Part shown: positions 1-64,000 of the stretch, piece after piece
How the letters are laid out: every line of letters starts with the position of its first letter
How positions within the stretch are numbered: the stretch's first letter is position 1
NCBI RefSeq assembly: GCF_900104635.1
Contig: NZ_FNWC01000007.1
Span: forward strand, 965,420-1,029,419
Source of the DNA: Coprococcus phoceensis
GTDB taxonomy: Bacteria > Bacillota > Clostridia > Lachnospirales > Lachnospiraceae
Direction of reading: 5' to 3'
Length of the DNA stretch: 64,000 bases
Made by a program: the position numbers and the translations under genes
Notes under the pieces: model-generated
The model's database searches: none
Told to the model about the DNA's origin: nothing
What the model saw: only the letters and a program-made list of their open reading frames with translations

Positions 1-525
1 TAATTCTCTCATCTCTTTTATTCCCAAAGGATCCATTGCATTAAGTGGTTCATCCAAAATTAACAAATTAGGATTACCTATTAAGGCTCTTGCTATTGCA
101 AGCCTTTGTTTCATTCCCATTGAAAAAGTACCTACTGGTTGTTTCTCTACATTTTCTAAACCGACCATTTTTAATATGCTTTGAATATCTTGAACATGTA
201 TCCCTATATACTCAAGGTGTATCTCTAAATTTTCAATGGCAGATAAATTCTCATAAAAAATAGGTTTTTCAATGATATTCCCCGTTTCCTCTAAAATTTT
301 CAGCCTATCTTTCACGCTGTCATAACCTAATACAGTAATTGTTCCAGCTGTTGGTTTCACAAGACCTATAAGCAATTTAAAAAAAGTGGTTTTTCCAGCA
401 CCATTTTTTCCTAGAACACAATGAATAGCATTTCTTTCAAGTTTCAAATTCCATTTGCAAATCGCTTCTCTGCCATTAAAATTTTTGTATAAATCATGTA
501 TTTCAATTGCATAATTCTCGTTCAT
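1..525 (-). CDS. ABC transporter ATP-binding protein, partial (bacitracin/lantibiotic-resistance type)
   Basis: The gene begins with ATG at 525 behind a GGAGGG ribosome binding site and runs off the left edge, so the C-terminus is missing. I read Walker A (GKNGAGKTT), a signature-like FSMGMKQRLAIARAL, and Walker B LLILDEP followed by NAMDPLG. This layout (short ATPase, MGMKQRL signature) is typical of the BcrA/LanF group, which energises drug-efflux or peptide-immunity permeases. It lies directly downstream of a TetR gene on the same strand, and a large palindrome lies between them, so TetR control is likely. The permease partner should lie beyond position 1. Substrate unknown. Confidence 0.9.
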   Translation of the reverse strand, partial: MNENYAIEIHDLYKNFNGREAICKWNLKLERNAIHCVLGKNGAGKTTFFKLLIGLVKPTAGTITVLGYDSVKDRLKILEETGNIIEKPIFYENLSAIENLEIHLEYIGIHVQDIQSILKMVGLENVEKQPVGTFSMGMKQRLAIARALIGNPNLLILDEPLNAMDPLGIKEMREL

Positions 526-537
526 AAATTCCCTCCT

Positions 538-592
538 TTTTATTTTAGAGATATACATACATTGCAAATGTATGTATATCTCTAAAATAAAA
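538..592. promoter_or_regulatory. Perfect palindrome between tetR and the ABC gene
   Basis: Arms of about 25 bp (perfect core 542-562 with 568-588) surround a 5-base loop. It ends just before the ribosome binding site of the ABC gene. No T-run follows the stem on either strand beyond the A/T ends of the arms, so it is not an ordinary intrinsic terminator. The core repeats the TATGTATATA motif found upstream of tetR, which favours an operator or an mRNA hairpin controlling the downstream gene. Confidence 0.6.
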
Positions 593-610
593 TTGCCTTT
601 TGCGGCAACT

Positions 611-1249
611 CTATTTTTCGGTCTTTTCATACCAATCATCAATCATATTTGATATTTGTTCATTAAATATAGGAACCCCAACAAATTCGCAAATTTTTTT
701 AATAAATACAAATTTATGATGAAATTCCTCCTCATTTGCTGGAAAAACAGATGGCATAAGCCATATTTCTAGCAATGGTATAATCTCTGATATCTCTTTT
801 GCATATTCTGTTTTAATTGAACCATCATTTTTCCCTTCCTCAATAAGTTCTCTCAAAGCAGGGGTAAAATATTTTTTTTGCGATTCTATCATTCCAGCCA
901 ATATTCTTGGATTTTTTAATAATGGAACTGCCTGTTTAGATAGCTCTGTTTTATCACTCTCATCTTGATTTAACATAATTGCTAATTGGATCTTTTGAAG
1001 ACCATTCAAATCGTTTCTGTTTTTAACAATACTAAATGGATTGTTCTCCAAAAACATTTTATCTGCCAGTGCATTTATTATTTCTTCTTTTGACTTAAAA
1101 TGATGATATACTGCACCCTTTGTCATACCACCTAAATTATTAACAATATCTTGTATAGTAGTTTGTTCATATCCTTGTTCCAAAAACAATTTTTGTGCTA
1201 CATCAAGAATTTTTTCAACAGTCAACTCTGGATACTTATTCCTTGCCAT
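611..1249 (-). CDS. TetR/AcrR family transcriptional regulator
   Basis: A 212-residue protein of the usual TetR length. The N-terminal helix-turn-helix is clear: ILDVAQKLFLEQGYEQTTIQ, then an atypical GGMTKGAVYHHFKSKEEI, where YHHF is the family's recognition-helix signature. The remaining ~150 residues are the ligand-binding/dimerisation part and do not reveal the ligand. It is co-oriented with the ABC ATPase starting at 525. By analogy with TetR-controlled efflux pumps it probably represses that transporter and itself. Candidate operators are the palindrome at 538-592 and a weaker dyad at 1271-1294. Confidence 0.93.
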   Translation of the reverse strand: MARNKYPELTVEKILDVAQKLFLEQGYEQTTIQDIVNNLGGMTKGAVYHHFKSKEEIINALADKMFLENNPFSIVKNRNDLNGLQKIQLAIMLNQDESDKTELSKQAVPLLKNPRILAGMIESQKKYFTPALRELIEEGKNDGSIKTEYAKEISEIIPLLEIWLMPSVFPANEEEFHHKFVFIKKICEFVGVPIFNEQISNMIDDWYEKTEK

Positions 1250-1270
1250 TCTTCACCGCCTTTTTCATTC

Positions 1271-1294
1271 TTTTGGTATGTATATATACTAAAA
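1271..1294. promoter_or_regulatory. Candidate TetR autoregulatory operator
   Basis: An imperfect dyad (TTTTGGTAT, 6-base centre, ATACTAAAA; 8 of 9 positions pair) lies 22-45 bp upstream of the tetR start codon. It shares TATGTATATA with the long palindrome downstream of tetR. Operator function is inferred from position and the shared motif. Confidence 0.4.
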
Positions 1295-1450
1295 CAATTT
1301 GAGCATTTTGTCAAGTATATCTTATTACTTTTTTAATGATTAACTTCCCTAATATTCATATATGATACTCTCTCCTCTGAAAAACATCTCACTTCTTCAT
1401 AACGGATAAAACTTAGATTGCCATTTTATTAAAATGTAATTTATCGGCAA

Positions 1451-1480
1451 GTCAACAGCATATAGCATTATGTTGTTGAC
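1451..1480 (-). terminator. Hairpin downstream of the LPD28-like gene
   Basis: Arms GTCAACAGCATA and TATGTTGTTGAC pair with one bulge. It lies 27 bases past the stop codon of the gene ending at 1507. The T-run is weak (TTGCCG on the minus strand), so termination is tentative. Confidence 0.4.
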
Positions 1481-1506
1481 CCGCCTGATATTCTTATAAT
1501 TATGTC

Positions 1507-1821
1507 CTATACATCAATCCATGATTCCAGTTGTATTTCTACATTACCTGTATACCCCCACTCTTCAACTTCAATATATCTCCTACATTCTTCATCCCTT
1601 ATAAGCGGAACTTTGGATATTACCGTCCCCCAAAAGTTTACCAAGATATGAAAGCTTAATTCACATGGAATTCCCATACACTCATCATCATGCCGAACTT
1701 CATAACAATAAAAACCTTCTGGAACACTATCCTTTTGAATTCTTCCCGAAGAAAAAAGTGCCAAGGTATCAAAGATCTCTATTTCTTCGTAAGTTTCTTT
1801 TCGTGCATCATATCTCTCCAT
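1507..1821 (-). CDS. LPD28-like domain protein
   Basis: A 104-residue acidic protein. The pattern DTLALFSSGRI, VPEGFYCYEVRHDDE, then VNFWGTVISKVPL and YIEVEEWGY resembles LPD28 (large polyvalent protein-associated domain 28). LPD28 proteins occur as small stand-alone proteins in clostridial conjugative elements and as domains of very large phage/element polypeptides. The biochemical function is unknown. It is the last gene of the minus-strand block, 18 bases after the preceding 325-residue gene, and supports an integrative-element origin for this region. Confidence 0.65.
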   Translation of the reverse strand: MERYDARKETYEEIEIFDTLALFSSGRIQKDSVPEGFYCYEVRHDDECMGIPCELSFHILVNFWGTVISKVPLIRDEECRRYIEVEEWGYTGNVEIQLESWIDV

Positions 1822-1839
1822 ATTATGTACCTCTTCTTT

Positions 1840-2817
1840 CTACTGTTTTTTCCTTTTTTGTCTATATTGTTTATTTTGTAAATCCATTTTTAAGTAATTG
1901 ATAATGCTTATAACAGAAAGATCACTTTCACAAAGATACCAAGGTGACTTTTCTTGTTCTTCCTGTAAATATTGTTGTATCTCCTCTAGACTTATTTTCT
2001 GTCTGAACAATTCCTTTGCTATTTTACTCACATAAGCAGTTATTTTTGCATACTGTTCAAATTTAAGGCTTTCTTTTCTAAGTTCTAACCGTATCATGTC
2101 ACACATTTTTTTCTCACTGGAACATTTTTGAAATACCGCAATTCGACTATACGGGCCTTGTATGTATGCCCTCCAGCTACGCTCATGCTTTGTCACAATA
2201 AATAAGACTTCCTGCGTCCCTTTTTTCCATATTTTTTGATACGCAGGTTTATCATATCTATCCCATACATCTACTAAATGATCATCTCTAAAAAAAGCAA
2301 GAGGGAGTTCTTCCCTTAACATATACTGTTGAAACTCTTGCTTGCCGAACCCTTCTTCTATTTTTTTCTGTAAAAATTGGAACATGGGGAAATAATTTTT
2401 CCACTGATATTCCAACAGTTCTTCTGAATATAAAAAATGATCTATCAATTTTTGCATATTTTTCAATAAGTACAGCCATATTTCCACATCTTCTCTTTTC
2501 AGACAAAAAAGTGATTTTCCATAGTGATACACTCTCAGTTTCTCACCCCTGACTACATAAGCATACTCTGAAAAAATGTCCCCTTTATCGGAATGTACTG
2601 TCTTTCGGTACCATTCCGGCTTTATGGATCGTATATTCTTTTTATCCATCAAATCTAAATTTTGATATATTCTCTCCATAAGTTTTAATTCCTGTTTTTC
2701 TGCAAATGCCCGGATAATCTTTTCTCCATATCCATTGTCTAAATATGCATCTGACATTAAGTAAACTACCTTTTTAATTTTTCCCTTTTCTTCTATCACA
2801 AAATATCCGTTTGTCAT
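1840..2817 (-). CDS. Hypothetical protein (325 aa)
   Basis: I do not recognise this family. The protein is soluble and rich in Lys, Glu and aromatic residues, with no signal peptide or membrane segment. The N-terminal ~100 residues look alpha/beta and the rest mainly helical, with a basic tail (RQKRKKQ). It starts 34 bases after the stop of the 60-residue gene upstream and is followed at 18 bases by the LPD28-like gene, so the genes probably form one transcription unit. Confidence 0.6.
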   Translation of the reverse strand: MTNGYFVIEEKGKIKKVVYLMSDAYLDNGYGEKIIRAFAEKQELKLMERIYQNLDLMDKKNIRSIKPEWYRKTVHSDKGDIFSEYAYVVRGEKLRVYHYGKSLFCLKREDVEIWLYLLKNMQKLIDHFLYSEELLEYQWKNYFPMFQFLQKKIEEGFGKQEFQQYMLREELPLAFFRDDHLVDVWDRYDKPAYQKIWKKGTQEVLFIVTKHERSWRAYIQGPYSRIAVFQKCSSEKKMCDMIRLELRKESLKFEQYAKITAYVSKIAKELFRQKISLEEIQQYLQEEQEKSPWYLCESDLSVISIINYLKMDLQNKQYRQKRKKQ

Positions 2818-2851
2818 AATTTCTCCTAAATCGTTTTATTTTTTAACTTTA

Positions 2852-3034
2852 CTATAAATATGTATCCCCATATTGTTTCACCATATTCAATCCAGCCTGG
2901 TTTTCAGATGGTATTTTGCTTTCCACCTCTAACCATGCAAGAAACACTCTTCTTTCTTCTTCATACTCCCTGACAACACTTCGAAGTCTTCGGATCTCAC
3001 GTTGGCAGGATAATACTCTTTCTTCGTCTGTCAT
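2852..3034 (-). CDS. Small hypothetical protein (60 aa)
   Basis: A short, strongly helical, charged protein (RRLRSVVREYEEERRVF) that may form a coiled coil. Its ATG overlaps the stop codon of the zinc-ribbon gene by 4 bases (ATGA), which indicates translational coupling and is the main support for it being real. Function unknown. Confidence 0.55.
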   Translation of the reverse strand: MTDEERVLSCQREIRRLRSVVREYEEERRVFLAWLEVESKIPSENQAGLNMVKQYGDTYL

Positions 3035-3207
3035 ATCAGTACCCTATCCCTTTTATGTTCCGTTTCTCTTTTTTCTACACATATACACTCAAATGCATAT
3101 TTGTTCTCATCACAAAAACTGCAATAATATGGATATTCCTTTTTTAATGCATTATCATTCTCCGGTAGAATTTCTCTTCCGCATTTTTTACATATCAGCT
3201 TGTTCAT
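3031..3207 (-). CDS. Small zinc-ribbon protein
   Basis: I chose ATG 3207, preceded by GAAAGGAAAAAAT; an upstream in-frame start would run through a hairpin terminator. The ~58-residue product has two CxxC-type knuckles, CKKCGRE and CSFCDE, consistent with one structural Zn(II) ribbon, then a short basic tail. Stand-alone zinc ribbons of this size are common in mobile-element cargo and their partner is usually unknown. It is translationally coupled to the 60-residue gene that follows. Confidence 0.6.
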   Translation of the reverse strand: MNKLICKKCGREILPENDNALKKEYPYYCSFCDENKYAFECICVEKRETEHKRDRVLI

Positions 3208-3228
3208 ATTTTTTCCTTTCATTTCTGG

Positions 3229-3277
3229 GTACAAAAAAGACACCAAAACTCCTTTGTTTTTGATGCCTTTTTTGTAC
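3229..3277. terminator. Strong, probably bidirectional terminator
   Basis: About 20-bp arms (GTACAAAAAAGACACCAAAA with TTTTTGATGCCTTTTTTGTAC) give a stem whose flanks are an A-run on one strand and a T-run on the other. It separates the Rpn-type gene upstream (ending at 3318) from the zinc-ribbon gene starting at 3207. Confidence 0.75.
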
Positions 3278-3317
3278 ATACCACTATTCTTTTTACTTCA
3301 TTTTGGGAAAAACGATA

Positions 3318-4238
3318 TTATTCTTTATCCCTTATTTCTAATACCTCTTCTTCGGAGATATTCAAAAGTTTACAAATCTCTGAAATCGGATAATTATTCT
3401 GCAACATGGTAAGAATGACTGCTTCTCTCTCTTTTTCTCTACCTTTCTGTTCGCCTTCTTCTTTCAACTTCTCTAATGCCTCGCACATACTGTTTACCTC
3501 CATATTTCTACTCATACGAATCAGTTCCTTTGATCCTGTCATCTGACCGACCACTGTTAATAGATCTGAGCCCATCTCCTTGTTTCCATACTTCTCCTGA
3601 ATTTTTTCAAAATGCCCGGCAAAGATTTCCCTGGTAATTTCAAAAACACTTTGCACATCTGTATTATTGAACACATACCGGTCTGAATCCCGTACTTCCA
3701 AAAGGTTCATTTTGTAATCTGAGAAAATAACGGCAATTTCTTCCGGCATTTCTACAATCATATCTTTCAGACAATACGGTCCGTCCCATTGTTTTTCACC
3801 ATAATACACCGTCAATGTAATAACGGGATGAAGCCGGTCATCTTTCCTCATTTTCGATAGAAATTCATCTTCTGTCTTTTTCTCTGGGCTTTCTTTGTAT
3901 TTGCGTGTAATTTCCTGATATTCCTTCAGGTAACTCATTGCGTCATACACCATATGACGCAGCGGCATGGCATAATGAATATGCTGCTGACTTTCAATTC
4001 CAAGAACAACAAATTCCACTCCATAAGCAGTCTTTTTAATCACATCTCTTGTTCTGGATAAGGTTTCCTTATAATCTTTTAATTGAATGACACCAGAAAC
4101 ATCTGTATCCATTTCATGCAATGTCTCTGGCTTAATGACCTCTTTCCCGCCAAACACAACTACATTAAAAAGATCAGCGAACCGTTCATTATTCCGCCAA
4201 AAATCTTTAAATATAATATCTGCTTTTGTATGTTCCAC
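3318..4238 (-). CDS. Rpn/PD-(D/E)XK family transposase-like nuclease
   Basis: I take GTG 4238 as start (preceded by AGAGGA), giving an N-terminus VEHTKADIIFKDFWRNNERF that matches the family's usual FKDFWRN(N)ERFADLFN opening; the longer reading frame adds an implausible 25-residue extension. Later landmarks are FVVLGIESQQHIHYAMPLRHMVYDA and HPVITLTVYYGE. The C-terminus has the charged LKEEGEQKGREKERE stretch and ISEICKLLNISEEEV helix typical of Rpn proteins. The PD-(D/E)XK nuclease core (E/Q of GIESQQ) is plausible. These proteins cleave DNA and promote RecA-independent recombination in E. coli; the role here is inferred. Two relatives or relics lie at 15.4 and 22-23 kb. Confidence 0.85.
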   Translation of the reverse strand: MEHTKADIIFKDFWRNNERFADLFNVVVFGGKEVIKPETLHEMDTDVSGVIQLKDYKETLSRTRDVIKKTAYGVEFVVLGIESQQHIHYAMPLRHMVYDAMSYLKEYQEITRKYKESPEKKTEDEFLSKMRKDDRLHPVITLTVYYGEKQWDGPYCLKDMIVEMPEEIAVIFSDYKMNLLEVRDSDRYVFNNTDVQSVFEITREIFAGHFEKIQEKYGNKEMGSDLLTVVGQMTGSKELIRMSRNMEVNSMCEALEKLKEEGEQKGREKEREAVILTMLQNNYPISEICKLLNISEEEVLEIRDKE

Positions 4239-4323
4239 GTAAATTCCTCTCTCTTCTGCAATCACTGACTCTCTTGTTACAATTATTATATCAGACATCA
4301 AAAGAACTGACAAACGAATTTTC

Positions 4324-6729
4324 CTATGGTGCTTCCATAAATCCTATTCTTTCACATCTTCCATGCATACAATCTTTCTGAAATATCGGAAGATAGACTG
4401 TTGTTTTCAGGTACTTTCCTTCTGAAGCAATCCCATGTTTTCCTCCCAGTGAGTCCAAATATTGCTCGTTTCCCTTCGTGGCTGAAATATAAATATATCT
4501 GCTCTCTTTTTGGAACTTTTCCTTTGGTATATCATCAATGTAATCATAACTAAGTAGCAAAGGGATACAGAGATTTTCCGCTTTCTTTCTTACCATATCA
4601 AGAAGAAGTTCAAACATCTCCTGTTCCAGTTTTTCCGAAATTCCTTTCACATAGGCTCTTTCCAAAAACAGAACCAGTTGCTCTGTCTTCTCTTCCTTAT
4701 TATCCTTTGTGAAATCTACAAATTCAAATTCTTTGTTCTCCCTTTCCATTTTTTCTTCAGATGCTTTGGTAAGCCTAAGAATTGCCCGAAGGACAATCTT
4801 GCCTTGATAAGAAATATATATAATTTTCTTATTACTGTCAAAGCAGGATAACAGACACTTCCGATACATTCCTGTCTTGTAACTTAGACAGGTTTTATCC
4901 GGCAGTTCCCCAATTTGCATCACCGGAAGAAAACGGTCTTCTTCCCAGATTTTCCATTCCTTTTTTTGAAGTTGCAGATTTTCTGCCCACAGTTTCATCT
5001 GTTTTTCCAAAATTGGAAAAGCAAGTTCTTTTTCCAGATCTGCCTCGTGGTATTTTAAATCTTTAAATTTCCCCATTAGTTCTGCCACTAATAATCTGCG
5101 CAACATTTCTGTCTGTCCGGTATCTCCTTTATAAAATTCATACAAAATTTCAGAACCGCCTTGTTCCAGGAATGCCTTGATATTTGCTTCATACTCTCGG
5201 ATAAACGAATCGGAGATAGCAAAGGTGCTCTTCATCCATTCCCAGTTTGGATCATTTTTTATTAAATCGTCATAGACAGCCTGAAAATTTTTGTACCCAC
5301 TTAATTTTTCTTTATTTACTAGCAAATACCGCAGTTGGAAACTGTTTTTCACTTCTGGAAGAAACCGTACAACTTTTTCCCAGGAAAGAAACAACTTCGG
5401 TATATCCGTTCCCTCTAAACTAGAAATATTTCCCAGTTCTTCCTTCATCCACTTAGATAACGCTTTGTGGGACAAAAAAGCAGCAACTGCTTCCAAAGTT
5501 TCTTCACTGTTTTCTTTCTCCAAGAGCCTTTTTTTCACCACTTCCTGCATGACTCTCAAACGGTCATCAACCCGTCTAGAATTTAGTTTGTGGTATAAGC
5601 GGATATATCCCCTGTCAGGGCAGGAAGTAAATAATTTTATTTCCGCAAAAGTATACTCTTTTTGTGTCATATCTGTCTTTTCTATAATAGAGCATTCCTT
5701 TATTTTTCTGCATTCCTTTAAATTTTGAAAATTTAATGTATTTAGATTGACATACTCTTCATAAAATGATTTTTCAAATAAAATAGAATTCCACGGAAGT
5801 TCAAGAAACAGTTCTGTATTTTCTTCATACAATTTCAAAAAATGTTTTTTCTGATGTTTGACTGCATAAAGAAGTACTGACTCTTGGTAATATTCCAATC
5901 GATCCATCGCTTTTATGGCATACCGATAAACCTCCTGTACATACCCTGCTCTTGTATAGAAATTTCCTTGTGAAATCCATCCTTGTCTTACAAATCTGTT
6001 TAAATCAAACAATAACTGTTTATTCTCCAGCCATCTTGTTAAAAAACAGGATTGTATATCTTTATGTAAGCGCAGCATAATTTTTCTTAGTAACGGATAA
6101 AGTTCTTCTGCATTTTTTACAATCTGTCTGTATGCCTCTTTGCTTAACATCGGCAATGGAAACTCTGTCAAATATTTTAAAAGGTTCAATACATTCGCTT
6201 TCCCTAAATCCTGAAAGAAATCTTTCTCTGCAATCACTTCGCAGAAAAAGTCCCCAGAAAAAATCGGTTCTTTCAAAAACATTCTTTCTGAATAACTTAA
6301 ATCTTGTAACTTTTTATCACCATATGTTTCGAAAAACTCCAGATTTGCATTTAATATACTGCACTCTTTTCCAGACAAATGGCTGGAAAAATAGTATTGC
6401 AGATATATGGCTACATATCTGTCTGAAATTTCTTCTGTTTTTAAAGCTGCTTCCAATTCCTCATAAGAAGAGTCCAGTAGTGTTCCCTCTGCACCACCGA
6501 TAAAACTTTCTATTCTGTAAGCTGAGATTCCTGCTTTTTGCAGATTTATGATCTTTGAAAGAAATTCCGGATAAACCACCAATTTCTTTCCATACTCAAT
6601 CGGAAGCTGTTTCAGTATGCTTCTTTTTTCATCTGTATCAATTGCTTTCGTAAAAGGAAGGAGCTCTTGATTAGAAAATCCTAAAATCTCCTGCCAGCCA
6701 AGTCCTTCCAGACCCTTAACAATTCCCAT
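4324..6729 (-). CDS. Very large helical protein of the MoxR-VWA block (about 801 aa)
   Basis: I chose ATG 6729 (GAAGGA five bases upstream), which overlaps the preceding gene by 14 bases and implies translational coupling. The protein is almost all amphipathic helices, as in HEAT/TPR-like repeat scaffolds. A compact C-terminal part has beta character (TCLSYKTGMYRKCLL, DSNKKIIYISYQGKIVLRAIL). I cannot name the family with confidence. DUF4132-type large proteins accompany MoxR/VWA pairs in the E. coli yeh operon, and this could be a distant functional counterpart. It is the distal gene of the block running from 14554. Confidence 0.6.
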   Translation of the reverse strand: MGIVKGLEGLGWQEILGFSNQELLPFTKAIDTDEKRSILKQLPIEYGKKLVVYPEFLSKIINLQKAGISAYRIESFIGGAEGTLLDSSYEELEAALKTEEISDRYVAIYLQYYFSSHLSGKECSILNANLEFFETYGDKKLQDLSYSERMFLKEPIFSGDFFCEVIAEKDFFQDLGKANVLNLLKYLTEFPLPMLSKEAYRQIVKNAEELYPLLRKIMLRLHKDIQSCFLTRWLENKQLLFDLNRFVRQGWISQGNFYTRAGYVQEVYRYAIKAMDRLEYYQESVLLYAVKHQKKHFLKLYEENTELFLELPWNSILFEKSFYEEYVNLNTLNFQNLKECRKIKECSIIEKTDMTQKEYTFAEIKLFTSCPDRGYIRLYHKLNSRRVDDRLRVMQEVVKKRLLEKENSEETLEAVAAFLSHKALSKWMKEELGNISSLEGTDIPKLFLSWEKVVRFLPEVKNSFQLRYLLVNKEKLSGYKNFQAVYDDLIKNDPNWEWMKSTFAISDSFIREYEANIKAFLEQGGSEILYEFYKGDTGQTEMLRRLLVAELMGKFKDLKYHEADLEKELAFPILEKQMKLWAENLQLQKKEWKIWEEDRFLPVMQIGELPDKTCLSYKTGMYRKCLLSCFDSNKKIIYISYQGKIVLRAILRLTKASEEKMERENKEFEFVDFTKDNKEEKTEQLVLFLERAYVKGISEKLEQEMFELLLDMVRKKAENLCIPLLLSYDYIDDIPKEKFQKESRYIYISATKGNEQYLDSLGGKHGIASEGKYLKTTVYLPIFQKDCMHGRCERIGFMEAP

Positions 6730-8878
6730 GTGTTCCTTCACTGTTGTAAACATCTTCTACCTCCGTCTTTATCAACCATTCTTTTATCGCTGCTACCTCT
6801 ATTCCTTTCTTTTTTCCTAAGTTTAATAGCAGTTCTAAATATTCCCAAAAGGCTTCTTGTGATAATTTCCACTCTATTTGTTCCAAATACTTCTTCAAAA
6901 ACCAAACTACTGCTTTTACATAGGCATCTTTCTGATAAGAATAGGAGAGTAAATTGATTTTAGAAAAAAGATCTTCTGCTGTTTTTTCTTCCTGCAATTT
7001 CAAAAACTTTTGGTATGCTTCTGCTGTCTGCTTTTCCAGTTCAGCCTCTTTTTTCTGCCTTGCGGCTTCTTCCTGTTCCTTATAAAACCGCTCCCGTTCT
7101 TCTTTCCCCATGTATAGCATTCTCAGTTTCTTGCTTCCGGCGCCTTCTATTTCAAGCGCTATAAGTTTTTCCCAAAATTTCTGTGCCTGTTCTTTCGGAA
7201 GCCAAATAAGATTTTCCTCTTTTCCCAAAACATTTAAAAGAAAATCAAAGTATTTTTGTGGCTGAAACCGATAAATAGATTCTTCTACCCAGAAAAACAA
7301 CTGAAGAACCTGATTTGGTTTCAAATGGGGTTTCATAAAATTCATTTCATCGTATTCTCGTCTGTAATAGTATTCCTGAATTCCAACACTTTTCCATAAG
7401 AAATTCCGTTTCCCTGCTTTTCTGATTTCTTCCATGGAGCGGTTATCCAAAAGAAGTTTTGCAGTCTGAAATTTTAAATCCGTATCCATTTCTTCGATAT
7501 AGGAAAGAATATAGCCATACTTCTTTTTTTCCGGTTCTTCCCATTCAGAAATCACTTTTCCTTCTCCCTTTGTAAGCAATTCTTTTATAATCTGTCGGGG
7601 ATCTAAGAAATTCTTTTCTGCAAATGTTTCAAAAATATTATGATTTTGATAGTTTTCTTCTTGTAGCATCTGTTGGATATAATCCACCTTTGTCAGTCCC
7701 CTATACATATTTAGATACTCCCGAAGTTCCTGTTCTGTAAATGTTTCGTTATACAAAGTTTCCCGGATTTGCTTGTCAAAATCTTTTTTTCCCAAGAATA
7801 GCAGAATTTCTTTTGCCTGTGTTTTACATAATGGAATAAAAAACCATTTTGGATTTGCCTGTTGTTTTCCTGCATAGGGATAAAGCAACGCATATACTTT
7901 GGAATTTTTAACAGTGACCTGATACCTCATAGCTTCTAAAATTCCATTGTATCCTCCAATTTTAATTCCATAAACAAAATGCTCTTTGAGCAGTTCCCCG
8001 CAAAACTTGTAAATTTCTTTCGGATATGATTTCTTCTGATTACAGATAAAAGCACAAAAACTTTCCGAAGCCCTCTCCCAAGTAATCTGACTTACTGTTT
8101 CTATCCGATCCTCTTTAGCTGCTTTTAGCATCCGCAGGTTTAAATAAAAAATTTCTTCTTTTTGATAACCTGCCTTTTGCATCTGTTGCAATAACTCTGA
8201 ACGTTCTTTTACATGAGTATGCTGCATCTTTATCAAAAGTTTTAATCTCGAAAATATCTTTTTTCTCTCCTTTTTAATTTCCGTTTCATAGGCTCTGAAA
8301 AACCAGATATACATTTCCGTATTTTGAAAAATATTCACTTCTCTTTCTTTTTCGAAGAAGCTGCATACAAGCTCCTTTAAGATTTCCCAAATTTCTTTTT
8401 CACCTTTGCCTAAAAATAAGATACACATACATTCTGCAAGTTCTTTGTATGCGTAGTTCTTTATCCTTTCATGATAGAGTTCTTTTTTCTTTTTAGAAGA
8501 TGTCAGAAAATACATCGCCCCTGCTAGATAAATATCAGTTTCCGCTTCTCGTTCGATCCGTTTCAGAAAGTTTTCATATTGTGTTCCCACATACATTTGT
8601 GCTTCATAAAAATCAGACATAGTTACAAGAGCAAATGCCAACGCCCTGCGTATTTGGATACTATCCCCTATCTTTTCTTTATACCGCTCCAGCATCTCAC
8701 CCGGATACTGAAAGGTATACGCATCTTCCTCCTTCTGTTCTTTCCCCATTGGAAGAAAACGTTTATCCTCTTCTTTTTCAAATCTCCACGCCTTATCATT
8801 CTTTGTTGATGTAAGAAAAATGATATGCTTCATAGTCTGAAAACTGTTTGCATCTATTTTTTCTTTTAAGATATCCAT
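6716..8878 (-). CDS. Very large helical protein of the MoxR-VWA block (720 aa)
   Basis: Family not recognised. ATG 8878 follows AAAGGAGAAC. The sequence is soluble and highly helical with many aromatic/charged repeats, suggesting an alpha-solenoid. A Glu/Lys/Gln-rich coiled coil (EEAARQKKEAELEKQTAEAY) lies about 80% along. It overlaps the start of the 801-residue protein by 14 bases, so the two are probably made in stoichiometric amounts and may act together. No catalytic motif or membrane segment is visible. Confidence 0.6.
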   Translation of the reverse strand: MDILKEKIDANSFQTMKHIIFLTSTKNDKAWRFEKEEDKRFLPMGKEQKEEDAYTFQYPGEMLERYKEKIGDSIQIRRALAFALVTMSDFYEAQMYVGTQYENFLKRIEREAETDIYLAGAMYFLTSSKKKKELYHERIKNYAYKELAECMCILFLGKGEKEIWEILKELVCSFFEKEREVNIFQNTEMYIWFFRAYETEIKKERKKIFSRLKLLIKMQHTHVKERSELLQQMQKAGYQKEEIFYLNLRMLKAAKEDRIETVSQITWERASESFCAFICNQKKSYPKEIYKFCGELLKEHFVYGIKIGGYNGILEAMRYQVTVKNSKVYALLYPYAGKQQANPKWFFIPLCKTQAKEILLFLGKKDFDKQIRETLYNETFTEQELREYLNMYRGLTKVDYIQQMLQEENYQNHNIFETFAEKNFLDPRQIIKELLTKGEGKVISEWEEPEKKKYGYILSYIEEMDTDLKFQTAKLLLDNRSMEEIRKAGKRNFLWKSVGIQEYYYRREYDEMNFMKPHLKPNQVLQLFFWVEESIYRFQPQKYFDFLLNVLGKEENLIWLPKEQAQKFWEKLIALEIEGAGSKKLRMLYMGKEERERFYKEQEEAARQKKEAELEKQTAEAYQKFLKLQEEKTAEDLFSKINLLSYSYQKDAYVKAVVWFLKKYLEQIEWKLSQEAFWEYLELLLNLGKKKGIEVAAIKEWLIKTEVEDVYNSEGTHGNC

Positions 8879-8894
8879 TTGTTCTCCTTTCTGG

Positions 8895-8918
8895 AAAGGG
8901 CTGCTAACACAGCCCTTT
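8895..8918. terminator. Intercistronic hairpin
   Basis: Perfect 9-bp arms AAAGGGCTG and CAGCCCTTT lie between the stop at 8930 and the start at 8878. No long T-run follows, so it may tune rather than stop transcription. Confidence 0.5.
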
Positions 8919-8929
8919 ATTTCTCTCTT

Positions 8930-10189
8930 TTATCGTTCATCTGTCGTATAATTACAGTCTCGGATAATTGGAATTTTACCCTTACGAATTTCATCAAAAG
9001 CTGTCCGATACCCGCTCTTTTCAGGTTCTGTAAAATTTACTTCCCATTCTGCAATCACCTCTTCTAATGCGAGTTTTTTCGGGTTTAAAATCACAAGACC
9101 ATGCAAAATGCCAGATACGATCCTTTGGTATTCTTCTGCATATTCCCGACAATCCAAATCGGTATCTGCATACCAGCAATCCAACTGTCGAATCATTTGT
9201 AGGCTTCTCCATGGCGACAGCTGCACAGGATAATAAAATCTTGATGTTTTGGAATTGTTTTCATGTTCTTCCGAAAGCCAGATAACTGTTTCCTTTGAAA
9301 AGCTGGGTACCAAATAACCGTTTTGGGAATATTCCTCCAATATTCCAAGAATATCCTCCCAAGTAACCTGTCGGAAGGAATAAGGTTGCTTCGTCTCTGC
9401 CAAATAATAATCGTCATCTAGCAAAGAAATTCCTCCTCTTTTTACTTCAGAAACACTTCCTTCTCCATCTTTTAAAATCTCCTTTACAACATCATTTGGA
9501 TAGAAGGAATCCATGCATCTGGCAATCTTTTCTGCATCTTCTCTCCTTCCCTTTTCTACCAATCTGCTTTCATATTCTTTAATTCCTTCTATAAGCCTCC
9601 ACCATTCCTCTTTGGAATTTGGGGAACCATTTTCTTTGCCACTATCTTCTGATATTTCTTCCACAATAGTATCCTCTATTTCACAATTTTCCTCATCGAG
9701 TACATCACTGTTTTCTATATAATTCATTTCACCTAATGGAATTTCATCCAAATGTTCTTTCGCATATTCCAGTGCCTCTGAGAATGTTTTTATGGTTTCT
9801 GGCAGCAAGAGTTCTCCATGATAATAGGCATTACAGAGAATAGAACAGGAAAGCTTTTGTCGGATATTGCTTCCATCCTCACAAAATTCAATCGACCAGA
9901 TTAGATTGTCAGGTATATGCTCCATTTCTGGAAAATACATGCTACATTTTCCATCTTGAAATTCCCATTGAGTTGCTTTTCCAAAATCAATCCAGCTTCC
10001 TTTTCCCCTGTTAGCACAACTGACTTCATGCTCCGGCTGTCCAGATATAACCGAATAAAATCCATTACTTTGTACCACGTTGGGTATTCTCCTCTGTCCT
10101 AAAAATTTATTCAATCGATGTGCTCTGATAATAAATTCTCTCTTCTCTTGTATTACTCGTTTTAATTGTGCTAAGTTTTTAATTTCCAT
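8930..10189 (-). CDS. Hypothetical protein of the MoxR-VWA block (419 aa)
   Basis: ATG 10189 has a strong AAGGAGGAAAC site. The N-terminal ~150 residues have beta-rich landmarks (GFYSVISGQPEHEV, GKGSWIDFGKATQWEF, CSMYFPEME). A linker of about 50 acidic residues (EENCEIEDTIVEEISED) follows, and the C-terminal ~200 residues are mostly helical with several Trp. It is cytosolic and matches no family I recognise. It sits 12 bases downstream of the 138-residue gene, in the same apparent operon as the VWA protein. Confidence 0.55.
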   Translation of the reverse strand: MEIKNLAQLKRVIQEKREFIIRAHRLNKFLGQRRIPNVVQSNGFYSVISGQPEHEVSCANRGKGSWIDFGKATQWEFQDGKCSMYFPEMEHIPDNLIWSIEFCEDGSNIRQKLSCSILCNAYYHGELLLPETIKTFSEALEYAKEHLDEIPLGEMNYIENSDVLDEENCEIEDTIVEEISEDSGKENGSPNSKEEWWRLIEGIKEYESRLVEKGRREDAEKIARCMDSFYPNDVVKEILKDGEGSVSEVKRGGISLLDDDYYLAETKQPYSFRQVTWEDILGILEEYSQNGYLVPSFSKETVIWLSEEHENNSKTSRFYYPVQLSPWRSLQMIRQLDCWYADTDLDCREYAEEYQRIVSGILHGLVILNPKKLALEEVIAEWEVNFTEPEKSGYRTAFDEIRKGKIPIIRDCNYTTDER

Positions 10190-10201
10190 CCTGTTTCCTC
10201 C

Positions 10202-10618
10202 TTACGCAGCATTTTTCATCTGTTTTTTCCATACCGGCAATAATTCCGGATAAGTCTCTCTCGATAATCCCAAACGTTTTGCATAAATCTGCATTTCCCG
10301 GGAACTGGAAAAAAGTTTTGCCTTTTCAACTTCCGGAACAAACTGCTTTCCATTCCAAAACAATTCCTGTTCTTCTTCACTTTCGACAGATACCAGTATC
10401 CACCCACGATAACAAATCTGCGGGTCCATACCGGCATACCAAAGATACCTTTGGGCAAACATTTCCGCTTCCTTTAAGCTTTGGAAGAAAGCTGCTTTCC
10501 AAATTTTCGCCGTCACAATACGTTTATCTTTAATTTTCTGAAAATACTGGTCTTTTCCCAGGCGGATGACATATCCTGTACTCCAAAAATTTTCAACCCA
10601 TTCTTTGTTCTGTTCCAT
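10202..10618 (-). CDS. Hypothetical protein of the MoxR-VWA block (138 aa)
   Basis: ATG 10618 is preceded by GGGAGGATTT and is preferred to the upstream in-frame Met. The small protein has alternating beta and helical segments with two similar units, each ending in a helix of the form SLKEAEMFAQRY or SSREMQIYAKRL. This suggests an internal duplication of a ~60-residue fold. It lies between the VWA gene and the 419-residue gene. Function unknown. Confidence 0.5.
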   Translation of the reverse strand: MEQNKEWVENFWSTGYVIRLGKDQYFQKIKDKRIVTAKIWKAAFFQSLKEAEMFAQRYLWYAGMDPQICYRGWILVSVESEEEQELFWNGKQFVPEVEKAKLFSSSREMQIYAKRLGLSRETYPELLPVWKKQMKNAA

Positions 10619-10667
10619 AAATCCTCCCATCAAAAAAAGGAACCTAAAAAAGTCCCTTCTGCCGTTT

Positions 10668-12752
10668 TTATCCCATATAATCTAAAAGTTTCTTTACAAT
10701 CTGCTGCGGAAGCCTTTCCAGATCCTCTGCATTGATACAGGCATTTCCATAAATTTTTCGGATATCTTCCTGATCCGTTCCAATCGCTGCTACAAGCAGT
10801 GTAATCTGTTTCTGTTTCAACCGCTTCTGTACGTTCTGCAAATCTTCTCTTGCCACTTTTCCGCCATATCCTTGTGCATTCGGAAGCCCATCACAGAAAA
10901 AAATCAAAATTTTCATCTTCTCCGTTCTTTTTGCCATTTTTTCTGCCATGTAAAGAAGCGCTGCTCCGTCCCTATTAGCTCCACTGGTTTCCATATCTAA
11001 AATCCGATACTTTCCTTCTTTCTTTTCTTCAAACTCCAAATAAGAATGCAAACACACGATTTCCTCCTGCCTTCTACCTGTCTGTTCCGTCCCTGTACAA
11101 TGTCCATTTACACAGATGGGTATACCAAGTATTTGTGCAAACTCCACGACACAAAGGGAAGTCAAAACCGAAGTTTCCCACCGCTTGTTATCTATGGAGC
11201 CAGACTGATCCAATAAAAATCCAATCGCTGTATCCATATTTCTGGAAGGAATTTTGGTCTTAAAAATTCTTTTTTCAGGATTCCACAGATGTGCCATGTC
11301 CAATCCTTTTCCCATATGCTGTTCTCGCAGAATATAGGTTTTCTTCCTTTTTAGAACTGGTAGCAGATCCTGCTTCATTTTCGTTTGGATATGTTTTATT
11401 TGCGGTTTAAGATTTCTGTGTTTTTGATATGCCGCTTGCGAAATGATTTCTTTTCGGAAAATATGCTTTTTGATTTCCTGGTTCACAGGTGTAAACTCCG
11501 TATTTTCTAAAATCTCTTTCAAACGCTCCCGCATCCATTCCTCATATCTCTTTTCCCGTGCTTCTCTTTTTAATTCCAGACAGATGTTTTGAAGTTCTCT
11601 TCCAATATCAATTATCTTTACCGTTTCTTGCTGCAATTCAGAAAGTAAGGGCTCTGTTTTTTCTTCTGTCAGGCTTTCCTGCTCTTTTGTTGCACTTTCT
11701 CCTTCCATTTGAACGGATTGTATTTCTTCTGAAACAGTATGTTTCAGTTCTCCTCCATTCCAAAGAACATCCGAAGCTTCCTTTCGCTCCATGCGGATTT
11801 CCCTGCAGGAAGGTTCTTCCGAGTATTGCGGCAGATCTTCTTTCCACTCATCAAAAGTCTGTTTTAATACGTTTTCTTTGTTTTCTCCTGCCGATTTTAT
11901 TTTTCTTTCCATGCCCTCCGCTTCTTCTAAAAACAAAGGCCACAACTTCAATAAAATCTGATTTGTTGCAAGATACCTTGTGCTTTCCCCCATATCAGCA
12001 ATTGCTTTCGAAAGAACCGGAATACAGTTTCTAAGCAGTTCCATATATTCTGTAACTTCTCCGTCCCACACGTTGACCTTGTGGGTAAACATATATTGCA
12101 CCAACAAAAGTAACATAATCTTTAGTTTTGATTTCTCCTGTACTATCTGGCTTTTCAGACTGGAAATCTGCTCCATATTCCTCTTACGATTTTGCAAAAT
12201 TCCCTGCCTGATACTGCCCGGGAATCTTCTGCACATCTGTTCTTCAATAAAGGCATCTTCTAGATATCCATGCAGCCTTCCGGCTGTTTGCAGATAAATT
12301 CCTAAAAGAACCGCATCTTTCTTTTGGAAACCCTCTTTCATACTTTGTAAAAATTGGGTTTCCTGCTCCGTTTCCGGTATAGGCCAGGCTGGATATAAAA
12401 TCCCATTTGCAATTCCATCTATATATTTCCGTCTCAGATAGATACTGCTGTAATTCTGATGTCCGCATTCATGTCCTTCTACACCTATCAGACTTTTACT
12501 TCTCAAATCCAAAGTCGGAAAACTTTGTGTAAGCATATTCATAGTATTGATATATATATAGCGCCCTTCAAAATAACCGGCTCTGTGATCCGTTGCATCG
12601 GAATAAAATCGGATCTGTGCATCATGCTTATCTGTAATCTCTTTTCCAATCCGTTGCACTAACCTTAAAAATTGAGGAGAAAAAAATACTTCCATGTCCC
12701 GTAGCAAACGCTTTTCTGTCTGCCTGCTATTTCTTATTCTTTCGCTTCTCAT
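10668..12752 (-). CDS. HEXXH metallopeptidase-like / VWA-domain protein, MoxR partner
   Basis: ATG 12752 follows GAGGAAAGGAATC; the upstream in-frame Met would overlap the moxR stop. The 694-residue protein has an N-terminal zincin-like motif HECGH at residues 94-98, with a preceding strand resembling CobT/DUF2201-type domains. A Glu-rich linker follows around residues 330-400. Near residue 500 begins a VWA domain with a MIDAS motif DQSGS (after AIGFLL), then TSGANRDGAALLYMAEKM and ILIFFCDGLPN. In known systems VWA proteins are co-factors of MoxR AAA+ ATPases, which remodel or insert metal into targets. The adjacent upstream moxR supports that pairing. Whether the HECGH site is catalytic is untested. 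Confidence 0.85.
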   Translation of the reverse strand: MRSERIRNSRQTEKRLLRDMEVFFSPQFLRLVQRIGKEITDKHDAQIRFYSDATDHRAGYFEGRYIYINTMNMLTQSFPTLDLRSKSLIGVEGHECGHQNYSSIYLRRKYIDGIANGILYPAWPIPETEQETQFLQSMKEGFQKKDAVLLGIYLQTAGRLHGYLEDAFIEEQMCRRFPGSIRQGILQNRKRNMEQISSLKSQIVQEKSKLKIMLLLLVQYMFTHKVNVWDGEVTEYMELLRNCIPVLSKAIADMGESTRYLATNQILLKLWPLFLEEAEGMERKIKSAGENKENVLKQTFDEWKEDLPQYSEEPSCREIRMERKEASDVLWNGGELKHTVSEEIQSVQMEGESATKEQESLTEEKTEPLLSELQQETVKIIDIGRELQNICLELKREAREKRYEEWMRERLKEILENTEFTPVNQEIKKHIFRKEIISQAAYQKHRNLKPQIKHIQTKMKQDLLPVLKRKKTYILREQHMGKGLDMAHLWNPEKRIFKTKIPSRNMDTAIGFLLDQSGSIDNKRWETSVLTSLCVVEFAQILGIPICVNGHCTGTEQTGRRQEEIVCLHSYLEFEEKKEGKYRILDMETSGANRDGAALLYMAEKMAKRTEKMKILIFFCDGLPNAQGYGGKVAREDLQNVQKRLKQKQITLLVAAIGTDQEDIRKIYGNACINAEDLERLPQQIVKKLLDYMG

Positions 12753-12766
12753 ACAGATTCCTTTCC

Positions 12767-14554
12767 TCACGCTACATAAATCTCCATACAGACCTGCCGG
12801 AGCAGATTCCTGTCTTCTTCATCAGAAGCAAGCTTGGATAATACCGTATCTTCTGCAGCCTTTACAAGATTTTGGGTGCGCATATATTCATATACCCAGT
12901 TTTCATATTCCCTGTAGCCACAAAGTCCGGCTTTTCCAAATTCTTCTTTTACGACTGCATCCAGTCGTTTCATTACCTTTGCCATCTGTTTTAAAACTTC
13001 CATATCTTTGCAGCCTGTCCGAAACATGGCACGTTCTGCCAACTGCTGCTCTGTTAAGTCTTTGCGATGCTGTACCTTATTCATTCTGGATACTACGGAA
13101 AAATCAAATTCCCTATTTGCAACATAATTTAGATTGGTCGTGATGATGATAATTGCATTTGGGTGTCGTTCTACGACTTCCCCGTACAGAAGGTCCAATT
13201 TCCTGGAGTCATCTAATAACCGGTTAAGTTTTCCAAGTGTCCCCGGCTCTACAATAAGAGAAGCCTCCATAATTTCAATCACCGAAGGCATTCGGCAGCC
13301 TTTTATGATTTCCGATTCTTGCATTACAAAATCCCCTTCGTTTTTTGCTTTCTGGTAACCGGACTGGTACACTGCATCTAACAGTTCTCGAAAGGCTTCG
13401 CTTTTGCTAATCCCTTCTTTTCTTGTATAGGCTACATCTTCCAATACCTGCATCGGATCTGCAACAAATTCCTGTAAAGAAGGAAACTTCATATGGTCTT
13501 CGGCCTTTTTCCTGGAATTTGGATAAATCCCTGCCACCAGTGTACTTTCATCGGTTTCCGGTCCACAGTTTAAAGCAAAATAAGGAACACCTAAAATCTG
13601 GGCAATCATCTGTGCATCTGTCGTTTTTCCTGTTCCTGCATTTCCGGTGATCATAAATTTCCGGAAAGGTGACTCTACAATTGCAGAAAGAATATCCTGC
13701 GCATATTCCCCAACTTTCATATCTCCTGGAAACTGTGGAATACGATCCTCATAATCCTTTGGAAACGACCAGTGCTGCCCGTAAATCTTCTTTAATTCTT
13801 TTAACGTCCATTCTCTTGCTTTCTTCGTTTCTCCAAAAATCTGAAATTTACCTTTAATCGCATCGTTTGGTGCGTATAGTTCGCTTTCGATTGCAAGTTT
13901 CGAAAGTTGTTCCATACCATTCTTTCCAAGCTGACTTTTCTCCAACGGAATTCCTTCATTGTTGAAATCCTGTACATTTTCTACTCTCCGGTACAGGTTA
14001 TCACAACAAAGAAAAGCAGCTTTTAATGCAAGTTTTCCATTTTTCCAGCCTTCTTTCATTTGCTGCATGAATAAAATAAAATTTTGAGCAAACTCCAGGT
14101 TATATAATGCTTCTTTCTTTTCCAGACTGACATAAATAAGCATTGCCAGAACTTCCTCTCCGTCACTGACGTTTCTTTCAACAAAATCCAGAGCTTTATA
14201 TGTTTGTTTTTCTGTTTTACAGACACCGCGTATTTTTGCACTGATCGGATTATAAACCAATGCGTGGCGTTGATTTCCCTTTACATATTCCATACAATAG
14301 AAGTTCAACAAATCATAATTTCCTTTTTGAAATCCAAGGGCTCCTTCTGTTTGCTTCAAATAAATCCCTGCAATATTGAGCATTGCCCTCAATGTAGGGG
14401 GATGCAGTGTTGCCTGTCTTCCCTGATTATACTGGGAAAGCCATTCCACCATAGTAGTAGTTTTTCGTAATCCTTCTTTTTGTAAAAACTGGCTGAATGG
14501 TTCCGGCATTTGTTCCTGAAATGTCCAGGTATCAAATAATTTTATCTCTGCCAT
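12767..14554 (-). CDS. MoxR-type AAA+ ATPase
   Basis: ATG 14554 follows AAGGAGAGAAA, giving 595 residues. The first ~290 residues are a helical domain I cannot assign. The AAA+ module follows: Walker A GNAGTGKT at about 304-311, sensor-1 region IIIITTNLNYV, and arginine-finger region FSVVSRMNKVQHR. The Walker B position reads VIEIMEA, so the usual acidic pair is changed (see findings). The stop lies 14 bases before the VWA start, as expected for a MoxR-VWA pair. It is the first gene of the block and is preceded by a terminator at 14611-14644. Confidence 0.88.
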   Translation of the reverse strand: MAEIKLFDTWTFQEQMPEPFSQFLQKEGLRKTTTMVEWLSQYNQGRQATLHPPTLRAMLNIAGIYLKQTEGALGFQKGNYDLLNFYCMEYVKGNQRHALVYNPISAKIRGVCKTEKQTYKALDFVERNVSDGEEVLAMLIYVSLEKKEALYNLEFAQNFILFMQQMKEGWKNGKLALKAAFLCCDNLYRRVENVQDFNNEGIPLEKSQLGKNGMEQLSKLAIESELYAPNDAIKGKFQIFGETKKAREWTLKELKKIYGQHWSFPKDYEDRIPQFPGDMKVGEYAQDILSAIVESPFRKFMITGNAGTGKTTDAQMIAQILGVPYFALNCGPETDESTLVAGIYPNSRKKAEDHMKFPSLQEFVADPMQVLEDVAYTRKEGISKSEAFRELLDAVYQSGYQKAKNEGDFVMQESEIIKGCRMPSVIEIMEASLIVEPGTLGKLNRLLDDSRKLDLLYGEVVERHPNAIIIITTNLNYVANREFDFSVVSRMNKVQHRKDLTEQQLAERAMFRTGCKDMEVLKQMAKVMKRLDAVVKEEFGKAGLCGYREYENWVYEYMRTQNLVKAAEDTVLSKLASDEEDRNLLRQVCMEIYVA

Positions 14555-14610
14555 TTTCTCTCCTTTCTGTCTGCAAATTTTAGGTATGTTCCTCCTTTCT
14601 ACACGCAAAA

Positions 14611-14644
14611 AAGACAAGGTATTTGTCTTTCTATACCTTGTCTT
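14611..14644 (-). terminator. Intrinsic terminator upstream of the MoxR block
   Basis: A perfect 12-bp stem (AAGACAAGGTAT with ATACCTTGTCTT) is followed on the minus strand by a T-run. It stops transcription from the 68-residue gene, or could act as an attenuator in the moxR leader. The rest of 14645-14926 shows only a small dyad at 14718-14737. Confidence 0.75.
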
Positions 14645-14926
14645 AAACTTATTCCTATATTTTATTGCAGACTATGCCAAAATAAATCTTCTGCTACCAT
14701 GCAGAATAAAAATTAATTGCACAAATTTGCTTGTGCATAAATGAATACAACTTTATCCTAGCATTAGATAGAGAAACTGTCAACAACAGTTTTAGGATCA
14801 TAAGAAATTTATTGTTTTTTGAAATTATTGTTCTTCATACGAAGCGATTCCTTACACAAAATATAAGAAACCGAAAGTAAATAGATCCTTTCAATGCAAA
14901 AAATTTCTCTAATATAGATAGTATTC

Positions 14927-15133
14927 TTATTTCTCCGTATTCCTAATATATTGAATTTTAGGACGTTTTAACTGGATAAATCTGGCATTTGGTGCTTCTA
15001 ATGGATCGCATTCTTTTCCATTTTTATCTACGTATGCCTGTGTTTTTATAATAACTGAAACGCCATTTCCACGGCTACTTTCCATTTCTTTAAAAGCTTT
15101 TTTTAAATTCTTCTTTGCGATACGTTTATTCAT
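14927..15133 (-). CDS. Small basic hypothetical protein (68 aa)
   Basis: ATG 15133 has a strong AAAAGGAGGAATTCC site. The product is Lys/Arg-rich (RIAKKNLKKAFKEMESSRGN) with a short beta segment (VSVIIKTQAYVDKNGK). No family recognised; it could bind nucleic acid. It stands alone, with its own terminator at 14611-14644. Confidence 0.5.
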   Translation of the reverse strand: MNKRIAKKNLKKAFKEMESSRGNGVSVIIKTQAYVDKNGKECDPLEAPNARFIQLKRPKIQYIRNTEK

Positions 15134-15414
15134 GGAATTCCTCCTTTTTTGCTTCCGTCTTTAATAACTGATATTATACTAAATTTTACAACTATATGCA
15201 ATCTTGTACACAATTTTTTAACGTAAAATCGGACTATTTTCTACTGAATAAGCCTTCTCTTTCAACAGTAAAGAAGATTTGTTTCTTCCCCCAACTCTAC
15301 TTGTGATTTTACTTTATTTTCGTCTATATCTTTTCTAGTACTAAACAGCTTTAGAATTTTATTCAAAGAGTATGCGTAGTTATCCATACCATACAATAAG
15401 GGAACAGCCAGAGC

Positions 15415-15570
15415 ACAGCTCACCTTACTATTTTCAAAATTCATATATTTTGTACTTTAATGCTTTCTTATTCATCTAAATATTTGCTATTTTCTTTTTC
15501 AGGAATTTTTAGCCCTTCCATTGCATGTTCTACTGATCATCCCCTCTTTTCCATAAGGTTTCAATTGAAC
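15415..15570 (-). pseudogene. Relic of an Rpn-type gene 3' end
   Basis: About 155 bases resemble 22270-22440, including the flank TTCAAAATTCATATATTTTG and the C-terminal coding pattern PEKE/W..EHAMEGLKIPEKE seen intact near 22.4 kb. Several substitutions and a shortened segment leave no open frame. The ORF at 15262-15444 starts inside this relic's flank and has no support of its own. Apart from this relic and the inverted repeat, 15134-15727 shows nothing else. Confidence 0.55.
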
Positions 15571-15638
15571 GTAAAATCAAATCTTCTCATATGAAAATAG
15601 TACTTCTCATTCTTAGTTTTATGAATGTTAAAGGATAT

Positions 15639-15687
15639 TTAGGAGTTATCCGGTATCGAAATGATATTAGATAATACCTTATTATCC
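15639..15687. repeat. Left 49-bp inverted repeat of the cassette
   Basis: A perfect reverse complement of 20461-20509. Within it is the dyad GATAATACCTTATTATC (7-bp arms, 3-base centre). The start (TTATCCGGTATCGAA) is echoed just outside at 15682-15698 (TTATCCCATATCGAA). It lies 41 bp upstream of the first cassette gene. Interpretation: a recombination site for inversion of the 4.8-kb segment; the alternative is a duplicated promoter/leader. Confidence 0.9.
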
Positions 15688-15727
15688 CATATCGAAGTAC
15701 AAAGAGAATAATGTAGGAGAATATATT

Positions 15728-16861
15728 TTGAATGCAATAATTTTAGCTGCTGGACATAGTTCCCGTATGATTGAGGAAAAACAATATACCCATAAGCCTT
15801 TATTACCAATTCTTGGGCTTCCCAATATTGAGAGAACAATTCTAATTTTAAATGACTTTGGAATAAATGATATTGTTATAATTGCAGGAATATATGCAGA
15901 TCAATATACATTTTTACAAGAAAAATATGGTTGTACCATCGTATCTGATCCCAATTGTTCAGTATCTACGCTCTATGGGATATACAGTATTGTTAATATT
16001 ATAGGTGATACTTTCATCATTGAAGGTGATGTTGTTTTGGCAGAGAATATTTTTATTAACAAACCTTATAGCTATTATTATGTAATGAAATATTTAAATC
16101 CGGAATTTGACGCTTGGAAACCTATTCTTGATAAAAATGGGCGAATAATTTCCTTTGAAATTGGTTGCTTTTCAGAACCATGCATTTTTGGAGTATCTTT
16201 TTGGAGTAAATCTGATGCAGAAATTTTCAAAAAAATTATTGCTGATATCAGTACTCCTGAAAATTTATCTAATAGCGAAAACTTCTGGGATGACTATTTT
16301 AATGATTTTTTGGACGAAATCCAAATTCACACTTTAGAAATACCCAATTATGTTGCATCAGAAATGAACAATATAATCGAATATGATATGGCCATAACAA
16401 TGTGCCAAAAGTATTATTCTAATCCAAAACAATATTTTATAAACTGGCATAATAATAAAAATGAGTATTCGTATATAATGAATACATCTCAAGCACTAAG
16501 TTATACCCAAAAACTTTTGGAAGAGTATATCTATAAGCATCCTGACGAAAACTTTAGTTTAACTAAACCATCATACTTTGAAAATAATGAATATCCTTAT
16601 ATCATACAAAAAGAAAAGAAAAGCATTGGGTTTATAGATATAGCTATTGAAAAAAATTTTTTTCTGCTGAGAAGAATTTATCTTGATAAATCTTATCGAA
16701 GACAACGATTAGGAACTCAAATTTTAGAAAATATAATTACATTTTCTAAACTCACAAACAAGGAATTACGGGTAAACGTTTATGATGAAGAGGCAGAAAA
16801 ATTTTATAAACGTCTTGGATTTAGAAAAAATTTTACAAATTACGTAATAAGGAGACAATGA
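15728..16861 (+). CDS. Nucleotidyltransferase-GNAT acetyltransferase fusion
   Basis: Start is TTG 15728 (GGAGA eight bases upstream), because the translated MNAIILAAGHSSRM is the canonical opening of sugar/phosphocholine nucleotidyltransferases: LAAG..SRM binds the NTP, and TFIIEGDVVL supplies a metal-binding Asp. This LicC-like domain covers residues ~1-230. Residues ~250-377 form a GNAT fold (LRRIYLDKSYRRQRLGTQIL for acetyl-CoA, then NVYDEEAEKFYKRLGFRK). Such fusions probably activate a small molecule as an NDP/CDP derivative and acylate a product. It overlaps the next gene by 4 bases. Codon use is very AT-rich compared with the flanks. Confidence 0.82.
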   Translation: MNAIILAAGHSSRMIEEKQYTHKPLLPILGLPNIERTILILNDFGINDIVIIAGIYADQYTFLQEKYGCTIVSDPNCSVSTLYGIYSIVNIIGDTFIIEGDVVLAENIFINKPYSYYYVMKYLNPEFDAWKPILDKNGRIISFEIGCFSEPCIFGVSFWSKSDAEIFKKIIADISTPENLSNSENFWDDYFNDFLDEIQIHTLEIPNYVASEMNNIIEYDMAITMCQKYYSNPKQYFINWHNNKNEYSYIMNTSQALSYTQKLLEEYIYKHPDENFSLTKPSYFENNEYPYIIQKEKKSIGFIDIAIEKNFFLLRRIYLDKSYRRQRLGTQILENIITFSKLTNKELRVNVYDEEAEKFYKRLGFRKNFTNYVIRRQ

Positions 16862-17916
16862 GTATGGATATAATTCAAGAGTGTTTAGCTTATTTTAAGA
16901 ATATAGATATAAATTTCGATTTGCTAATAATAGCTGACACACAAAATAAAACTACAAAGAACAATAACTATATTGTTCATACTGATGAAAGTGAGTTTTT
17001 TTCTAGAAGAGAATTTGCTGAAATTGCTTCGACATTATTTTATATTTTTGGTTATGCCAAAGTTTTTTACTCAGAATTGGATTTCATAAAATTTGTGATG
17101 GATGAGCATCCCTCATCCACAGAATGTTACATATATAATTTTAGCAGAGACGGAATTGCTGAGGGAAAAAAATCATTAATCCCTGCTTTTTGCGATTTAT
17201 GCGGTCTTAAATATACTGGATCAAATGCTTTTACCATATCCTTATTGAGAAATAAATGGATTTTTACACAGGTACTTTCTAATATGGGGATATTAACACC
17301 AAAGTCTGTTCTTTATACATTTAATAATCATAATATATTAGAACCTTTTTTGGATACGACAATACTTTTAAAGAATATTCATGAATCAGCAAGTATAGGC
17401 TTGCTTACAGACAATAAAATATATTTAACAAAAGAAAATTTGAAAACAGTTGATATGACACTACAACGGATGAACACTAAACAACTACTCATACAAGAAT
17501 ATATTAGCGGCCTAGAATGTGAAGTTTTAGTAATACAGTTTAAGGGAAAGTATTATGCACTTGAGCCAGTGGAAATTGTTATAAATGGTAATGATTTTTT
17601 AGATTCCTTAACATCAAACCTATATAACTATTCGTTTAGAAAACTATCCGATAGATTGAGTCCAACAGTAATAGAACAAATTAAAAAGCAAGCAGTTAAA
17701 GCTGCACAAATTTTAAGCATTAAAGACTATGCGAGATTTGATTTCCGTATAGAAAAAGACCAGCCATATCTTATCGATATAGCTGGAACACCATATACTA
17801 TAAAACATAGCTCGGTAGCGTTTCTGTTTGAGAATATAATGCATTTAGATTATAAAGATATTTATAAGACAATAATGGCGTGTTCTTTTTCAAATTATGA
17901 TATACTTCAATCATAA
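16858..17916 (+). CDS. ATP-grasp ligase (D-Ala-D-Ala ligase-like)
   Basis: A 352-residue protein starting by a 4-base overlap with the upstream gene (an alternative ATG is at 16864). ATP-grasp features are visible: FCDLCGLKYTGSNAFTISLLRNKW (the PYTG/K segment of Ddl-like ligases), LLIQEYISGLECEVLV (ATP-binding hinge and metal region), then DYARFDFRIEKDQPYLIDIAG as the Mg-binding end. It should join a carboxylate to an amine using ATP. With the upstream nucleotidyltransferase-GNAT it suggests a two-protein pathway for a modified amino-acid or peptide metabolite. It is convergent with the large ATPase gene and overlaps its end by 10 bases. Confidence 0.82.
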   Translation: MSMDIIQECLAYFKNIDINFDLLIIADTQNKTTKNNNYIVHTDESEFFSRREFAEIASTLFYIFGYAKVFYSELDFIKFVMDEHPSSTECYIYNFSRDGIAEGKKSLIPAFCDLCGLKYTGSNAFTISLLRNKWIFTQVLSNMGILTPKSVLYTFNNHNILEPFLDTTILLKNIHESASIGLLTDNKIYLTKENLKTVDMTLQRMNTKQLLIQEYISGLECEVLVIQFKGKYYALEPVEIVINGNDFLDSLTSNLYNYSFRKLSDRLSPTVIEQIKKQAVKAAQILSIKDYARFDFRIEKDQPYLIDIAGTPYTIKHSSVAFLFENIMHLDYKDIYKTIMACSFSNYDILQS

Positions 17917-20423
17917 GATGTATATTGCAAATCAGATAGCATAAGCCCCCGGCAGAAAAAAGAAGCCAATTCGCTAGATCGTCGTTTCAAAGGTACTAGA
18001 TTATTACAAAAATCATATCCATCTAATATTTGACGATTCAAAATAATCTCTTTTAAAGCAAGAAGTTTCTTATCCCAAAAAACTTCTTGCTTTTGAAATA
18101 ATGATGGAACAAAATCACCTAATAAATTAGTAATTTCTGTTGCACTCTCCCATTTTTCATCTAATATATATCTATATACTTCGAACCAAGCAAAATAATA
18201 ACGATAAAAGTCATCCACATCATCATCCTCAATATTTGACACATCATCGCAATCCATTAGATGCTCCAAATATTTTTTGAATTTGAGATATTCTGAAATA
18301 TTACCGTAATAAAGACTTAGCGAACATATATTAGTGAGAATAACAAATTCTGTTGCACATGAGATACGTTGTAATTGTTTCCTTAATTTTTTGACGGTTT
18401 TCTTTGCATATCTAAAGCAATATTTTTTTGTATGGGATTGTTCATACCTAAGAAAATCTGCTATTATCATGTTATTTAGTATTTTCTGTGGGTATGGTAT
18501 TGATATTTCATTTTCTATAGAAACTTGCATAGCTTTTCTGCATGCCTGTATAGCTTCATTATATTTTTGTATAACTATGTCTGTTCCTGCTTCACAGATT
18601 AATGTGATACAATATTCATCCCAGATCTGATTGTCATAAAAATACTTTTTTGCTTTGTCATAATAAATATTACATTGCGTCTGGTTTACAAACAGAAACG
18701 CTTTCCGATTAAATACATTCTCCATATATTTAGCAATGCTTTTACTAGATTGAGAAGTTTGTATATTCCTGCTAAGTGAAAGGCTAAGATCATAGATCCG
18801 TTTAAATAACTCTGTGTTGTTCAAAACATCTAAGATATAGGGTGCAATATCATAGATAATCCTAAGTTTCAAAACAGTTTCATCAACGATAGGCATCTCT
18901 ATAGGATATTGTAATAGGACTAAATATATAGGTTCTTCAGCATACTGAACGAGCTGACTTAATATTTGTTTCAATTGTAAATACCAAGGTTTATAATTCC
19001 TATACATAAAATGGAAATAAGCTCTTGCCAGTTCTGCCTTTAAGGGAATCTCGAAATAATCTTTTTGTAAATTATGGTACATCCCATTAAGTTTATCATA
19101 ATCCGATCCCCCTTCACGTAGGGTATTGTAAAATGATTTTATTGCTTCAAAATCATCATAGTAATAGGAATCTTTTTCTTTTCCAATCAACCTTTCAATT
19201 TTTTTAATTTGTTCCAAATTATTAAAACTAAGTGCTTCTGAATAGGAAAGTATAAGAAGGGCAAAAATGTCATCTTTCAAATATCCATTGTATGCCCATA
19301 AATAGTATGCTCTTAAAAAATATTGATCTTGTTCCTTGTTACTATAATAATTGTAATAATCTAAATATCTTTCTTTATTCTTATCATTTAGTTCTTTCTT
19401 CAGAATTTTTTGTATTTCATCACAAGCGAAAGAATAAAAGTTCAACGAGTTTTTTTTCAGCAACGCTTGCTTTTGAGCTAGATATAGACTCTCTCGAACA
19501 GTGTTTGTTTCTTTATGTGTTATGCTTGCAATTTCTTGACTACCAAAGTTTTTTAGGCTAATTGAGGAAGACAAAATGATGTCTTCCATATCATATTCAT
19601 TTACATTTCTGGTTAGACCTTTCTTTTTAAGTTCACCCAATCTGTATGTAACCACTGAATCTAAGGCTCTAAAAAAATCAACATTTTGCTCTACTAAATC
19701 TATATACAGAAAATCGACTAATTTTAAATTAGACGCACAAATTTTTTTGATTTGTTTAATCTTTTCCTCTATGTCCTTTTTCTTTACAATTATTTTATGT
19801 TTTTCAGTTAGATATTGTAAAATATCATTTTCATCATAGTCTTCCAATACATTTTTTTCGATTGTAGAACAAGATAGAAAATCCTTTATGCATGAATCAT
19901 CAACATCACTTATGAGAAAATATAGATGATGTCTAAAGGTACTTTCAAGAGTGGTTATATTCTTCATTAGTATTTCAATCAGATATTTTACTTTATTATC
20001 TAATTTAGAGTAATCGGGTAGGCAAATTAATAAATCAGAAGAAAATCTTTTTTTAAGAAGATTAGATATTTGATTAAATTGGCTATCATTTTTTTTAGTT
20101 GATACCGATGCCGCTATATCAACTCCAATCCCCCAGCGTATTGGTAATGAAATAGTAGTTTCAATATTATCTACGGAACTCTTAGAAGAATTTTCGTATA
20201 AAGATAATTTGTCTCCTTCAGCAATATATACTTGCAATTTGTTATTTTGTCTATTTTTGCTATGTATTCTATTGATAACTTCAAATACTACATGTGATTT
20301 TCCTGATCCATGATTACCTAAAATAATGGTAGCCTCTGAGGCTGATGCAGTAATATATTCTTGAGTCAATTTCTCTATTAACTTATTTCTACCTTCTAAA
20401 TTTTTATACTTATTTTCTTTCAT
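17907..20423 (-). CDS. Large P-loop ATPase with helical-repeat C-terminus
   Basis: An 838-residue protein. Residues ~1-300 form an AAA/STAND-like NTPase: Walker A LGNHGSGKSHVVF near 36-48, and Walker B LYFLISDVDDS near 160. The remaining ~500 residues are helices with the spacing of TPR-like repeats (for example ALSFNNLEQIKKIERL, AIQACRKAMQVS). There is no HTH or effector domain I recognise. STAND-like proteins are sensors or defence switches, but nothing here fixes a function. Start ATG 20423 lies 38 bp inside the right inverted repeat and is served by a promoter just outside it, so it is the gene in the 'on' position in this sequence. Confidence 0.7.
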   Translation of the reverse strand: MKENKYKNLEGRNKLIEKLTQEYITASASEATIILGNHGSGKSHVVFEVINRIHSKNRQNNKLQVYIAEGDKLSLYENSSKSSVDNIETTISLPIRWGIGVDIAASVSTKKNDSQFNQISNLLKKRFSSDLLICLPDYSKLDNKVKYLIEILMKNITTLESTFRHHLYFLISDVDDSCIKDFLSCSTIEKNVLEDYDENDILQYLTEKHKIIVKKKDIEEKIKQIKKICASNLKLVDFLYIDLVEQNVDFFRALDSVVTYRLGELKKKGLTRNVNEYDMEDIILSSSISLKNFGSQEIASITHKETNTVRESLYLAQKQALLKKNSLNFYSFACDEIQKILKKELNDKNKERYLDYYNYYSNKEQDQYFLRAYYLWAYNGYLKDDIFALLILSYSEALSFNNLEQIKKIERLIGKEKDSYYYDDFEAIKSFYNTLREGGSDYDKLNGMYHNLQKDYFEIPLKAELARAYFHFMYRNYKPWYLQLKQILSQLVQYAEEPIYLVLLQYPIEMPIVDETVLKLRIIYDIAPYILDVLNNTELFKRIYDLSLSLSRNIQTSQSSKSIAKYMENVFNRKAFLFVNQTQCNIYYDKAKKYFYDNQIWDEYCITLICEAGTDIVIQKYNEAIQACRKAMQVSIENEISIPYPQKILNNMIIADFLRYEQSHTKKYCFRYAKKTVKKLRKQLQRISCATEFVILTNICSLSLYYGNISEYLKFKKYLEHLMDCDDVSNIEDDDVDDFYRYYFAWFEVYRYILDEKWESATEITNLLGDFVPSLFQKQEVFWDKKLLALKEIILNRQILDGYDFCNNLVPLKRRSSELASFFCRGLMLSDLQYTSYD

Positions 20424-20460
20424 ATCTTTATTACAAATAGACCTTCAATAAAATAATATA

Positions 20461-20509
20461 GGATAATAAGGTATTATCTAATATCATTTCGATACCGGAT
20501 AACTCCTAA
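20461..20509. repeat. Right 49-bp inverted repeat of the cassette
   Basis: Perfect reverse complement of 15639-15687. It lies 38 bp upstream of the ATPase start. The segment between the repeats (15688-20460) would be reversed by recombination at these sites. Confidence 0.9.
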
Positions 20510-20520
20510 TTATCATTTTA

Positions 20521-20549
20521 ATTATAACAAATACTTACTTTTTTTTCCA
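20521..20549 (-). promoter_or_regulatory. Extended -10 promoter reading into the invertible cassette
   Basis: On the minus strand TGTTATAAT is a consensus extended -10 (TATAAT at 20521-20526). A -35-like TGGAAA sits 17 bases upstream (20544-20549). The predicted start point falls at the edge of the right inverted repeat, so the promoter itself lies outside the segment. No comparable promoter is visible outside the left repeat. Confidence 0.6.
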
Positions 20550-20656
20550 TATTTTTCTTCATAATCTCCAGATTAGCTTTTTAAATAATACAGATAAATC
20601 CCTATTTTACCTGTACAATAAATATAACCATTACCCAATCTGCTTTTTGTGCACAC

Positions 20657-20685
20657 AAAAAAGACCACCTTAAATCAAGCTGATC
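20657..20685 (-). terminator. Terminator of the tyrosine recombinase gene
   Basis: Stem GATCAGCTT with AAGGTGGTC (one mismatch, one wobble) followed by a T6 run on the minus strand, 37 bases past the recombinase stop. It insulates the cassette promoter at 20521-20549 from the recombinase transcript. Confidence 0.6.
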
Positions 20686-20721
20686 GTAATCTATAGCTGT
20701 AATGAATTAAAAGAAATATTT

Positions 20722-21642
20722 TTATGCTACTCTAAGTATATTCATGTATTTTCTGGGATGCATCTCTCTTAAAATCTCAGCCTGCTTTTTTGCTGCAATA
20801 TGAATATATATCTGAGTAGTTTTTATTGAACTATGTCCTAGAATTTGTTGTACACAACTAACATCAACGCCTTCTTCTATGAGATATGTAGCAAATGAAT
20901 GACGGAACATATGGGGAGTTATGTTTCTTTCAATACCTGCTAATTTTGTATACTTTTTGAGCATTAACCTAATGGAATACTCCGTATATCTATTCCCCCG
21001 GCTGTTTACAAAGAAAAATCCACTTTTCTTAATTGCTTCTGAATTATGTTTGTAATATTTTTTTAGAATATTCAAAATCTCAGCGGAAGCAATCTGAATA
21101 TATCTTTCCTTACCGCCTTTTCCCATGATCTTGATTAGACCTGTATTCAAATTTATACAGTCTATTTTTATATTTGATACTTCATACACTCTGGCTCCTG
21201 TGGCAAACAAAGTTTCTATTACAGATATATCTCTCAGCCAGTATTTGTACATCTTTTCATTACTATTTCTATGCTCATGCGAATACATATAGTTCAAGAG
21301 AGATTCAATTTCTTCACGCGGGATTATTTTAGGTAAAATTGTCGTTTCCTTGAATTTTACTTTGATTTTTCTAAACGGATTATCATCGATAATTTCGCAC
21401 TCTTCCAAATAATTATAATATGCTTTGATGGATGCAATTTTACGTTTTATTGTTTTCTGCTTGTATTTTTTATGTAATTCCACTATATAGCCTTCTATTT
21501 TGCTTTTTTCTGGGACATCTTCCTGTGCAAACTCAAAAAACTGTCTTAAATCAATTCTGTATGCCTTCAGCGTATTCCAATCCAATTCTTTCCTATATTC
21601 GCAATATTCAAGATACTTCTTTACTTGATCTTTATAATTCAT
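20722..21642 (-). CDS. Tyrosine recombinase (XerC/D-like)
   Basis: ATG 21642 follows GGAGGACAGTAG and is preferred over the upstream Met. The 306-residue protein has an N-terminal SAM-like core-binding domain (YLEYCEYRKELDWNTLKAYR) and the full catalytic set: Arg in TGARVYEVSNIK, Lys in GKGGKERYI, HMFRHSFATYL (His and Arg), LGHSSIKTTQIYIH (His and the Tyr nucleophile). Its length fits Xer-like and phase-variation recombinases more than large ICE integrases. It lies 213 bp from the right inverted repeat of the cassette and reads toward it, making it the obvious candidate invertase. Confidence 0.93.
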   Translation of the reverse strand: MNYKDQVKKYLEYCEYRKELDWNTLKAYRIDLRQFFEFAQEDVPEKSKIEGYIVELHKKYKQKTIKRKIASIKAYYNYLEECEIIDDNPFRKIKVKFKETTILPKIIPREEIESLLNYMYSHEHRNSNEKMYKYWLRDISVIETLFATGARVYEVSNIKIDCINLNTGLIKIMGKGGKERYIQIASAEILNILKKYYKHNSEAIKKSGFFFVNSRGNRYTEYSIRLMLKKYTKLAGIERNITPHMFRHSFATYLIEEGVDVSCVQQILGHSSIKTTQIYIHIAAKKQAEILREMHPRKYMNILRVA

Positions 21643-21948
21643 TCTACTGTCCTCCATGCCTTTTTCGGTAGTGTAGCATATTTCTTCACAAGATACATTC
21701 GATATTCCCTATGTTTCTCATTGGAACTAAGGAATTTTCTCTTCATTTCAGTGCACAAAAAACGCATGCGTAGAACCTATTCTGCATCTCCTTCATGCTT
21801 TACTTTTTATTGAAATAGCACAACGTATCTTTATGACATCTAAAAAGCAACTCACCATTTTGCAAGCAAAACACTTATGGTATGTAAGATACTGTGATAT
21901 CTCCTATTATTTGTATCATATTTTTTGTAACTGTTATATATAAAAGAC

Positions 21949-21983
21949 GGGCAGAAAGCTGATTTTACTCAAGCTTTCTGCCC
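21949..21983 (-). terminator. Terminator of the Rpn fragment
   Basis: Perfect 12-bp arms GGGCAGAAAGCT and AGCTTTCTGCCC with an 11-base loop, then GTCTTTTAT on the minus strand, 20 bases after the stop at 22003. The remaining bases between 21643 and 22002 show nothing else. Confidence 0.7.
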
Positions 21984-22002
21984 ACACTCATCATAAAAAA
22001 AC

Positions 22003-22212
22003 CTATATTAATTCATCTGAATATTTCGTTTTTTCTTCTTCAGGAATCTTCAGGCTTTCCATTGCCTGTTCTACTGACCACCCCATTGTTTCCATAAGGT
22101 TTCTAATTGAAAGAAGAATTCCCTTCTCAATTCCTTGTTTAATTCCTTTTTCAATTCCCTTCTGAATTCCTTTTTCTTCAACGCCTTTACTCAGATTACA
22201 CATAATAGGCAC
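22003..22212 (-). pseudogene. Duplicated C-terminal fragment of an Rpn-type protein
   Basis: The 69-residue frame repeats the last ~60 residues of the adjacent full gene (MCNLSKGVEEKGIQKG, then LLSIRNLMETMGWSVEQAME) with few changes. It has an expanded KGIEKGIKQGIEKGI stretch from a 12-bp tandem unit. It lacks the nuclease domain, so it is a relic or a repeat reservoir of the gene at 22312-23259 rather than an enzyme. Confidence 0.7.
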
Positions 22213-22311
22213 CTCTTTCTAATGTCTTTGCGTTTCAGACAAACCATGCGATAAGGTGAACAACAATAATACTGCTCACCTCTATTTTCAAAATTTATAT
22301 ATTTTGTACTT

Positions 22312-23259
22312 TTACATTTTTTTCAATTCATCTAAATACTTGCTCTTTTCTTCTTCGGGAATTTTCAGGCCTTCCATTGCCTGTTCTACCGACCACCCCA
22401 TTGTTTCCATAAGGTTTCTAATTGAAAGAAGAATTCCCTTCTGAATTCCTTTTTCTTCAACGCCTTTACTCAGATTACACATAGTAGACACCTCTCTTTC
22501 TAATGTCTTTGTCATTTCAATTGAAAAATCATTCTGTAATATCTCTTTCTTTTCCTTTACTTCACGATCCGAAGAAAGCAAAACTTCCAGTAACTTTAAG
22601 ATACCTGAAGCATTTTCATCATCAGAGTCCCCTAAACATATCATAATTGCCGTTAGTAAATCATAATTTTCTTTTCTTTCCGAACAACTACCAATTAACT
22701 GTTCTTCTGTAATAGAATATCTGTTTATACTATTTTCCCGATATTTCGGTGGATTCATACAAATCCAAATGCTATAGACTTTCTTTATCTTCTCATAATG
22801 TGCATCTGAAAATTCAACACCATACTGCGAAGATATCAATCTGCTGCAATAATAAATTCCTCTGCTTATAATCGGGTAGCCTGGATAAAAATCATTTTGC
22901 GCTTCAATATTTATGATCAATCGAATTTTTTCTTTCGACACCGGAGCCTTCGCACAAAAGCGAATATCGTATGTAACCACCCCTTCATAAATAGAAGCAT
23001 CTTCGGTTGCTCCATTTTGTATTTGTTCTTCTGATACCTGTTCATCTATATTTACGGGTACGTCTGCAACATCTGCCTCTCCTTCTATATAGTTCTCTAC
23101 AATTTCCTGAATCTCACAATCTCTATATTCCTCTATACAACTTTTCATAATCCATGCCAAGATCACCTTATTTGCCAGAAGGCGTTTACATGCTGCATCA
23201 TAGGAGGCTTTCTCTCCTGCAGAACTAATATTCTTTGCCAGTATATTTTCAACTTTCAA
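22312..23259 (-). CDS. Rpn/PD-(D/E)XK family transposase-like nuclease
   Basis: Start is probably TTG 23259, in the context AGGTGAATATAGG; 315 residues. Family landmarks are DAACKRLLANKVILAWIMKS, YEGVVTYDIRFCAK, LIINIEAQNDFYPGYPIISR (the D...E-x-Q of the PD-(D/E)XK core) and YSIWICMNPP. The C-terminal helix LLSIRNLMETMGWSVEQAME is duplicated at 22003-22212 and in decayed form near 15.5 kb. Members are multicopy in Lachnospiraceae and act in DNA cleavage/recombination in the best-studied relatives (RpnA). It encodes no separate partner. Confidence 0.85.
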   Translation of the reverse strand: MKVENILAKNISSAGEKASYDAACKRLLANKVILAWIMKSCIEEYRDCEIQEIVENYIEGEADVADVPVNIDEQVSEEQIQNGATEDASIYEGVVTYDIRFCAKAPVSKEKIRLIINIEAQNDFYPGYPIISRGIYYCSRLISSQYGVEFSDAHYEKIKKVYSIWICMNPPKYRENSINRYSITEEQLIGSCSERKENYDLLTAIMICLGDSDDENASGILKLLEVLLSSDREVKEKKEILQNDFSIEMTKTLEREVSTMCNLSKGVEEKGIQKGILLSIRNLMETMGWSVEQAMEGLKIPEEEKSKYLDELKKM

Positions 23260-23430
23260 CCTATATTCACCTGCCTATTCCTCTTTTTCTTATTTTATCA
23301 CACACGAAAAAAAGATGCCACTTATTTTTCTCACCAGATCATCCTCCTTCCGTATGATAAGGAAGAATTGTTTATGTTCTTTTCGCATTAAATCTCTTTC
23401 TGCTTTTATAAGCAGTTTACCACTATTTTC

Positions 23431-25644
23431 TTATGCCGCTTCATTCTTATCCGAAACCTCCGCAAATGCTTTTTTTAACCGATAAGATAACAACGTATTT
23501 CTTTTTTTGGATCTTCCCGCCCGTATTGCCTGGGAAAATGCCTGTTTGCTTCCCACAAGAATGACTTTTCTTTTTGCCCTTGTAATTGCGGTATAATATA
23601 GATTTCGCTTTAAGGTATGCCGCCGAAAACATGACAAAATCGGAATGATGACTACCGGATACTCGGAGCCTTGTCCCTTATGTGCAGTAATTGCATACGC
23701 ATGAACAAGGTTCCAAGATTCTCCTTCCTGATATCGCATAACCCGCTCTTCTCCAAAATCTACTTCCATATATTTCTTACCGCTCACCTTTCCTATTTTT
23801 CGTACAATCCCGATATCTCCGTTGGAAATTTCATCTTCATTTTTCGTCTGCATCACTTTATCCTGTATACGAAAAATTTTGTTTCCATTTTTGATTTCCT
23901 GTTGTCCTCTCTGGTAAGGATTGATTCTGTCTTTGATTTTTAGATTCAAAGCATTTGCGCTTACCTTCGTATCTTCCCTTAAAGGTGTTAATACCTGAAC
24001 TGCATTTACATTTTTCCCTTGCAACTTCCACTCCATATCAAAAAGTTTCATAATCTTTTTCGCGGCTTCTTCATCATCATGTGCTGCTACAAAGGAAAAA
24101 CTGTTATCATATACCAGATTTTGTTTGCCACAGTTGATTTTTATCGCATTCTCCAAAATAGTAGGGTTTTCCTGCCGGAAACATTGATCTAAAACAGTAA
24201 CTGGAATGACTCTGGAGTCAATGAGTTCTTTAAATACATTTCCAGGCCCTACTGATTCCAGCTGGTCTTTGTCTCCCACAAAAACAATCCGACTTCCGGT
24301 CTTTATTTTCATCATCAGACTTGTAAACAGATGCATATCTACCATGCTGCACTCATCAATGATGATCAAATCATCGCAAAGCATTTCTCCAGCATTCCAT
24401 GCTCCTTCACCTTCTGCTCCTGTAAGTCCGATACTTTTATGTATCGTCAGTGCCGGATACCCCGTTGCTTCATACATTCTCTGTCGCGCTCTTCCGGTAG
24501 GTGCTGCCAATAAAATCATACTATCCATATTCAATTTTTCCTGGATCATAACAATAAAACGCAGCAGGGTTGTTTTCCCACTTCCAGGTCCTCCTGTTAT
24601 AATGGAAATTGAATTTTGAAAAACCATTTCAATCCCTTTTCTTTGCTTTTCCGCTAATTTTATGTGTTCTTTGGCTTCCAAATTGGAAATCCATTTCTCT
24701 ACATCATACCTTTTTATCGGATACTTGCTTAGCGTGGCAAGTTGTATAACAGCTTTTTGTTCTGACTCATAATTTTTCTTAGAATAAATCTTTGTATAAC
24801 TACAGATTAGTTCTTTATCATCTTTGATCAGAGAATTGCCAGCATCACGAATTTTCCGTTCTGTTACACTGCCTTTTTTATCTCCACGCACCAACAACGG
24901 CTTGGCTCTTGTTAAAATGTCAGACACCTCTAAATAGAGATGCCCTTCCCCTTCTGCTTCTTTTAAAACATATAATATAGCTGCTTTTATTCGTAAAGGA
25001 TTATCTGCCTGAAAATGTTTTACTTTCCTTGCTATCGGATCCACTGTTTTAAATCCAAACCCTTCTATCTCACACAACCGGAATGGATCCTTTTTAATAA
25101 TGCTGACTGCCTTGTGTCCAAAATGTTCCTGGATTTTTTCTATCTTCTTTGGTGTTACTCCCGCAGAAGACAGAAAAATTGAAAGCTGACGGATATTTTC
25201 ACTTTGATAATAGCCATCTAAAATCTGCTCCAGTTTTTTTTGTGTAATTCCAGGAATTTCAAGCAATCGTTCCGGGCATTCTTCAAAAACATAGAAGGTA
25301 TTTTTCCCAAATCGTTCTACAACCCTTTCTGCGATAACAGGCCCAATTCCTTTCACCAATCCTGAAGAAAGGTACGCTTTTACCCCCTCTTCTGTTGTCG
25401 GCATTTGAATTTGGAAAGATGCCACATAATACTGTTTTCCATATTTCTCTGATTCTTTCCACTGTCCTTTTAAAGAGATACCAATCCCTTCGTTTCTGGG
25501 CAATTCACAGCCAACTGCCACAAACTGCCTTTTTCCAATTCCATTCTTCCCTTCAGGAATGTTCTCCTCTGTTTCATATACTGCCACAGTATATCCGTTT
25601 TCCTGATTATAATAAATGGAAGAAGCATATCTGCACTCTAACAA
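23431..25644 (-). CDS. recD2: RecD2-like ATP-dependent DNA helicase (SF1B)
   Basis: Start TTG 25644 sits behind AAGGAGGTAGTGAC; 737 residues, the normal RecD2 size. After an OB-like N-terminus come helix-hairpin-helix segments (YLSSGLVKGIGPVIAERVVERFG, PGITQKKLEQIL), then helicase motifs: Walker A GGPGSGKTTLL, DECSMVDMHL (motif II), GDKDQLESVGPG (III) and VHAYAITAHKGQGSEYP with YYTAITRAKRKV (V/VI). RecD2 unwinds 5'-3' on single-stranded tails independently of RecBC. Its place after an SSB and a membrane protein suggests it belongs to the element's DNA transfer or maintenance set rather than host repair. Confidence 0.93.
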   Translation of the reverse strand: MLECRYASSIYYNQENGYTVAVYETEENIPEGKNGIGKRQFVAVGCELPRNEGIGISLKGQWKESEKYGKQYYVASFQIQMPTTEEGVKAYLSSGLVKGIGPVIAERVVERFGKNTFYVFEECPERLLEIPGITQKKLEQILDGYYQSENIRQLSIFLSSAGVTPKKIEKIQEHFGHKAVSIIKKDPFRLCEIEGFGFKTVDPIARKVKHFQADNPLRIKAAILYVLKEAEGEGHLYLEVSDILTRAKPLLVRGDKKGSVTERKIRDAGNSLIKDDKELICSYTKIYSKKNYESEQKAVIQLATLSKYPIKRYDVEKWISNLEAKEHIKLAEKQRKGIEMVFQNSISIITGGPGSGKTTLLRFIVMIQEKLNMDSMILLAAPTGRARQRMYEATGYPALTIHKSIGLTGAEGEGAWNAGEMLCDDLIIIDECSMVDMHLFTSLMMKIKTGSRIVFVGDKDQLESVGPGNVFKELIDSRVIPVTVLDQCFRQENPTILENAIKINCGKQNLVYDNSFSFVAAHDDEEAAKKIMKLFDMEWKLQGKNVNAVQVLTPLREDTKVSANALNLKIKDRINPYQRGQQEIKNGNKIFRIQDKVMQTKNEDEISNGDIGIVRKIGKVSGKKYMEVDFGEERVMRYQEGESWNLVHAYAITAHKGQGSEYPVVIIPILSCFRRHTLKRNLYYTAITRAKRKVILVGSKQAFSQAIRAGRSKKRNTLLSYRLKKAFAEVSDKNEAA

Positions 25645-25648
25645 GTCA

Positions 25649-26296
25649 CTACCTCCTTGTAATCCACATATAACGACCAGAAATTTTTACAGAGTAACCG
25701 CCTTCTTTTTCCAACTCCTTTTTGATGAGTATTCTTTTATCTGCCGGAAAATCCCGAATTGCAGCAACTCTGCGAAATCCTTTCTCTGTTCGGATAGTAC
25801 ATAATCCGTCTTTCCCAATAGAAAAAGAATAGATACCTTCTGCCGCCAGTTTCTTCGAAATACGAAGAAATTTTTCTCTTCCTTCTCCAAGATACCATTT
25901 TTTTGCTGCTATGTCTGCTTCATTCCACTGCTCTTGGGGAACATCAAGAATTGTTTCTGTCTTCTTTTCAGTTTCTATCGCCTTTTCTATTTGCTGTTTT
26001 GCTTTCTGATAAATGGGTGCTTCCTTCTTTTTTGGCACCTCTTCCGTCACTGTTGCTTTCGGTTTATCTCTTTCCTTATGCTCCGCTAAGGTTTCTCCCT
26101 TCACTTCTTGGGGCTTCTTTTTCAAATGACAGACCAACAGATACACCAACAAAACCGGCACTGTAAGGGATAATGTATTAACTAGAATTGCAAGAAAAAA
26201 GGGCCATAAGAACGGAGCTAACAAAAATCCTGCAATGCCCGACACAATGCAAAAGTTTTGATACTTTTTCACAAAATATTTCCACTTACCGCTCAT
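25649..26296 (-). CDS. Membrane-anchored hypothetical protein (215 aa)
   Basis: Two adjacent hydrophobic helices near residues 15-55 (FCIVSGIAGFLLAPFLWPFF and a second ending LLVYLLVCHL) are followed by a long Lys/Glu-rich cytoplasmic linker. The C-terminal ~85-residue domain is alpha/beta (WYLGEGREKFLRISKKL, YSVKISGRYMWITRR). It lies 4 bases before recD2 and 32 bases after ssb, in one operon. I do not recognise it; it might tether replication or conjugation proteins to the membrane. Confidence 0.6.
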   Translation of the reverse strand: MSGKWKYFVKKYQNFCIVSGIAGFLLAPFLWPFFLAILVNTLSLTVPVLLVYLLVCHLKKKPQEVKGETLAEHKERDKPKATVTEEVPKKKEAPIYQKAKQQIEKAIETEKKTETILDVPQEQWNEADIAAKKWYLGEGREKFLRISKKLAAEGIYSFSIGKDGLCTIRTEKGFRRVAAIRDFPADKRILIKKELEKEGGYSVKISGRYMWITRR

Positions 26297-26328
26297 AACA
26301 GTACCATTTCCTTTCTCTTCGAGTATTT

Positions 26329-27093
26329 TTAGTCAAATCCATAATTGTTATATTCTGATTCTTGTACACGCTCAAATTCTTCGTCCACCAGGTTTCTTTT
26401 TTTATTTTCATTCCTTCTTCTTTCAGGCACACTTTTTCTCGACTGCCGATTTCTCCTTTCCGGCTGTTCTCTTTTCCTTTGCTCTGACTTTTTCCTGGAA
26501 CTAGGTTTCTTTATCCTGCTATTTCTTCTACGGGGATCAGAGTTTCCTTTTTTCTGACTGCTTTTCCTTATACTTCGATGATATCCATCTTCTTCCTCAT
26601 CTTCGTCGTCATCCTCTTCTTCGTCATCCTCTTCTAGATATTCCTCCTCATAGTCGTCATCTTCGTCGTCCTCATAATCATCCTCATCATAAAATTCGTC
26701 ATCGTAATCCTCTTCTTCCTCATCTTCGTAATCGTTCTCATCTTCGTCTTTTCGCTTGCGGAGTAATTCGATTTTATCAAGATTTATCTTATCTCTATAC
26801 ATCGTCATTCCATCCTCATTTTCATAATTATCATTTAAAAGGATTCCCTCTATTCCAACGCAATCTCCTTTTTCGATATACTCTTCTATAAATTCTGCAC
26901 TCTTATCAAATGCAGAGCAGGAAAAATAATCATATTTTGTTCCGTCTTTCGTTTTAAAAGGACGCCTTACAGACAATCGGAAACTTGCAACTAATCCGTA
27001 TTTCGATGCCCTTTTGTTTCTGCGCCTCTTCCTTTTAAATTCATTTACTTCCGGATCTTTTACAACGTATCCGGTCATTATTACTTTATTCAT
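26329..27093 (-). CDS. ssb: Single-stranded DNA-binding protein with a long charged tail
   Basis: Residues 1-112 form an SSB-type OB fold (MNKVIMTGYVVKDPEV, FRLSVRR, YFSCSAFDKSAEFIEEYIEKGDCVGIEGIL). The tail is unusual: residues ~116-169 are nearly all Asp/Glu/Tyr, then ~170-243 are Arg/Lys/Ser-rich, ending YNNYGFD. The usual DDDIPF-type acidic tip that recruits partners is absent. ATG 27093 follows AAAGGAGAGAAAG. Mobile-element SSBs often protect transferred single strands; the adjacent RecD2-like helicase fits. Confidence 0.85.
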   Translation of the reverse strand: MNKVIMTGYVVKDPEVNEFKRKRRRNKRASKYGLVASFRLSVRRPFKTKDGTKYDYFSCSAFDKSAEFIEEYIEKGDCVGIEGILLNDNYENEDGMTMYRDKINLDKIELLRKRKDEDENDYEDEEEEDYDDEFYDEDDYEDDEDDDYEEEYLEEDDEEEDDDEDEEEDGYHRSIRKSSQKKGNSDPRRRNSRIKKPSSRKKSEQRKREQPERRNRQSRKSVPERRRNENKKRNLVDEEFERVQESEYNNYGFD

Positions 27094-27116
27094 GCTCTTT
27101 CTCTCCTTTTTAAAGT

Positions 27117-27140
27117 AGGCAGGAAATTATTTTCCTGCCT
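27117..27140. terminator. Hairpin upstream of ssb
   Basis: Perfect 10-bp arms AGGCAGGAAA and TTTCCTGCCT with a 4-base loop lie between the terminator at 27151-27186 and the ssb ribosome site. It could be a leader hairpin of the ssb operon. Confidence 0.5.
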
Positions 27141-27150
27141 GATAGGTATA

Positions 27151-27186
27151 AAAAAAGACACTTAGAATTTCCATTCAAAATGCCTT
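27151..27186 (-). terminator. Terminator of the 182-residue gene
   Basis: A 12-bp stem with two wobbles (GGCATTTTGAAT with ATTCTAAGTGTC) then a T7 run on the minus strand, starting 4 bases after the stop at 27190. Confidence 0.7.
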
Positions 27187-27189
27187 ATT

Positions 27190-27738
27190 CTATATACGCA
27201 TTGTTTCTAAATCATACTGAAAATCAGATCCAATACATCTTACAATCTTTTTTAAAATCTCATAAAAATTCAGGCTGTCTTCCTGTATCGGTCTTATACC
27301 TTTTACATAATTTGGCCAAAAACAATATTCGTAAAATCGTTTCACCTGCATAGAAGGTGAAATAAAAATCCCCTGAAATTCATTTTTCATTTTCTTTGTA
27401 GTTCCTTCTTCGGAAAATAATTTTAGATGTAGTGCCTCACTTTTGCCTTTCTTGTCCATCTGAAGCCAGACTGTATGATCGGCAAGACGAATACTGCTGT
27501 GCAGCATATAGATGTCTTCTCCGTTCCGGCACCAGATAATTTCTCCGCAAAGTCCGTTTTCAAACTGCGACGTAATACACACTCCATTTTCCGGAATATC
27601 CGAAAAGCAAATCTCATCATCAACCACCGGAATTGCCCTTTTTACACCCTTGGAAACGCCCACATCTTTTCGACATTCTTCAAACATCTGCTTTGTACTT
27701 TCATAATTTTTGTTCTGTTCATACTCATAGTTTTTCAT
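27190..27738 (-). CDS. Hypothetical protein (182 aa)
   Basis: ATG 27738 follows CAGGAGGAAGCAGG. A soluble, beta-rich protein with several Trp/Tyr (NGLCGEIIWCRNGEDIYMLH, LADHTVWLQMD) and a short helical C-terminus. No family recognised. It sits between the DUF4313-like gene (18 bases upstream) and ssb, with its own terminator, as usual for element cargo. Confidence 0.55.
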   Translation of the reverse strand: MKNYEYEQNKNYESTKQMFEECRKDVGVSKGVKRAIPVVDDEICFSDIPENGVCITSQFENGLCGEIIWCRNGEDIYMLHSSIRLADHTVWLQMDKKGKSEALHLKLFSEEGTTKKMKNEFQGIFISPSMQVKRFYEYCFWPNYVKGIRPIQEDSLNFYEILKKIVRCIGSDFQYDLETMRI

Positions 27739-27756
27739 CCTGCTTCCTCCTGTTCT

Positions 27757-28539
27757 TTAATTATTTCTTTTCAGTGATGTTTTGTGTATTTCTTCATATT
27801 TTGCTTCATATCTGCGATACCCTTCCAGATCATAATACTTTAATCGTTCCGGATAGAAACGAACTTTCTCATAAGTACAATATCCATTTCTGCTGATTTC
27901 TCCTGTCACTTCTCCTAATCCGCTTTCTGAAATCCAGGACAAAATTTTTCTTCCATGATGGTTCGTATCTACATAGGTACAGTCCTTTTCGCACACCTCA
28001 TGCAAATCAACGGTCAGGGTTGCCCATGGTGAAGGATATTGGTATTTCCAGTTCACCATTTCAATTTCTAAATTTCCGGTGTAGGAATATCCTTTTACTA
28101 TTAGCTGTATCGGAAATTTTTCTCCAAAAGCTTCATAGAAAACCGTTTTGGGTTCTTCCTGTTTTCTGAAGTTGTCATAATCTTCATCACTATAACCTGA
28201 CCAGAAAAAATAGTTCCAGTCTGGCATTGGCGGACAATATCCTTCTAACTGTTCTGCACCTATTTGTTTTAATGGTATCAGATTTTTTTTACCTTCCTTC
28301 ACAGCCAGAAGCAATGGTTTTAACTTCTCTTCCAGGTACATTCGATCTGGGCAAATATCAATCCACTTCCCTTTTATTGTTGTAAGAAAGCGTTTCCCAT
28401 CCAATGTTCTGATTTCTGAACGTTCTGCAGATAGACTATTCTTTAAAAAGCTGATTATATTATTTTCTGTTGCCTGAAAAATAATTGCATCTTTTCCACA
28501 CATCTCACTGTGAATTCCTTTTAAGTACTCTTGGTTCAT
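27757..28539 (-). CDS. DUF4313-like domain protein (260 aa)
   Basis: I chose ATG 28539 (TAGGAGGAAAATC) instead of the longer frame, which would begin inside a terminator. After an unassigned N-terminal half, residues ~130-230 carry a pattern I associate with DUF4313: GYSYTGNLEIEMVNW, SPWATLTVDL, YVDTNHHGRKIL, then a GLGEVTG segment and YEKVRFYPERLKYYD. DUF4313 proteins are small conserved cargo of clostridial mobile elements with unknown function. The assignment is by remembered pattern only. Confidence 0.6.
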   Translation of the reverse strand: MNQEYLKGIHSEMCGKDAIIFQATENNIISFLKNSLSAERSEIRTLDGKRFLTTIKGKWIDICPDRMYLEEKLKPLLLAVKEGKKNLIPLKQIGAEQLEGYCPPMPDWNYFFWSGYSDEDYDNFRKQEEPKTVFYEAFGEKFPIQLIVKGYSYTGNLEIEMVNWKYQYPSPWATLTVDLHEVCEKDCTYVDTNHHGRKILSWISESGLGEVTGEISRNGYCTYEKVRFYPERLKYYDLEGYRRYEAKYEEIHKTSLKRNN

Positions 28540-28604
28540 GATTTTCCTCCTATTTTTCTTTCTTTTGTGGCTTAACTCTATCCTCCTTTTTCGTTGATTG
28601 AAAT

Positions 28605-28643
28605 AAAAAAAGGCACCTAGAATATTTTTCATTCTAAATGCCT
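28605..28643 (-). terminator. Intrinsic terminator
   Basis: Stem GGCATTTAGAAT with ATTCTAGGTGCC followed on the minus strand by a T7 run. It closes the DUF262 transcript (stop at 28832) and separates it from the gene starting at 28539. The rest of 28644-28831 shows nothing else. Confidence 0.75.
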
Positions 28644-28831
28644 AATAATTCTTTATTTCTTATTGAAACAGCCACCTGTTTCCAAAATCTGTTTCCGATT
28701 CTTTATCGGAAAAAATTTTTGTACTCATCTTTGATTTTTATGAGTATAAATGTTAATTCATTTTCACTCTAACATAAGATATTGTATGTGTCAATATCTA
28801 AGTAATTTAACAATTTACTACGTTATGTTTA

Positions 28832-29806
28832 TTACTCTGATACAACTTTTGAAAAGATTTCCCAACGTCCTTTTACATTTTCACCTTTGTCCGTACTTCT
28901 TCCACAATATTCCAGATATTTTGTCTGATTATCATAATTTTCAAAAAAGTCTTTCAGCCATAACAGATAACTGTTTTCTTTTTCTTCATCTCCGTACACT
29001 ACATCCATTGCTGCAACTACCATTGGAATGGATAACTTTTTCATCTTATCCATTTTATCCACAATCTTTTCATCTAACTTGTCAAGAACCTCCAAGGCAT
29101 GTCCAATCAAACGGATACTTTCCTCAGAATCACTATTCAATATTTCAACATACTTTTCAATATTCTTTTGATCAAAAGCAGTATATTCGTATCCAGAAAT
29201 AAGCATTAGTATTTGGCAGGCTACTTTACGCATATTATCTGATCTGATATCACCTTTTGTAATTCCAGTCTTTGCCCAAAATGGATGCTCCATAATTTTA
29301 TAAAGTTCTGTACTAATGTCAAGATTTAAAAGGCCTGTCAGCATCTGTGCTCCGTTCAATCGCTTTCCACTATTCAAACGCACAAACATATCCCGTACTT
29401 CTTTTTCTGTGCAGTCCCACATTTCAAAAATCAAGACTTCTGCATTCAATAGTTTGTCTTGTACAATCTCATCTAATTGAGAAAACCTTTTACCTGCAAT
29501 TTCATAAGTTTCCCCATCAATCGTAACCGGATCAAGTTTCTTAGAAAGTGGAAATTTGTCCCCCTTATATTTCTGTAGGGTAGTAATCCTCTGCTTTCCT
29601 TCTATCACATAGTTTTTATTGTCTTTTTTCCAAATATAAACTAAATTGATAGAATATCCTCTTAGCAGCGAATCCACTTCCAACGATTCCATATACCGAG
29701 TCCACTGTCCCTCCTTTCTCTGAAAAGGATGAGAAAAATCAAGCTTTCCTTTTCCGGACTCCCGCAACAATGATGATACAATTTTAGTCTTACATGTAGA
29801 TTCCAT
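28832..29806 (-). CDS. DUF262 (ParB/GmrS-like) domain protein
   Basis: A 324-residue protein with the DUF262 core: HPFQRKEGQWTRYMESLEVDSLL, NYVIEGKQRITTL (family consensus D/EGQQRxTTL), and FVRLNSGKRLNGAQ (FxRLN, the second signature). DUF262 is a ParB/sulfiredoxin-like nucleotide-binding domain. In GmrSD-type defence enzymes it is joined to a DUF1524 HNH nuclease, which is absent here: the C-terminal ~150 residues are helical. It could be a stand-alone DUF262 regulator or a defence remnant. It is monocistronic with a terminator at 28605-28643. Confidence 0.88.
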   Translation of the reverse strand: MESTCKTKIVSSLLRESGKGKLDFSHPFQRKEGQWTRYMESLEVDSLLRGYSINLVYIWKKDNKNYVIEGKQRITTLQKYKGDKFPLSKKLDPVTIDGETYEIAGKRFSQLDEIVQDKLLNAEVLIFEMWDCTEKEVRDMFVRLNSGKRLNGAQMLTGLLNLDISTELYKIMEHPFWAKTGITKGDIRSDNMRKVACQILMLISGYEYTAFDQKNIEKYVEILNSDSEESIRLIGHALEVLDKLDEKIVDKMDKMKKLSIPMVVAAMDVVYGDEEKENSYLLWLKDFFENYDNQTKYLEYCGRSTDKGENVKGRWEIFSKVVSE

Positions 29807-29933
29807 TTTCCAACACCACTCCTTAACTTTTTTATCATTCTATCACGATATACCGTACATTGCAAACACCTCAAAAATTAAAATATCTGCTTAACTTCCT
29901 ATTTTTACCACACATACAATAGTTATCTATTAT

Positions 29934-29999
29934 CTATCCACTGTGTAGTTCTTTCAACAATTGCCTTCTTCTGTTCAAAATGTAAATAGTGAGAACCTT
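29934..29999. repeat. 66-bp direct repeat copying the 3' end of the hydrolase gene (left copy)
   Basis: Identical to 48091-48156 in the same orientation; homology continues with four mismatches out to 29918/48075. On the minus strand it encodes HYLHFEQKKAIVERTTQW plus a variant ending and a stop, i.e. a displaced hydrolase C-terminus with no gene attached. The rest of 29807-30117 shows nothing else. Confidence 0.9.
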
Positions 30000-30117
30000 T
30001 TATTATTGCCTTTACAAAGCTTATACAGATAATGTCCATTCAAGGTGTTTCACAGACTTTCTGTACAGTGCATTACTTTCACTCAAAAATCTAACTGTTA
30101 TCTAATCCCTTTGTTAT

Positions 30118-30169
30118 AAAAGTAAATACGATTGACAGATTAGAATATCTGCCAATCGTATTTGCTTTT
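30118..30169 (-). terminator. Terminator of the agr-like operon
   Basis: A perfect 17-bp stem (AAAAGTAAATACGATTG with CAATCGTATTTGCTTTT) ending in A/T runs, 5 bases downstream of the receiver gene's stop codon at 30174. It probably works in both directions. Confidence 0.85.
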
Positions 30170-30173
30170 ATAA

Positions 30174-30557
30174 CTATTGCTTCATTTCTTCCCAATCGTA
30201 ATACCACTTCCATTTGGACATCTCATTTAACTTTTGCTCATATAACTCATCTGTAACAGGACATTCAAGATAGTCAAGTGCTCCCGCTGACAGTACCTCA
30301 AACTGATCAGAAATACTACTGTTTTCTAAAAGTGCAAGAATAGGAATGTTACTTTTGCATTTTGCTTCTAAAATTATTTTAAATTCTTTTGTAGTTACCA
30401 TAGCACATTCAAAATTAATTACTAATATATCGCACTCTATAGCCTCTGCATCCTTAAATGCCTCAAAAGATAGTAATTGCAGTTCATTTTGATCTTTCAT
30501 CAGTTTTTGAGTTTGATAATAAATGTCCAAAGTATTGCTAACCAAAAGAACTTTCAC
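30174..30557 (-). CDS. Degenerate response-regulator receiver-like protein
   Basis: A GTG start at 30557 (AGGAGGATAACAAAAC) gives 127 residues of receiver-like fold: MKVLLVSNT at the position of the acidic pocket, CDILVINFECA where the phospho-Asp segment should be, ALLENSSI (normally Thr/Ser), and LSAGALDYLECPVTDE (normally Lys-Pro). The acidic pocket and phospho-acceptor Asp look replaced, so phosphorylation is doubtful. It has no output domain. It overlaps agrB by 20 bases and closes the operon; it may be a protein-protein switch. Confidence 0.65.
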   Translation of the reverse strand: MKVLLVSNTLDIYYQTQKLMKDQNELQLLSFEAFKDAEAIECDILVINFECAMVTTKEFKIILEAKCKSNIPILALLENSSISDQFEVLSAGALDYLECPVTDELYEQKLNEMSKWKWYYDWEEMKQ

Positions 30558-31152
30558 GTTTTGTTATCCTCCTATGGTTTTCTGTCATTTTTATCTTTCC
30601 TAAAAGCATAGATATAATAATTATTCCAAGCGTGTATGTGATTGTGCGCAAATAACTATTACAACCTTTTATAAATAGAAATATGATTATCCCTAATATA
30701 ATCGCTATAATTTGTTTTATTCTATATGCAAACAATTTCTTTTCATGTTTGTCTACTGGGCGATTTATATTTTCCACAGGGTTCATGAAAAATATAATCA
30801 AAAGTTCAAAAGTAGAAATACTCAGTGCCCATATATCTGTCAATTGAATATTATCAACAGCTAAAAGTATTAGTATAAATACTATACACGAACAAACAAA
30901 ACATTTTCTGTAATTGCTCATATGAATACCACCAACAAACGATCTTAATGAGAAAAAAACCAAAAAAAATACAAGACATTCTTGAAGCATGTTCATTTGT
31001 GTTGCTATACAGCAACAAGTTGCAATATAGATAATCATTTCTATGCCAGTCCAAAAACCATATTTATATATCTCTGAATCGTCCTTTTGAATGACCTTAT
31101 TTTCCACAATGTAATTTGTTAGTGAATCTGCAATTTTTTCTGTACTAATCAT
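30538..31152 (-). CDS. agrB: AgrB-like peptide-processing membrane protease
   Basis: A 204-residue multi-span protein. The AgrB signature is present: LRSFVGGIHMSNYRKCFVCS carries the catalytic His (GGIH) and Cys of this family. Four or more hydrophobic helices follow. AgrB cleaves the C-terminal tail of AgrD and forms the thiolactone. Its ATG overlaps the end of agrD by 8 bases. Length matches the family (~200). Confidence 0.93.
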   Translation of the reverse strand: MISTEKIADSLTNYIVENKVIQKDDSEIYKYGFWTGIEMIIYIATCCCIATQMNMLQECLVFFLVFFSLRSFVGGIHMSNYRKCFVCSCIVFILILLAVDNIQLTDIWALSISTFELLIIFFMNPVENINRPVDKHEKKLFAYRIKQIIAIILGIIIFLFIKGCNSYLRTITYTLGIIIISMLLGKIKMTENHRRITKRESSFG

Positions 31153-31297
31153 TTTTAAGTCGCTTCATTTCTTTTGGCATTTTCGGTTGATGATAAATAC
31201 ATACACACCTACTATTTACCGCTATTACACTAAATAGCATTGCAAAGCTTGCCATAACTTTTGCGCTTTTTTGAATAAAGAAACTAATTTTTTTCAT
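31145..31297 (-). CDS. agrD: AgrD-type cyclic (thio)lactone autoinducer precursor
   Basis: A 50-codon gene. ATG 31297 has a strong GGAGGTAAAGAT site and the stop overlaps the agrB start. The layout is an amphipathic N-terminus (MKKISFFIQKSAKVMASFAM), a hydrophobic stretch, the core region NSRCVCIY, then the conserved HQPKMPKEMK charged tail of clostridial AgrD peptides. AgrB should cleave after the core and cyclise on a Cys. The core has two Cys (residues 31 and 33), so ring size is ambiguous. The product is the pheromone for the adjacent AgrC. Confidence 0.9.
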   Translation of the reverse strand: MKKISFFIQKSAKVMASFAMLFSVIAVNSRCVCIYHQPKMPKEMKRLKND

Positions 31298-31367
31298 TAT
31301 CTTTACCTCCATTTTGTTTTTTATTAGTATACCTCAAAAAAAGTTTTTCCTTGCTATAATGTAATTT

Positions 31368-32690
31368 CTACGAAGTTCCTTGTAACTTTTGCGATAAATC
31401 GCACAAAACTATTTTTATAGTAAATTTTTGTGTATCAGGTTCGATAACAACTGAACCATGATATTTCCTGGTAACTTTCTTTACTGATTCCAATCCAATA
31501 CCATGGTTTCCCGAATCCCCTTTGTTTGTAATAATTTTTCCACTTCTATTTTTTAATAATTCTCCATTATACGCATTTATGGCTGTTATTATTAAAGTAT
31601 TTCCTTCGTACTTCATAAAGAACTTTATATATCTTCTTTCTTGATCTAACATCATTGATGCTTCAATAGCATTGTCAAGAATATTTCCTAATAAGATACA
31701 TAAATCCGCACTTCTAAATGGTAATTGCATTGGTATATGAATATCTATTTCAAATTTAATCTGTTCTTTTATTGCCACAGCATATTTAGCGTTTACCAAA
31801 GAATCAACAACAATATTATCCGTTCTTGAAATTCCAAGTTTACTTAAAGGCTCTATATTTATGAGCTTTCTCAAATATTCTATAGCCTTCTGATTATCCT
31901 CTTTAGCAAGTAATTCAATCAAAACAATAAAGTGTTGTTTCATATCATGTCTTGCATTGCGAAACTCCATCATAACAGTTTCTTTTTCACGCATATGTTG
32001 ATTACACAACTCTAACTGTTGAGCATATACCGTATTGTATTTTTGCAACTCTTTTTCTTTTGACAAAATTAAATAGAGTTTAAATGTAACAATATTAATA
32101 AGCAAAATTATAATTAAACTTGTCCATGATTCGCTAATATATATTTTCTGATTTATTTCTATGCTAAGCATAAAAATATTGTAGACTACAAACATACTCC
32201 CTATAGGTATCAGCAACAAGATGAAATTATACTTATTTGGAAGATTCTTGATATTCTCATCATGAAAAAATTTCTGTAGACACACAATCAAAATTAGTGC
32301 TACTAATTTAGATAACAACGAACCCCAAAATTGAGGAATCATATAATCTATTCCACATAGAACAAATCCATATCCTACCAGAAACTCTGCCAGCATCCAA
32401 ATGGCGTTAATTAAGACAGAAAATACAAATTTCTGTAAAATATTCCCTTCAAATACACCTATGCAGACTATGCTAACTAAAATAATACTAATTATGACAT
32501 TTATGTATGCTGGAAGTATATTAATACTTCCAATAATTAACTGCCAGATAAAATATAATGCCCAACAAAAGCATCCTACAATCTTACGATCTTTCTTGAT
32601 AAAAAAGATTTCAAAATACTTTTTTAAAATAAACAGAGAAAATATAGCCAAAGTAGTGTCTGCAATTAGAGCATTACCATAATTAAACAA
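31368..32690 (-). CDS. agrC: AgrC-like sensor histidine kinase (GHKL family)
   Basis: Start TTG 32690 (GAGAGGATATTA), overlapping the agrA stop by 8 bases; 440 residues. The N-terminal ~210 residues hold six to seven membrane helices, as in peptide-sensing AgrC. A cytoplasmic helix has the phospho-acceptor region EFRNARHDMKQHF (His in RHDMKQH). The ATPase domain has ILLGNILDNAIEA (N box) and GDSGNHGIGLESVKKV (G box). It detects the AgrD-derived peptide and phosphorylates the adjacent LytTR regulator. Confidence 0.93.
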   Translation of the reverse strand: MFNYGNALIADTTLAIFSLFILKKYFEIFFIKKDRKIVGCFCWALYFIWQLIIGSINILPAYINVIISIILVSIVCIGVFEGNILQKFVFSVLINAIWMLAEFLVGYGFVLCGIDYMIPQFWGSLLSKLVALILIVCLQKFFHDENIKNLPNKYNFILLLIPIGSMFVVYNIFMLSIEINQKIYISESWTSLIIILLINIVTFKLYLILSKEKELQKYNTVYAQQLELCNQHMREKETVMMEFRNARHDMKQHFIVLIELLAKEDNQKAIEYLRKLINIEPLSKLGISRTDNIVVDSLVNAKYAVAIKEQIKFEIDIHIPMQLPFRSADLCILLGNILDNAIEASMMLDQERRYIKFFMKYEGNTLIITAINAYNGELLKNRSGKIITNKGDSGNHGIGLESVKKVTRKYHGSVVIEPDTQKFTIKIVLCDLSQKLQGTS

Positions 32691-33408
32691 TAATATCCTC
32701 TCCTTTTAACATACAAAAAAGTTCACTTACTTTTTTTCTTCTATTTTCACTAATAGATAGTGTAGTCCCATCAACCAGTTCCATTGAGTCATAAAAATAT
32801 GCAGCTACATATTTAGGATTCACTAAAAAAGACTGATGTGTTCTATAGAAATATGTATCAGCTTCTACCAGACGTCTTTCAATATCATTTAGTTTTCCAT
32901 AACATTTTTTACTTCCATCATTTGTGATAATGTAGGTAACCCTACGATCACTCTGAAAATATAGAATATCCTCAATCGGCAATCTGTATGATATTTTATT
33001 ATACTGATACTGAAAATACTTTGGTCGTCTTACAATCTCAGTTTCTGCATCTTTAAAATACTTTTTGAAAATTTGTGGTTCTATTGGTTTTGTAATGAAC
33101 CTAAATGCGGAAACTTCAAAAACTTCTTTGGCAAAGCTTTCATGACTCGTAACATAAATAATTAGTACTTTTTTATCCATCTTTCGAATATTCCTAGCTG
33201 CATCTATTCCGTTTTGTTTGGCCATTTCAATATCAAGATAGATAATATCATATCTTTTTCCACGTTCTATATGCTCCACTAAACTACTGCCATCATAAAA
33301 AACATCTACTTCTATTTTCGTAACGCTCTCTTCTGTAACTTCCTCCAGCATTTTCTCAATCTGAGCAGTCACTAAAGTTTCATCATCACATATTGCAATT
33401 TCTAACAT
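32683..33408 (-). CDS. agrA: AgrA-like response regulator (receiver + LytTR DNA-binding domain)
   Basis: ATG 33408 follows AAGGGTGAAAGGC; 241 residues. The receiver has EIAICDDETLV (acidic pocket), YDIIYLDIEMAKQNGID (phospho-acceptor Asp) and FRFITKPIEPQ (Lys-Pro). The LytTR domain begins near residue 140 (ISYRLPIEDILYFQSDRRVT, then FYRTHQSFLVNPKYV). LytTR proteins bind 9-bp direct repeats about one or two turns apart; three such repeats lie at 33859-33911, upstream of this operon. It probably activates its own operon and perhaps nearby antimicrobial genes. Confidence 0.94.
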   Translation of the reverse strand: MLEIAICDDETLVTAQIEKMLEEVTEESVTKIEVDVFYDGSSLVEHIERGKRYDIIYLDIEMAKQNGIDAARNIRKMDKKVLIIYVTSHESFAKEVFEVSAFRFITKPIEPQIFKKYFKDAETEIVRRPKYFQYQYNKISYRLPIEDILYFQSDRRVTYIITNDGSKKCYGKLNDIERRLVEADTYFYRTHQSFLVNPKYVAAYFYDSMELVDGTTLSISENRRKKVSELFCMLKGEDIIV

Positions 33409-33427
33409 GCCTTTCACCCTTAGTAAA

Positions 33428-33808
33428 TCAATCTTCTTTGTTACCTTTCGCTAAGTTTATTGCATACTTTATCAATTGTTCAAGGTTATATCTCTGTTCA
33501 CTCGGACATCCTTCAACAATATCCTTCAAAGAAATTTCATTTCTTTTGTTCCCCGTTAGCAAATAATTAATATCCATATCAAATTTAGAATTGACTATTA
33601 CAAGTTTTTCAAGTGACAGACCATATACTCCTCTTTCAACTTTTCCATAATATGCAAGACTCATCTCTAAAGTTTCTGCCATTTGCTCCTGCGTGTAGTC
33701 CAGCTCAAAACGCAACATTCTTAGTCTTTTTCCTATATCCACGTATAACGCTTTAGGTGAAGCATTTTTTACTTTTTTATTTTTGTGTATATCCTCTTTA
33801 AATTCCAT
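33428..33808 (-). CDS. XRE-family transcriptional regulator
   Basis: A 126-residue protein with a clean HTH_XRE domain at residues ~25-85: IGKRLRMLRFELDYTQEQMA, then LEMSLAYYGKVERGVYGLS. The rest is a short helical tail. It is the first gene of the agr-like operon (19 bases before agrA), behind GAGGTGAGC. It might set a threshold for the quorum circuit by repressing the operon promoter. Confidence 0.9.
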   Translation of the reverse strand: MEFKEDIHKNKKVKNASPKALYVDIGKRLRMLRFELDYTQEQMAETLEMSLAYYGKVERGVYGLSLEKLVIVNSKFDMDINYLLTGNKRNEISLKDIVEGCPSEQRYNLEQLIKYAINLAKGNKED

Positions 33809-33858
33809 AGCTCACCTCTGTAAATAATCATATATATCTATATCATACACATATAAAA

Positions 33859-33911
33859 GCGACTTATTAACACATGAATGCGACCTATTTTAAGAATATA
33901 TGCGACTTGTT
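33859..33911 (-). promoter_or_regulatory. Three phased direct repeats, candidate AgrA (LytTR) binding sites
   Basis: On the minus strand AA(C/T)A(A/G)GTCGC occurs three times (plus-strand GCGACTTGTT 33902-33911, GCGACCTATT 33880-33889, GCGACTTATT 33859-33868) at 21-22 bp spacing, i.e. two helical turns. The nearest copy adjoins a -10-like TATGAT with no good -35, as expected of an activated LytTR promoter. Confidence 0.6.
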
Positions 33912-34022
33912 TAGGTTCTTTTTTGATAGTATGACACTGAATACAGCACTAGTCTTTCTCAATTATTTAATTTTTAAACCTATTAATCTATTAAAAAACA
34001 TTATTTTAGTAACCAATATTGT

Positions 34023-34060
34023 AAAAAGGCGGTACTAAAGTCAATCTTCAGCACCACCTT
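34023..34060 (-). terminator. Terminator of the secreted DUF6973-like gene
   Basis: Stem AAGGTGGTGCTGAAG with CTTTAGTACCGCCTT, then a T-run on the minus strand, 11 bases after the stop at 34071. Confidence 0.8.
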
Positions 34061-34070
34061 CGTTTCTACG

Positions 34071-34748
34071 TCAATCATTCAGCCATACAAATGGTGTATT
34101 TTCTTGATAAATCACATCATATATATAATCTGCCATTTGTTCTTCAGATAAGCTCGAATGAGCAAGTCCTATTTCTCTTCCAACACTATTATTATGTAGA
34201 TCCATATTCTTATGTTCTAGCTTAGTGTGACCATCCGATTCTACGCCTGTTGTATCTTTTTCTTCGTGTGCAGTCGCAAATAGTTCCGCTTTTTCTGAAC
34301 CTATTAGAATTGTCATTTCTGCATTCCAGATACCATGCCTAAACGCATCACTTCGATCTCCTAATCCATTATGTCCAAACTTTCTTTCAGTCTGTCTTGT
34401 AGCTATGTTCTTGGCATCATTAACTTTCAGAGCAGCAAACGGATATTTAATCAGTAACTTCTTTTCTGTTTCAGTCAAAGCATTCCAAATATCCGTAATT
34501 CCTCTTGCTTCTTTTCTATCATTTTCTAAAATTGTTGAAATAATATCAGAAATTTCCTGTTCTGATTTTCCCGGATTAGCATTCTTGATATCCAATACCA
34601 TTTCAACCAATTTCTCCATTTCAGAAGAGGTAATAATCTGTTCACTTATTACCATTTGTGGTTCTTCTGCGTAAACTGCTATCGTATTACCCAATACCAT
34701 CATACATGCACAGCATAATACTGTTGCTTTAAAAAAGCTATATTTCAT
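34071..34748 (-). CDS. Secreted DUF6973-like protein
   Basis: A signal peptide is clear: MKYSFFKATVLCCACMMVLG, then cleavage near VYAEE, leaving a ~200-residue extracellular domain. The C-terminal half has the pattern DAFRHGIWNAEMTILIG, AELFATAHE, KNMDLHNNSVGREIG, which I associate with DUF6973. Its conserved His/Asp/Asn suggest a hydrolase-like active site, but no activity is established. It lies 950 bp downstream of rumT on the same strand. I could not decide whether it is the rumX described in the ruminococcin A regulon. Confidence 0.72.
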   Translation of the reverse strand: MKYSFFKATVLCCACMMVLGNTIAVYAEEPQMVISEQIITSSEMEKLVEMVLDIKNANPGKSEQEISDIISTILENDRKEARGITDIWNALTETEKKLLIKYPFAALKVNDAKNIATRQTERKFGHNGLGDRSDAFRHGIWNAEMTILIGSEKAELFATAHEEKDTTGVESDGHTKLEHKNMDLHNNSVGREIGLAHSSLSEEQMADYIYDVIYQENTPFVWLND

Positions 34749-35697
34749 CTTTTTACCTCACTTTCACTTTATATCTTCTCGGAATCTTCAGTTATTGTTT
34801 TCCAGGGCTTACAGAGTCCATATTTTAAAAATCACTCACTTTTTATCAAAAAGTACTTGACAAATCAAAAGAACTTTGTAATGAAGCCAGTTGATGATAT
34901 ATTATTTCAATTAACTGGAGGTGATTTTTATATTTCCGCTAATCCTAGTAGATGCACCTCCTATCAGAACACTTTTCGTATTTGATTCTTTTTAATTTTA
35001 TCTGTATCTTTTTCTCTCCTTAAGAGCACTTGGGATTATACCGTGCAGTTTTATATCCTAATTGTTACAACGCATTTTATTTGATGCCATAATTTGCAGA
35101 ATTCGGAAAATTAAAATATCCCATTTTTAGCCTTGTTATAACGGTAATAATTTTTTCTATTACTGTTATAACAAGGATTCCAGGGGTTCGGGGATGGAAG
35201 ATCCCCGTATTATTTCTGCACTATTTATTTTTCTGAAAATGGCATATTATAATGTGCTGATCAACACCTAATCTTTCTTTAATAGTTTCTATCCTGCATG
35301 AACGTTATTCTATCTTCGGACTAAAGCCAAGACTGTTTTCCTGTATGCTACATTCCTATCTGCTTCTGTAGGATACACAAACAAGAGTGAGAAAACAAAC
35401 CATAAATTAGAAGATGATAAGCACCGCTCTGTAAAAAGATGGTACTGCCTCCTCTGCAGTATCATGTAGTTGCAACATCTTGATGCTTGAGTAATGCCAT
35501 CAGCCGATGTGTTTTAAAATCATTATTAGTTTTTGCCACTTGTTTATATCCATTTTTCTTAACTTTCTTTTCTGCACCCCCATATTCAATTGTCAATTTT
35601 CAAGTGTAATTTCATTTATTGAGATTCCGATAAGTTATTTTTTACACTATATCATCTTTTATGCCCTAAAATTTTCCCATGTAATTATTCGGCTATT
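34749..35697. other. Long non-coding gap between rumT and the DUF6973-like gene
   Basis: About 950 bases without a credible gene. The notable content is a hairpin at 35131-35176 (19-bp arms CCTTGTTATAACGGTAATA and a partner with one mismatch, 8-base loop), followed by a GGGGATGGAAGATCCCC dyad near 35191. Neither is followed by a T-run. Short frames such as 35507-35773 have no ribosome site. It may be scar tissue from an insertion. Confidence 0.5.
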
Positions 35698-37764
35698 TTA
35701 TGTAACTTTTCCTTCAAAAAAAGCTGCATACGATTTCTCTTTTTTGAGCAATTGCATATGTGTTCCTTGGTAAACCTGTCCATTTTTTATATAAATAACC
35801 TCATCTACATAATCAATCATGCTCAACTTGTGAGTAGAAATAAGTACAGTCTTTTCTTCTAAAATTCCTTGATTTCCAATCAATGCCTTCATAATTTTGT
35901 CTTCATCTACCACATCAATATTACTAGTCGCCTCATCTAAGAGGTATGTATCTGCCTCTTTGATCAAACATCTCGCAAGGCAAATCCTCTGTTCCTGTCC
36001 TCTGGACAAATTCTTTCCCTTTGCAATTTCGGTTCCCCAGTTTTGTGGCTGTCGACCTACTACATCATCAAGACCGATCGCCTGGCTTATCTGAATTAAC
36101 CTCTCATTTGTGCATGTCTGTCCAAAAAGAACGTTTTCTAATATACTACCATCCAAAATGGTTGTATCCTGATCTAAATAAATAGGTTTTTCTCTACATT
36201 GCTCATCAAATACAACTTCACCCTGATAATCATTTAAGAGATTTGCTAAGATTTTAAGCATTGTAGATTTACCGCTTCCTGAAACTCCTACAACAGCATA
36301 TTTTTTCCCCTTTTCAATTCTTATATTAACCTTCTCCAGACATTGCAAACTTCCGTAATGATAGGACATATCTTTGACTTGAATCGCCATATTGCCATCA
36401 AGTTTTGCAAATTTTCGTTCATTGTCCTGCATAAAGTCATCATCTAACAACTCTGTTGCTTTATCTACATTAGGTAAAACTGTGTAAACCGAATTACAAG
36501 CTTGCCCAATCACTACTACATTTTGTACTACTAGGTATAACAATGGAAGAAGTGCCATTTGACTAAAAATATTAATTTCTTCATTACACGCAATACTCAG
36601 TATACTCACTGCGATCGGAACAATATATGTAAATACATTAGTTAAAACATTCTGAAAGCTTTGAATAACAACTAATCCTCCATAGCTCTCTGCCTGTTGC
36701 TGATTTTCTTCATGCCACTTTTTAGTAAAAATCGAGCTAACACCCAAAACTTTTATGGTTGAAACTGATCGTATGATATTCTCACTTGTTGTATTTAACT
36801 GTATAATTTTTTGCGTATATTTGTTGCTTTCCATATATGCTATTTTGCTTGTTCCTATGTATACGACTAAATATAAAATAATTGCTCCTAAAAATAATAT
36901 ACCCAGAAGAATATTTTGTACTAGCAACAAAATCTGAACAAAAATAATTGTGCATAGCGAAATGAAAGAAGGTACCAACTTTAACAACAGTGCATCTTTA
37001 ATCATTCCTCGTGCGTTTATCCTATACAACAAATCACCATTGCTTCTAAAGGAAAAAAATTTGTAATTTTTACTCATCAGTTTGTCAACTAGCCTGTTTC
37101 CATATATCTGCTCATACAAAATATTAAATTTTTTAGTCAATACACCTTGCATGATACTTCCTATCCCTAGTAAAATAACTGCCCCACATAGTAATAGCAT
37201 GACTTTCTTATATGCTTCACCATTCCCAACCATGGAATACATATAAGAATAACTCATTGCTACAACCTGTGTAAAAACTGAGGTTACAAGTAAACCAGCC
37301 AAAATCCGAAACAATCTTTTATCTGATAAGAAACTTAGCAACCCTTTTCTGGTTAATTTCTCAGATTTTATCCCCGCATCTACTCTTTTGATTTTTACAA
37401 TTACACCACTATATATCTTCTGAAATTCATCAAAAGAATACTTAATTCGTCCAATTGCTGGATCTACTCCGGCAAAGTGATTTTTACTCATTTTATCAAG
37501 AACAATAAAATGACCATTCTTTACATAAGCAATGACTGGCATTATTGTCTGGTTGAGGCTCTGTATATCAATCTTATATCCTTCCACTGAAAACCCATAT
37601 TCTCCCAATGCTTCTTTTAACTGCAATATATTGCTTCCAGCCATAGATAATTCTATCTTCTCAATCAATTTATATACTGGTACCTTGCATCCAAGCGTAT
37701 TCATAATCATAGCAGCACATGCCAGTAAACAGTCCGATTGATTAGTTTGTAAAATAACTTTCAC
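35698..37764 (-). CDS. rumT: RumT: LanT-type ABC exporter with leader-peptidase domain
   Basis: I favour GTG 37764 (MKVILQTNQSDC, TGGTGAT upstream). Residues 1-130 are a C39 peptidase: Cys12 in QSDC, His in GHFIVLDKM and Asp in GVDPAIG. It cuts after the double-Gly of the RumA leader. Six membrane helices follow, then an ATPase with Walker A GVSGSGKST, signature LSRGQEQRICLARCL and Walker B DTYLLDEAT. It exports and matures ruminococcin A. It lies 18 bases downstream of rumM in the rumA operon. Confidence 0.94.
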   Translation of the reverse strand: MKVILQTNQSDCLLACAAMIMNTLGCKVPVYKLIEKIELSMAGSNILQLKEALGEYGFSVEGYKIDIQSLNQTIMPVIAYVKNGHFIVLDKMSKNHFAGVDPAIGRIKYSFDEFQKIYSGVIVKIKRVDAGIKSEKLTRKGLLSFLSDKRLFRILAGLLVTSVFTQVVAMSYSYMYSMVGNGEAYKKVMLLLCGAVILLGIGSIMQGVLTKKFNILYEQIYGNRLVDKLMSKNYKFFSFRSNGDLLYRINARGMIKDALLLKLVPSFISLCTIIFVQILLLVQNILLGILFLGAIILYLVVYIGTSKIAYMESNKYTQKIIQLNTTSENIIRSVSTIKVLGVSSIFTKKWHEENQQQAESYGGLVVIQSFQNVLTNVFTYIVPIAVSILSIACNEEINIFSQMALLPLLYLVVQNVVVIGQACNSVYTVLPNVDKATELLDDDFMQDNERKFAKLDGNMAIQVKDMSYHYGSLQCLEKVNIRIEKGKKYAVVGVSGSGKSTMLKILANLLNDYQGEVVFDEQCREKPIYLDQDTTILDGSILENVLFGQTCTNERLIQISQAIGLDDVVGRQPQNWGTEIAKGKNLSRGQEQRICLARCLIKEADTYLLDEATSNIDVVDEDKIMKALIGNQGILEEKTVLISTHKLSMIDYVDEVIYIKNGQVYQGTHMQLLKKEKSYAAFFEGKVT

Positions 37765-37782
37765 TAATATCACCACACTTTC

Positions 37783-40527
37783 TTACACAGTTTCAAGCAT
37801 TAAAACAGAGTACAACTTTGAATTTTTACTTCTATTTTCTGTATATTGAATGCCTGCTTCTCCAACCATAAATCCTATTGAGTTTATAGCTCCTGGTGCT
37901 CCAACACAACTGTAGCCGTTTTCTTTACCATTCTCAATAATTTCCCCTATATATGTGTCTATTCTTTCATCGGTTCCCAAAATTTTTCTATAAGAAATAA
38001 GAAAATCGATCAAAGCAAAATTTCCATGGCATAAAGAGTAATTTTTAGATTGAAATTTTTTATTTAGAAGTTCTTCCTTATATTTAGACAATATTTCTTT
38101 TAAATTTTCTTCTTCTATATCTTTAGCAAATTTTTTATCAAACCCCAATTTTATCCAAATCAATCTTGCCATCATAATGCCTACTGAACCATGACACCAG
38201 TAATGTGAATGTACGATATGATGAGTTCGCATATCTTTCCATATAAATTTTTCAACATGCAATTTTTTTTCTTCTTTCCACAGTTCACATAAAATTTTTT
38301 CTAATTTTACATCAGATGTATGCTGAAGCATACACATAATTGATGTCATAACTCCTGAATACCCATGTGCAAAACTTGCATAATTAAAATTTCTTTTCAT
38401 ATCATCAATTTTAAAACTATTTAAAAAATAATTTTCTATAGATGATAAAATTTCTCTAGAAAATGCGTCTTGTTTACAACACCCAAAATAATAAATAACT
38501 GCTGAATGAATTCCTGCCAAAGTATCATAGCTGCTAGTTTTAACAATATTATTTCTTATTACTTCTTCAATATTTCTTATATATTTTTCTGTGATATCCG
38601 GCTCAATTATATTTCGGTCTTTAATTTGTTTCAAGAACGCATAAATTCCTGTTAATCCGCAAAAATAGGAAATATCATATTCTTTAAAAATACCTAAATC
38701 ATATGATTTTGCCAGCGTACAAAATATTCTTTGTATCATATCTTTTGCCAATACATCTTGCTCTTTATCATATTCGGAAATATACATATATCCAATTCCT
38801 ATGATTCCAGAGTATAAAGACCAATCTAGCATAGCATATTCTAACTGTTCTTTATCATTTACCATAAGTCCAAGCCAGCTAATGGTTCCATCTGAACCTA
38901 TAATGCAATTCCGGTCAATATTGCTCCGAAGCATTTTTTTTACATGAATATCCCTATATTGCTTCATACTTATTTTCAACTTTTCATATTCAATACCTAA
39001 TGCTATATTAGAAGCAATAGCATCATATATTAACTGTTTCTGTTTTTTTAACATTTGTATATTGACCTGATATTCAAGAATTTCTGATAATCTCTCTTTT
39101 GTAAAAATAGAAAGATCCAATATCTTTTTTTTCTGTCCCGAATTCAAACCATATACACAATTCATATCCATCTTCCAATAAAAACTAGGTATATTACTAC
39201 GACAAAGTTCAGTAACTTCCTGTTCATATACCTCAGGATTAAATTGATTGCTCCTTTTTAAAGTTGTTAACAAATGTCCAAATAATTCTGGATCATAACG
39301 ATATCTTGGATCACTTTTAATCCGAACGATTTTTGAATAACCTTTTGTCATATTCAAAATAATTCGCGACTCAACTTTCTCCATGTTATTCAAAATATAA
39401 TTTATGATTTCTACCTTTTTCTCACCAAAATTATTTTCTGCTTTCTCAAATCCTTGCACAATCTGTTTTCCATACATCAAAGGATCAATTTTATGATTTG
39501 GCAAATGTTTATGCTCTACTATCATCTCTGGTGCAGTGCAAATATACATATCATCTCTATACTCATTTTGAATTTTTTCTACGATCAACTTTATTCCTTT
39601 ATTTGATAAACAACTCACATCTCCACCAAAATAATCAGTCATAGAAAAAATTGGCAGCATTCCTGTCGCCATTGTACCGTAGAGCAATTCTTTTACAGCT
39701 TTATACTGTGCATCATAAAAGAATGTATGTGTATCAAAAAATAAGTATGAAGAAAAAATTGTTTCCACATCTGTAATTACCGGGTATTCCCCACAGGCAA
39801 TAAGATTTTCATAATGAATGTCATTCATTCCTAAAATATATGCGACAAATAACACTTTTCCGTAATTATAATAAAACTGCTCCACTTTTCTTGGATTTGT
39901 TAGTTCGATATGCTTAACAAACTTTACCCAAGTACCTTCCCGAATACACAAACCTATGTATTGTTCGGCATATGCCGGTTCAAAAAAATAATCCATAAGC
40001 CCTTTCATAAATTGTAAATTTTCTCCTCGGGTTGGTTTGTATACAATTTTATCTTGAGATTTGAATGTAAAGATTAAGACACATTCACTATCGTGCCAAT
40101 CTCCACTATTTTGCACTTGTACGATTTCTTCTGGGTTAATTCCAAAATATCTACCAATTTTATTCTTGTTATTTTCAAGTTCGTCAATTACTTCCATTAC
40201 ATATACACATTTATGTGCCATCTCATCGTATATTTGATCTTTTATTGTTGGAAAATTCTTACCCATCGCCTCTATACAGTATCTCGTATTACTGAACATT
40301 TCATAACGTTCTTCAGAAGTATTTCCATATAGATTTCCATCTAACCTTTCTACATTCATACAATATAACAGCGATTTAAAAACTCTTTGAAAAATCTCCT
40401 TTTCAATAATTTCTTTTACATATTCAATTTTTTCACTATCAAAATGATAATCCTCTTTCTCTTTTAATGTCTCTATGATGTATTCAAAAATATATTCAAT
40501 ATAAAGACCACAAAACTTTTTATGCAT
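37783..40527 (-). CDS. rumM: RumM: class II lanthionine synthetase (LanM)
   Basis: A 914-residue bifunctional enzyme. The N-terminal dehydratase (DUF4135) has kinase-like landmarks KPTRGENLQFMKGLMDYF, LGMNDIHYENLI and ITDVETIFS. The C-terminal LanC-like cyclase has the Zn ligands: Cys and His in HYWCHGSVG and Cys-His in LCHGNF, plus the barrel motif FAHGYSGV. It dehydrates Ser/Thr and closes (methyl)lanthionine rings in RumA. ATG 40527 follows AGGAGGTAAGT. Length is typical of LanM (~900-1000). Confidence 0.95.
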   Translation of the reverse strand: MHKKFCGLYIEYIFEYIIETLKEKEDYHFDSEKIEYVKEIIEKEIFQRVFKSLLYCMNVERLDGNLYGNTSEERYEMFSNTRYCIEAMGKNFPTIKDQIYDEMAHKCVYVMEVIDELENNKNKIGRYFGINPEEIVQVQNSGDWHDSECVLIFTFKSQDKIVYKPTRGENLQFMKGLMDYFFEPAYAEQYIGLCIREGTWVKFVKHIELTNPRKVEQFYYNYGKVLFVAYILGMNDIHYENLIACGEYPVITDVETIFSSYLFFDTHTFFYDAQYKAVKELLYGTMATGMLPIFSMTDYFGGDVSCLSNKGIKLIVEKIQNEYRDDMYICTAPEMIVEHKHLPNHKIDPLMYGKQIVQGFEKAENNFGEKKVEIINYILNNMEKVESRIILNMTKGYSKIVRIKSDPRYRYDPELFGHLLTTLKRSNQFNPEVYEQEVTELCRSNIPSFYWKMDMNCVYGLNSGQKKKILDLSIFTKERLSEILEYQVNIQMLKKQKQLIYDAIASNIALGIEYEKLKISMKQYRDIHVKKMLRSNIDRNCIIGSDGTISWLGLMVNDKEQLEYAMLDWSLYSGIIGIGYMYISEYDKEQDVLAKDMIQRIFCTLAKSYDLGIFKEYDISYFCGLTGIYAFLKQIKDRNIIEPDITEKYIRNIEEVIRNNIVKTSSYDTLAGIHSAVIYYFGCCKQDAFSREILSSIENYFLNSFKIDDMKRNFNYASFAHGYSGVMTSIMCMLQHTSDVKLEKILCELWKEEKKLHVEKFIWKDMRTHHIVHSHYWCHGSVGIMMARLIWIKLGFDKKFAKDIEEENLKEILSKYKEELLNKKFQSKNYSLCHGNFALIDFLISYRKILGTDERIDTYIGEIIENGKENGYSCVGAPGAINSIGFMVGEAGIQYTENRSKNSKLYSVLMLETV

Positions 40528-40621
40528 ACTTACCTCCTGTAATATTTATTTTGAATTCCTCATATATTATTCAATACATCATAATGTATTTTGAGGAAAT
40601 CTCCTTTTATAACTTATAACA

Positions 40622-40653
40622 ACAGGCTACTCAGAATAACCTAAGCAGCCTGT
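40622..40653 (-). terminator. Hairpin after rumA3
   Basis: Arms ACAGGCTACT and AGCAGCCTGT (one mismatch) with a 12-base loop, weak T-run (TGTTGTTAT) on the minus strand. It probably lets only part of the rumA transcript continue into rumM-rumT. Confidence 0.65.
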
Positions 40654-40708
40654 ACAGTAAATCTTATTCGAGCATTAATATTAAAATTGTAATTAACAGC
40701 ATGTAAAA

Positions 40709-40852
40709 TTAGCAGCATGTAAACAAGAACTGCCATGTATTCATATTGCATTCGTGGCTAATCGTTTTTAACACACCATTGCCACCACCTAAGATCTGCT
40801 CCAGTTCTTTTTCTTCCATTGGGTTTGTTAATGTTAATACATCATTTCTCAT
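40709..40852 (-). CDS. rumA3: Ruminococcin A precursor (third copy)
   Basis: 47 codons from ATG 40852 (GGAGGGTAAATGAT) to TAA. The leader MRNDVLTLTNPMEEKELEQI ends at a double-Gly site, and the mature part has the ruminococcin A residues GNGVLKTISHEC then NMNTWQFLFTCC. Thr, Ser and Cys are present for three rings. The protein is identical to copies 1 and 2, but DNA differs at synonymous positions (e.g. AAAACGATT). A 16-base piece of the 3' end is repeated just downstream. Confidence 0.95.
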   Translation of the reverse strand: MRNDVLTLTNPMEEKELEQILGGGNGVLKTISHECNMNTWQFLFTCC

Positions 40853-40870
40853 ATCATTTACCCTCCTTTT

Positions 40871-41014
40871 TTAGCAACAAGTAAACAGGAACTGCCATGT
40901 GTTCATATTGCATTCGTGGCTGATTGTCTTTAACACACCATTGCCGCCACCTAAGATCTGCTCCAGTTCTTTCTCTTCCATTGGGTTTGTTAATGTTAAT
41001 ACGTCATTTCTCAT
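40871..41014 (-). CDS. rumA2: Ruminococcin A precursor (second copy)
   Basis: 47 codons, ATG 41014 behind AAAGGAGGATAAATGAT. The peptide is identical to rumA1 and rumA3. It lies 18 bases after rumA1, which preserves a repeated ~160-bp unit including its ribosome site, as expected for a tandem duplication. RumM modifies it; RumT cleaves and exports it. Confidence 0.96.
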   Translation of the reverse strand: MRNDVLTLTNPMEEKELEQILGGGNGVLKTISHECNMNTWQFLFTCC

Positions 41015-41032
41015 ATCATTTATCCTCCTTTT

Positions 41033-41176
41033 TTAGCAGCAAGTAAACAGGAACTGCCATGTGTTCATATTGCATTCGTGGCTGATTGTCTTTAACACAC
41101 CATTGCCGCCACCTAAGATCTGTTCCAATTCTTTTTCTTCCATTGGGTTTGTTAATGTTAATACATCATTTCTCAT
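41033..41176 (-). CDS. rumA1: Ruminococcin A precursor (first copy)
   Basis: 47 codons, ATG 41176 behind GAAAGGAGAGAAAAAC; the longer in-frame extension is not supported. Leader with ELEQILGG, cleavage before GNGVLKT, and mature C-terminus FLFTCC. This class IIA lantibiotic targets lipid II-linked cell-wall synthesis in Gram-positives. It is the first gene of rumA1A2A3-rumM-rumT and follows the 130-bp promoter region below the rumK terminator. Confidence 0.96.
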   Translation of the reverse strand: MRNDVLTLTNPMEEKELEQILGGGNGVLKTISHECNMNTWQFLFTCC

Positions 41177-41308
41177 GTTTTTCTCTCCTTTCTTTTCTCG
41201 AATAAGATTATGGTAATATACTATCATGGATTTCTCTTGATATTTCTGCCTTGTAAAATTCCCCCTATCTCCATGTAATATTTACCATCTTTCTAAATTT
41301 TCCCAAAT

Positions 41309-41342
41309 AAAAAGGCAGTTCACAACCTGAAACTGCCTTTTT
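41309..41342. terminator. Bidirectional terminator between rumK and rumA1
   Basis: A perfect 12-bp stem AAAAAGGCAGTT with AACTGCCTTTTT and a 10-base loop, flanked by A and T runs. It ends the rumRK transcript and insulates the rumA promoter. Confidence 0.88.
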
Positions 41343-41344
41343 AT

Positions 41345-42724
41345 TTATCTATTTTTTATTGGAACACTAATTGGAAGAAAAATAGTAGTAGCATATCCCC
41401 TATTAGGTTCACTATCAATTTTTATCTTTCCTTCATGTGCTATTATTATTTGTCTTACAATAATCAACCCCAACCCATGGCGTAAATCTAAACGCTCGTC
41501 TGTACTCTCCATATAGTGAGGAATTTCTTGTAATTCCCGTAACCTTTTTTCAGATAATCCAACCCCGTTATCTTTTATTTGCAATTCAAACCCATGTTCT
41601 ACATAATCTAATCTAATTACAATTTCACAGCCCTTTGGGTTATGTCGGATACTATTCTGTACCAAGTTGCCTATTGCTCGTGTTATAAGGCGTTCGTCAC
41701 AATCTATCAAAAACTGTTCTACAGATGAAGAAACTTCAAGAATAATAGAATATTTTTCAGGAATACCTTCATTTAATAATTCAGCCACATAACTACGTAA
41801 CAAAACCGAAAATCGAACCTTTGTTTTTTTTAACGGTTGCATAGAATATTCTAACTGTGATACCAAATTCAGATCTTGCACTAATTCTTTTATTTTCATA
41901 CTCTGCTTGCTGATAATTACTGCTTCGTTATGAATTAAACTTTCTCCCTCTGTTTCATCTGAAATCCGTTGTGCATATCCCATTATCATAGAAAGAGGTG
42001 TTCGTATATCGTGAGAAACTCCACTTATCCAATTTGCTCTGGCTTGATTTTGCCTATCTAAAATAATTGCCGCTCGATTTACCCCTTCTGCAATTTCTGC
42101 CAGTTCACCATCAACAGAAATTGAAACAGATTTTCCATCTGAAAGGCTTTTAATTGCAGCGATTATTGGTTCTGTAGTTTTTACAATTTTTCTCTTTGAT
42201 AAGAAATATGCTATAAATAAAAGAAATATATCCAAAGAAAACATAATTAAAATAAAAATAGGTAGTTTTCTTATCGCATCAAGAGAAAAATAGTTACTTG
42301 TAATCTTCATATAACTATCTTTTGGATACCCTAAAACTATAATCCCGCCCTCACATTCCCAAGTAAAAACTGGATAGTCCTGGATATATCCTTTTGCAAA
42401 TACTGCAACATCTTTTATCTTATAAGTATTCGGAACCTTCTTAGGCTTATTGTACGACCACGTTACTACTCCATCTTCATTAAGAAAAAAGGCCCAAATA
42501 TTGTTACGGCTTAATTTTTCTGCAACTTTGCTTGAAATGTCTGTTCCATCAAAAGAAGAAGCTGTTTCTTCTAGCATAGTCCGCGGTGACTCTGAACCAT
42601 AATCTTTATGCATGATATTATAAAATGTCCATCCAAACATTATACTATTCAAAAATATCAAGACAAAAATCAATCCCAAAAAAACAGACAGCTGTTTCGA
42701 TATATATATCCTAAACGATTTCAT
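41345..42724 (-). CDS. rumK: RumK: sensor histidine kinase of the ruminococcin A regulon
   Basis: A 459-residue kinase with two membrane helices (near residues 10-35 and ~160-180) framing a ~110-residue extracellular sensor. A HAMP-like linker follows, then NWISGVSHDIRTPLSMIMGY (phospho-His), NLVQNSIRHNP (N box), and KDNGVGLS plus HGLGLIIVRQI (G boxes). It pairs with RumR 4 bases upstream. It probably senses an external cue that induces the rumA and immunity operons. Confidence 0.94.
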   Translation of the reverse strand: MKSFRIYISKQLSVFLGLIFVLIFLNSIMFGWTFYNIMHKDYGSESPRTMLEETASSFDGTDISSKVAEKLSRNNIWAFFLNEDGVVTWSYNKPKKVPNTYKIKDVAVFAKGYIQDYPVFTWECEGGIIVLGYPKDSYMKITSNYFSLDAIRKLPIFILIMFSLDIFLLFIAYFLSKRKIVKTTEPIIAAIKSLSDGKSVSISVDGELAEIAEGVNRAAIILDRQNQARANWISGVSHDIRTPLSMIMGYAQRISDETEGESLIHNEAVIISKQSMKIKELVQDLNLVSQLEYSMQPLKKTKVRFSVLLRSYVAELLNEGIPEKYSIILEVSSSVEQFLIDCDERLITRAIGNLVQNSIRHNPKGCEIVIRLDYVEHGFELQIKDNGVGLSEKRLRELQEIPHYMESTDERLDLRHGLGLIIVRQIIIAHEGKIKIDSEPNRGYATTIFLPISVPIKNR

Positions 42725-42728
42725 TATT

Positions 42729-43430
42729 TTACTTCCTTGTATTTAATTTGTAACCAAGTCCTTTTATTGTAATCAACGATACAGGTTTTGATGGATCCAC
42801 TTCGATCTTTTCTCGAATTCTTCGAATATGTGCATTTAAACTATTCTCAAATCCAAATGGATTATCCCCCCACAATGCTTCACACAAAACGTCTACAGTA
42901 ACAATCTTTCCTTCATTTCTAGCAAGTGTTTCCAATAAAATATGTTCCTTAGCTGTTAAAGCGAGAATTTCGCCATTTTTATTTATTTCTGCACGTCCGA
43001 AATCTATAATACATCCATCTAATGAAACTGTTAGTGCCTCGCCTTTATAACATCGCCTTAAAACTGCATACGTGCGGAACAACAGCTCCTGTGGCATAAA
43101 TGGTTTCACTATATAGTCATCTGCACCTAACCCCAAACCAGACAATTTAGCAGTAGCTTCATCTTTCGCAGTCAAAAAAATCACTGGTACGTCTGTAAAC
43201 TTCCGTAATTGCTGCATTAAACTGAAGCCGTCTCCATCAGGCAACATAACATCAAGAAAAATCAAATCCGGTTTTTCGCTGTGCACTTTTGAAACTGCTT
43301 CTTGTACAGTACTTGCCATCACAATATAATTAAATCCATCATCAGACAAAATAGTTGTTAACATTGTTAATAGTTCTGGTTCATCATCTACCAGTAACAA
43401 CTTTTTGCTTTTTAAATATGAATTGTCCAT
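42729..43430 (-). CDS. rumR: RumR: OmpR-family response regulator
   Basis: A 233-residue protein: receiver with LLLVDDEPELL (acidic pair), DLIFLDVMLPDGDG (phospho-Asp) and DYIVKPFMPQELL (Lys); winged-helix output with LTAKEHILLETLARNEGKIV, NAHIRRIREKIE and ITIKGLGYKL. It is transcribed divergently from rumF across a 148-bp region that probably holds promoters for both, consistent with coordinated control of immunity and regulation. Confidence 0.95.
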   Translation of the reverse strand: MDNSYLKSKKLLLVDDEPELLTMLTTILSDDGFNYIVMASTVQEAVSKVHSEKPDLIFLDVMLPDGDGFSLMQQLRKFTDVPVIFLTAKDEATAKLSGLGLGADDYIVKPFMPQELLFRTYAVLRRCYKGEALTVSLDGCIIDFGRAEINKNGEILALTAKEHILLETLARNEGKIVTVDVLCEALWGDNPFGFENSLNAHIRRIREKIEVDPSKPVSLITIKGLGYKLNTRK

Positions 43431-43578
43431 ATTAACTACCTCCTATCTATGCGCCTATTATAACACAGTTTCTTATTTCTTGATCACTTTTTACAAAAAG
43501 TAAGGTAAAAGTAAGGATACGAGAAAGTAAATGTTAGGTTTGTAGTGTACCATATGATTAACGAAAGGAGATGTTTAT

Positions 43579-44343
43579 ATGGAATACATTATAACAACAG
43601 AAAAGTTGACGAAAAAATATAAAAACTTTACTTCTGTCAACAAAGTTTCACTTCATATCAAAAAGGGGAGCATTTATGGCTTTCTCGGACCAAATGGTGC
43701 AGGAAAATCAACCACTATGAAAATGCTTTTAGGACTAACTGCTCCAACAAGCGGAAGTTTCCAAATTGATGGAAAACAATTTCCAAATGATCGGCTTGCT
43801 ATTTTGAAGGAAATTGGATCCTTCATTGAAGCTCCATCCTTTTACGCTAACCTAACAGGTAGAGAAAATCTCGATATAATTCGCAGAATATTGGGATTGC
43901 CCCAAAATACCGTTGAAGATGCTTTAGATTTAGTTGGATTAAGTGAGTTTGGTGATCGACTGGCAAAAAAATACTCATTAGGCATGAAACAACGTTTAGG
44001 ATTAGCCGGTGCATTACTCGGAAGACCACCTATTTTGATTTTGGATGAACCGACTAACGGTTTAGATCCTTCTGGCATCCACGAGATTCGTAATTTAATA
44101 AAGTGTCTTCCTACCTTTTATGATTGTACTGTTTTAATTTCTTCTCATATGCTTTCTGAAATTGAACTGATTGCTGACGATATTGGGATTCTTAACCATG
44201 GAAGAATGCTTTTTGAAGGTAGTTTAGATGATTTAAAACAAAATGCTTTGCAGTCTGGATTTGCTACTGACAATCTGGAAGATATGTTTCTTTCCATGAT
44301 TGAAAACGACAATATTTCCAGAAAGAAGAGGGCTCAATTATGA
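43579..44343 (+). CDS. rumF: RumF: immunity ABC transporter ATPase (LanF-type)
   Basis: A 254-residue BcrA-like ATPase with Walker A GPNGAGKST, Q-loop region EIGSFIEAPSFY, signature YSLGMKQRLGLAGALLG, Walker B ILILDEPTNGLDPSG and switch ISSHMLSEIE. It powers the RumE/RumG permease that removes ruminococcin A from the producer's own membrane. ATG 43579 has GAAAGGAGATGTT. It overlaps rumE by 4 bases. Confidence 0.95.
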   Translation: MEYIITTEKLTKKYKNFTSVNKVSLHIKKGSIYGFLGPNGAGKSTTMKMLLGLTAPTSGSFQIDGKQFPNDRLAILKEIGSFIEAPSFYANLTGRENLDIIRRILGLPQNTVEDALDLVGLSEFGDRLAKKYSLGMKQRLGLAGALLGRPPILILDEPTNGLDPSGIHEIRNLIKCLPTFYDCTVLISSHMLSEIELIADDIGILNHGRMLFEGSLDDLKQNALQSGFATDNLEDMFLSMIENDNISRKKRAQL

Positions 44344-45065
44344 AAACACTTATGATTGAACTGCGTAAAGAAAAAAGAACTGGCGTAATACCAATTCTTT
44401 TAGCTATGGGGGTTCTTGGAGCTGCTTACGCTTTTCTTAATTTCATAATTAGAAAGGATACGTTATTAAGCTTGCCGCTAGCTCCAATGGACATATTATT
44501 AACACAACTCTATGGAATGCTCATGGTTTTAAACATGTTTGGAATTATTGTTGCAACATGCATGATTTATAATATGGAATTTAAGGGCGAAGCAATCAAG
44601 AAAATGTATATGCTACCTATAAATGTGTCTTCCATGTATCTTTGCAAGTTTGTTATCTTGACTGGGTTACTCCTAATTGCTGTCTTAATACAAAACCTTG
44701 CACTACTAAAAATAGGCATTACTGATTTACCTGTAGGAACATTTAACTTGAATGTGCTAATTGTATTCACCGGATATTCCTTTATTACATCCATGCCAGT
44801 ACTCTCATTCATGTTATTAATTTCTTCCCATTTTGAAAATATGTGGATTTCTCTCGGGATAGGCGTTGGTGGCTTCCTAAGTGGAATGGCAATAGCCAAT
44901 TCCAAATTCACATTATTTATGGTTCATCCATTTGTATTAATGTTAAAACCAGCTGTTGCACTTAATGCCTCACCTAATCCTACTGTCATAATCTTCTCTT
45001 TAATAGAAACTTTCACTTTCCTCGGAGTTGGACTATGGCTTACCAAAAATCATCATTATGAATAG
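44340..45065 (+). CDS. rumE: RumE: immunity ABC permease subunit
   Basis: A 241-residue protein with about six hydrophobic helices (VIPILLAMGVLGAAYAFLNF at the N-terminus; SLIETFTFLGVGLWLT at the end). It starts in the 4-base overlap with rumF. With RumG it forms the LanEG channel pair of lantibiotic self-immunity. Standard length for LanE/LanG (~240-255). Confidence 0.92.
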   Translation: MKTLMIELRKEKRTGVIPILLAMGVLGAAYAFLNFIIRKDTLLSLPLAPMDILLTQLYGMLMVLNMFGIIVATCMIYNMEFKGEAIKKMYMLPINVSSMYLCKFVILTGLLLIAVLIQNLALLKIGITDLPVGTFNLNVLIVFTGYSFITSMPVLSFMLLISSHFENMWISLGIGVGGFLSGMAIANSKFTLFMVHPFVLMLKPAVALNASPNPTVIIFSLIETFTFLGVGLWLTKNHHYE

Positions 45066-45078
45066 GAGGGTCAAACAA

Positions 45079-45843
45079 ATGAATTTCTCAGAATTACTAA
45101 AAATCGAATTTATGAAAGTCAAGCGCTCTAAAATTATTCCACTTATTTTTATCGCTCCTATCTTGGTAATTATTTCTGGAATTGCAAACCTAAGTACTTA
45201 TTTCACTCCGGAATACACAAATGCCTGGCCAGCTATGTTTATCCAAAGTGCTCTTGTTTATGCCTACTATCTGCTTCCTTTTAGTATGATCGTAGTTTGT
45301 GTAATGATTGCCGGACGCGAAACACAAAACAACGGTATTTTGAAAATGTTGGCTTTACCTGTCAGCAGGCAATCCCTTTCTCTGGCCAAATTTTGTGTTC
45401 TTGTTTTTTACCTCTTTATGGAAATGGCTGTTTTCATGGCTGTTTTTATTATTGCAGGTCTTATTGCAACAACCACTATGGGAATTACCGAAACGCTACC
45501 AGTACTATACCTACTCAAATGGTGTATTGGACTTTTTCTTACTATGCTTCCATGTGTAGCAACTATGTGGGCAATTACTGTTTTATTTGAAAAGCCATTA
45601 CTTTCCGTTGGTTTAAATCTATTACTTGTAATTCCTGGTATCTTAGTTGCAAATACACCACTATGGATTGCTTATCCTTACTGTTACAGCGGATATCTCG
45701 TATCCTGTTCATTACATGACTTTACTGCGGTTTCTTCTGATTCCGCATTTGAACTTATGCCATTCTTGCCATGTGCAATAATTGTATTTGTACTTGTTTT
45801 AACTGTATCTATTAAAACCTTTGGAAAAAAAGAAATGAGGTAA
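45079..45843 (+). CDS. rumG: RumG: immunity ABC permease subunit
   Basis: ATG 45079 follows AGGAGGGTCAAAC; the longer frame starting at 45028 overlaps rumE and is not needed. 254 residues with about six membrane helices. The opening NFSELLKIEFMKVKRSKIIP and the segment NNGILKMLALPVSRQSLSLA are the typical ABC-2 coupling region. It is the second permease of the FEG immunity exporter. Confidence 0.92.
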   Translation: MNFSELLKIEFMKVKRSKIIPLIFIAPILVIISGIANLSTYFTPEYTNAWPAMFIQSALVYAYYLLPFSMIVVCVMIAGRETQNNGILKMLALPVSRQSLSLAKFCVLVFYLFMEMAVFMAVFIIAGLIATTTMGITETLPVLYLLKWCIGLFLTMLPCVATMWAITVLFEKPLLSVGLNLLLVIPGILVANTPLWIAYPYCYSGYLVSCSLHDFTAVSSDSAFELMPFLPCAIIVFVLVLTVSIKTFGKKEMR

Positions 45844-45849
45844 TTAAGT

Positions 45850-46146
45850 ATGAAAGAAAAAAAGCTCAAAGTTCTTAGTATATGTGCATTAGTTTTTAGT
45901 CTGCTCCCTCTTGCAACACTTATTCCAACATTCCTTGGTGTCACACTCGCAAATGGAATACAAACTGCATGGGCAGGTGCAAATATCTTATTTGTTCTAG
46001 TCGGTTTAATACTCTCTATTATTTGTGTGCGTCATGCTGGAAACAGGAAAGCATTAAACATTCTTTCAACAATAATCAGTATTTTCTGGTTATTGTTAAT
46101 GGTCGGAATTATCGCATTCGCAGTATTACTAACTTTTAAATCGTAA
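45850..46146 (+). CDS. rumH: RumH: small membrane protein of the immunity operon
   Basis: A 98-residue protein with three hydrophobic helices (VLSICALVFSLLPLATLIPT; GANILFVLVGLILSIICVRH; STIISIFWLLLMVGIIAFAV). It starts 6 bases after rumG and overlaps the next start (TAATG). LanH-type proteins assist LanFEG immunity by an unclear mechanism; assignment rests on position and topology. Confidence 0.8.
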   Translation: MKEKKLKVLSICALVFSLLPLATLIPTFLGVTLANGIQTAWAGANILFVLVGLILSIICVRHAGNRKALNILSTIISIFWLLLMVGIIAFAVLLTFKS

Positions 46147-46544
46147 TGCCAACCTGTTTCTCTGAAACTATTATTACACTAGGAGGTGCATTTTTTGAAA
46201 AAATGCTTCTTAGAGATGATAATATCAACTTTTTAAAACTACTGTCCAATTTGCTTCAGAGAAAATTTGAGGTATATATGGCAACTGGCGTAAAAGAAGC
46301 AATGCAAATTTTTGAATCAATTTATATAGATATGATTTGTTCTGACTATTTTATGACCGATGGAACGGGATTTGATATCTTAAAAAAGGTAAATTCTCTA
46401 AATATCGCTATTCCTTTCATTATTCTGTCTGGGCTCGAAGATTCAACACTTATTCAAAAAGTAGAGTCATACCATGCGATGTTCTATTGTAAAACAAATC
46501 CTGAATCGCTATCAAAACTCTGTGATATTGGATATTCTGAATAA
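46146..46544 (+). CDS. rumR2: RumR2: receiver-only response-regulator-like protein, start possibly frameshifted
   Basis: The open frame gives a receiver domain, without an output domain: LLRDDNINFLKLLSNLL, DMICSDYFMTDGTGFDILKK (phospho-Asp in SDYFMTDG), FIILSGLED and FYCKTNPESL (Lys). The first ~18 residues (MPTCFSETIITLGGAF) do not look like a receiver start. AGGAGGTGCAT followed by TTGAAAAAA would give a normal MKK opening if one base were restored near 46203. The gene may be damaged or translated by TAATG coupling from rumH. Confidence 0.65.
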   Translation: MPTCFSETIITLGGAFFEKMLLRDDNINFLKLLSNLLQRKFEVYMATGVKEAMQIFESIYIDMICSDYFMTDGTGFDILKKVNSLNIAIPFIILSGLEDSTLIQKVESYHAMFYCKTNPESLSKLCDIGYSE

Positions 46545-46616
46545 AATAATTTTAACCTTCAATGTAGGAGATGCGTCAACAAAAACATACTCAGAATATA
46601 AAGAAAAGAGGCTTTT

Positions 46617-46721
46617 ATGAACAGTAAAACCAGCTCAGACTGTCAAACAATGACCAAAATTACTTTATATATTTCATCACACAGCCTCCTTCATCTGTTT
46701 GTCTCGCAACTAACATCATAA
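46617..46721 (+). CDS. Possible 34-residue peptide ORF
   Basis: ATG 46617 has an AAGAAAAGAGG site and the frame closes at 46719-46721, before the operon terminator. The peptide (MNSKTSSDCQTMTKITLYIS...) has no leader or family signature. Its position between rumR2 and the terminator is the only support; it may be chance or decayed DNA. The rest of 46545-46896 shows only the terminator. Confidence 0.2.
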   Translation: MNSKTSSDCQTMTKITLYISSHSLLHLFVSQLTS

Positions 46722-46738
46722 AGAAAAACTGTATGATT

Positions 46739-46769
46739 GGGAAGTAGGGATTTTCTCTACTTCCTTTTT
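46739..46769 (+). terminator. Terminator of rumFEGHR2
   Basis: Perfect 8-bp arms GGAAGTAG and CTACTTCC with a 9-base loop, then T5 on the plus strand. Confidence 0.85.
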
Positions 46770-46896
46770 GCATACAACCCTTTTATCTTTCCTACCAATC
46801 CTTCACGCTAAAATTTCTTGAAAACCAAAGACACTCTTGATACTCTCATACCTCACCCACTGTCCATGATAGTAAATAGCGCATATTTTAATAATT

Positions 46897-47582
46897 TTAA
46901 GGCTCTAACCGCGCATCATAATAGTCCGAATGCTTTTTAGCACTACAGGTAGATAAAAGAAACTCCTTCTCCGGTTCCGGTTCTGCTTCATGTCCTTCTT
47001 CCGTTATCTTATACACTGCACTATTTGTCGACACTTGTTCACAGGCTGTAATCTTATAGTTCAATATTACTCCTTCTGGTAAATAAACCTCCATATCCGT
47101 ATGCTCCTGAAAAAATCAATATCCTGATAATTTCTCAATACACTAAACATACTTCCATCTTTCATGTTATGCCCAGAGATAATATTCTTACTATCTGAAA
47201 GATCCCATTCATTCCGATAATCCCCAAAATACTGCTAGCAATATTGTAAGTATTTTGCGCCGCATGACTTAAATAACAGGAATTATCTCCCCCTCTTACG
47301 ACTGGATATTCCAGTACCCCTGGAATTCTGACCCATGCTACAACATCTGGATTGCTTTCCTGTAAAGCTGCAAAATCAACCATTACGGTTTCTTCCGGCT
47401 TTTCTTTTCCTTATCATCTGTTGTAGTTTACGGCTTCATATCTTCTGGTTCTTTTGTATTCTTTTCTACTTTCACATATTCTTGCAACTGTTCATATTCC
47501 TGTTCTCTTTTTTGTATTCACTCATAATCTAATCAATCCAGATTCCTGCTGCCAGGAAGATCACGGTTAATATCCCAAGTAA
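46897..47582 (-). pseudogene. Class B sortase pseudogene
   Basis: Pieces in three frames read as one sortase. A membrane anchor LGILTVIFLAAGIWI (near 47540-47580) is followed by FAALQESNPDVVAWVRIPG, YPVVRGGDNS and YLSHAAQNTYNIA. In another frame come NEWDLSDSKNIISGHNM (catalytic His) and NMKDGSMFSVLRNYQDIDFF, then back in frame MEVYLPEGVILNYKI, LLSTC (catalytic Cys, TLxTC motif) and YYDARLEP (Arg). At least two frameshifts (near 47225 and 47115) and stops near the N-terminus inactivate it. Its substrate and pilus partners are absent. Confidence 0.85.
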
Positions 47583-47620
47583 AAAAAAGCGGCAGCATAC
47601 CAAAACTGATATACTACCGC
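47581..47620 (-). terminator. Terminator upstream of the sortase relic
   Basis: Stem GGCGGTAGTATATC with GGTATGCTGCCGC, then T8 on the minus strand. It probably ended the gene whose relic lies at 47681-47993. Confidence 0.75.
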
Positions 47621-47680
47621 CTACACTTATGTCTCTTACTTTCTTAAAATGCAACAATCCACTGAGTTGGGATTGATATG

Positions 47681-47993
47681 CTACTTCCAATATTTATAAT
47701 GTTCTGTGGGATCTTCACAGACCGTCAACGGAACCTGAAGAAATTCCACCCCAAATTTATTTACCAGTAGCCCATTTAAGTAATCAAAATTCAAATATTC
47801 TTCAATCAGAGGACTTAGTCGTAAAGTAACATCAAAACCCTCTTCCTGTAGTTTTAACAATGCCCTTAACCGCTTTGACGGACTGCTTACTTTTCATATT
47901 CAAGAGCCTTTTATCATCAAAGCAGGTAATCGTAATCTGGATATGTGCCAGTCTCAGATCATAAAGTTTTCGGTATCGTTCTTCTCCTTCCAT
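47681..47993 (-). pseudogene. Radical-SAM-like gene relic
   Basis: From ATG 47993 one frame reads YDLRLAHIQITITCFDDKRL, then a frameshift near 47885 gives SSPSKRLRALLKLQEEGFDV followed by TLRLSPLIEEYLNFDYLNGL and a stop. The P-S-x-R-L-x-A-L/I-x-x-L plus R-x-S-P-L-I pattern resembles the middle of SPL-like radical SAM proteins. The CxxxCxxC part is missing. It is a fragment in decay; assignment tentative. Confidence 0.45.
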
Positions 47994-48079
47994 AATATTT
48001 AATTATTCTAGTTCCCATACCATGACCTCTAATCCCACTAGTGTAAAGATATATTGATATTCTTTTAAAATCATAATAG

Positions 48080-49069
48080 TTATCTGCTTCCTATCCACTG
48101 TGTAGTTCTTTCAACAATTGCCTTCTTCTGTTCAAAATGTAAATAGTGAGAACCTTCTAGCAAAATTACTTTTCCATTTTCTTTATCTGCTATAATATCC
48201 CTATGTAGTTGTTCCCACTGTGGCATAGTCTTGCAATTCTCTTTTGAAACAAATTCCAATATTGGTATTTCTCTTGGAATCTTCATATCCTCCACTACTT
48301 CCATATTTTTTTCAAGATTTTTCATTTCTGCCATAACCGTTGCGTTATATCCTTTATCCAGCGTTAATATGCGGAAAACTTCCCATTCCTTCTCTGAATA
48401 TAGGTACTGCGGATCTGCATACACAACTTTCTTTGGATTGTTTATAGAAAGTAACCTTGTAACTCCCGTTATATTGACTATCTTCTGAGTATACGCAGAT
48501 ATTTGGTTGAGCAACTGTACACTGACTGGAAAAGGATTATTTTCTTTACTTGTCATTTTCGGAACTGATGGATCAATCCCTATAATTCCTTTAATTTCAT
48601 TTGGATATATCTGGCTCCAATACAAACTATATATCCCTGATATGGAATGCCCCATTAGATAGTATTCCTCTTCTCCTAAGTTTTTTACACATTCATGAAG
48701 TTCTTCTACGATATTTTCAATCGTCCGGTCACGCTTTGTTCCATCAGATAATCCATATCCAAATGGCTCAATCGTAATCACCTTGTATTTTTTAGCTAAT
48801 TCACTTGCTAAAGGTTTAAATTCTAAAATAGGCGACGGTTCTCCCAAACCAGGAAGCAAGATAATCGGAGGACCGTCATGTTCCGCTCCGGCAATCTCCA
48901 CAACCATACTTTTTCCATCTATTTGCACACTGTTTCCATACGCATCTTTTATTTTGTATTCATCTATTTTCTTACATATAGTGTTCCATATAATTCCCAA
49001 TAAAATGAATATAATGGTAATACCTATAATCCATTTTATAATGATCCATATTTTTTTCTTTCGCTTCAT
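48080..49069 (-). CDS. Membrane-anchored alpha/beta-hydrolase
   Basis: An N-terminal membrane helix (IIKWIIGITIIFILLGIIW) precedes a ~290-residue alpha/beta-hydrolase domain: PPIILLPGLGEPSP (oxyanion region), YYLMGHSISGIYSLYWS (nucleophile elbow GHSIS), IIGIDPSVP, and GSHYLHFEQK (catalytic His). It probably acts outside the membrane on an ester or amide; substrate unknown. It starts directly after the stop of the secreted-protein gene in the sigma/anti-sigma operon. Its 3' end is the right copy of the 66-bp direct repeat. Confidence 0.88.
   Translation of the reverse strand: MKRKKKIWIIIKWIIGITIIFILLGIIWNTICKKIDEYKIKDAYGNSVQIDGKSMVVEIAGAEHDGPPIILLPGLGEPSPILEFKPLASELAKKYKVITIEPFGYGLSDGTKRDRTIENIVEELHECVKNLGEEEYYLMGHSISGIYSLYWSQIYPNEIKGIIGIDPSVPKMTSKENNPFPVSVQLLNQISAYTQKIVNITGVTRLLSINNPKKVVYADPQYLYSEKEWEVFRILTLDKGYNATVMAEMKNLEKNMEVVEDMKIPREIPILEFVSKENCKTMPQWEQLHRDIIADKENGKVILLEGSHYLHFEQKKAIVERTTQWIGSR
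48091..48156. repeat. 66-bp direct repeat within the hydrolase 3' end (right copy)
   Basis: Identical and co-oriented with 29934-29999, 18,157 bp away. Recombination between the copies would delete the agr-ruminococcin A module. Confidence 0.9.
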
Positions 49070-49486
49070 TTAAAAATTCAAACTCCCTCCTGTAATACTA
49101 ATTGTACTAGAAGATTTATTTGTTATATAGAATTTATAATATCCTGTACTTCTAATTGTAAATGTGGTACTGTGACTTTTTCCTGTTCCACTATACTTTT
49201 TTGTTCTGACACCATTTGAATTTTTATATCCCATTTCAACACTTCCTGATGCTTTCAAACTAATAGAAAAACTTATCTTAGTCCCACCCGGAACGTAAAA
49301 TGCCATCCCATCATTATCAATAATATTAATGGTTTCTCCTGCACTCAACGCTGTACTTGAAATTCCCATCCTCTCACTTTGCTGATGCATAGTATTTGAT
49401 TGAGGTTCCGCTGCCTGTACAGAAGTACTATTTGTTGTCATAACCAAAAGAGCCATTATTGCTATTACTTTTTTTACTTTCTTCAT
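49070..49486 (-). CDS. Small secreted protein (138 aa)
   Basis: A signal peptide MKKVKKVIAIMALLVMTTNS with cleavage near VQAAEP. The mature ~110 residues are Ser/Thr/Gly-rich and beta-like (FTIRSTGYYKFYITNKSSST, SISITGG), resembling a small extracellular beta-sandwich. It overlaps the anti-sigma gene by 4 bases and directly precedes the hydrolase. Part of the ECF-sigma operon; possibly an envelope-protective protein. Family not recognised. Confidence 0.75.
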   Translation of the reverse strand: MKKVKKVIAIMALLVMTTNSTSVQAAEPQSNTMHQQSERMGISSTALSAGETINIIDNDGMAFYVPGGTKISFSISLKASGSVEMGYKNSNGVRTKKYSGTGKSHSTTFTIRSTGYYKFYITNKSSSTISITGGSLNF

Positions 49487-50196
49487 TTCTCCATCCTCTC
49501 CTTTACTATATGATAATTAAGAATAATTCGATCGCTTGATATATTTTTGAAATATGGAAAATATTCTCTCTGCGTTCCCCCTTTCAGCCAAACTTCATAC
49601 TGTTCGACCTCAACAGTATCTACTTTAAATGGCTTTCCATTTTCAATATATCCTATTTCAAACGTATGTCCAGGCTGTTTATTCATGTTCTCCTGCTTGA
49701 CACTTATTTTGACCTTTTCATTCTCTTCTAGAAAAATCCCCTTTCCTTGATCCTGTAAAATCAGCATTGTACCATTTTCTACATATATTTGTTGATCAGC
49801 TGTATAAAAATCTATCTGTATTTCTAAAATATGTTTTGCAATAGGAATACCATTTTGATATAAACAGTCTTTATTAAGCAATTCTGTTTGAATATCAATC
49901 ACTATCTTCTCTTCTTCTGTATCTGATTCGTAGAGCGTATGCTCTTCTTCCAGGTTTTCTATTTTTTCTACTTTCCCACCTGGATCCAAAAGCGTTTTCG
50001 CCAAAACAATGCTGCCGGTCACCAAACATATTATGCTAACTGCAGCTACTGATTTTAAAAAATAGGACTGTTTTTTTCGACGAATAATCTTTTTATATAC
50101 CATATCCTGAATATCTGTGAGATTGTCTATGTCAGTTCTTTCCTTTGTTAATATCTCAACCGAATTATCCAACATCTCACTTATCTTGATTTTCAT
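49483..50196 (-). CDS. Probable anti-sigma factor (single-span)
   Basis: ATG 50196 follows GGAGGGGTATACGG, overlapping the sigma gene by 20 bases; 237 residues. A ~60-residue cytoplasmic N-terminus (EMLDNSVEILTKERTDID) precedes one membrane helix (FLKSVAAVSIICLVTGSIVL) and a ~165-residue extracellular domain. This is the DUF4179-like architecture of clostridial anti-sigma factors. It should hold the adjacent ECF sigma factor inactive until an envelope signal arrives. Confidence 0.75.
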   Translation of the reverse strand: MKIKISEMLDNSVEILTKERTDIDNLTDIQDMVYKKIIRRKKQSYFLKSVAAVSIICLVTGSIVLAKTLLDPGGKVEKIENLEEEHTLYESDTEEEKIVIDIQTELLNKDCLYQNGIPIAKHILEIQIDFYTADQQIYVENGTMLILQDQGKGIFLEENEKVKISVKQENMNKQPGHTFEIGYIENGKPFKVDTVEVEQYEVWLKGGTQREYFPYFKNISSDRIILNYHIVKERMEK

Positions 50197-50746
50197 AAAC
50201 CGTATACCCCTCCTCACGCAAAGCATGACGCAAAGTTTCCCTGCCTCTTCGAAGTCTGGTTTTTATGGTCTGCGGATTCATATTAAGTTGTAATGCGATT
50301 TCTTCTATTTTAAAATATCTATAATAATATAAAAGAAAGATTTCCTGATCCATCGGCTTTAATTTCTGAAGAAGTTTCTGAATAATCCTCTGTTGTTCCT
50401 TTTGCTCCATGAGTTTTTCGGCCTGGTTATCAATTAAAACCACATCATCATAAAGTTCCAGATTCCAATTTTTAATTGCACGTATTTTATCTTTTGCCTT
50501 ATTCCTTGCAATCATACCTATATATGCTTTAATACTGGTGTATTTTTCATAATCAATTCTTTCAGCAGTATTCCATAAAGAGATAAATACATCTGATACT
50601 ACTTCTTCCACATCTTCGTTTGTACCTTTCCCCGCAAGTATTTCTTTTGAAATCGTAGTGACATATGCACCATATTTCTTCATAATCTCTTCTAAAGCCT
50701 TTTCGTTCTTTCTCTGTAGTTGTTTTAATAACTTTCTTTCCTTCAT
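50177..50746 (-). CDS. ECF-type RNA polymerase sigma factor
   Basis: ATG 50746 is preferred to an upstream TTG. 189 residues: sigma region 2 (EDVEEVVSDVFISLWNTAER, YTSIKAYIGMIARNKAKDKI) and region 4 (LKPMDQEIFLLYYYRYFKIE, EIALQLNMNPQTIKTRLRRG). ECF sigma factors with membrane anti-sigma partners respond to cell-envelope stress. It begins the four-gene operon sigma, anti-sigma, secreted protein, hydrolase, downstream of the RumC precursors. Confidence 0.93.
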   Translation of the reverse strand: MKERKLLKQLQRKNEKALEEIMKKYGAYVTTISKEILAGKGTNEDVEEVVSDVFISLWNTAERIDYEKYTSIKAYIGMIARNKAKDKIRAIKNWNLELYDDVVLIDNQAEKLMEQKEQQRIIQKLLQKLKPMDQEIFLLYYYRYFKIEEIALQLNMNPQTIKTRLRRGRETLRHALREEGYTVYENQDK

Positions 50747-50890
50747 TCGTAAGAATCCTGATTTTTGTTTTTGTATCAATACGTAAAATTCATAATTCAG
50801 GTTTCAAAAAAGAGGAGATATTTTATAATATTTTTTTCAAAGATTATTTATTTTTCAATCTATCTTAAATCTTAACAACACTTTTGAATA

Positions 50891-50922
50891 AAAAAATAAG
50901 AAGACTTAACAGCCTCCTTATT
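50891..50922 (-). terminator. Terminator after the RumC-type precursor pair
   Basis: Stem AATAAGGAGGCT with AGTCTTCTTATT (mismatches) then T7 on the minus strand, 34 bases past the stop at 50956. Confidence 0.75.
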
Positions 50923-50955
50923 CTTTATTATTCTATTTGCTATGTAAATACATCT

Positions 50956-51147
50956 CTATGCTGTTCGTGCAAGATTTGCATTCGCATTTCGGGTTACTGT
51001 TCCATTACTGCCACAATAACCAACACAATATGCTGATCCTGCATTATGAGCATTTGCCACTGCTACAGATCCACTGCAAATACAACCTGCTTTACTTCCT
51101 TCAAAATGCGATCCTGTTTTCATTGTTTTTGTTTTTACTAATTTCAT
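50956..51147 (-). CDS. rumC: Ruminococcin C-type sactipeptide precursor (copy a)
   Basis: 63 residues. Leader MKLVKTKTMKTGSHFEGSK ends in Lys19, the site corresponding to trypsin activation of RumC1. The 44-residue core has four Cys (core positions 3, 5, 22, 26) in CICSGS and YCVGYCGSN. From memory, RumC1 carries Cys3-Asn16, Cys5-Ala12, Cys22-Lys42, Cys26-Arg34 thioethers. Here positions 12, 16 and 34 match and 42 is Arg. The radical SAM enzyme at 55054 should install the bridges. Confidence 0.95.
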   Translation of the reverse strand: MKLVKTKTMKTGSHFEGSKAGCICSGSVAVANAHNAGSAYCVGYCGSNGTVTRNANANLARTA

Positions 51148-51167
51148 GCTGTATCTTCCTTTCCTTG

Positions 51168-51359
51168 TTATGATGTTCGTGCCAGATTAGCGTTTGCATT
51201 TCGGGTTACTGTTCCATTATTGCCACAATAACCAACACAATATGCTGGTCCTGCATCATGAGCATTTGCTACTGCTACAGATCCACTACAAATGCAACCC
51301 GCTTTATTCCCTTCAAAATTGGAACCTACTGCGATCTTTTTAGACTGTACTAATCTCAT
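51168..51359 (-). CDS. rumC: Ruminococcin C-type sactipeptide precursor (copy b)
   Basis: ATG 51359 follows GAAGGAGGGAAAAAC; the 94-residue longer frame is rejected. 63 residues with leader MRLVQSKKIAVGSNFEGNK. The core differs from copy a at a few positions; core residue 16, a thioether acceptor in RumC1, is Asp (ANAHDAGPAYC), and residue 42 is Arg. It lies 20 bases upstream of copy a, forming a tandem pair. Confidence 0.95.
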   Translation of the reverse strand: MRLVQSKKIAVGSNFEGNKAGCICSGSVAVANAHDAGPAYCVGYCGNNGTVTRNANANLARTS

Positions 51360-51500
51360 GTTTTTCCCTCCTTCCTCTGTAACTTTTTGTTTTAAATCCT
51401 TCAAAATAGATTTAAAATTCTTATTTCGTTTCACAATGTATAGTATATACACACTTCGTATGATTTTTTCGTCTTTTCTGTGTAGTTTTTGTGTAGAAAC

Positions 51501-52589
51501 CTATTTTCTCATATTTGTTATTATATTCTCCTTGGCAAACAATTTCTTAATGTCATAAATGTCTTTTTGAACATTTCTTTCTTCTTTTGAAAGCATATCC
51601 TTAAAAGTAAAAGCATTTATAAAATATTCTCTCAAAGAGTTACAATTATAACCTATTGGTTCTTCCCTTAAAAACTTCAAATATCTCTTTTCTATCTCCG
51701 TTACTGGCAAATTTTCTATTTCTCTACAAATGTCTTTCCATTCTAAACTCTCTTCTATCGTTACCTTAATAAATTCCTGCTTAGGAGATAAAAATATTTT
51801 TTCCACACCAACCTTACCTACATTTTCTTTCAAAAATTCTTGTATTACATAAAGTAAATCTTCATTTATTGACTCAGCATCCGATTTTCTCTCCCTATAT
51901 AAATAGTATGATGCATTACCCTGTTGATTTTTGATGGCAAATCCACCTGTTTCCGCATAAGACAAAATCTTTTCTTCAATCTTCCCATGCTCTCCACTAA
52001 GATTTGCAATCCATCCGTCTCCAATGTTCTCCAACGTTTGTGTTGATGTAATCCAAATAATACATACATTTTCTAGAAAATAAAATCTTTTGAAAAATGT
52101 TCTGATTTCGTCATTTGATATGGAACGAATCGTTTTTGGGGTTCCTATGGATAAATGGTTTTCATAATTAGTTCCATTTAATAATATACGAAAATCTGAG
52201 TTTCTATTTTTCACTTCATATGCTTTATATTCCTCAAGAATATCTGATCTTACCTTCTCAACATCTTTCATTTCTAAATACTTACCTTTTAAAATATTCT
52301 GTATGATATCTATTACACACTCTAACGATGTATCCTTTACATCAAAATAATAGGTTGTTGAATAAAAATCCGTATAGGCTGAACAAAGATACCTCTTCTC
52401 ATTTTTATCAAAAAAATTCATTTGTACATGCTCCAAAAAGTGTGCAATTCCTGCATTTTCTATATCTTCTGAAGAAGAACCTACATTGATTGTTAGCGCT
52501 ATATAGTTCATTCCTTGAAGGTTTTCTAGTGGAAACACACATTTTGTTATTTGATTTTCACATTTTGAAAAAAAATTATTCTCTCCCAA
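51501..52589 (-). CDS. M16-family zinc peptidase
   Basis: TTG 52589 (GAGGAG eight bases upstream) is slightly preferred to GTG 52598; both overlap the exporter stop. About 362 residues. The inverted zinc motif HXXEH is seen as AHFLEHVQMN, with the third ligand Glu in VRSDILEEYKAY ~75 residues later. Only one catalytic unit is present. Its place in the RumC locus, directly after the exporter, suggests leader removal or degradation of precursor. Whether it is cytosolic or exported is not shown (no signal peptide). Confidence 0.85.
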   Translation of the reverse strand: MGENNFFSKCENQITKCVFPLENLQGMNYIALTINVGSSSEDIENAGIAHFLEHVQMNFFDKNEKRYLCSAYTDFYSTTYYFDVKDTSLECVIDIIQNILKGKYLEMKDVEKVRSDILEEYKAYEVKNRNSDFRILLNGTNYENHLSIGTPKTIRSISNDEIRTFFKRFYFLENVCIIWITSTQTLENIGDGWIANLSGEHGKIEEKILSYAETGGFAIKNQQGNASYYLYRERKSDAESINEDLLYVIQEFLKENVGKVGVEKIFLSPKQEFIKVTIEESLEWKDICREIENLPVTEIEKRYLKFLREEPIGYNCNSLREYFINAFTFKDMLSKEERNVQKDIYDIKKLFAKENIITNMRK

Positions 52590-52594
52590 CCCAG

Positions 52595-54403
52595 TCACTC
52601 CTCTCTATAAGCCTCTGCTTGTATGCTATAAAGCTTTGCATATTCTCCGTCTAATTTCATCAAATCTCTGTGATTCCCTTTCTCTATAATTTTCCCATCC
52701 TGTAAAACTAAAATTTCATCTGCTAATTTTACTGTAGAAAATCTATGTGCAATTAATATGCTTGTCCTTCCTTCCATTAAATCCCTAAATTGTTTATAAA
52801 TCTCATATTCTGCCTTAGGATCTAATGAGGCTGTTGGCTCATCTAACACTACAAGTGGAAAATCCTTCATAAAAATTCTACTGATTGCAATTTTTTGCCA
52901 TTGCCCTAGAGATAATTGGATCCCTCCACTCCATTCTCTGTGTAACTGTGTATCATACTTTTCCGGCAAGGAAGAAATAAATTCTGCTGCCCCTGCTTTC
53001 TCTGCCGCACAGTAAATCTGATCAATATTTTTCATTTCTTCCACATTTCCACAACCAATATTCTCTCTAACTGTCAATGGATATTTCACAAAATCTTGAA
53101 AGACTGCCCCTATCATTGTTTGATAAGATTCTGTATCAATATCACATATATTAACTCCATCAATTAAAATTTCCCCCTTATCTGGAACATATAACTTTAA
53201 TAACAACTTAATTATAGTGGTCTTGCCAGATCCATTTAATCCCACAATAGAATAACAGTGTTTAGCATTTATTGTGAAAGAAATACCTTTTAATATATAT
53301 TTTTCTGATTCAGGATATCGAAACCATACATTTTTAAATTCTATCTTTTGAAAATTTTTATTAAACGATAACGAGTTCTCTATCCTTTCCGTTGTTTTCA
53401 TATCTAAAAATTCAAATAGGTTTTGTATATAAAGACCATCTTCAAAAATTGTGACTATTGTATTTAATATTGTCGTAGCTGAACCTCTAAAATTATCAAT
53501 GGAATTTATATAAAGAGAAAAATCTCCAAGGGTTCTTTTCTCTAAAATAACCTTTAAAGTAATATATATTTTAAAAAATAAGATTGCAGCCTCTTCTACC
53601 AAATCTGTCAAGGATAATTTTTTGCAGAAACTACTTCTGATTTTTTTATCTTCTTGAATATATCCATCATATTGTTTCAGTATGTGCCCCCGAAAAAAAT
53701 CATGTACATGATAAATTTTCATTTCCTTTATATTTTCATAATCAGTTACAATATCTTTCAAATATGCTATAAAGCGTAATCCTTCAAATCGCTTAGTATA
53801 AATTTCATATTGTGTAACTGCCATCTTCATACTAACGATTAACGTTGGTATGCAAATAAAAATACACAATAGCATAATTCCAACATTAAGACTTGCTAAC
53901 ACTGTGATGGTTCCAATCAAGCTGCTAAAACTTTGAATAAAGTTTGTTAATGTCGCCAATAAACTGATGGATCTCCCTGTCGATTCTTCATTGACTTTCC
54001 TAATTTTGTCATAAATCATTGAACTGTCAAAATACTTTAAATCCGTATCTTTTACCTTTTTCAAAATCAAATCACTTGTATAACGATTTAAGTAACTTGA
54101 TAAAATATTCTGTTGATAATCTTTTATTCTCATCAGTACACTCTGTAAGTAATTGAATATAAAATAGAATATTAACCAAAATAAGACCGGTGCAATGTCT
54201 CCTGATATAATCGATCGACTCATATCATCAATAAGATATTTCCAAATAACCAAAGTAAATGGAATCGTAATACCTGAAACAATACTCACTATCATTGTTT
54301 TAATAAAATTGGACTTCGAGCTATTCCATAATAACTGAACTACTCTGCTTATTATCAAAAAAAATTCTTTGCTTTTTTTGATTAAACTCTTTAATCTTTT
54401 CAT
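52595..54403 (-). CDS. RumC-locus ABC exporter (permease-ATPase fusion)
   Basis: A 602-residue half-transporter. The N-terminal ~320 residues have membrane helices (VSGITIPFTLVIWKYLIDDM and others); the ATPase has Walker A GLNGSGKTT, signature SLGQWQKIAISRIFM, Walker B FPLVVLDEPTASLD and LIAHRFSTVKLAD. Unlike RumT it has no N-terminal C39 peptidase, so it should export the modified precursor with its leader still on, consistent with extracellular activation. It lies downstream of RumC copies c and d. Confidence 0.92.
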   Translation of the reverse strand: MKRLKSLIKKSKEFFLIISRVVQLLWNSSKSNFIKTMIVSIVSGITIPFTLVIWKYLIDDMSRSIISGDIAPVLFWLIFYFIFNYLQSVLMRIKDYQQNILSSYLNRYTSDLILKKVKDTDLKYFDSSMIYDKIRKVNEESTGRSISLLATLTNFIQSFSSLIGTITVLASLNVGIMLLCIFICIPTLIVSMKMAVTQYEIYTKRFEGLRFIAYLKDIVTDYENIKEMKIYHVHDFFRGHILKQYDGYIQEDKKIRSSFCKKLSLTDLVEEAAILFFKIYITLKVILEKRTLGDFSLYINSIDNFRGSATTILNTIVTIFEDGLYIQNLFEFLDMKTTERIENSLSFNKNFQKIEFKNVWFRYPESEKYILKGISFTINAKHCYSIVGLNGSGKTTIIKLLLKLYVPDKGEILIDGVNICDIDTESYQTMIGAVFQDFVKYPLTVRENIGCGNVEEMKNIDQIYCAAEKAGAAEFISSLPEKYDTQLHREWSGGIQLSLGQWQKIAISRIFMKDFPLVVLDEPTASLDPKAEYEIYKQFRDLMEGRTSILIAHRFSTVKLADEILVLQDGKIIEKGNHRDLMKLDGEYAKLYSIQAEAYREE

Positions 54404-54429
54404 AAACTTTCACTCCACTTACTTTTATA

Positions 54430-54462
54430 AAAGGAGACCGTACCTACTTGACAGTCTCCTTC
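54430..54462 (-). terminator. Hairpin between RumC copy c and the exporter gene
   Basis: Stem GGAGACTGTC with GTACGGTCTCC and a T4 run on the minus strand. It probably attenuates transcription so that precursors are made in excess over the exporter. Confidence 0.7.
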
Positions 54463-54588
54463 TTTTCTTATAACATAATATTAAGCCTTTTAACTCTGTT
54501 CATATATCTATTTTTATAGAATTTGCTTGGTATTGAACAGAGTTATTTTTCTTTTCCAGACTGGCACGTTCTGTTTAAAATACATCTT

Positions 54589-54780
54589 TTACGCAGTTCT
54601 TGCAAGATTTGCATTGGCATTTCTTGTCACCACTCCACTGTTGCCACAATATCCCACGCAATATGCTGGTCCTGCATTATGAGAATTTGCCACTGCTACA
54701 GTACCATTACAAATACATCCAGCCCTATTCCCTTCAAAGTCTGTTCCTGTTTTTGTTGTTTTTGTTTCTACTAATTTCAT
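54589..54780 (-). CDS. rumC: Ruminococcin C-type sactipeptide precursor (copy c)
   Basis: ATG 54780 behind GTAGGAGGTATTGG. 63 residues, leader MKLVETKTTKTGTDFEGNR ending in Arg19 (tryptic). The core has CICNGT and YCVGYCGNS; Ala12, Asn16, Arg34 fit the RumC1 acceptor positions and 42 is Arg. It follows copy d by 16 bases and is closed by the hairpin at 54430-54462. Confidence 0.95.
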   Translation of the reverse strand: MKLVETKTTKTGTDFEGNRAGCICNGTVAVANSHNAGPAYCVGYCGNSGVVTRNANANLARTA

Positions 54781-54796
54781 AATCCAATACCTCCTA

Positions 54797-54988
54797 CTAT
54801 TTTGTTTTTGCAAGATTCGCATTAGCATTTCTAGTCACTATTCCGTTGTTTCCACAGTATCCCACGCAATACGCTGGTCCTGCATAATGGGAATTTTTCA
54901 CAGCTATAGTACCACTGCAAATACAATCACCTCTGCTACCTTCAAAGTCTGCTCCTGTCTGTAACTTTCCTGCTACGATTTTTCTCAT
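54797..54988 (-). CDS. rumC: Ruminococcin C-type sactipeptide precursor (copy d)
   Basis: ATG 54988 after AAAGGAGGCGTTGGGC. 63 residues. The leader MRKIVAGKLQTGADFEGS is, as far as I recall, that of RumC1 itself, followed by Arg19. The core is the most divergent: Asp2, Lys12 and Tyr16 (IAVKNSHYAG) replace Gly2, Ala12 and Asn16, while Arg34 and Lys42 are kept. Three acceptor-adjacent changes make it the most interesting substrate for the maturase 65 bp downstream of the maturase stop codon. Confidence 0.95.
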   Translation of the reverse strand: MRKIVAGKLQTGADFEGSRGDCICSGTIAVKNSHYAGPAYCVGYCGNNGIVTRNANANLAKTK

Positions 54989-55053
54989 GCCCAACGCCTC
55001 CTTTCTGTCTGTTTTTTTATTTTAAATTATCTTTGATAATCTAAAACCTTTCC

Positions 55054-56595
55054 TTAATAATACGGTACCGCATCTATCTCTTCGATTACTTCCGGTTTCT
55101 CTTCCAGAATGCTGTAATACGAGATCAATTCTCCTTTTGTGGCATACCTATGGGCTCCGCAGACCTTCTCTTTTCTTTCCATATCAATTCCTTCTGTTTC
55201 ATAGCAGGCTGCATAACAAAGTCCACACAGGTTTCTTGCCCAACACTCATTGCATCTTGCGATGGATTTTTCATCGTATTCATCCATATAATATTTCTTT
55301 ATTTTTTCTAGATCTGCTCCTTCAAACACATTTCCTATATCCGGTGCATCTCCGGTCTTTTCACACAAAAGGAATTTCCCATCCGTTTTCACATAGACCC
55401 TCCGGTTCCCCGGAATGCAGCAGCCGTTTCTTCTGAGATCTTTGCATGGTTCCTGTGTCTGTCTTCGGTTATGTATCCGCACCAGTTTATCCGCTACAAT
55501 CCCTGCCACATAACTTTTTGGATCCTCTTCTTCTAAATCCCTTGCCAGTGCCCAGCCTTCGATGGCATCTAACCTGAAACCGTCCAGTTCCTCTCCGATA
55601 AACTCCCCGTCTCCAGCATACTCCATGGAAATATCTTCTTCTTTTACGCTTCCGTATTCTACGTAATCACATTTCTTTACCATTTCTTTTGGCAGCCAGC
55701 TCAGACCTTCAAAAAACTCCTTAATCGCATCCAGTTTCTTTGCACTGAATGGCGGACAGACCACCGTATTGATCACAATACTTTCCTTTGCCCTTTCTCC
55801 AAAAGCTTCTACCAGATATTTTAATCCCTGTATTGCTTTCTCAAAACTTCCTTTTCCTCCGCTCATCACTCTGTAAGCATCATGGATTCCTTCTGGTCCG
55901 TCTATACTTGCCAGAACACTCATTCCTTCCACTCCTGCCACATATGCAGCGATTTCCGGTGTTACCAGTGTCAGGTTGGTAGAGAAAGAAAAGGTCAGTT
56001 CTTTTCCTTTTATGATCTGCCGGCTGTAATCTATTGTCTTTTTCATCAGTTCAAACTGCACCAGTGGCTCTCCCCCATAAAAGGATATCGCCACTTTATC
56101 TCCACTGTTATCCCTTGCATACTCCACAGCACGTTTTGCCACATCCCAGGTCATGGCTTTTGGCGAGAAATTCCGGTATCCTTCATTATGTTCGTTATAA
56201 ATACAGTAGCGGCATCTCATGTTGCACTGTTCTGTCAGTTCCAGGATGACCTGCTGCAGATCGTACCGGAGCAAGTCCCTTAATGTTTCATCTGTTTCCC
56301 TTACAAACTTTAAATTCGGTGAAACCTGCAGGATATGCTCTGCTTCTACCATCTCCCAGATGTTTCTGTATGCAGCCTCCAGTTCTTCTTCTGAAGCCCC
56401 CTCCTCCTCATCCGGAAGTTTTGTCTGTTCAAACAGGCTTTTTAAGATCTGGTATTCATTTACCCCGCACTCAAACACTTTTCCGGTTCCTGTATCATAC
56501 ATATACTGTTTATTTCTGGTAGTGAAAACAGTTCCCAGGCTGTATCCATGCTCTACATCAATGGTCTCTTTGATCTTTTTCAGGTGTTCATTCAT
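55054..56595 (-). CDS. rumMC: Radical SAM sactisynthase (RumMC-type, SPASM domain)
   Basis: ATG 56595 (TAGGAGGAAGAAAA) gives 513 residues. Residues 1-110 are the RRE/winged-helix-like leader-binding part. C124xxxC128xxC131 (CNMRCRYC) binds the SAM-cleaving 4Fe-4S cluster, and GGEPL at 174-178 contacts SAM. The C-terminal SPASM domain has [21 protein letters not shown] and [17 protein letters not shown] for two auxiliary clusters. It forms Cys-to-alpha-carbon thioether bonds in RumC peptides. The gene sits between the immunity permeases and RumC copies d/c in one co-oriented block. Confidence 0.95.
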
Positions 56596-56627
56596 TTTTC
56601 TTCCTCCTAACATTCTCTCCCAATGCA

Positions 56628-58064
56628 TCAGCTCATTTCAGATAAAATCTCCTTTGGCTTTTTCCCCATAATCATAGTCCCTGCTACCGAAACTGAAACA
56701 AATAGCAAACCGCCAATTGCAATTGTATCTTTTACTAACATATCTGATGTAATTTCTATTTCTATCGTCTGAAATTCCAAGTCCGGTGCAATATATCCAT
56801 CTGCAAACACTTGATTTTGTGTTGCTTCTTTCTGTTCATCTGCCTGGCTTTGAGATTGCTGTGCCATATAAGATGCCGTCATTTTAGAAAGTGCGGGGGA
56901 TATCAGAAAAGATAATACCAATCCCAAAATTCCAATCAGCATGGCTTCCCAGAGAAATTGACTCCAGATTTTCTTCTTACTTTCTCCCAATGCCATAAAA
57001 ATACCGATTTCCTGTGTCCTGTTCTTCATCCAGAATAAAAAGATCAGACTGAATATGATAAAACTTGCTGCGGAAACTACGATTAACAGCATTTCACTTA
57101 ACTGCTTCATATTATTAAAATTTTCAGCCATGCTCTGAATATTTCCATTACTATCAATCAGATCGTATCGTTTCCAATCAATGTCTATTTTTTCAATTTC
57201 CTTTTTTACTGCATCATATTGATCTACATTGGCGACTTTAAAAATCGCATATCGGAACAGCGGATTTCCCTCTTCACCAGATGGTTTCTCTGGAAAATTC
57301 ATATCGGTAAAAATCGTATTTTCTGAACGGTAAGTATCTCCAGACATAACCGGTTCCAGCTTCTGCACCGCTTCATATATCCCTACAATCTTAGCACTAT
57401 AAACTTTCGAATTTTCCTTATCATCCCACTGATTAAACTGTAGACTGTCACCGACTTGCAGCCCGTTTAATTCCGCCAGTTCTTTTGAAATCACACAAAC
57501 ATCTTTGTCTTCTTTGGTTGTCATACGCCCGTCTACCAATTTAATCTTTCCAGCTGCAACATCCATATCCATTTCCATAATTCGGTTGCCTCTTAAATTG
57601 ACACCTCCGAAGTCCTGGCTCTGATCCATATCCGAGTCTTCAATCCTTTTAAAGTTTACAGGATTTACCACAGTCGCTACTGTAATCAGATTATATTCTT
57701 CAATTCCTTTTACTTTTGCTATCTTTTCTGCATCTTCCGGGATAACTGTTTCAAAAGAATTATCCGTCGAAACCCCATAGGCTCCATTTTCTAAGCGATA
57801 ATTATGAACTCCTTCATAATCTCCTTCTGCCCCTGTTATCTTTGATGCTTCTTCAAGCCGAGCATGTCGATTCGCCTCACTTAATTCTAGCCTAAAGGTT
57901 GCTCCTACTGCTTGTCGCGTAGAGTCCTGTACATTGACACTGGCAGACTGGCTCGCTAACCCTGCTATAAAAAAACTGCTGATCACCACAACGACTAACA
58001 GGAGAAGAAGACTTTTTATAGGCTTTCGTATAATGGAACACATTCCTCGTCGTAAAATATTCAT
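56628..58064 (-). CDS. FtsX-like ABC permease (immunity/efflux), tandem copy 1
   Basis: 478 residues in MacB/FtsX topology: one N-terminal helix ([18 protein letters not shown]), a ~270-residue extracellular domain, then three helices ([54 protein letters not shown]). It is almost identical to the gene at 58184 except for residues ~68-95 and a few single changes. BceAB-type pumps with such permeases protect against cell-wall-active peptides, so RumC immunity is likely, using the ATPase at 59627. Confidence 0.92.
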
Positions 58065-58183
58065 CTTTTATTCTTCTCCTTCTATAAAGCTTTTTTATAT
58101 TCCATAATTCTTATACCATTTTTTCGATTATAAAGCTTACTTACTCCAATGATCTTTCTTGCATAATAAGTTTGAACAAGCTA

Positions 58184-59626
58184 TCAACTCATTTCAGATA
58201 AAATCTCCTTTGGTTTTTTCCTCATAATCATAATTCCTGCTACCGAAACTGAAACAAATAGCAAACCGCCAATTGCAATTGTATCTTTTACTAACATATC
58301 TGATGTAATTTCTATTTCTATCGTCTGAAATTCCAAGTCCGGTGCAATATATCCATCTGCAAACACTTGATTTTGTGTTGCTTCTTTCTGTTCGTCTGCC
58401 TGGCTTTGAGATTGCTGTGCCATATAAGATGCCGTCAATTTAGAAAGTGCGGGGGATATCAGAAAAGATAATACCAATCCCAAAATTCCAATCAGCATGG
58501 CTTCCCAGAGAAATTGACTCCAGATTTTCTTCTTACTTTCTCCCAATGCCATAAAAATACCGATTTCCTGTGTCCTGTTCTTCATCCAGAATAAAAAGAT
58601 CAGACTGAATATGATAAAACTTGCTGCGGAAACTACGATTAACAGCATTTCACTTAACTGCTTCATATTATTAAAATTTTCAGCCATGCTCTGAATATTT
58701 CCATTACTATCAATCAGATCGTATCGCTTCCAGTCAATATCTACTTTTTCAATTTCCTTTTTTACTGCATCATATTGATCTACATTGGCGACTTTAAAAA
58801 TCGCATATCGGAACAGCGGATTTCCCTCTTCACCAGATGGTTTCTCTGGAAAATTCATATCGGTAAAAATCGTATTTTCTGAACGGTAAGTATCTCCAGA
58901 CATAACCGGTTCCAGCTTCTGCACCGCTTCATATATCCCTACAATCTTAGCACTATAAACTTTCGAATTTTCCTTATCATCCCACTGATTAAACTGTAGA
59001 CTGTCACCGACTTGCAGCCCGTTTAATTCCGCCAGTTCTTTTGAAATCACACAAACATCTTTGTCTTCTTTGGTTGTCATACGCCCGTCTACCAATTTAA
59101 TCTTTCCAGCTGCAACATCCATATCCATTTCCATAATTCGGTTGCCTCTTAAATTGACACCTCCGAAGTCCTGGCTCTGATCCATATCCGGGTCTTCAAT
59201 CCTTTTAAAGTTTACAGGATTTACCACAGTTGCCACTGTAATCAGATTATATTCTTCAATTCCCTTTACTTTTGCTATCTTTTCTGCATCTTCCGGGATA
59301 ACTGTTTCAAAAGAATTATCCGTCGAAACCCCATAGGATCCATCTTCATACTTTTTTGTTGTTACTCCCCTGTAAGTCCCTTCATTTTCTTCTCCAATTT
59401 TTTCTGTTGCTTCTTCAAGACGAGTATGTCGGTTCGCCTCACTTAACTCCAGCCTAAAGGTAGCCCCTACTGCTTGCCGCGTAGAATCTTGTACGTTGAC
59501 ACTCGCAGACTGACTTGCCAATCCTGCCATGAAAAAACTGCTAATCACCACAACGACTAATAGGAGAAGAATGCTTTTTATGGGTTTTCTAAATACTGAA
59601 TAAACACCACGTCGTAACACATTCAT
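58184..59626 (-). CDS. FtsX-like ABC permease (immunity/efflux), tandem copy 2
   Basis: 480 residues, same topology as its neighbour and nearly identical from residue ~95 to the end. The variable block reads IGEENEGTYRGVTTKKYEDG where the sister has a different sequence ([18 protein letters not shown]). ATG 59626 abuts the ATPase stop. The two permeases could form a heterodimeric pump or alternative specificities. Confidence 0.92.
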   Translation of the reverse strand: MNVLRRGVYSVFRKPIKSILLLLVVVVISSFFMAGLASQSASVNVQDSTRQAVGATFRLELSEANRHTRLEEATEKIGEENEGTYRGVTTKKYEDGSYGVSTDNSFETVIPEDAEKIAKVKGIEEYNLITVATVVNPVNFKRIEDPDMDQSQDFGGVNLRGNRIMEMDMDVAAGKIKLVDGRMTTKEDKDVCVISKELAELNGLQVGDSLQFNQWDDKENSKVYSAKIVGIYEAVQKLEPVMSGDTYRSENTIFTDMNFPEKPSGEEGNPLFRYAIFKVANVDQYDAVKKEIEKVDIDWKRYDLIDSNGNIQSMAENFNNMKQLSEMLLIVVSAASFIIFSLIFLFWMKNRTQEIGIFMALGESKKKIWSQFLWEAMLIGILGLVLSFLISPALSKLTASYMAQQSQSQADEQKEATQNQVFADGYIAPDLEFQTIEIEITSDMLVKDTIAIGGLLFVSVSVAGIMIMRKKPKEILSEMS

Positions 59627-60286
59627 TTATGAATCCTCTCCTTTTTCTTTTATACTTTCTTCGTGTATTTTCCCTTTTTCTATTTTAATAACAACATCTG
59701 CTGTTTCTGCCATACTTCTACTATGGGTTACTACAATTACACATTTTCCTAATTTATGTGCTGTTTCCTGAAGAATTTCAGTAACTTCTCTGCCAATATC
59801 TTCATCGAGATTTCCGGTTGGTTCATCCGCCAGTAATACTTTAGCCGGACTTGCTAAAGCTCTTGCAATAGCCACTCTCTGCTGTTGTCCTCCGGAAAGT
59901 TGTAAGACTCTTCGATTCCAATCTTCCTTCGGGATTCCAACTGCAGCTAATAATTCTTCGGGATTTCCATTTCCTCCAAGCATAACGTTTTCCTGCGGTG
60001 TTAAATAATCAATCAAATTGTAGTTCTGGAACACCAAAGAAACATGTTCTTTTCGATGATGATTTAATCCACCTTTTAAAATATCCTCTCCTTCATATAA
60101 AATACTTCCAAATACAGGAACATCCAAGCCTGCAAGCAATGACAAAAATGTTGTTTTTCCTGATCCACTTGCTCCTAAAATAGCATATACCTTGCCTTCT
60201 TCAAATTCATAACTAATCCCGTTCAAAACATTTTTGTTTTTATTTGTTTTATAATGGTAAACTACATTCTTTACTTCTAAAACCAC
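59627..60286 (-). CDS. ABC transporter ATPase (MacB/BceA type)
   Basis: GTG 60286 behind TAGGAGGCGATACA; 219 residues. Walker A GASGSGKTTFLSLLAG, Q-loop LVFQNYNLIDYLTPQENVML, signature LSGGQQQRVAIARALA, Walker B KVLLADEPTGNLDEDIG, switch IVVTHSRS. It should energise the FtsX permeases encoded downstream (58184, 56628) and perhaps the divergent permease upstream (60762). Typical length for the group. Confidence 0.95.
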   Translation of the reverse strand: MVLEVKNVVYHYKTNKNKNVLNGISYEFEEGKVYAILGASGSGKTTFLSLLAGLDVPVFGSILYEGEDILKGGLNHHRKEHVSLVFQNYNLIDYLTPQENVMLGGNGNPEELLAAVGIPKEDWNRRVLQLSGGQQQRVAIARALASPAKVLLADEPTGNLDEDIGREVTEILQETAHKLGKCVIVVTHSRSMAETADVVIKIEKGKIHEESIKEKGEDS

Positions 60287-60301
60287 TGTATCGCCTCCTA
60301 A

Positions 60302-60760
60302 TCAATTAACAGTTTCAAACCCAATTTCTACTTTATCTGGTAAATTTTCTTCTTGAAATAAAATGTTTTTTTGCTTAAAATATCCCCTTATCACTTCCAT
60401 CTCTAAATTGCGACTAGGCATTTTCCATTCGGAGTTGTTCAGCTTCTCTGCACTTCTAAAAATTATCCATATTCTTCCCTCATAATATTTTAAGCTTATT
60501 TCTAGGATGGAAAGTTCCACACATTTCTCAACAAAATAATACAAAGTATTTGTCAGACATAATTTGAGTGCATTTTTATTTGCATATATACAACTATCCA
60601 TTCCATCATACAAATCCAGTCTGATTCGAATTCCAATTTTCCGTAAATCATCTTCTACAGATTCATATAATTCTAATATTGGTACAACAACTTCTATCTT
60701 ATTTCCCAAACAATTTTGGCTCTCTATTTGAGAAACACTATTCTTATTATTTCTTTTCAT
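60302..60760 (-). CDS. Degenerate histidine-kinase ATPase-domain-like protein
   Basis: 152 soluble residues. The segment IYANKNALKLCLTNTLYYFV resembles the N-box helix of a HATPase domain (usually N-x-x-x-N-A). ISLKYYEGRIWIIFRSAEKL resembles the strand leading to the G1 box, but the DxGxG and later Gly motifs are missing. No dimerisation/His domain. It lies between two immunity transporter genes (15 bases before the ATPase). It may be a relic of the sensor kinase of a BceRS-like pair, or a non-catalytic regulator. Confidence 0.5.
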   Translation of the reverse strand: MKRNNKNSVSQIESQNCLGNKIEVVVPILELYESVEDDLRKIGIRIRLDLYDGMDSCIYANKNALKLCLTNTLYYFVEKCVELSILEISLKYYEGRIWIIFRSAEKLNNSEWKMPSRNLEMEVIRGYFKQKNILFQEENLPDKVEIGFETVN

Positions 60761-60761
60761 G

Positions 60762-61979
60762 CTATCCCTCCATCTCTGATAGTGTATCTTTAGGATTTGT
60801 CCGTAAAACAGGGATCACTGATATTCCAATTCCAATAAAAAGTATCATAGCACCACTCATAATAAGTATTCCTACATCTGATAACTGTGGGCTAATTTTT
60901 ACTGCCAATGTAGAAATATTTTTTCCTGCAAATAATAGGTCTTTCAATTTTTCTGCTAAAATATTTCCTATAGCAATAGAACATACTGAAGAAGCTGCAA
61001 ATACCAAAAAACTCTCCAATAATAGCTGCGACAGTATTGAACATTTCGTTTTTCCCAAACTAATATAAACTGCTATTTCCTTTTTTCTCACTCTCATCCA
61101 CATGCATAAAAGGAGTGTTATAACAATTGCAGATGTTCCTAATGTCAGATATAACATTAATTTTACAACTTGCATAACCTGTTCGAGTGGTTGTTTCATT
61201 TGTCGAAATAGCATATCTGATTTTGTTAGTTCAACTTTATCTCCTAAAATATTTTTCATTTCCCTTTCTATCTTTTCTAGATTTTCTGGATTTTTTAAAT
61301 ATACAAAAACACTTTCATATCCGCTTGTATCCTGCAATGTTATTATGGATTCTGTTTTTGCATAGATAGTATTTTCAATCCGATAAACAGATGCCATTTC
61401 CTTCGACTGTTTTCTTTCCGAACCTGACAAATAATACCCTGAGATAACTCCTTCCAGTTTCTTCCCATCATCTGTCTCTAAAGTGAGTACATCTCCAATC
61501 TCTAACTTATTAGTCTCTGCTAATATTTGATTTACGAGGACTTCATTTTTTTCTTTTGGATACTTTCCTTTTACAATTCGAACTTCAGAATCTGCAAAAG
61601 CACCGTCTAATTTTAAATCATCATAACCGACCAATCGAACCTGAAGATTTTCTGTATTTGTATTTTGGTTTTCTGTTACCGTTTGAAAATTTGACGGATA
61701 TACAGGCAATGTGGTATTTTTATTAATCCTATCTATGCCCTTCAAGTCCTGTATTCTATTTATGTCTTCCGTTGTGATCGGATTGTTATTTTCCATAATT
61801 CCCGCTAATATTTTTGTCTTTGTTTTTTTCTGCAGTTCGCTTTTTGCCTCATTTGAAGCTTTTAAAATAATCCCTGTACTTAAAATCATCGCTTCTGAAA
61901 TCAAGAGTACCAAAAACAAAATTACTGTTTTTGATTTTTTTCTTATCAAATACCGAACTGCTCTTTTCGCACTTCCCAA
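60762..61979 (-). CDS. FtsX-like ABC permease (405 aa)
   Basis: TTG 61979 behind TAGGAGGAAATAAA. MacB/FtsX topology: helix near residues 15-35 (KTVILFLVLLISEAMILSTG), extracellular domain of ~230 residues, then three helices (LTLGTSAIVITLLLCMW; LLLESFLVFAASSVCSIAIG; IMSGAMILFIGIGISVIPVL). It is related in plan but not closely in sequence to the two tandem permeases. It is preceded by a lipoprotein gene, an arrangement seen in MacAB-like export or resistance systems. Confidence 0.9.
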   Translation of the reverse strand: MGSAKRAVRYLIRKKSKTVILFLVLLISEAMILSTGIILKASNEAKSELQKKTKTKILAGIMENNNPITTEDINRIQDLKGIDRINKNTTLPVYPSNFQTVTENQNTNTENLQVRLVGYDDLKLDGAFADSEVRIVKGKYPKEKNEVLVNQILAETNKLEIGDVLTLETDDGKKLEGVISGYYLSGSERKQSKEMASVYRIENTIYAKTESIITLQDTSGYESVFVYLKNPENLEKIEREMKNILGDKVELTKSDMLFRQMKQPLEQVMQVVKLMLYLTLGTSAIVITLLLCMWMRVRKKEIAVYISLGKTKCSILSQLLLESFLVFAASSVCSIAIGNILAEKLKDLLFAGKNISTLAVKISPQLSDVGILIMSGAMILFIGIGISVIPVLRTNPKDTLSEMEG

Positions 61980-61993
61980 TTTATTTCCTCCTA

Positions 61994-62479
61994 CTATTTT
62001 TGAAAATGATCTATAATTACACGAGTGGCCAAGAAGGTTCCGTCTTCCTGATATTCCCCATACAGAAAGACTGCTGATGATTTTTTTACATCGTCTTTTG
62101 TTCCCGCCTCCAAAGTTACATTCGTAATTGTGGAATTTGAAATTTGAAATTGTGTATTATCAGCATACTGTACAGAAATTTTTTCTACACCTTCTGTGTT
62201 CTCTCCACCTGCTGGTGCAGTCATAGTATCTTCTGTAGCACTTCCTTTTCCGAGTGTGCAGCCTGTTTCTGTAAAATCAATTACTGTTCCAACCAAATTA
62301 GCATTTTTTAAAGCACTTGTTCCTTCGCTGTTCTCTGCGTTATTTTCAGTTTGGTTCATACTATCTGTTGAATTTTCTGTCGAAGGAACTTCTGGTTTAT
62401 TCATGCTATCATTTCCACATCCTATTAAAGTTCCAAATAAACAAACTGTTAATATTACCGTTGCAATTTTTTTCTTCAT
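61994..62479 (-). CDS. Secreted lipoprotein of the RumC locus
   Basis: 161 residues with a lipobox: KIATVILTVCLFGTLIGC, so Cys21 should be lipidated. A Ser/Thr/Asn/Glu linker (~40 residues) precedes a small beta domain (NANLVGTVIDFTETGCTLGK, DNTQFQISNSTITNVTLEAG, FLATRVIID). It starts 15 bases before the permease at 61979. It may act as an immunity lipoprotein binding RumC outside the cell, or as the adaptor of the ABC complex; not established. Confidence 0.85.
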   Translation of the reverse strand: MKKKIATVILTVCLFGTLIGCGNDSMNKPEVPSTENSTDSMNQTENNAENSEGTSALKNANLVGTVIDFTETGCTLGKGSATEDTMTAPAGGENTEGVEKISVQYADNTQFQISNSTITNVTLEAGTKDDVKKSSAVFLYGEYQEDGTFLATRVIIDHFQK

Positions 62480-62568
62480 AAATTATATCCTCCAATATTT
62501 TGATACTTTTATTATAAAAATCTCTTTTATGTTTATCACGTTTTTTATGTGTAATTTATGTGTAGAAT

Positions 62569-63411
62569 TTAAAAAAGCGTTGTAAAACTCCACAAATTAT
62601 TGATTTGACTTTCTAAAGTTTCATAGTTCCATAATTTTTCGCTTCTTTTTTTACTATTGGGATCATGGACACAAATCTTTCCATCTTTCATTCCTGTCAA
62701 GACAATAAAATGTCCGGTTGTTGTAAAATCTCCTGGACGCATGGCACAAATGATCGGATGTCCTAATTCTAATTCCGTCTGAATACTATCTTTGCCTAAT
62801 GGAATCTCACTTCCTTGTATCCCAAAATAACTTCCTACATCTGTCATCATGTTCCAACTACTTCCTACCCCCTCTACATAATATCCATTTTTTTCTGCAT
62901 ACTGCGCTACTTGGTAAGGTGTTGCTTGCTTATTCTCTGTAAGTCCCACTATAACCATAGAAAGTGCTGTTGGACCACACCCGTTTACTGCAAACATGCT
63001 ATCTCCATAATTTTGATAGCCCCATCTTTCATCCCATTGTAATAGTAATGGAATTTCTCCACTCCTTGTTTCCCCTACTGTTTCCGCTGGTGAATTATTT
63101 TTCTTTTCAGGATAATTCAATACAAACTCTATAGTTTCTATATTTGTCGTGAGCAGTTCCAAAAGTTCTTCTGGGTACTGACTTTTATTTTCTACGATAT
63201 CTTTGATACGAAAATCATAATTTGACATTTTTTGCAATCTTTCCTCTATGCCCTCATTTTCCGCAGTGTGACTCACAATATTTTGTAATTGTATATCCTT
63301 GTATTTTCTATAGAAATACATCCCCGTACAACTTATAAAAACAATAATTCCCCAAAAAGCTATCCTTTTTATTACTCGTATTTTTCTCTTTTTTCTGCTC
63401 TTTCGTACCAT
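62569..63411 (-). CDS. Membrane-anchored C39-like cysteine peptidase
   Basis: 280 residues. An N-terminal basic stretch and one helix (IAFWGIIVFISCTGMYFYRK) anchor the protein with the catalytic part outside. The papain-like C39-type domain spans ~125-280: oxyanion Gln and Cys in LLLQWDERWGYQNYG..NGCGPTALSM, His in TTGHFIVLTGM, Asp in ICVHDPNS. Such stand-alone extracellular C39-like proteins cleave peptides or are non-bacteriocin peptidases. At this locus it could remove the RumC leader or degrade RumC. Confidence 0.88.
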   Translation of the reverse strand: MVRKSRKKRKIRVIKRIAFWGIIVFISCTGMYFYRKYKDIQLQNIVSHTAENEGIEERLQKMSNYDFRIKDIVENKSQYPEELLELLTTNIETIEFVLNYPEKKNNSPAETVGETRSGEIPLLLQWDERWGYQNYGDSMFAVNGCGPTALSMVIVGLTENKQATPYQVAQYAEKNGYYVEGVGSSWNMMTDVGSYFGIQGSEIPLGKDSIQTELELGHPIICAMRPGDFTTTGHFIVLTGMKDGKICVHDPNSKKRSEKLWNYETLESQINNLWSFTTLF

Positions 63412-63447
63412 TCTTATTTAACCTCCCTTCAGCTTTATAAAATCACC

Positions 63448-64000
63448 TTATTTAGTGTTACTAATAACATTCTTATATTTCATATCCGTGAAACAAGCAA
63501 AGCATTCTTGCATAGTAAATTCTTTCCTATCTCCAAAAATCAGTTCAAACTGCACCAGTGGCTCTCCTCCATAAAAGGATATCGCCACTTTAGCTCCACT
63601 GTTATCCCTTGCATACTCCACAGCACGTTTTGCCACTTCCCAAGTCATAGCTTTTGGCGAGAAATTCCGGTACCCTTCATTATGTTCGTTATAAATACAG
63701 TAGCGGCATCTCATGTTGCACTGTTCTGTCAGTTCCAGGATGACCTGCTGCAGATCGTACCGGAGCAAGTCCCTTAATGTTTCATCTGTTTCCCTTACAA
63801 ACTTTAAATTCGGTGAAACCTGCAGGATATGCTCTGCTTCTACCATCTCCCAGATGTTTCTGTATGCAGCCTCCAGTTCTTCTTCTGAAGCCCCCTCCTC
63901 CTCATCCGGAAGTTTTGTCTGTTCAAACAGGCTTTTTAAGATCTGGTATTCATTTACCCCGCACTCAAACACTTTTCCGGTTCCTGTATCATACATATAC
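63448..64000 (-). pseudogene. rumMC: Truncated second copy of the radical SAM sactisynthase
   Basis: The reading frame enters from beyond 64000 and matches 56046-56505 of the complete enzyme almost base for base from about 63540 upward. It includes CNMRCRYC and [10 protein letters not shown], then switches abruptly to an unrelated 29-residue tail (FGDRKEFTMQECFACFTD...) and stops. It therefore keeps only about the first 183 of 513 residues: no rest of the SAM barrel and no SPASM domain. One substitution (DNSGAK for DNSGDK) shows independent drift. R. gnavus E1 has two maturases, so this probably is the remnant of the second. Confidence 0.85.

Follow-up and report, generated by a model that had tools for sequence, protein, structure and literature searches.

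A 4.8-kb gene cassette between inverted recombination sites in Coprococcus phoceensis is a probable either/or switch driven by a tyrosine recombinase

We found a 4.8-kb block of whole genes bounded by exactly inverted repeats, next to a gene for a tyrosine recombinase, in the 64,000-nucleotide stretch of Coprococcus phoceensis DNA analysed here (the window), and we put the probability at about 0.85 that this cassette is an either/or switch in which the recombinase flips the block between its two arms. In the mechanism that we propose from the DNA sequence, the XerC/D-like tyrosine recombinase would bind the core GATAAT-N5-RTTATC in each arm, and recombination between the two inverted cores would reverse the 4.8-kb block. 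The block holds two facing modules with overlapping 3′ ends, and a fixed promoter outside one arm would read inward, such that the module beside this promoter would be expressed, leaving the other silent or transcribed in antisense only. As the block now lies, the STAND/TPR gene would be ON, and the pair consisting of the nucleotidyltransferase-GNAT and ATP-grasp genes would be OFF. The features are as follows:

15639..15687, + strand: left 49-bp arm of the inverted repeat, exact reverse complement of the right arm
15670..15686, + strand: left recombination core GATAATACCTTATTATC, inside the left arm, proposed crossover site
15728..16861, + strand: fusion of a LicC/MobA-like nucleotidyltransferase with a GNAT acetyltransferase, putative biosynthetic module (Pfam NTP_transf_3 and Acetyltransf_7)
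16858..17916, + strand: ATP-grasp ligase with a D-Ala-D-Ala-ligase-like C-terminus, putative biosynthetic module (Pfam Dala_Dala_lig_C)
17907..20423, − strand: 838-aa STAND-type NTPase containing helical repeats, putative sensor module (Pfam, AlphaFold2 and fold match)
20461..20509, − strand: right 49-bp arm of the inverted repeat, exact reverse complement of the left arm
20462..20478, − strand: right recombination core, inside the right arm, matching 15670-15686 in inverted orientation
20521..20549, − strand: predicted promoter of the sigma-A type (TGGAAA-17-TATAAT, TG-extended), flanking the right arm on its outer side and pointing into the cassette, currently at the STAND gene
20722..21657, − strand: XerC/D-like tyrosine recombinase, proposed cassette invertase (Pfam Phage_integrase; alignment with XerD 1a0p)

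The initial annotation had described perfect 49-bp inverted repeats at the ends of the segment, and this was confirmed, the arms being exact reverse complements over all 49 nt; as in other invertible segments, short identical sites thus stand inverted at either end. Over 15630-15692 and 20456-20518 the complementarity was 95% across 63 nt, and the next-best inverted pair listed for positions 12000-24000 was 33 nt long with 73% complementarity. A pattern search of the genome (3.6 Mb, 7 contigs) located the core GATAATACCTTATTATC, and hence the exact arm, at these two places only, and a DNA search of the genome, in which 4 of the 100 first-look candidates were scored, returned no further copy of the arm. 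The sequence GATAATNNNNNATTATC occurred twice in the window, compared to 0.01 occurrences expected from shuffling. The key part of each arm is a near-palindromic 17-bp site, GATAAT-N5-RTTATC. This 17-bp core, absent from the initial annotation, is the part of the arms that is kept in relatives.

The recombinase aligns with XerD (1a0p) and has residues R156, K180, H249, R252, H275 and Y284 in the usual motifs; we take these six residues to have the catalytic roles. With all of them in place, the linked enzyme has a complete active site as far as these presumed roles go, as it had been described. Its location outside one arm also stood, but the gap, given previously as 213 bp, was counted as 212 bp. 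An assignment as the XerC/XerD chromosome-dimer resolvase was rejected, as the NCBIfam equivalog scores were below the cut-offs (XerD 237.1 vs. 329.6 bits; XerC 232.8 vs. 335.15 bits). The recombinase family was present in 1068 phage records, all at less than 60% identity. Two scans of IMG/VR found no relative.

The ORF coordinates agree with inward-facing genes that overlap by 10 bp in the middle, as noted before. The top solved-structure match of the first gene product (15728..16861) was the CTP:phosphocholine cytidylyltransferase LicC (1jyk), at E 2.7e-19; the likeness to LicC extends over residues 2-219, and, unlike LicC, the protein is fused to a GNAT domain and partnered with an ATP-grasp ligase, for which the solved-structure match was weak (3r23, E 3.5e-4). 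The 838-aa protein has the order of a STAND NTPase, a P-loop NTPase followed by a helical repeat sensor, with its own Pfam match (AAA_16) below the cut-off; 12 to 14 of 34 aligned homologs matched ATPase_2, AAA_16 or nSTAND_NTPase5 at E ≤ 0.01. Its AlphaFold2 model had a mean pLDDT of 83.3, and the top fold match was 6mfv, a STAND protein with a TPR sensor. The fold is like that of STAND/NLR-like proteins (6mfv, Avs3 and MalT); unlike these, the 838-aa protein lies within an invertible cassette and has no recognised effector domain or PADLOC match. PADLOC gave no match for four of the window's proteins and no effector domain was among the Pfam matches, and so an Avs-type anti-phage system was not assigned. 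No tRNA was found within the window. From domain similarity, we infer an immune-sensor-like role for one module and a biosynthetic role (surface or small-molecule) for the other, and the two may perhaps form an armed-versus-modified or a sender-versus-receiver switch.

Relatives of the recombinase were found in 52 of 397 sampled genomes of the family, the window's own included, or about 1 in 8. There were 57 recombinase matches, one of them the window's own, and 44 of the other 56 were fetched and examined. An exactly inverted core pair was present in 16 of these 44 loci and in none during 20 rounds of shuffling of all 44; the remaining 28 lacked an exact pair, in part owing to contigs that end there. 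Taking the recombinase-found loci and the cassette loci together, all 27 that were paired had the sites inverted with two converging modules in between, as found by plain ORF calling in 26 and, for L046, by the tblastn layout after correction of an ORF start. For same-size stretches outside 25 paired cassettes, the control value was 54 convergent out of 494. No exact direct site pair was seen among 55 loci, a set without L040, L042 (which shares one contig with L049 and L056) and L044, each of which has a single site on its contig.

The cargo beside related recombinases was varied; 65 cargo ORFs were clustered, and Pfam searches covered the 34 aligned STAND homologs together with 30 proteins from relatives, of which 28 were cargo. 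Of 10 relatives' proteins compared with PADLOC, the two TIR proteins of L110 and L118 matched the candidate model PDC-S66 at about 1e-11, and the other 8 had no match. The L057 NTPase matched PDC-M01A weakly (1.2e-5), and an AAA protein near the recombinase of L053 had AbiLi/AriA-like matches.

The arrangement is preserved over a considerable distance: relatives whose proteins share 31-48% identity over the stretch that matches best had a matching site at both ends and a matching layout, in which a STAND/TPR-type protein converges on an ATP-grasp enzyme, and to which the window adds the LicC-like nucleotidyltransferase. The nearest named protein, 97% identical, is from Mediterraneibacter gnavus. 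Where the contig spans both ends of the cassette (11 loci), the 17-bp core was, without exception, exactly inverted at the two ends. The STAND/TPR module adjoins the recombinase in 5 loci (the window, L039, L040, L045 and L057) and the biosynthetic module does so in 8 (L038, L043, L044, L046, L047, L055, L070 and L071). On a recombinase tree of 12 loci, from which L071 (broken genes) and L037 and L041 (recombinase absent from the contig) were omitted, the branches with good support require no fewer than 4 changes of orientation, with no clustering (310 of 500 shuffles were as low). The ATP-grasp tree contained two long branches (L055 and L057) and was left out of the orientation argument.

In Streptococcus azizii and S. 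gallinaceus, the cassette sits at a common locus in opposite orientations, with the switch-over at the sites. When S. azizii L045 was compared to L046 and L070, the cassette aligned forward and both flanks in reverse, with the changeover within the arms. Both orientations at one locus, as expected of an invertible segment, were thus found between Streptococcus species, in a relative of the cassette. At the level of sequence, these comparisons demonstrate the sites, the convergent layout and the between-species reversal at the sites. The opposite orientation, which the initial annotation had proposed to look for in assemblies, was therefore found both among relatives (5 vs. 8 loci) and between two streptococci, and an identical orientation in every relative, which would have spoken against inversion, is not what the relatives show. 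In line with the earlier view, it is whole coding modules, rather than a promoter, that seem to trade places. The STAND-plus-ATP-grasp cassette proper is rare, which counts against the reading: of 397 family genomes, 2 had the STAND profile and 2 had the ATP-grasp, and the streptococcal version of the ATP-grasp turned up in 4 of 247.

Several contigs of relatives also ended at the site or just beyond it. The contig of L037, at 4836 bp, extends exactly from core to core, and the longest contigs measured 4780-4930 bp for 39 of 120 listed STAND homologs vs. 1 of 119 listed recombinase homologs. This peak is ambiguous for the source label 'lgn', which we take to be Logan, assembled with k=31, because such an assembly breaks at a 49-bp repeat without any flipping; only 6 of the 39 contigs in the peak had ena-only labels. 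The core lay in between in 12 of 13 recombinase-found contigs whose end was at most 210 nt 3′ of the match to the recombinase, 9 of the 13 having been fetched on account of looking so beforehand.

The predicted promoter outside the right arm has 10 of 12 consensus matches and a score of 11.6, compared to 4.2 on the opposite side, and none of 500 shuffles scored as high. We therefore predict that the window is in the state with STAND ON and biosynthesis OFF. The test was extended to 25 of the 27 paired loci, leaving out L037 and L041, which have no or too little outside sequence. A score of at least 9 was found on one side in 12 cassettes (the window and 11 of the 24 others), on both sides in 0 and on neither in 13. 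This exclusiveness is not significant alone, as about 1.4 double cases were expected with 12 of 50 sides passing and 0 were seen, and the case for a single-promoter rule across the cassette family is weak. In L070, the higher score was on the side opposite to that in L045 and L046, despite the common locus.

The agency of the adjoining recombinase, continued flipping of the window copy and the choice of module by a single promoter are inferred parts of this reading. In an alternative, the cassette was inverted during evolution and is now either frozen here or oriented without regulatory effect, each module having a promoter inside its own arm. The inversion was seen between relatives and not within the window's genome, promoter-like sequences are frequent in this AT-rich DNA (56 found vs. 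45.7 expected), and the 13 cassettes without a strong promoter-like sequence on either outer flank fit this alternative. We nevertheless consider it unlikely, given that the recombinase and both cores appear intact, contigs of relatives stop at the site, and the window's single strong promoter-like sequence lies outside one arm only.

A mobile element (a transposon, integron-like cassette or excisable island), with inverted-repeat ends by chance and the recombinase as its integrase, would account for the tyrosine type of the enzyme, the varied cargo beside related recombinases, and a degenerate direct repeat of about 78 nt outside the whole unit (15500-15578 and 22041-22119). The recombinase is outside the repeats, however, and the exact pairs are inverted and not direct, which argues for inversion rather than excision; in addition, the cassette occupies the equivalent place in S. 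azizii and S. gallinaceus, with similar flanks, only reversed. We therefore did not assign any of these element types and regard the possibility as very unlikely. Least probable, to the point of being hardly tenable, is that the repeats are duplicated regulatory leaders, such as a shared attenuator or operator, kept by selection without inversion. Each arm directly precedes the start of a gene, and 49 bp is a considerable length for a lone recombinase site, but the conserved part is the 17-bp core beside a recombinase, the cassette is reversed at this core between species, contigs end at it, and no Rfam family reached its gathering score in 13000-24000. A duplicated leader is inadequate because distant relatives retain the exactly inverted core pair, and the 55 loci include no pair that is exact and direct.

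In the phage Mu G, P1 C and e14 P segments, inverted sites flank two facing gene sets, and inversion by Gin, Cin or Pin picks the set behind an outside promoter; these enzymes are serine invertases, and parts of tail-fibre genes are exchanged. The cassette resembles these segments in its inverted site pair around a coding segment with two facing sets, and differs in having whole genes inside, modules unrelated in kind, and a tyrosine recombinase (Pfam Phage_integrase), and thus it is not a segment of the Mu G type. The e14 P segment is reported to be 1797 bp long and inverted by PinQ (PMC12529663). Invertible promoters (fimS, Bacteroides capsule promoters and C. difficile switches) are described as reversible ON/OFF switches with a recombinase and inverted sites (PMC12118408). 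The cassette shares these two components; unlike those systems, in which a short promoter flips, 4.8 kb of coding DNA would flip here beside an apparently fixed promoter. A promoter inverton was rejected on the grounds that the segment is 4.8 kb and nearly all coding, with the best promoter-like sequence beside an arm being outside. In Streptococcus pneumoniae, the PsrA and hsdS inversions reassort portions of hsdS genes, whereas the cassette genes stay uncut and no chimera is formed. The likeness to PsrA/hsdS is in the tyrosine recombinase type and the inversion of coding DNA in a Firmicute (PMC7096588, PMC4948785). No description of such a cassette was found in the literature searched, by titles and abstract starts.

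Phase variation is usually seen as the ON/OFF switching of a single surface trait when a promoter flips. In this cassette, entire alternative programs seem to swap: one resembles an innate immune receptor, the other a biosynthetic pathway. The proposed switch is defined and testable, having a candidate site and a predicted promoter besides the linked enzyme. Tentatively, and with more doubt than confidence, we suggest that recombinase-flipped two-module cassettes are widespread in Lachnospiraceae-like and other Firmicutes and would give each cell either a sensor-like module (STAND-TPR, TIR-TPR or large AAA) or a matched biosynthetic module (ATP-grasp, cytidylyltransferase, glycosyltransferase, epimerase or carbamoyltransferase). 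The modules would be co-inherited as specific pairs and never co-expressed, and a clone would be split into sensor-armed cells and disguised or signalling cells, the product possibly being what the sensor of a sister cell perceives. The site motif is a simple handle for finding further cassettes. If NLR-type sensors are expressed in part of a clone, alternating with a modification pathway, this would bear on how the cost of such proteins is limited and, if true, on how gut strains divide into subpopulations.

The three-gene cassette of the window is most probably an invertible either/or switch, the explanation that best fits its anatomy and the comparative evidence; we put its probability at roughly 0.85. 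The features concerned are:

15639-15687, left arm
15670-15686, 17-bp core of the left arm
15728-16861, plus strand, nucleotidyltransferase-GNAT protein
16858-17916, plus strand, ATP-grasp protein
17907-20423, minus strand, STAND NTPase of 838 aa
20461-20509, right arm
20462-20478, 17-bp core of the right arm
20549-20521, minus strand, predicted promoter
20722-21657, minus strand, XerC/D-like tyrosine recombinase

The initial annotation had described perfect inverted repeats around inward-facing genes, and this was borne out: the two 49-bp arms are exact reverse complements, with complementarity extending to 63 nt at 95%, and the two plus-strand genes (the biosynthetic arm) face the NTPase gene (the sensor arm), the ends overlapping by 10 bp. 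The tyrosine recombinase that it had called catalytically complete indeed lies outside the right arm, and the six residues of the active site are present in the predicted protein, which scores under both the XerC and the XerD equivalog cut-offs.

Each arm holds the core, GATAATACCTTATTATC, close to its inner end; the core is nearly palindromic, its 5-bp middle being asymmetric. It was found that GATAAT-N5-ATTATC occurs twice in the window (0.01 expected) and at three places in the whole 3.6-Mb genome, the third being unpaired and having a different middle; a DNA search of this genome, in which 4 of 100 candidates were scored, gave no further copies of the arms. A second element resembling GATAA-N7-TTATC (20498-20514), 19 bp outside the right core, mostly inside the arm and degenerate at the left arm, possibly serves as an accessory binding site. 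Outside the unit formed by recombinase and cassette there is a degenerate direct repeat of about 78 nt (15500-15578, 22041-22119 and 22358-22434; 82-83% identity). Because one copy sits in the 3' part of a PDDEXK transposase-like gene (22312-23259), the unit may have been inserted into a series of gene ends of this kind.

A pattern-based scan of species genomes, built on 34 aligned NTPase proteins, matched 25 stretches, and 11 loci encoded a relative. An exact inverted pair of the 17-bp core flanked the cassette in all 11 loci with both ends on the contig, namely 8 of the 11 scanned relatives, the window, and the Streptococcus loci L070 and L071; L040, L042 and L044 have a single site, their contigs stopping before the second. 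NTPase identity among the relatives' loci is as low as 31% over part of the length. The partner of the NTPase in all 11 two-ended loci is an ATP-grasp protein, and the nucleotidyltransferase is an extra that is absent from the 3.4-3.7-kb forms of the cassette and replaced in L043 by a second ATP-grasp protein. L071 has a broken ATP-grasp gene and a recombinase match split in two, with both sites and the TPR gene kept. The cassette is rare: the NTPase profile and the cassette's ATP-grasp protein were each found in 2 of 397 genomes of the family, and the streptococcal ATP-grasp protein in 4 of 247 Streptococcus genomes.

The opposite orientation, which the initial annotation had proposed to look for in related genomes, was found among relatives of the cassette. 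The STAND/TPR arm adjoins the recombinase in the window, L039, L040, L045 and L057, whereas the biosynthetic arm does so in L038, L043, L044, L046, L047, L055, L070 and L071. A recombinase tree was made for 12 of the 13 oriented loci. Its well-supported branches force at least four changes of orientation, and orientation did not cluster on it beyond shuffled labels (310 of 500 shuffles as low). The best single comparison is that of S. azizii (L045) with S. gallinaceus (L046): the flank on the recombinase side aligns reversed at 89% and the other flank reversed at 90%, whereas the 3.4-kb cassette aligns forward at 78%, and the alignment switches direction within the arms. L070 has the orientation of L046. 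The locus is the same, and the cassette is reversed within it at the predicted sites. Between L045 and L046 or L070 the cassette DNA (78%) is less conserved than the flanks (85-90%), as if the cassette genes evolve or recombine faster.

Contig ends may also bear signs of flipping. Contig JAETON010000066.1 (L037) is 4836 bp long and consists of the cassette with its two 17-bp cores, each core complete and forming one end of the contig. A repeat of just 17 bp would be expected to interrupt an assembly only where the two orientations coexist, so both may have been present in its source, although the repeat may extend beyond the contig. For 39 NTPase homologs, among 120 listed of 182, the longest contig was 4780-4930 bp, with none in the 150 bp below and three in the 150 bp above; this was so for one recombinase homolog among 119 listed. 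Most of the 39 are labelled lgn, which we take to be Logan, assembled with k=31, and these contigs would therefore break at a long repeat regardless; six, as counted by eye, are labelled ena only. Among 57 recombinase matches in the 397 family genomes, a contig start lay within 210 nt on the 3' side in nine and on the 5' side in one (by eye). Among the 44 fetched loci, which deliberately include those with a contig starting just 3' of the recombinase, the contig stopped no more than 210 nt 3' of the match in 13, with a core in between in 12 (in three of these, only a variant ending in T instead of C).

At E 1e-75 or better, the recombinase family was found in 52 of the 397 genomes, including the window's own. 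Of the 44 recombinase loci, 16 had two cores in exact inversion, spaced by 1.9-6.5 kb, and 20 rounds of shuffling all 44 gave no such pair; no exact direct pair occurred in the 55 loci searched for site pairs. The core consensus is GATAAT-N5-RTTATC, two columns having one departure each. Plain ORF calling gave convergent modules in 26 of 27 paired loci, compared with 54 of 494 same-size control stretches outside 25 cassettes; in the remaining locus, L046, ORF calling placed the TPR start upstream of the core, and tblastn showed convergence there too. A sensor-like protein was recognised in 11 of the 16 paired recombinase loci.

Proteins recognised in the paired recombinase loci
Sensor-like, STAND or AAA with TPR: L057, L106
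Sensor-like, TIR with TPR: L110, L118
Sensor-like, AAA proteins of about 1100 aa (sub-threshold Mrr-like match in 2 of 3 scanned): L104, L113, L136; L143 by BLAST
Sensor-like cluster of 561-575 aa: L055 (sub-threshold TPR), L105, L141
ATP-grasp or BLAST-cluster relative (9 of 16): L055, L057, L105, L106, L110, L112, L115, L118, L141
Family-2 glycosyltransferase: L104, L141; by cluster L136, L143
Epimerase: L104
IspD-like cytidylyltransferase and carbamoyltransferase: L113
SHMT-like enzyme: L142

Some loci do not fit: in L109, L112, L115, L138 and L142 one or both arms are unrecognised or odd, and the sensor side of L104 holds a hexapeptide-repeat protein. The 1100-aa cluster is paired with a 378-aa glycosyltransferase cluster (3 of 3) and the 561-aa cluster with ATP-grasp (3 of 3); judged from these clusters, partner arms are co-inherited. 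The recombinase closest to that of the window in the tree is from L055 (67%), but the L055 cargo is quite different, and cargo therefore seems to have been exchanged between recombinase lineages. Near the recombinase, L053 (12512-14693) and L057 (3578-5672) carry a TOPRIM-like gene together with an AAA_15/AAA_21-type ATPase; PADLOC gave AbiLi/AriA-like matches for L053, and the L057 pair was judged by eye. In L054, two flagellin-like genes (named by eye) take the place of a two-arm cassette, and the recombinase gene is enclosed by inverted stretches of them.

Outside the right arm is a predicted promoter, TGGAAA-17-TATAAT with a TG extension, matching 10 of 12 consensus bases. Its score of 11.6 was reached in none of 500 shuffles, whereas the best score on the left flank, 4.2, was reached in 397 of 500. 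At a threshold of 9, one side passed in 12 of 25 cassettes, both in none and neither in 13, which would fit a single outside promoter and is no proof of it. L046 scores 8.9, just under the threshold, and in L070, which shares its locus, the higher score is on the opposite side. A GC-rich hairpin lies between recombinase and site in L038, L039, L040 and L044 (by eye); no terminator was found there in the window. We infer that the linked recombinase would flip the cassette and, less firmly, that an outside promoter would select the arm expressed.

The closest named homolog of the NTPase (97% identity), among 120 matches listed of 182, is from Mediterraneibacter gnavus. Among solved structures, the model (mean pLDDT 83.3) best matched the TPR-sensor STAND protein 6mfv; next came SAMD9, Avs3, an archaeal ATPase, a maltose-system regulator chain (presumably MalT) and NLR proteins. 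The TM-scores were low (0.1-0.5), the model being flexible and multi-domain. The P-loop is near the N terminus, so no N-terminal effector was recognised. The C-terminal tail, RGLMLSDLQYTSY (17910-17951, minus strand), is nearly invariant across the 34 aligned homologs, which is odd for such a tail. The best match of the first biosynthetic protein among solved structures is a phosphocholine cytidylyltransferase, and it is therefore plausible that the biosynthetic arm would make a surface decoration or a small molecule. Tentatively, the switch may split a clone into armed and modified, or sender and receiver, cells.
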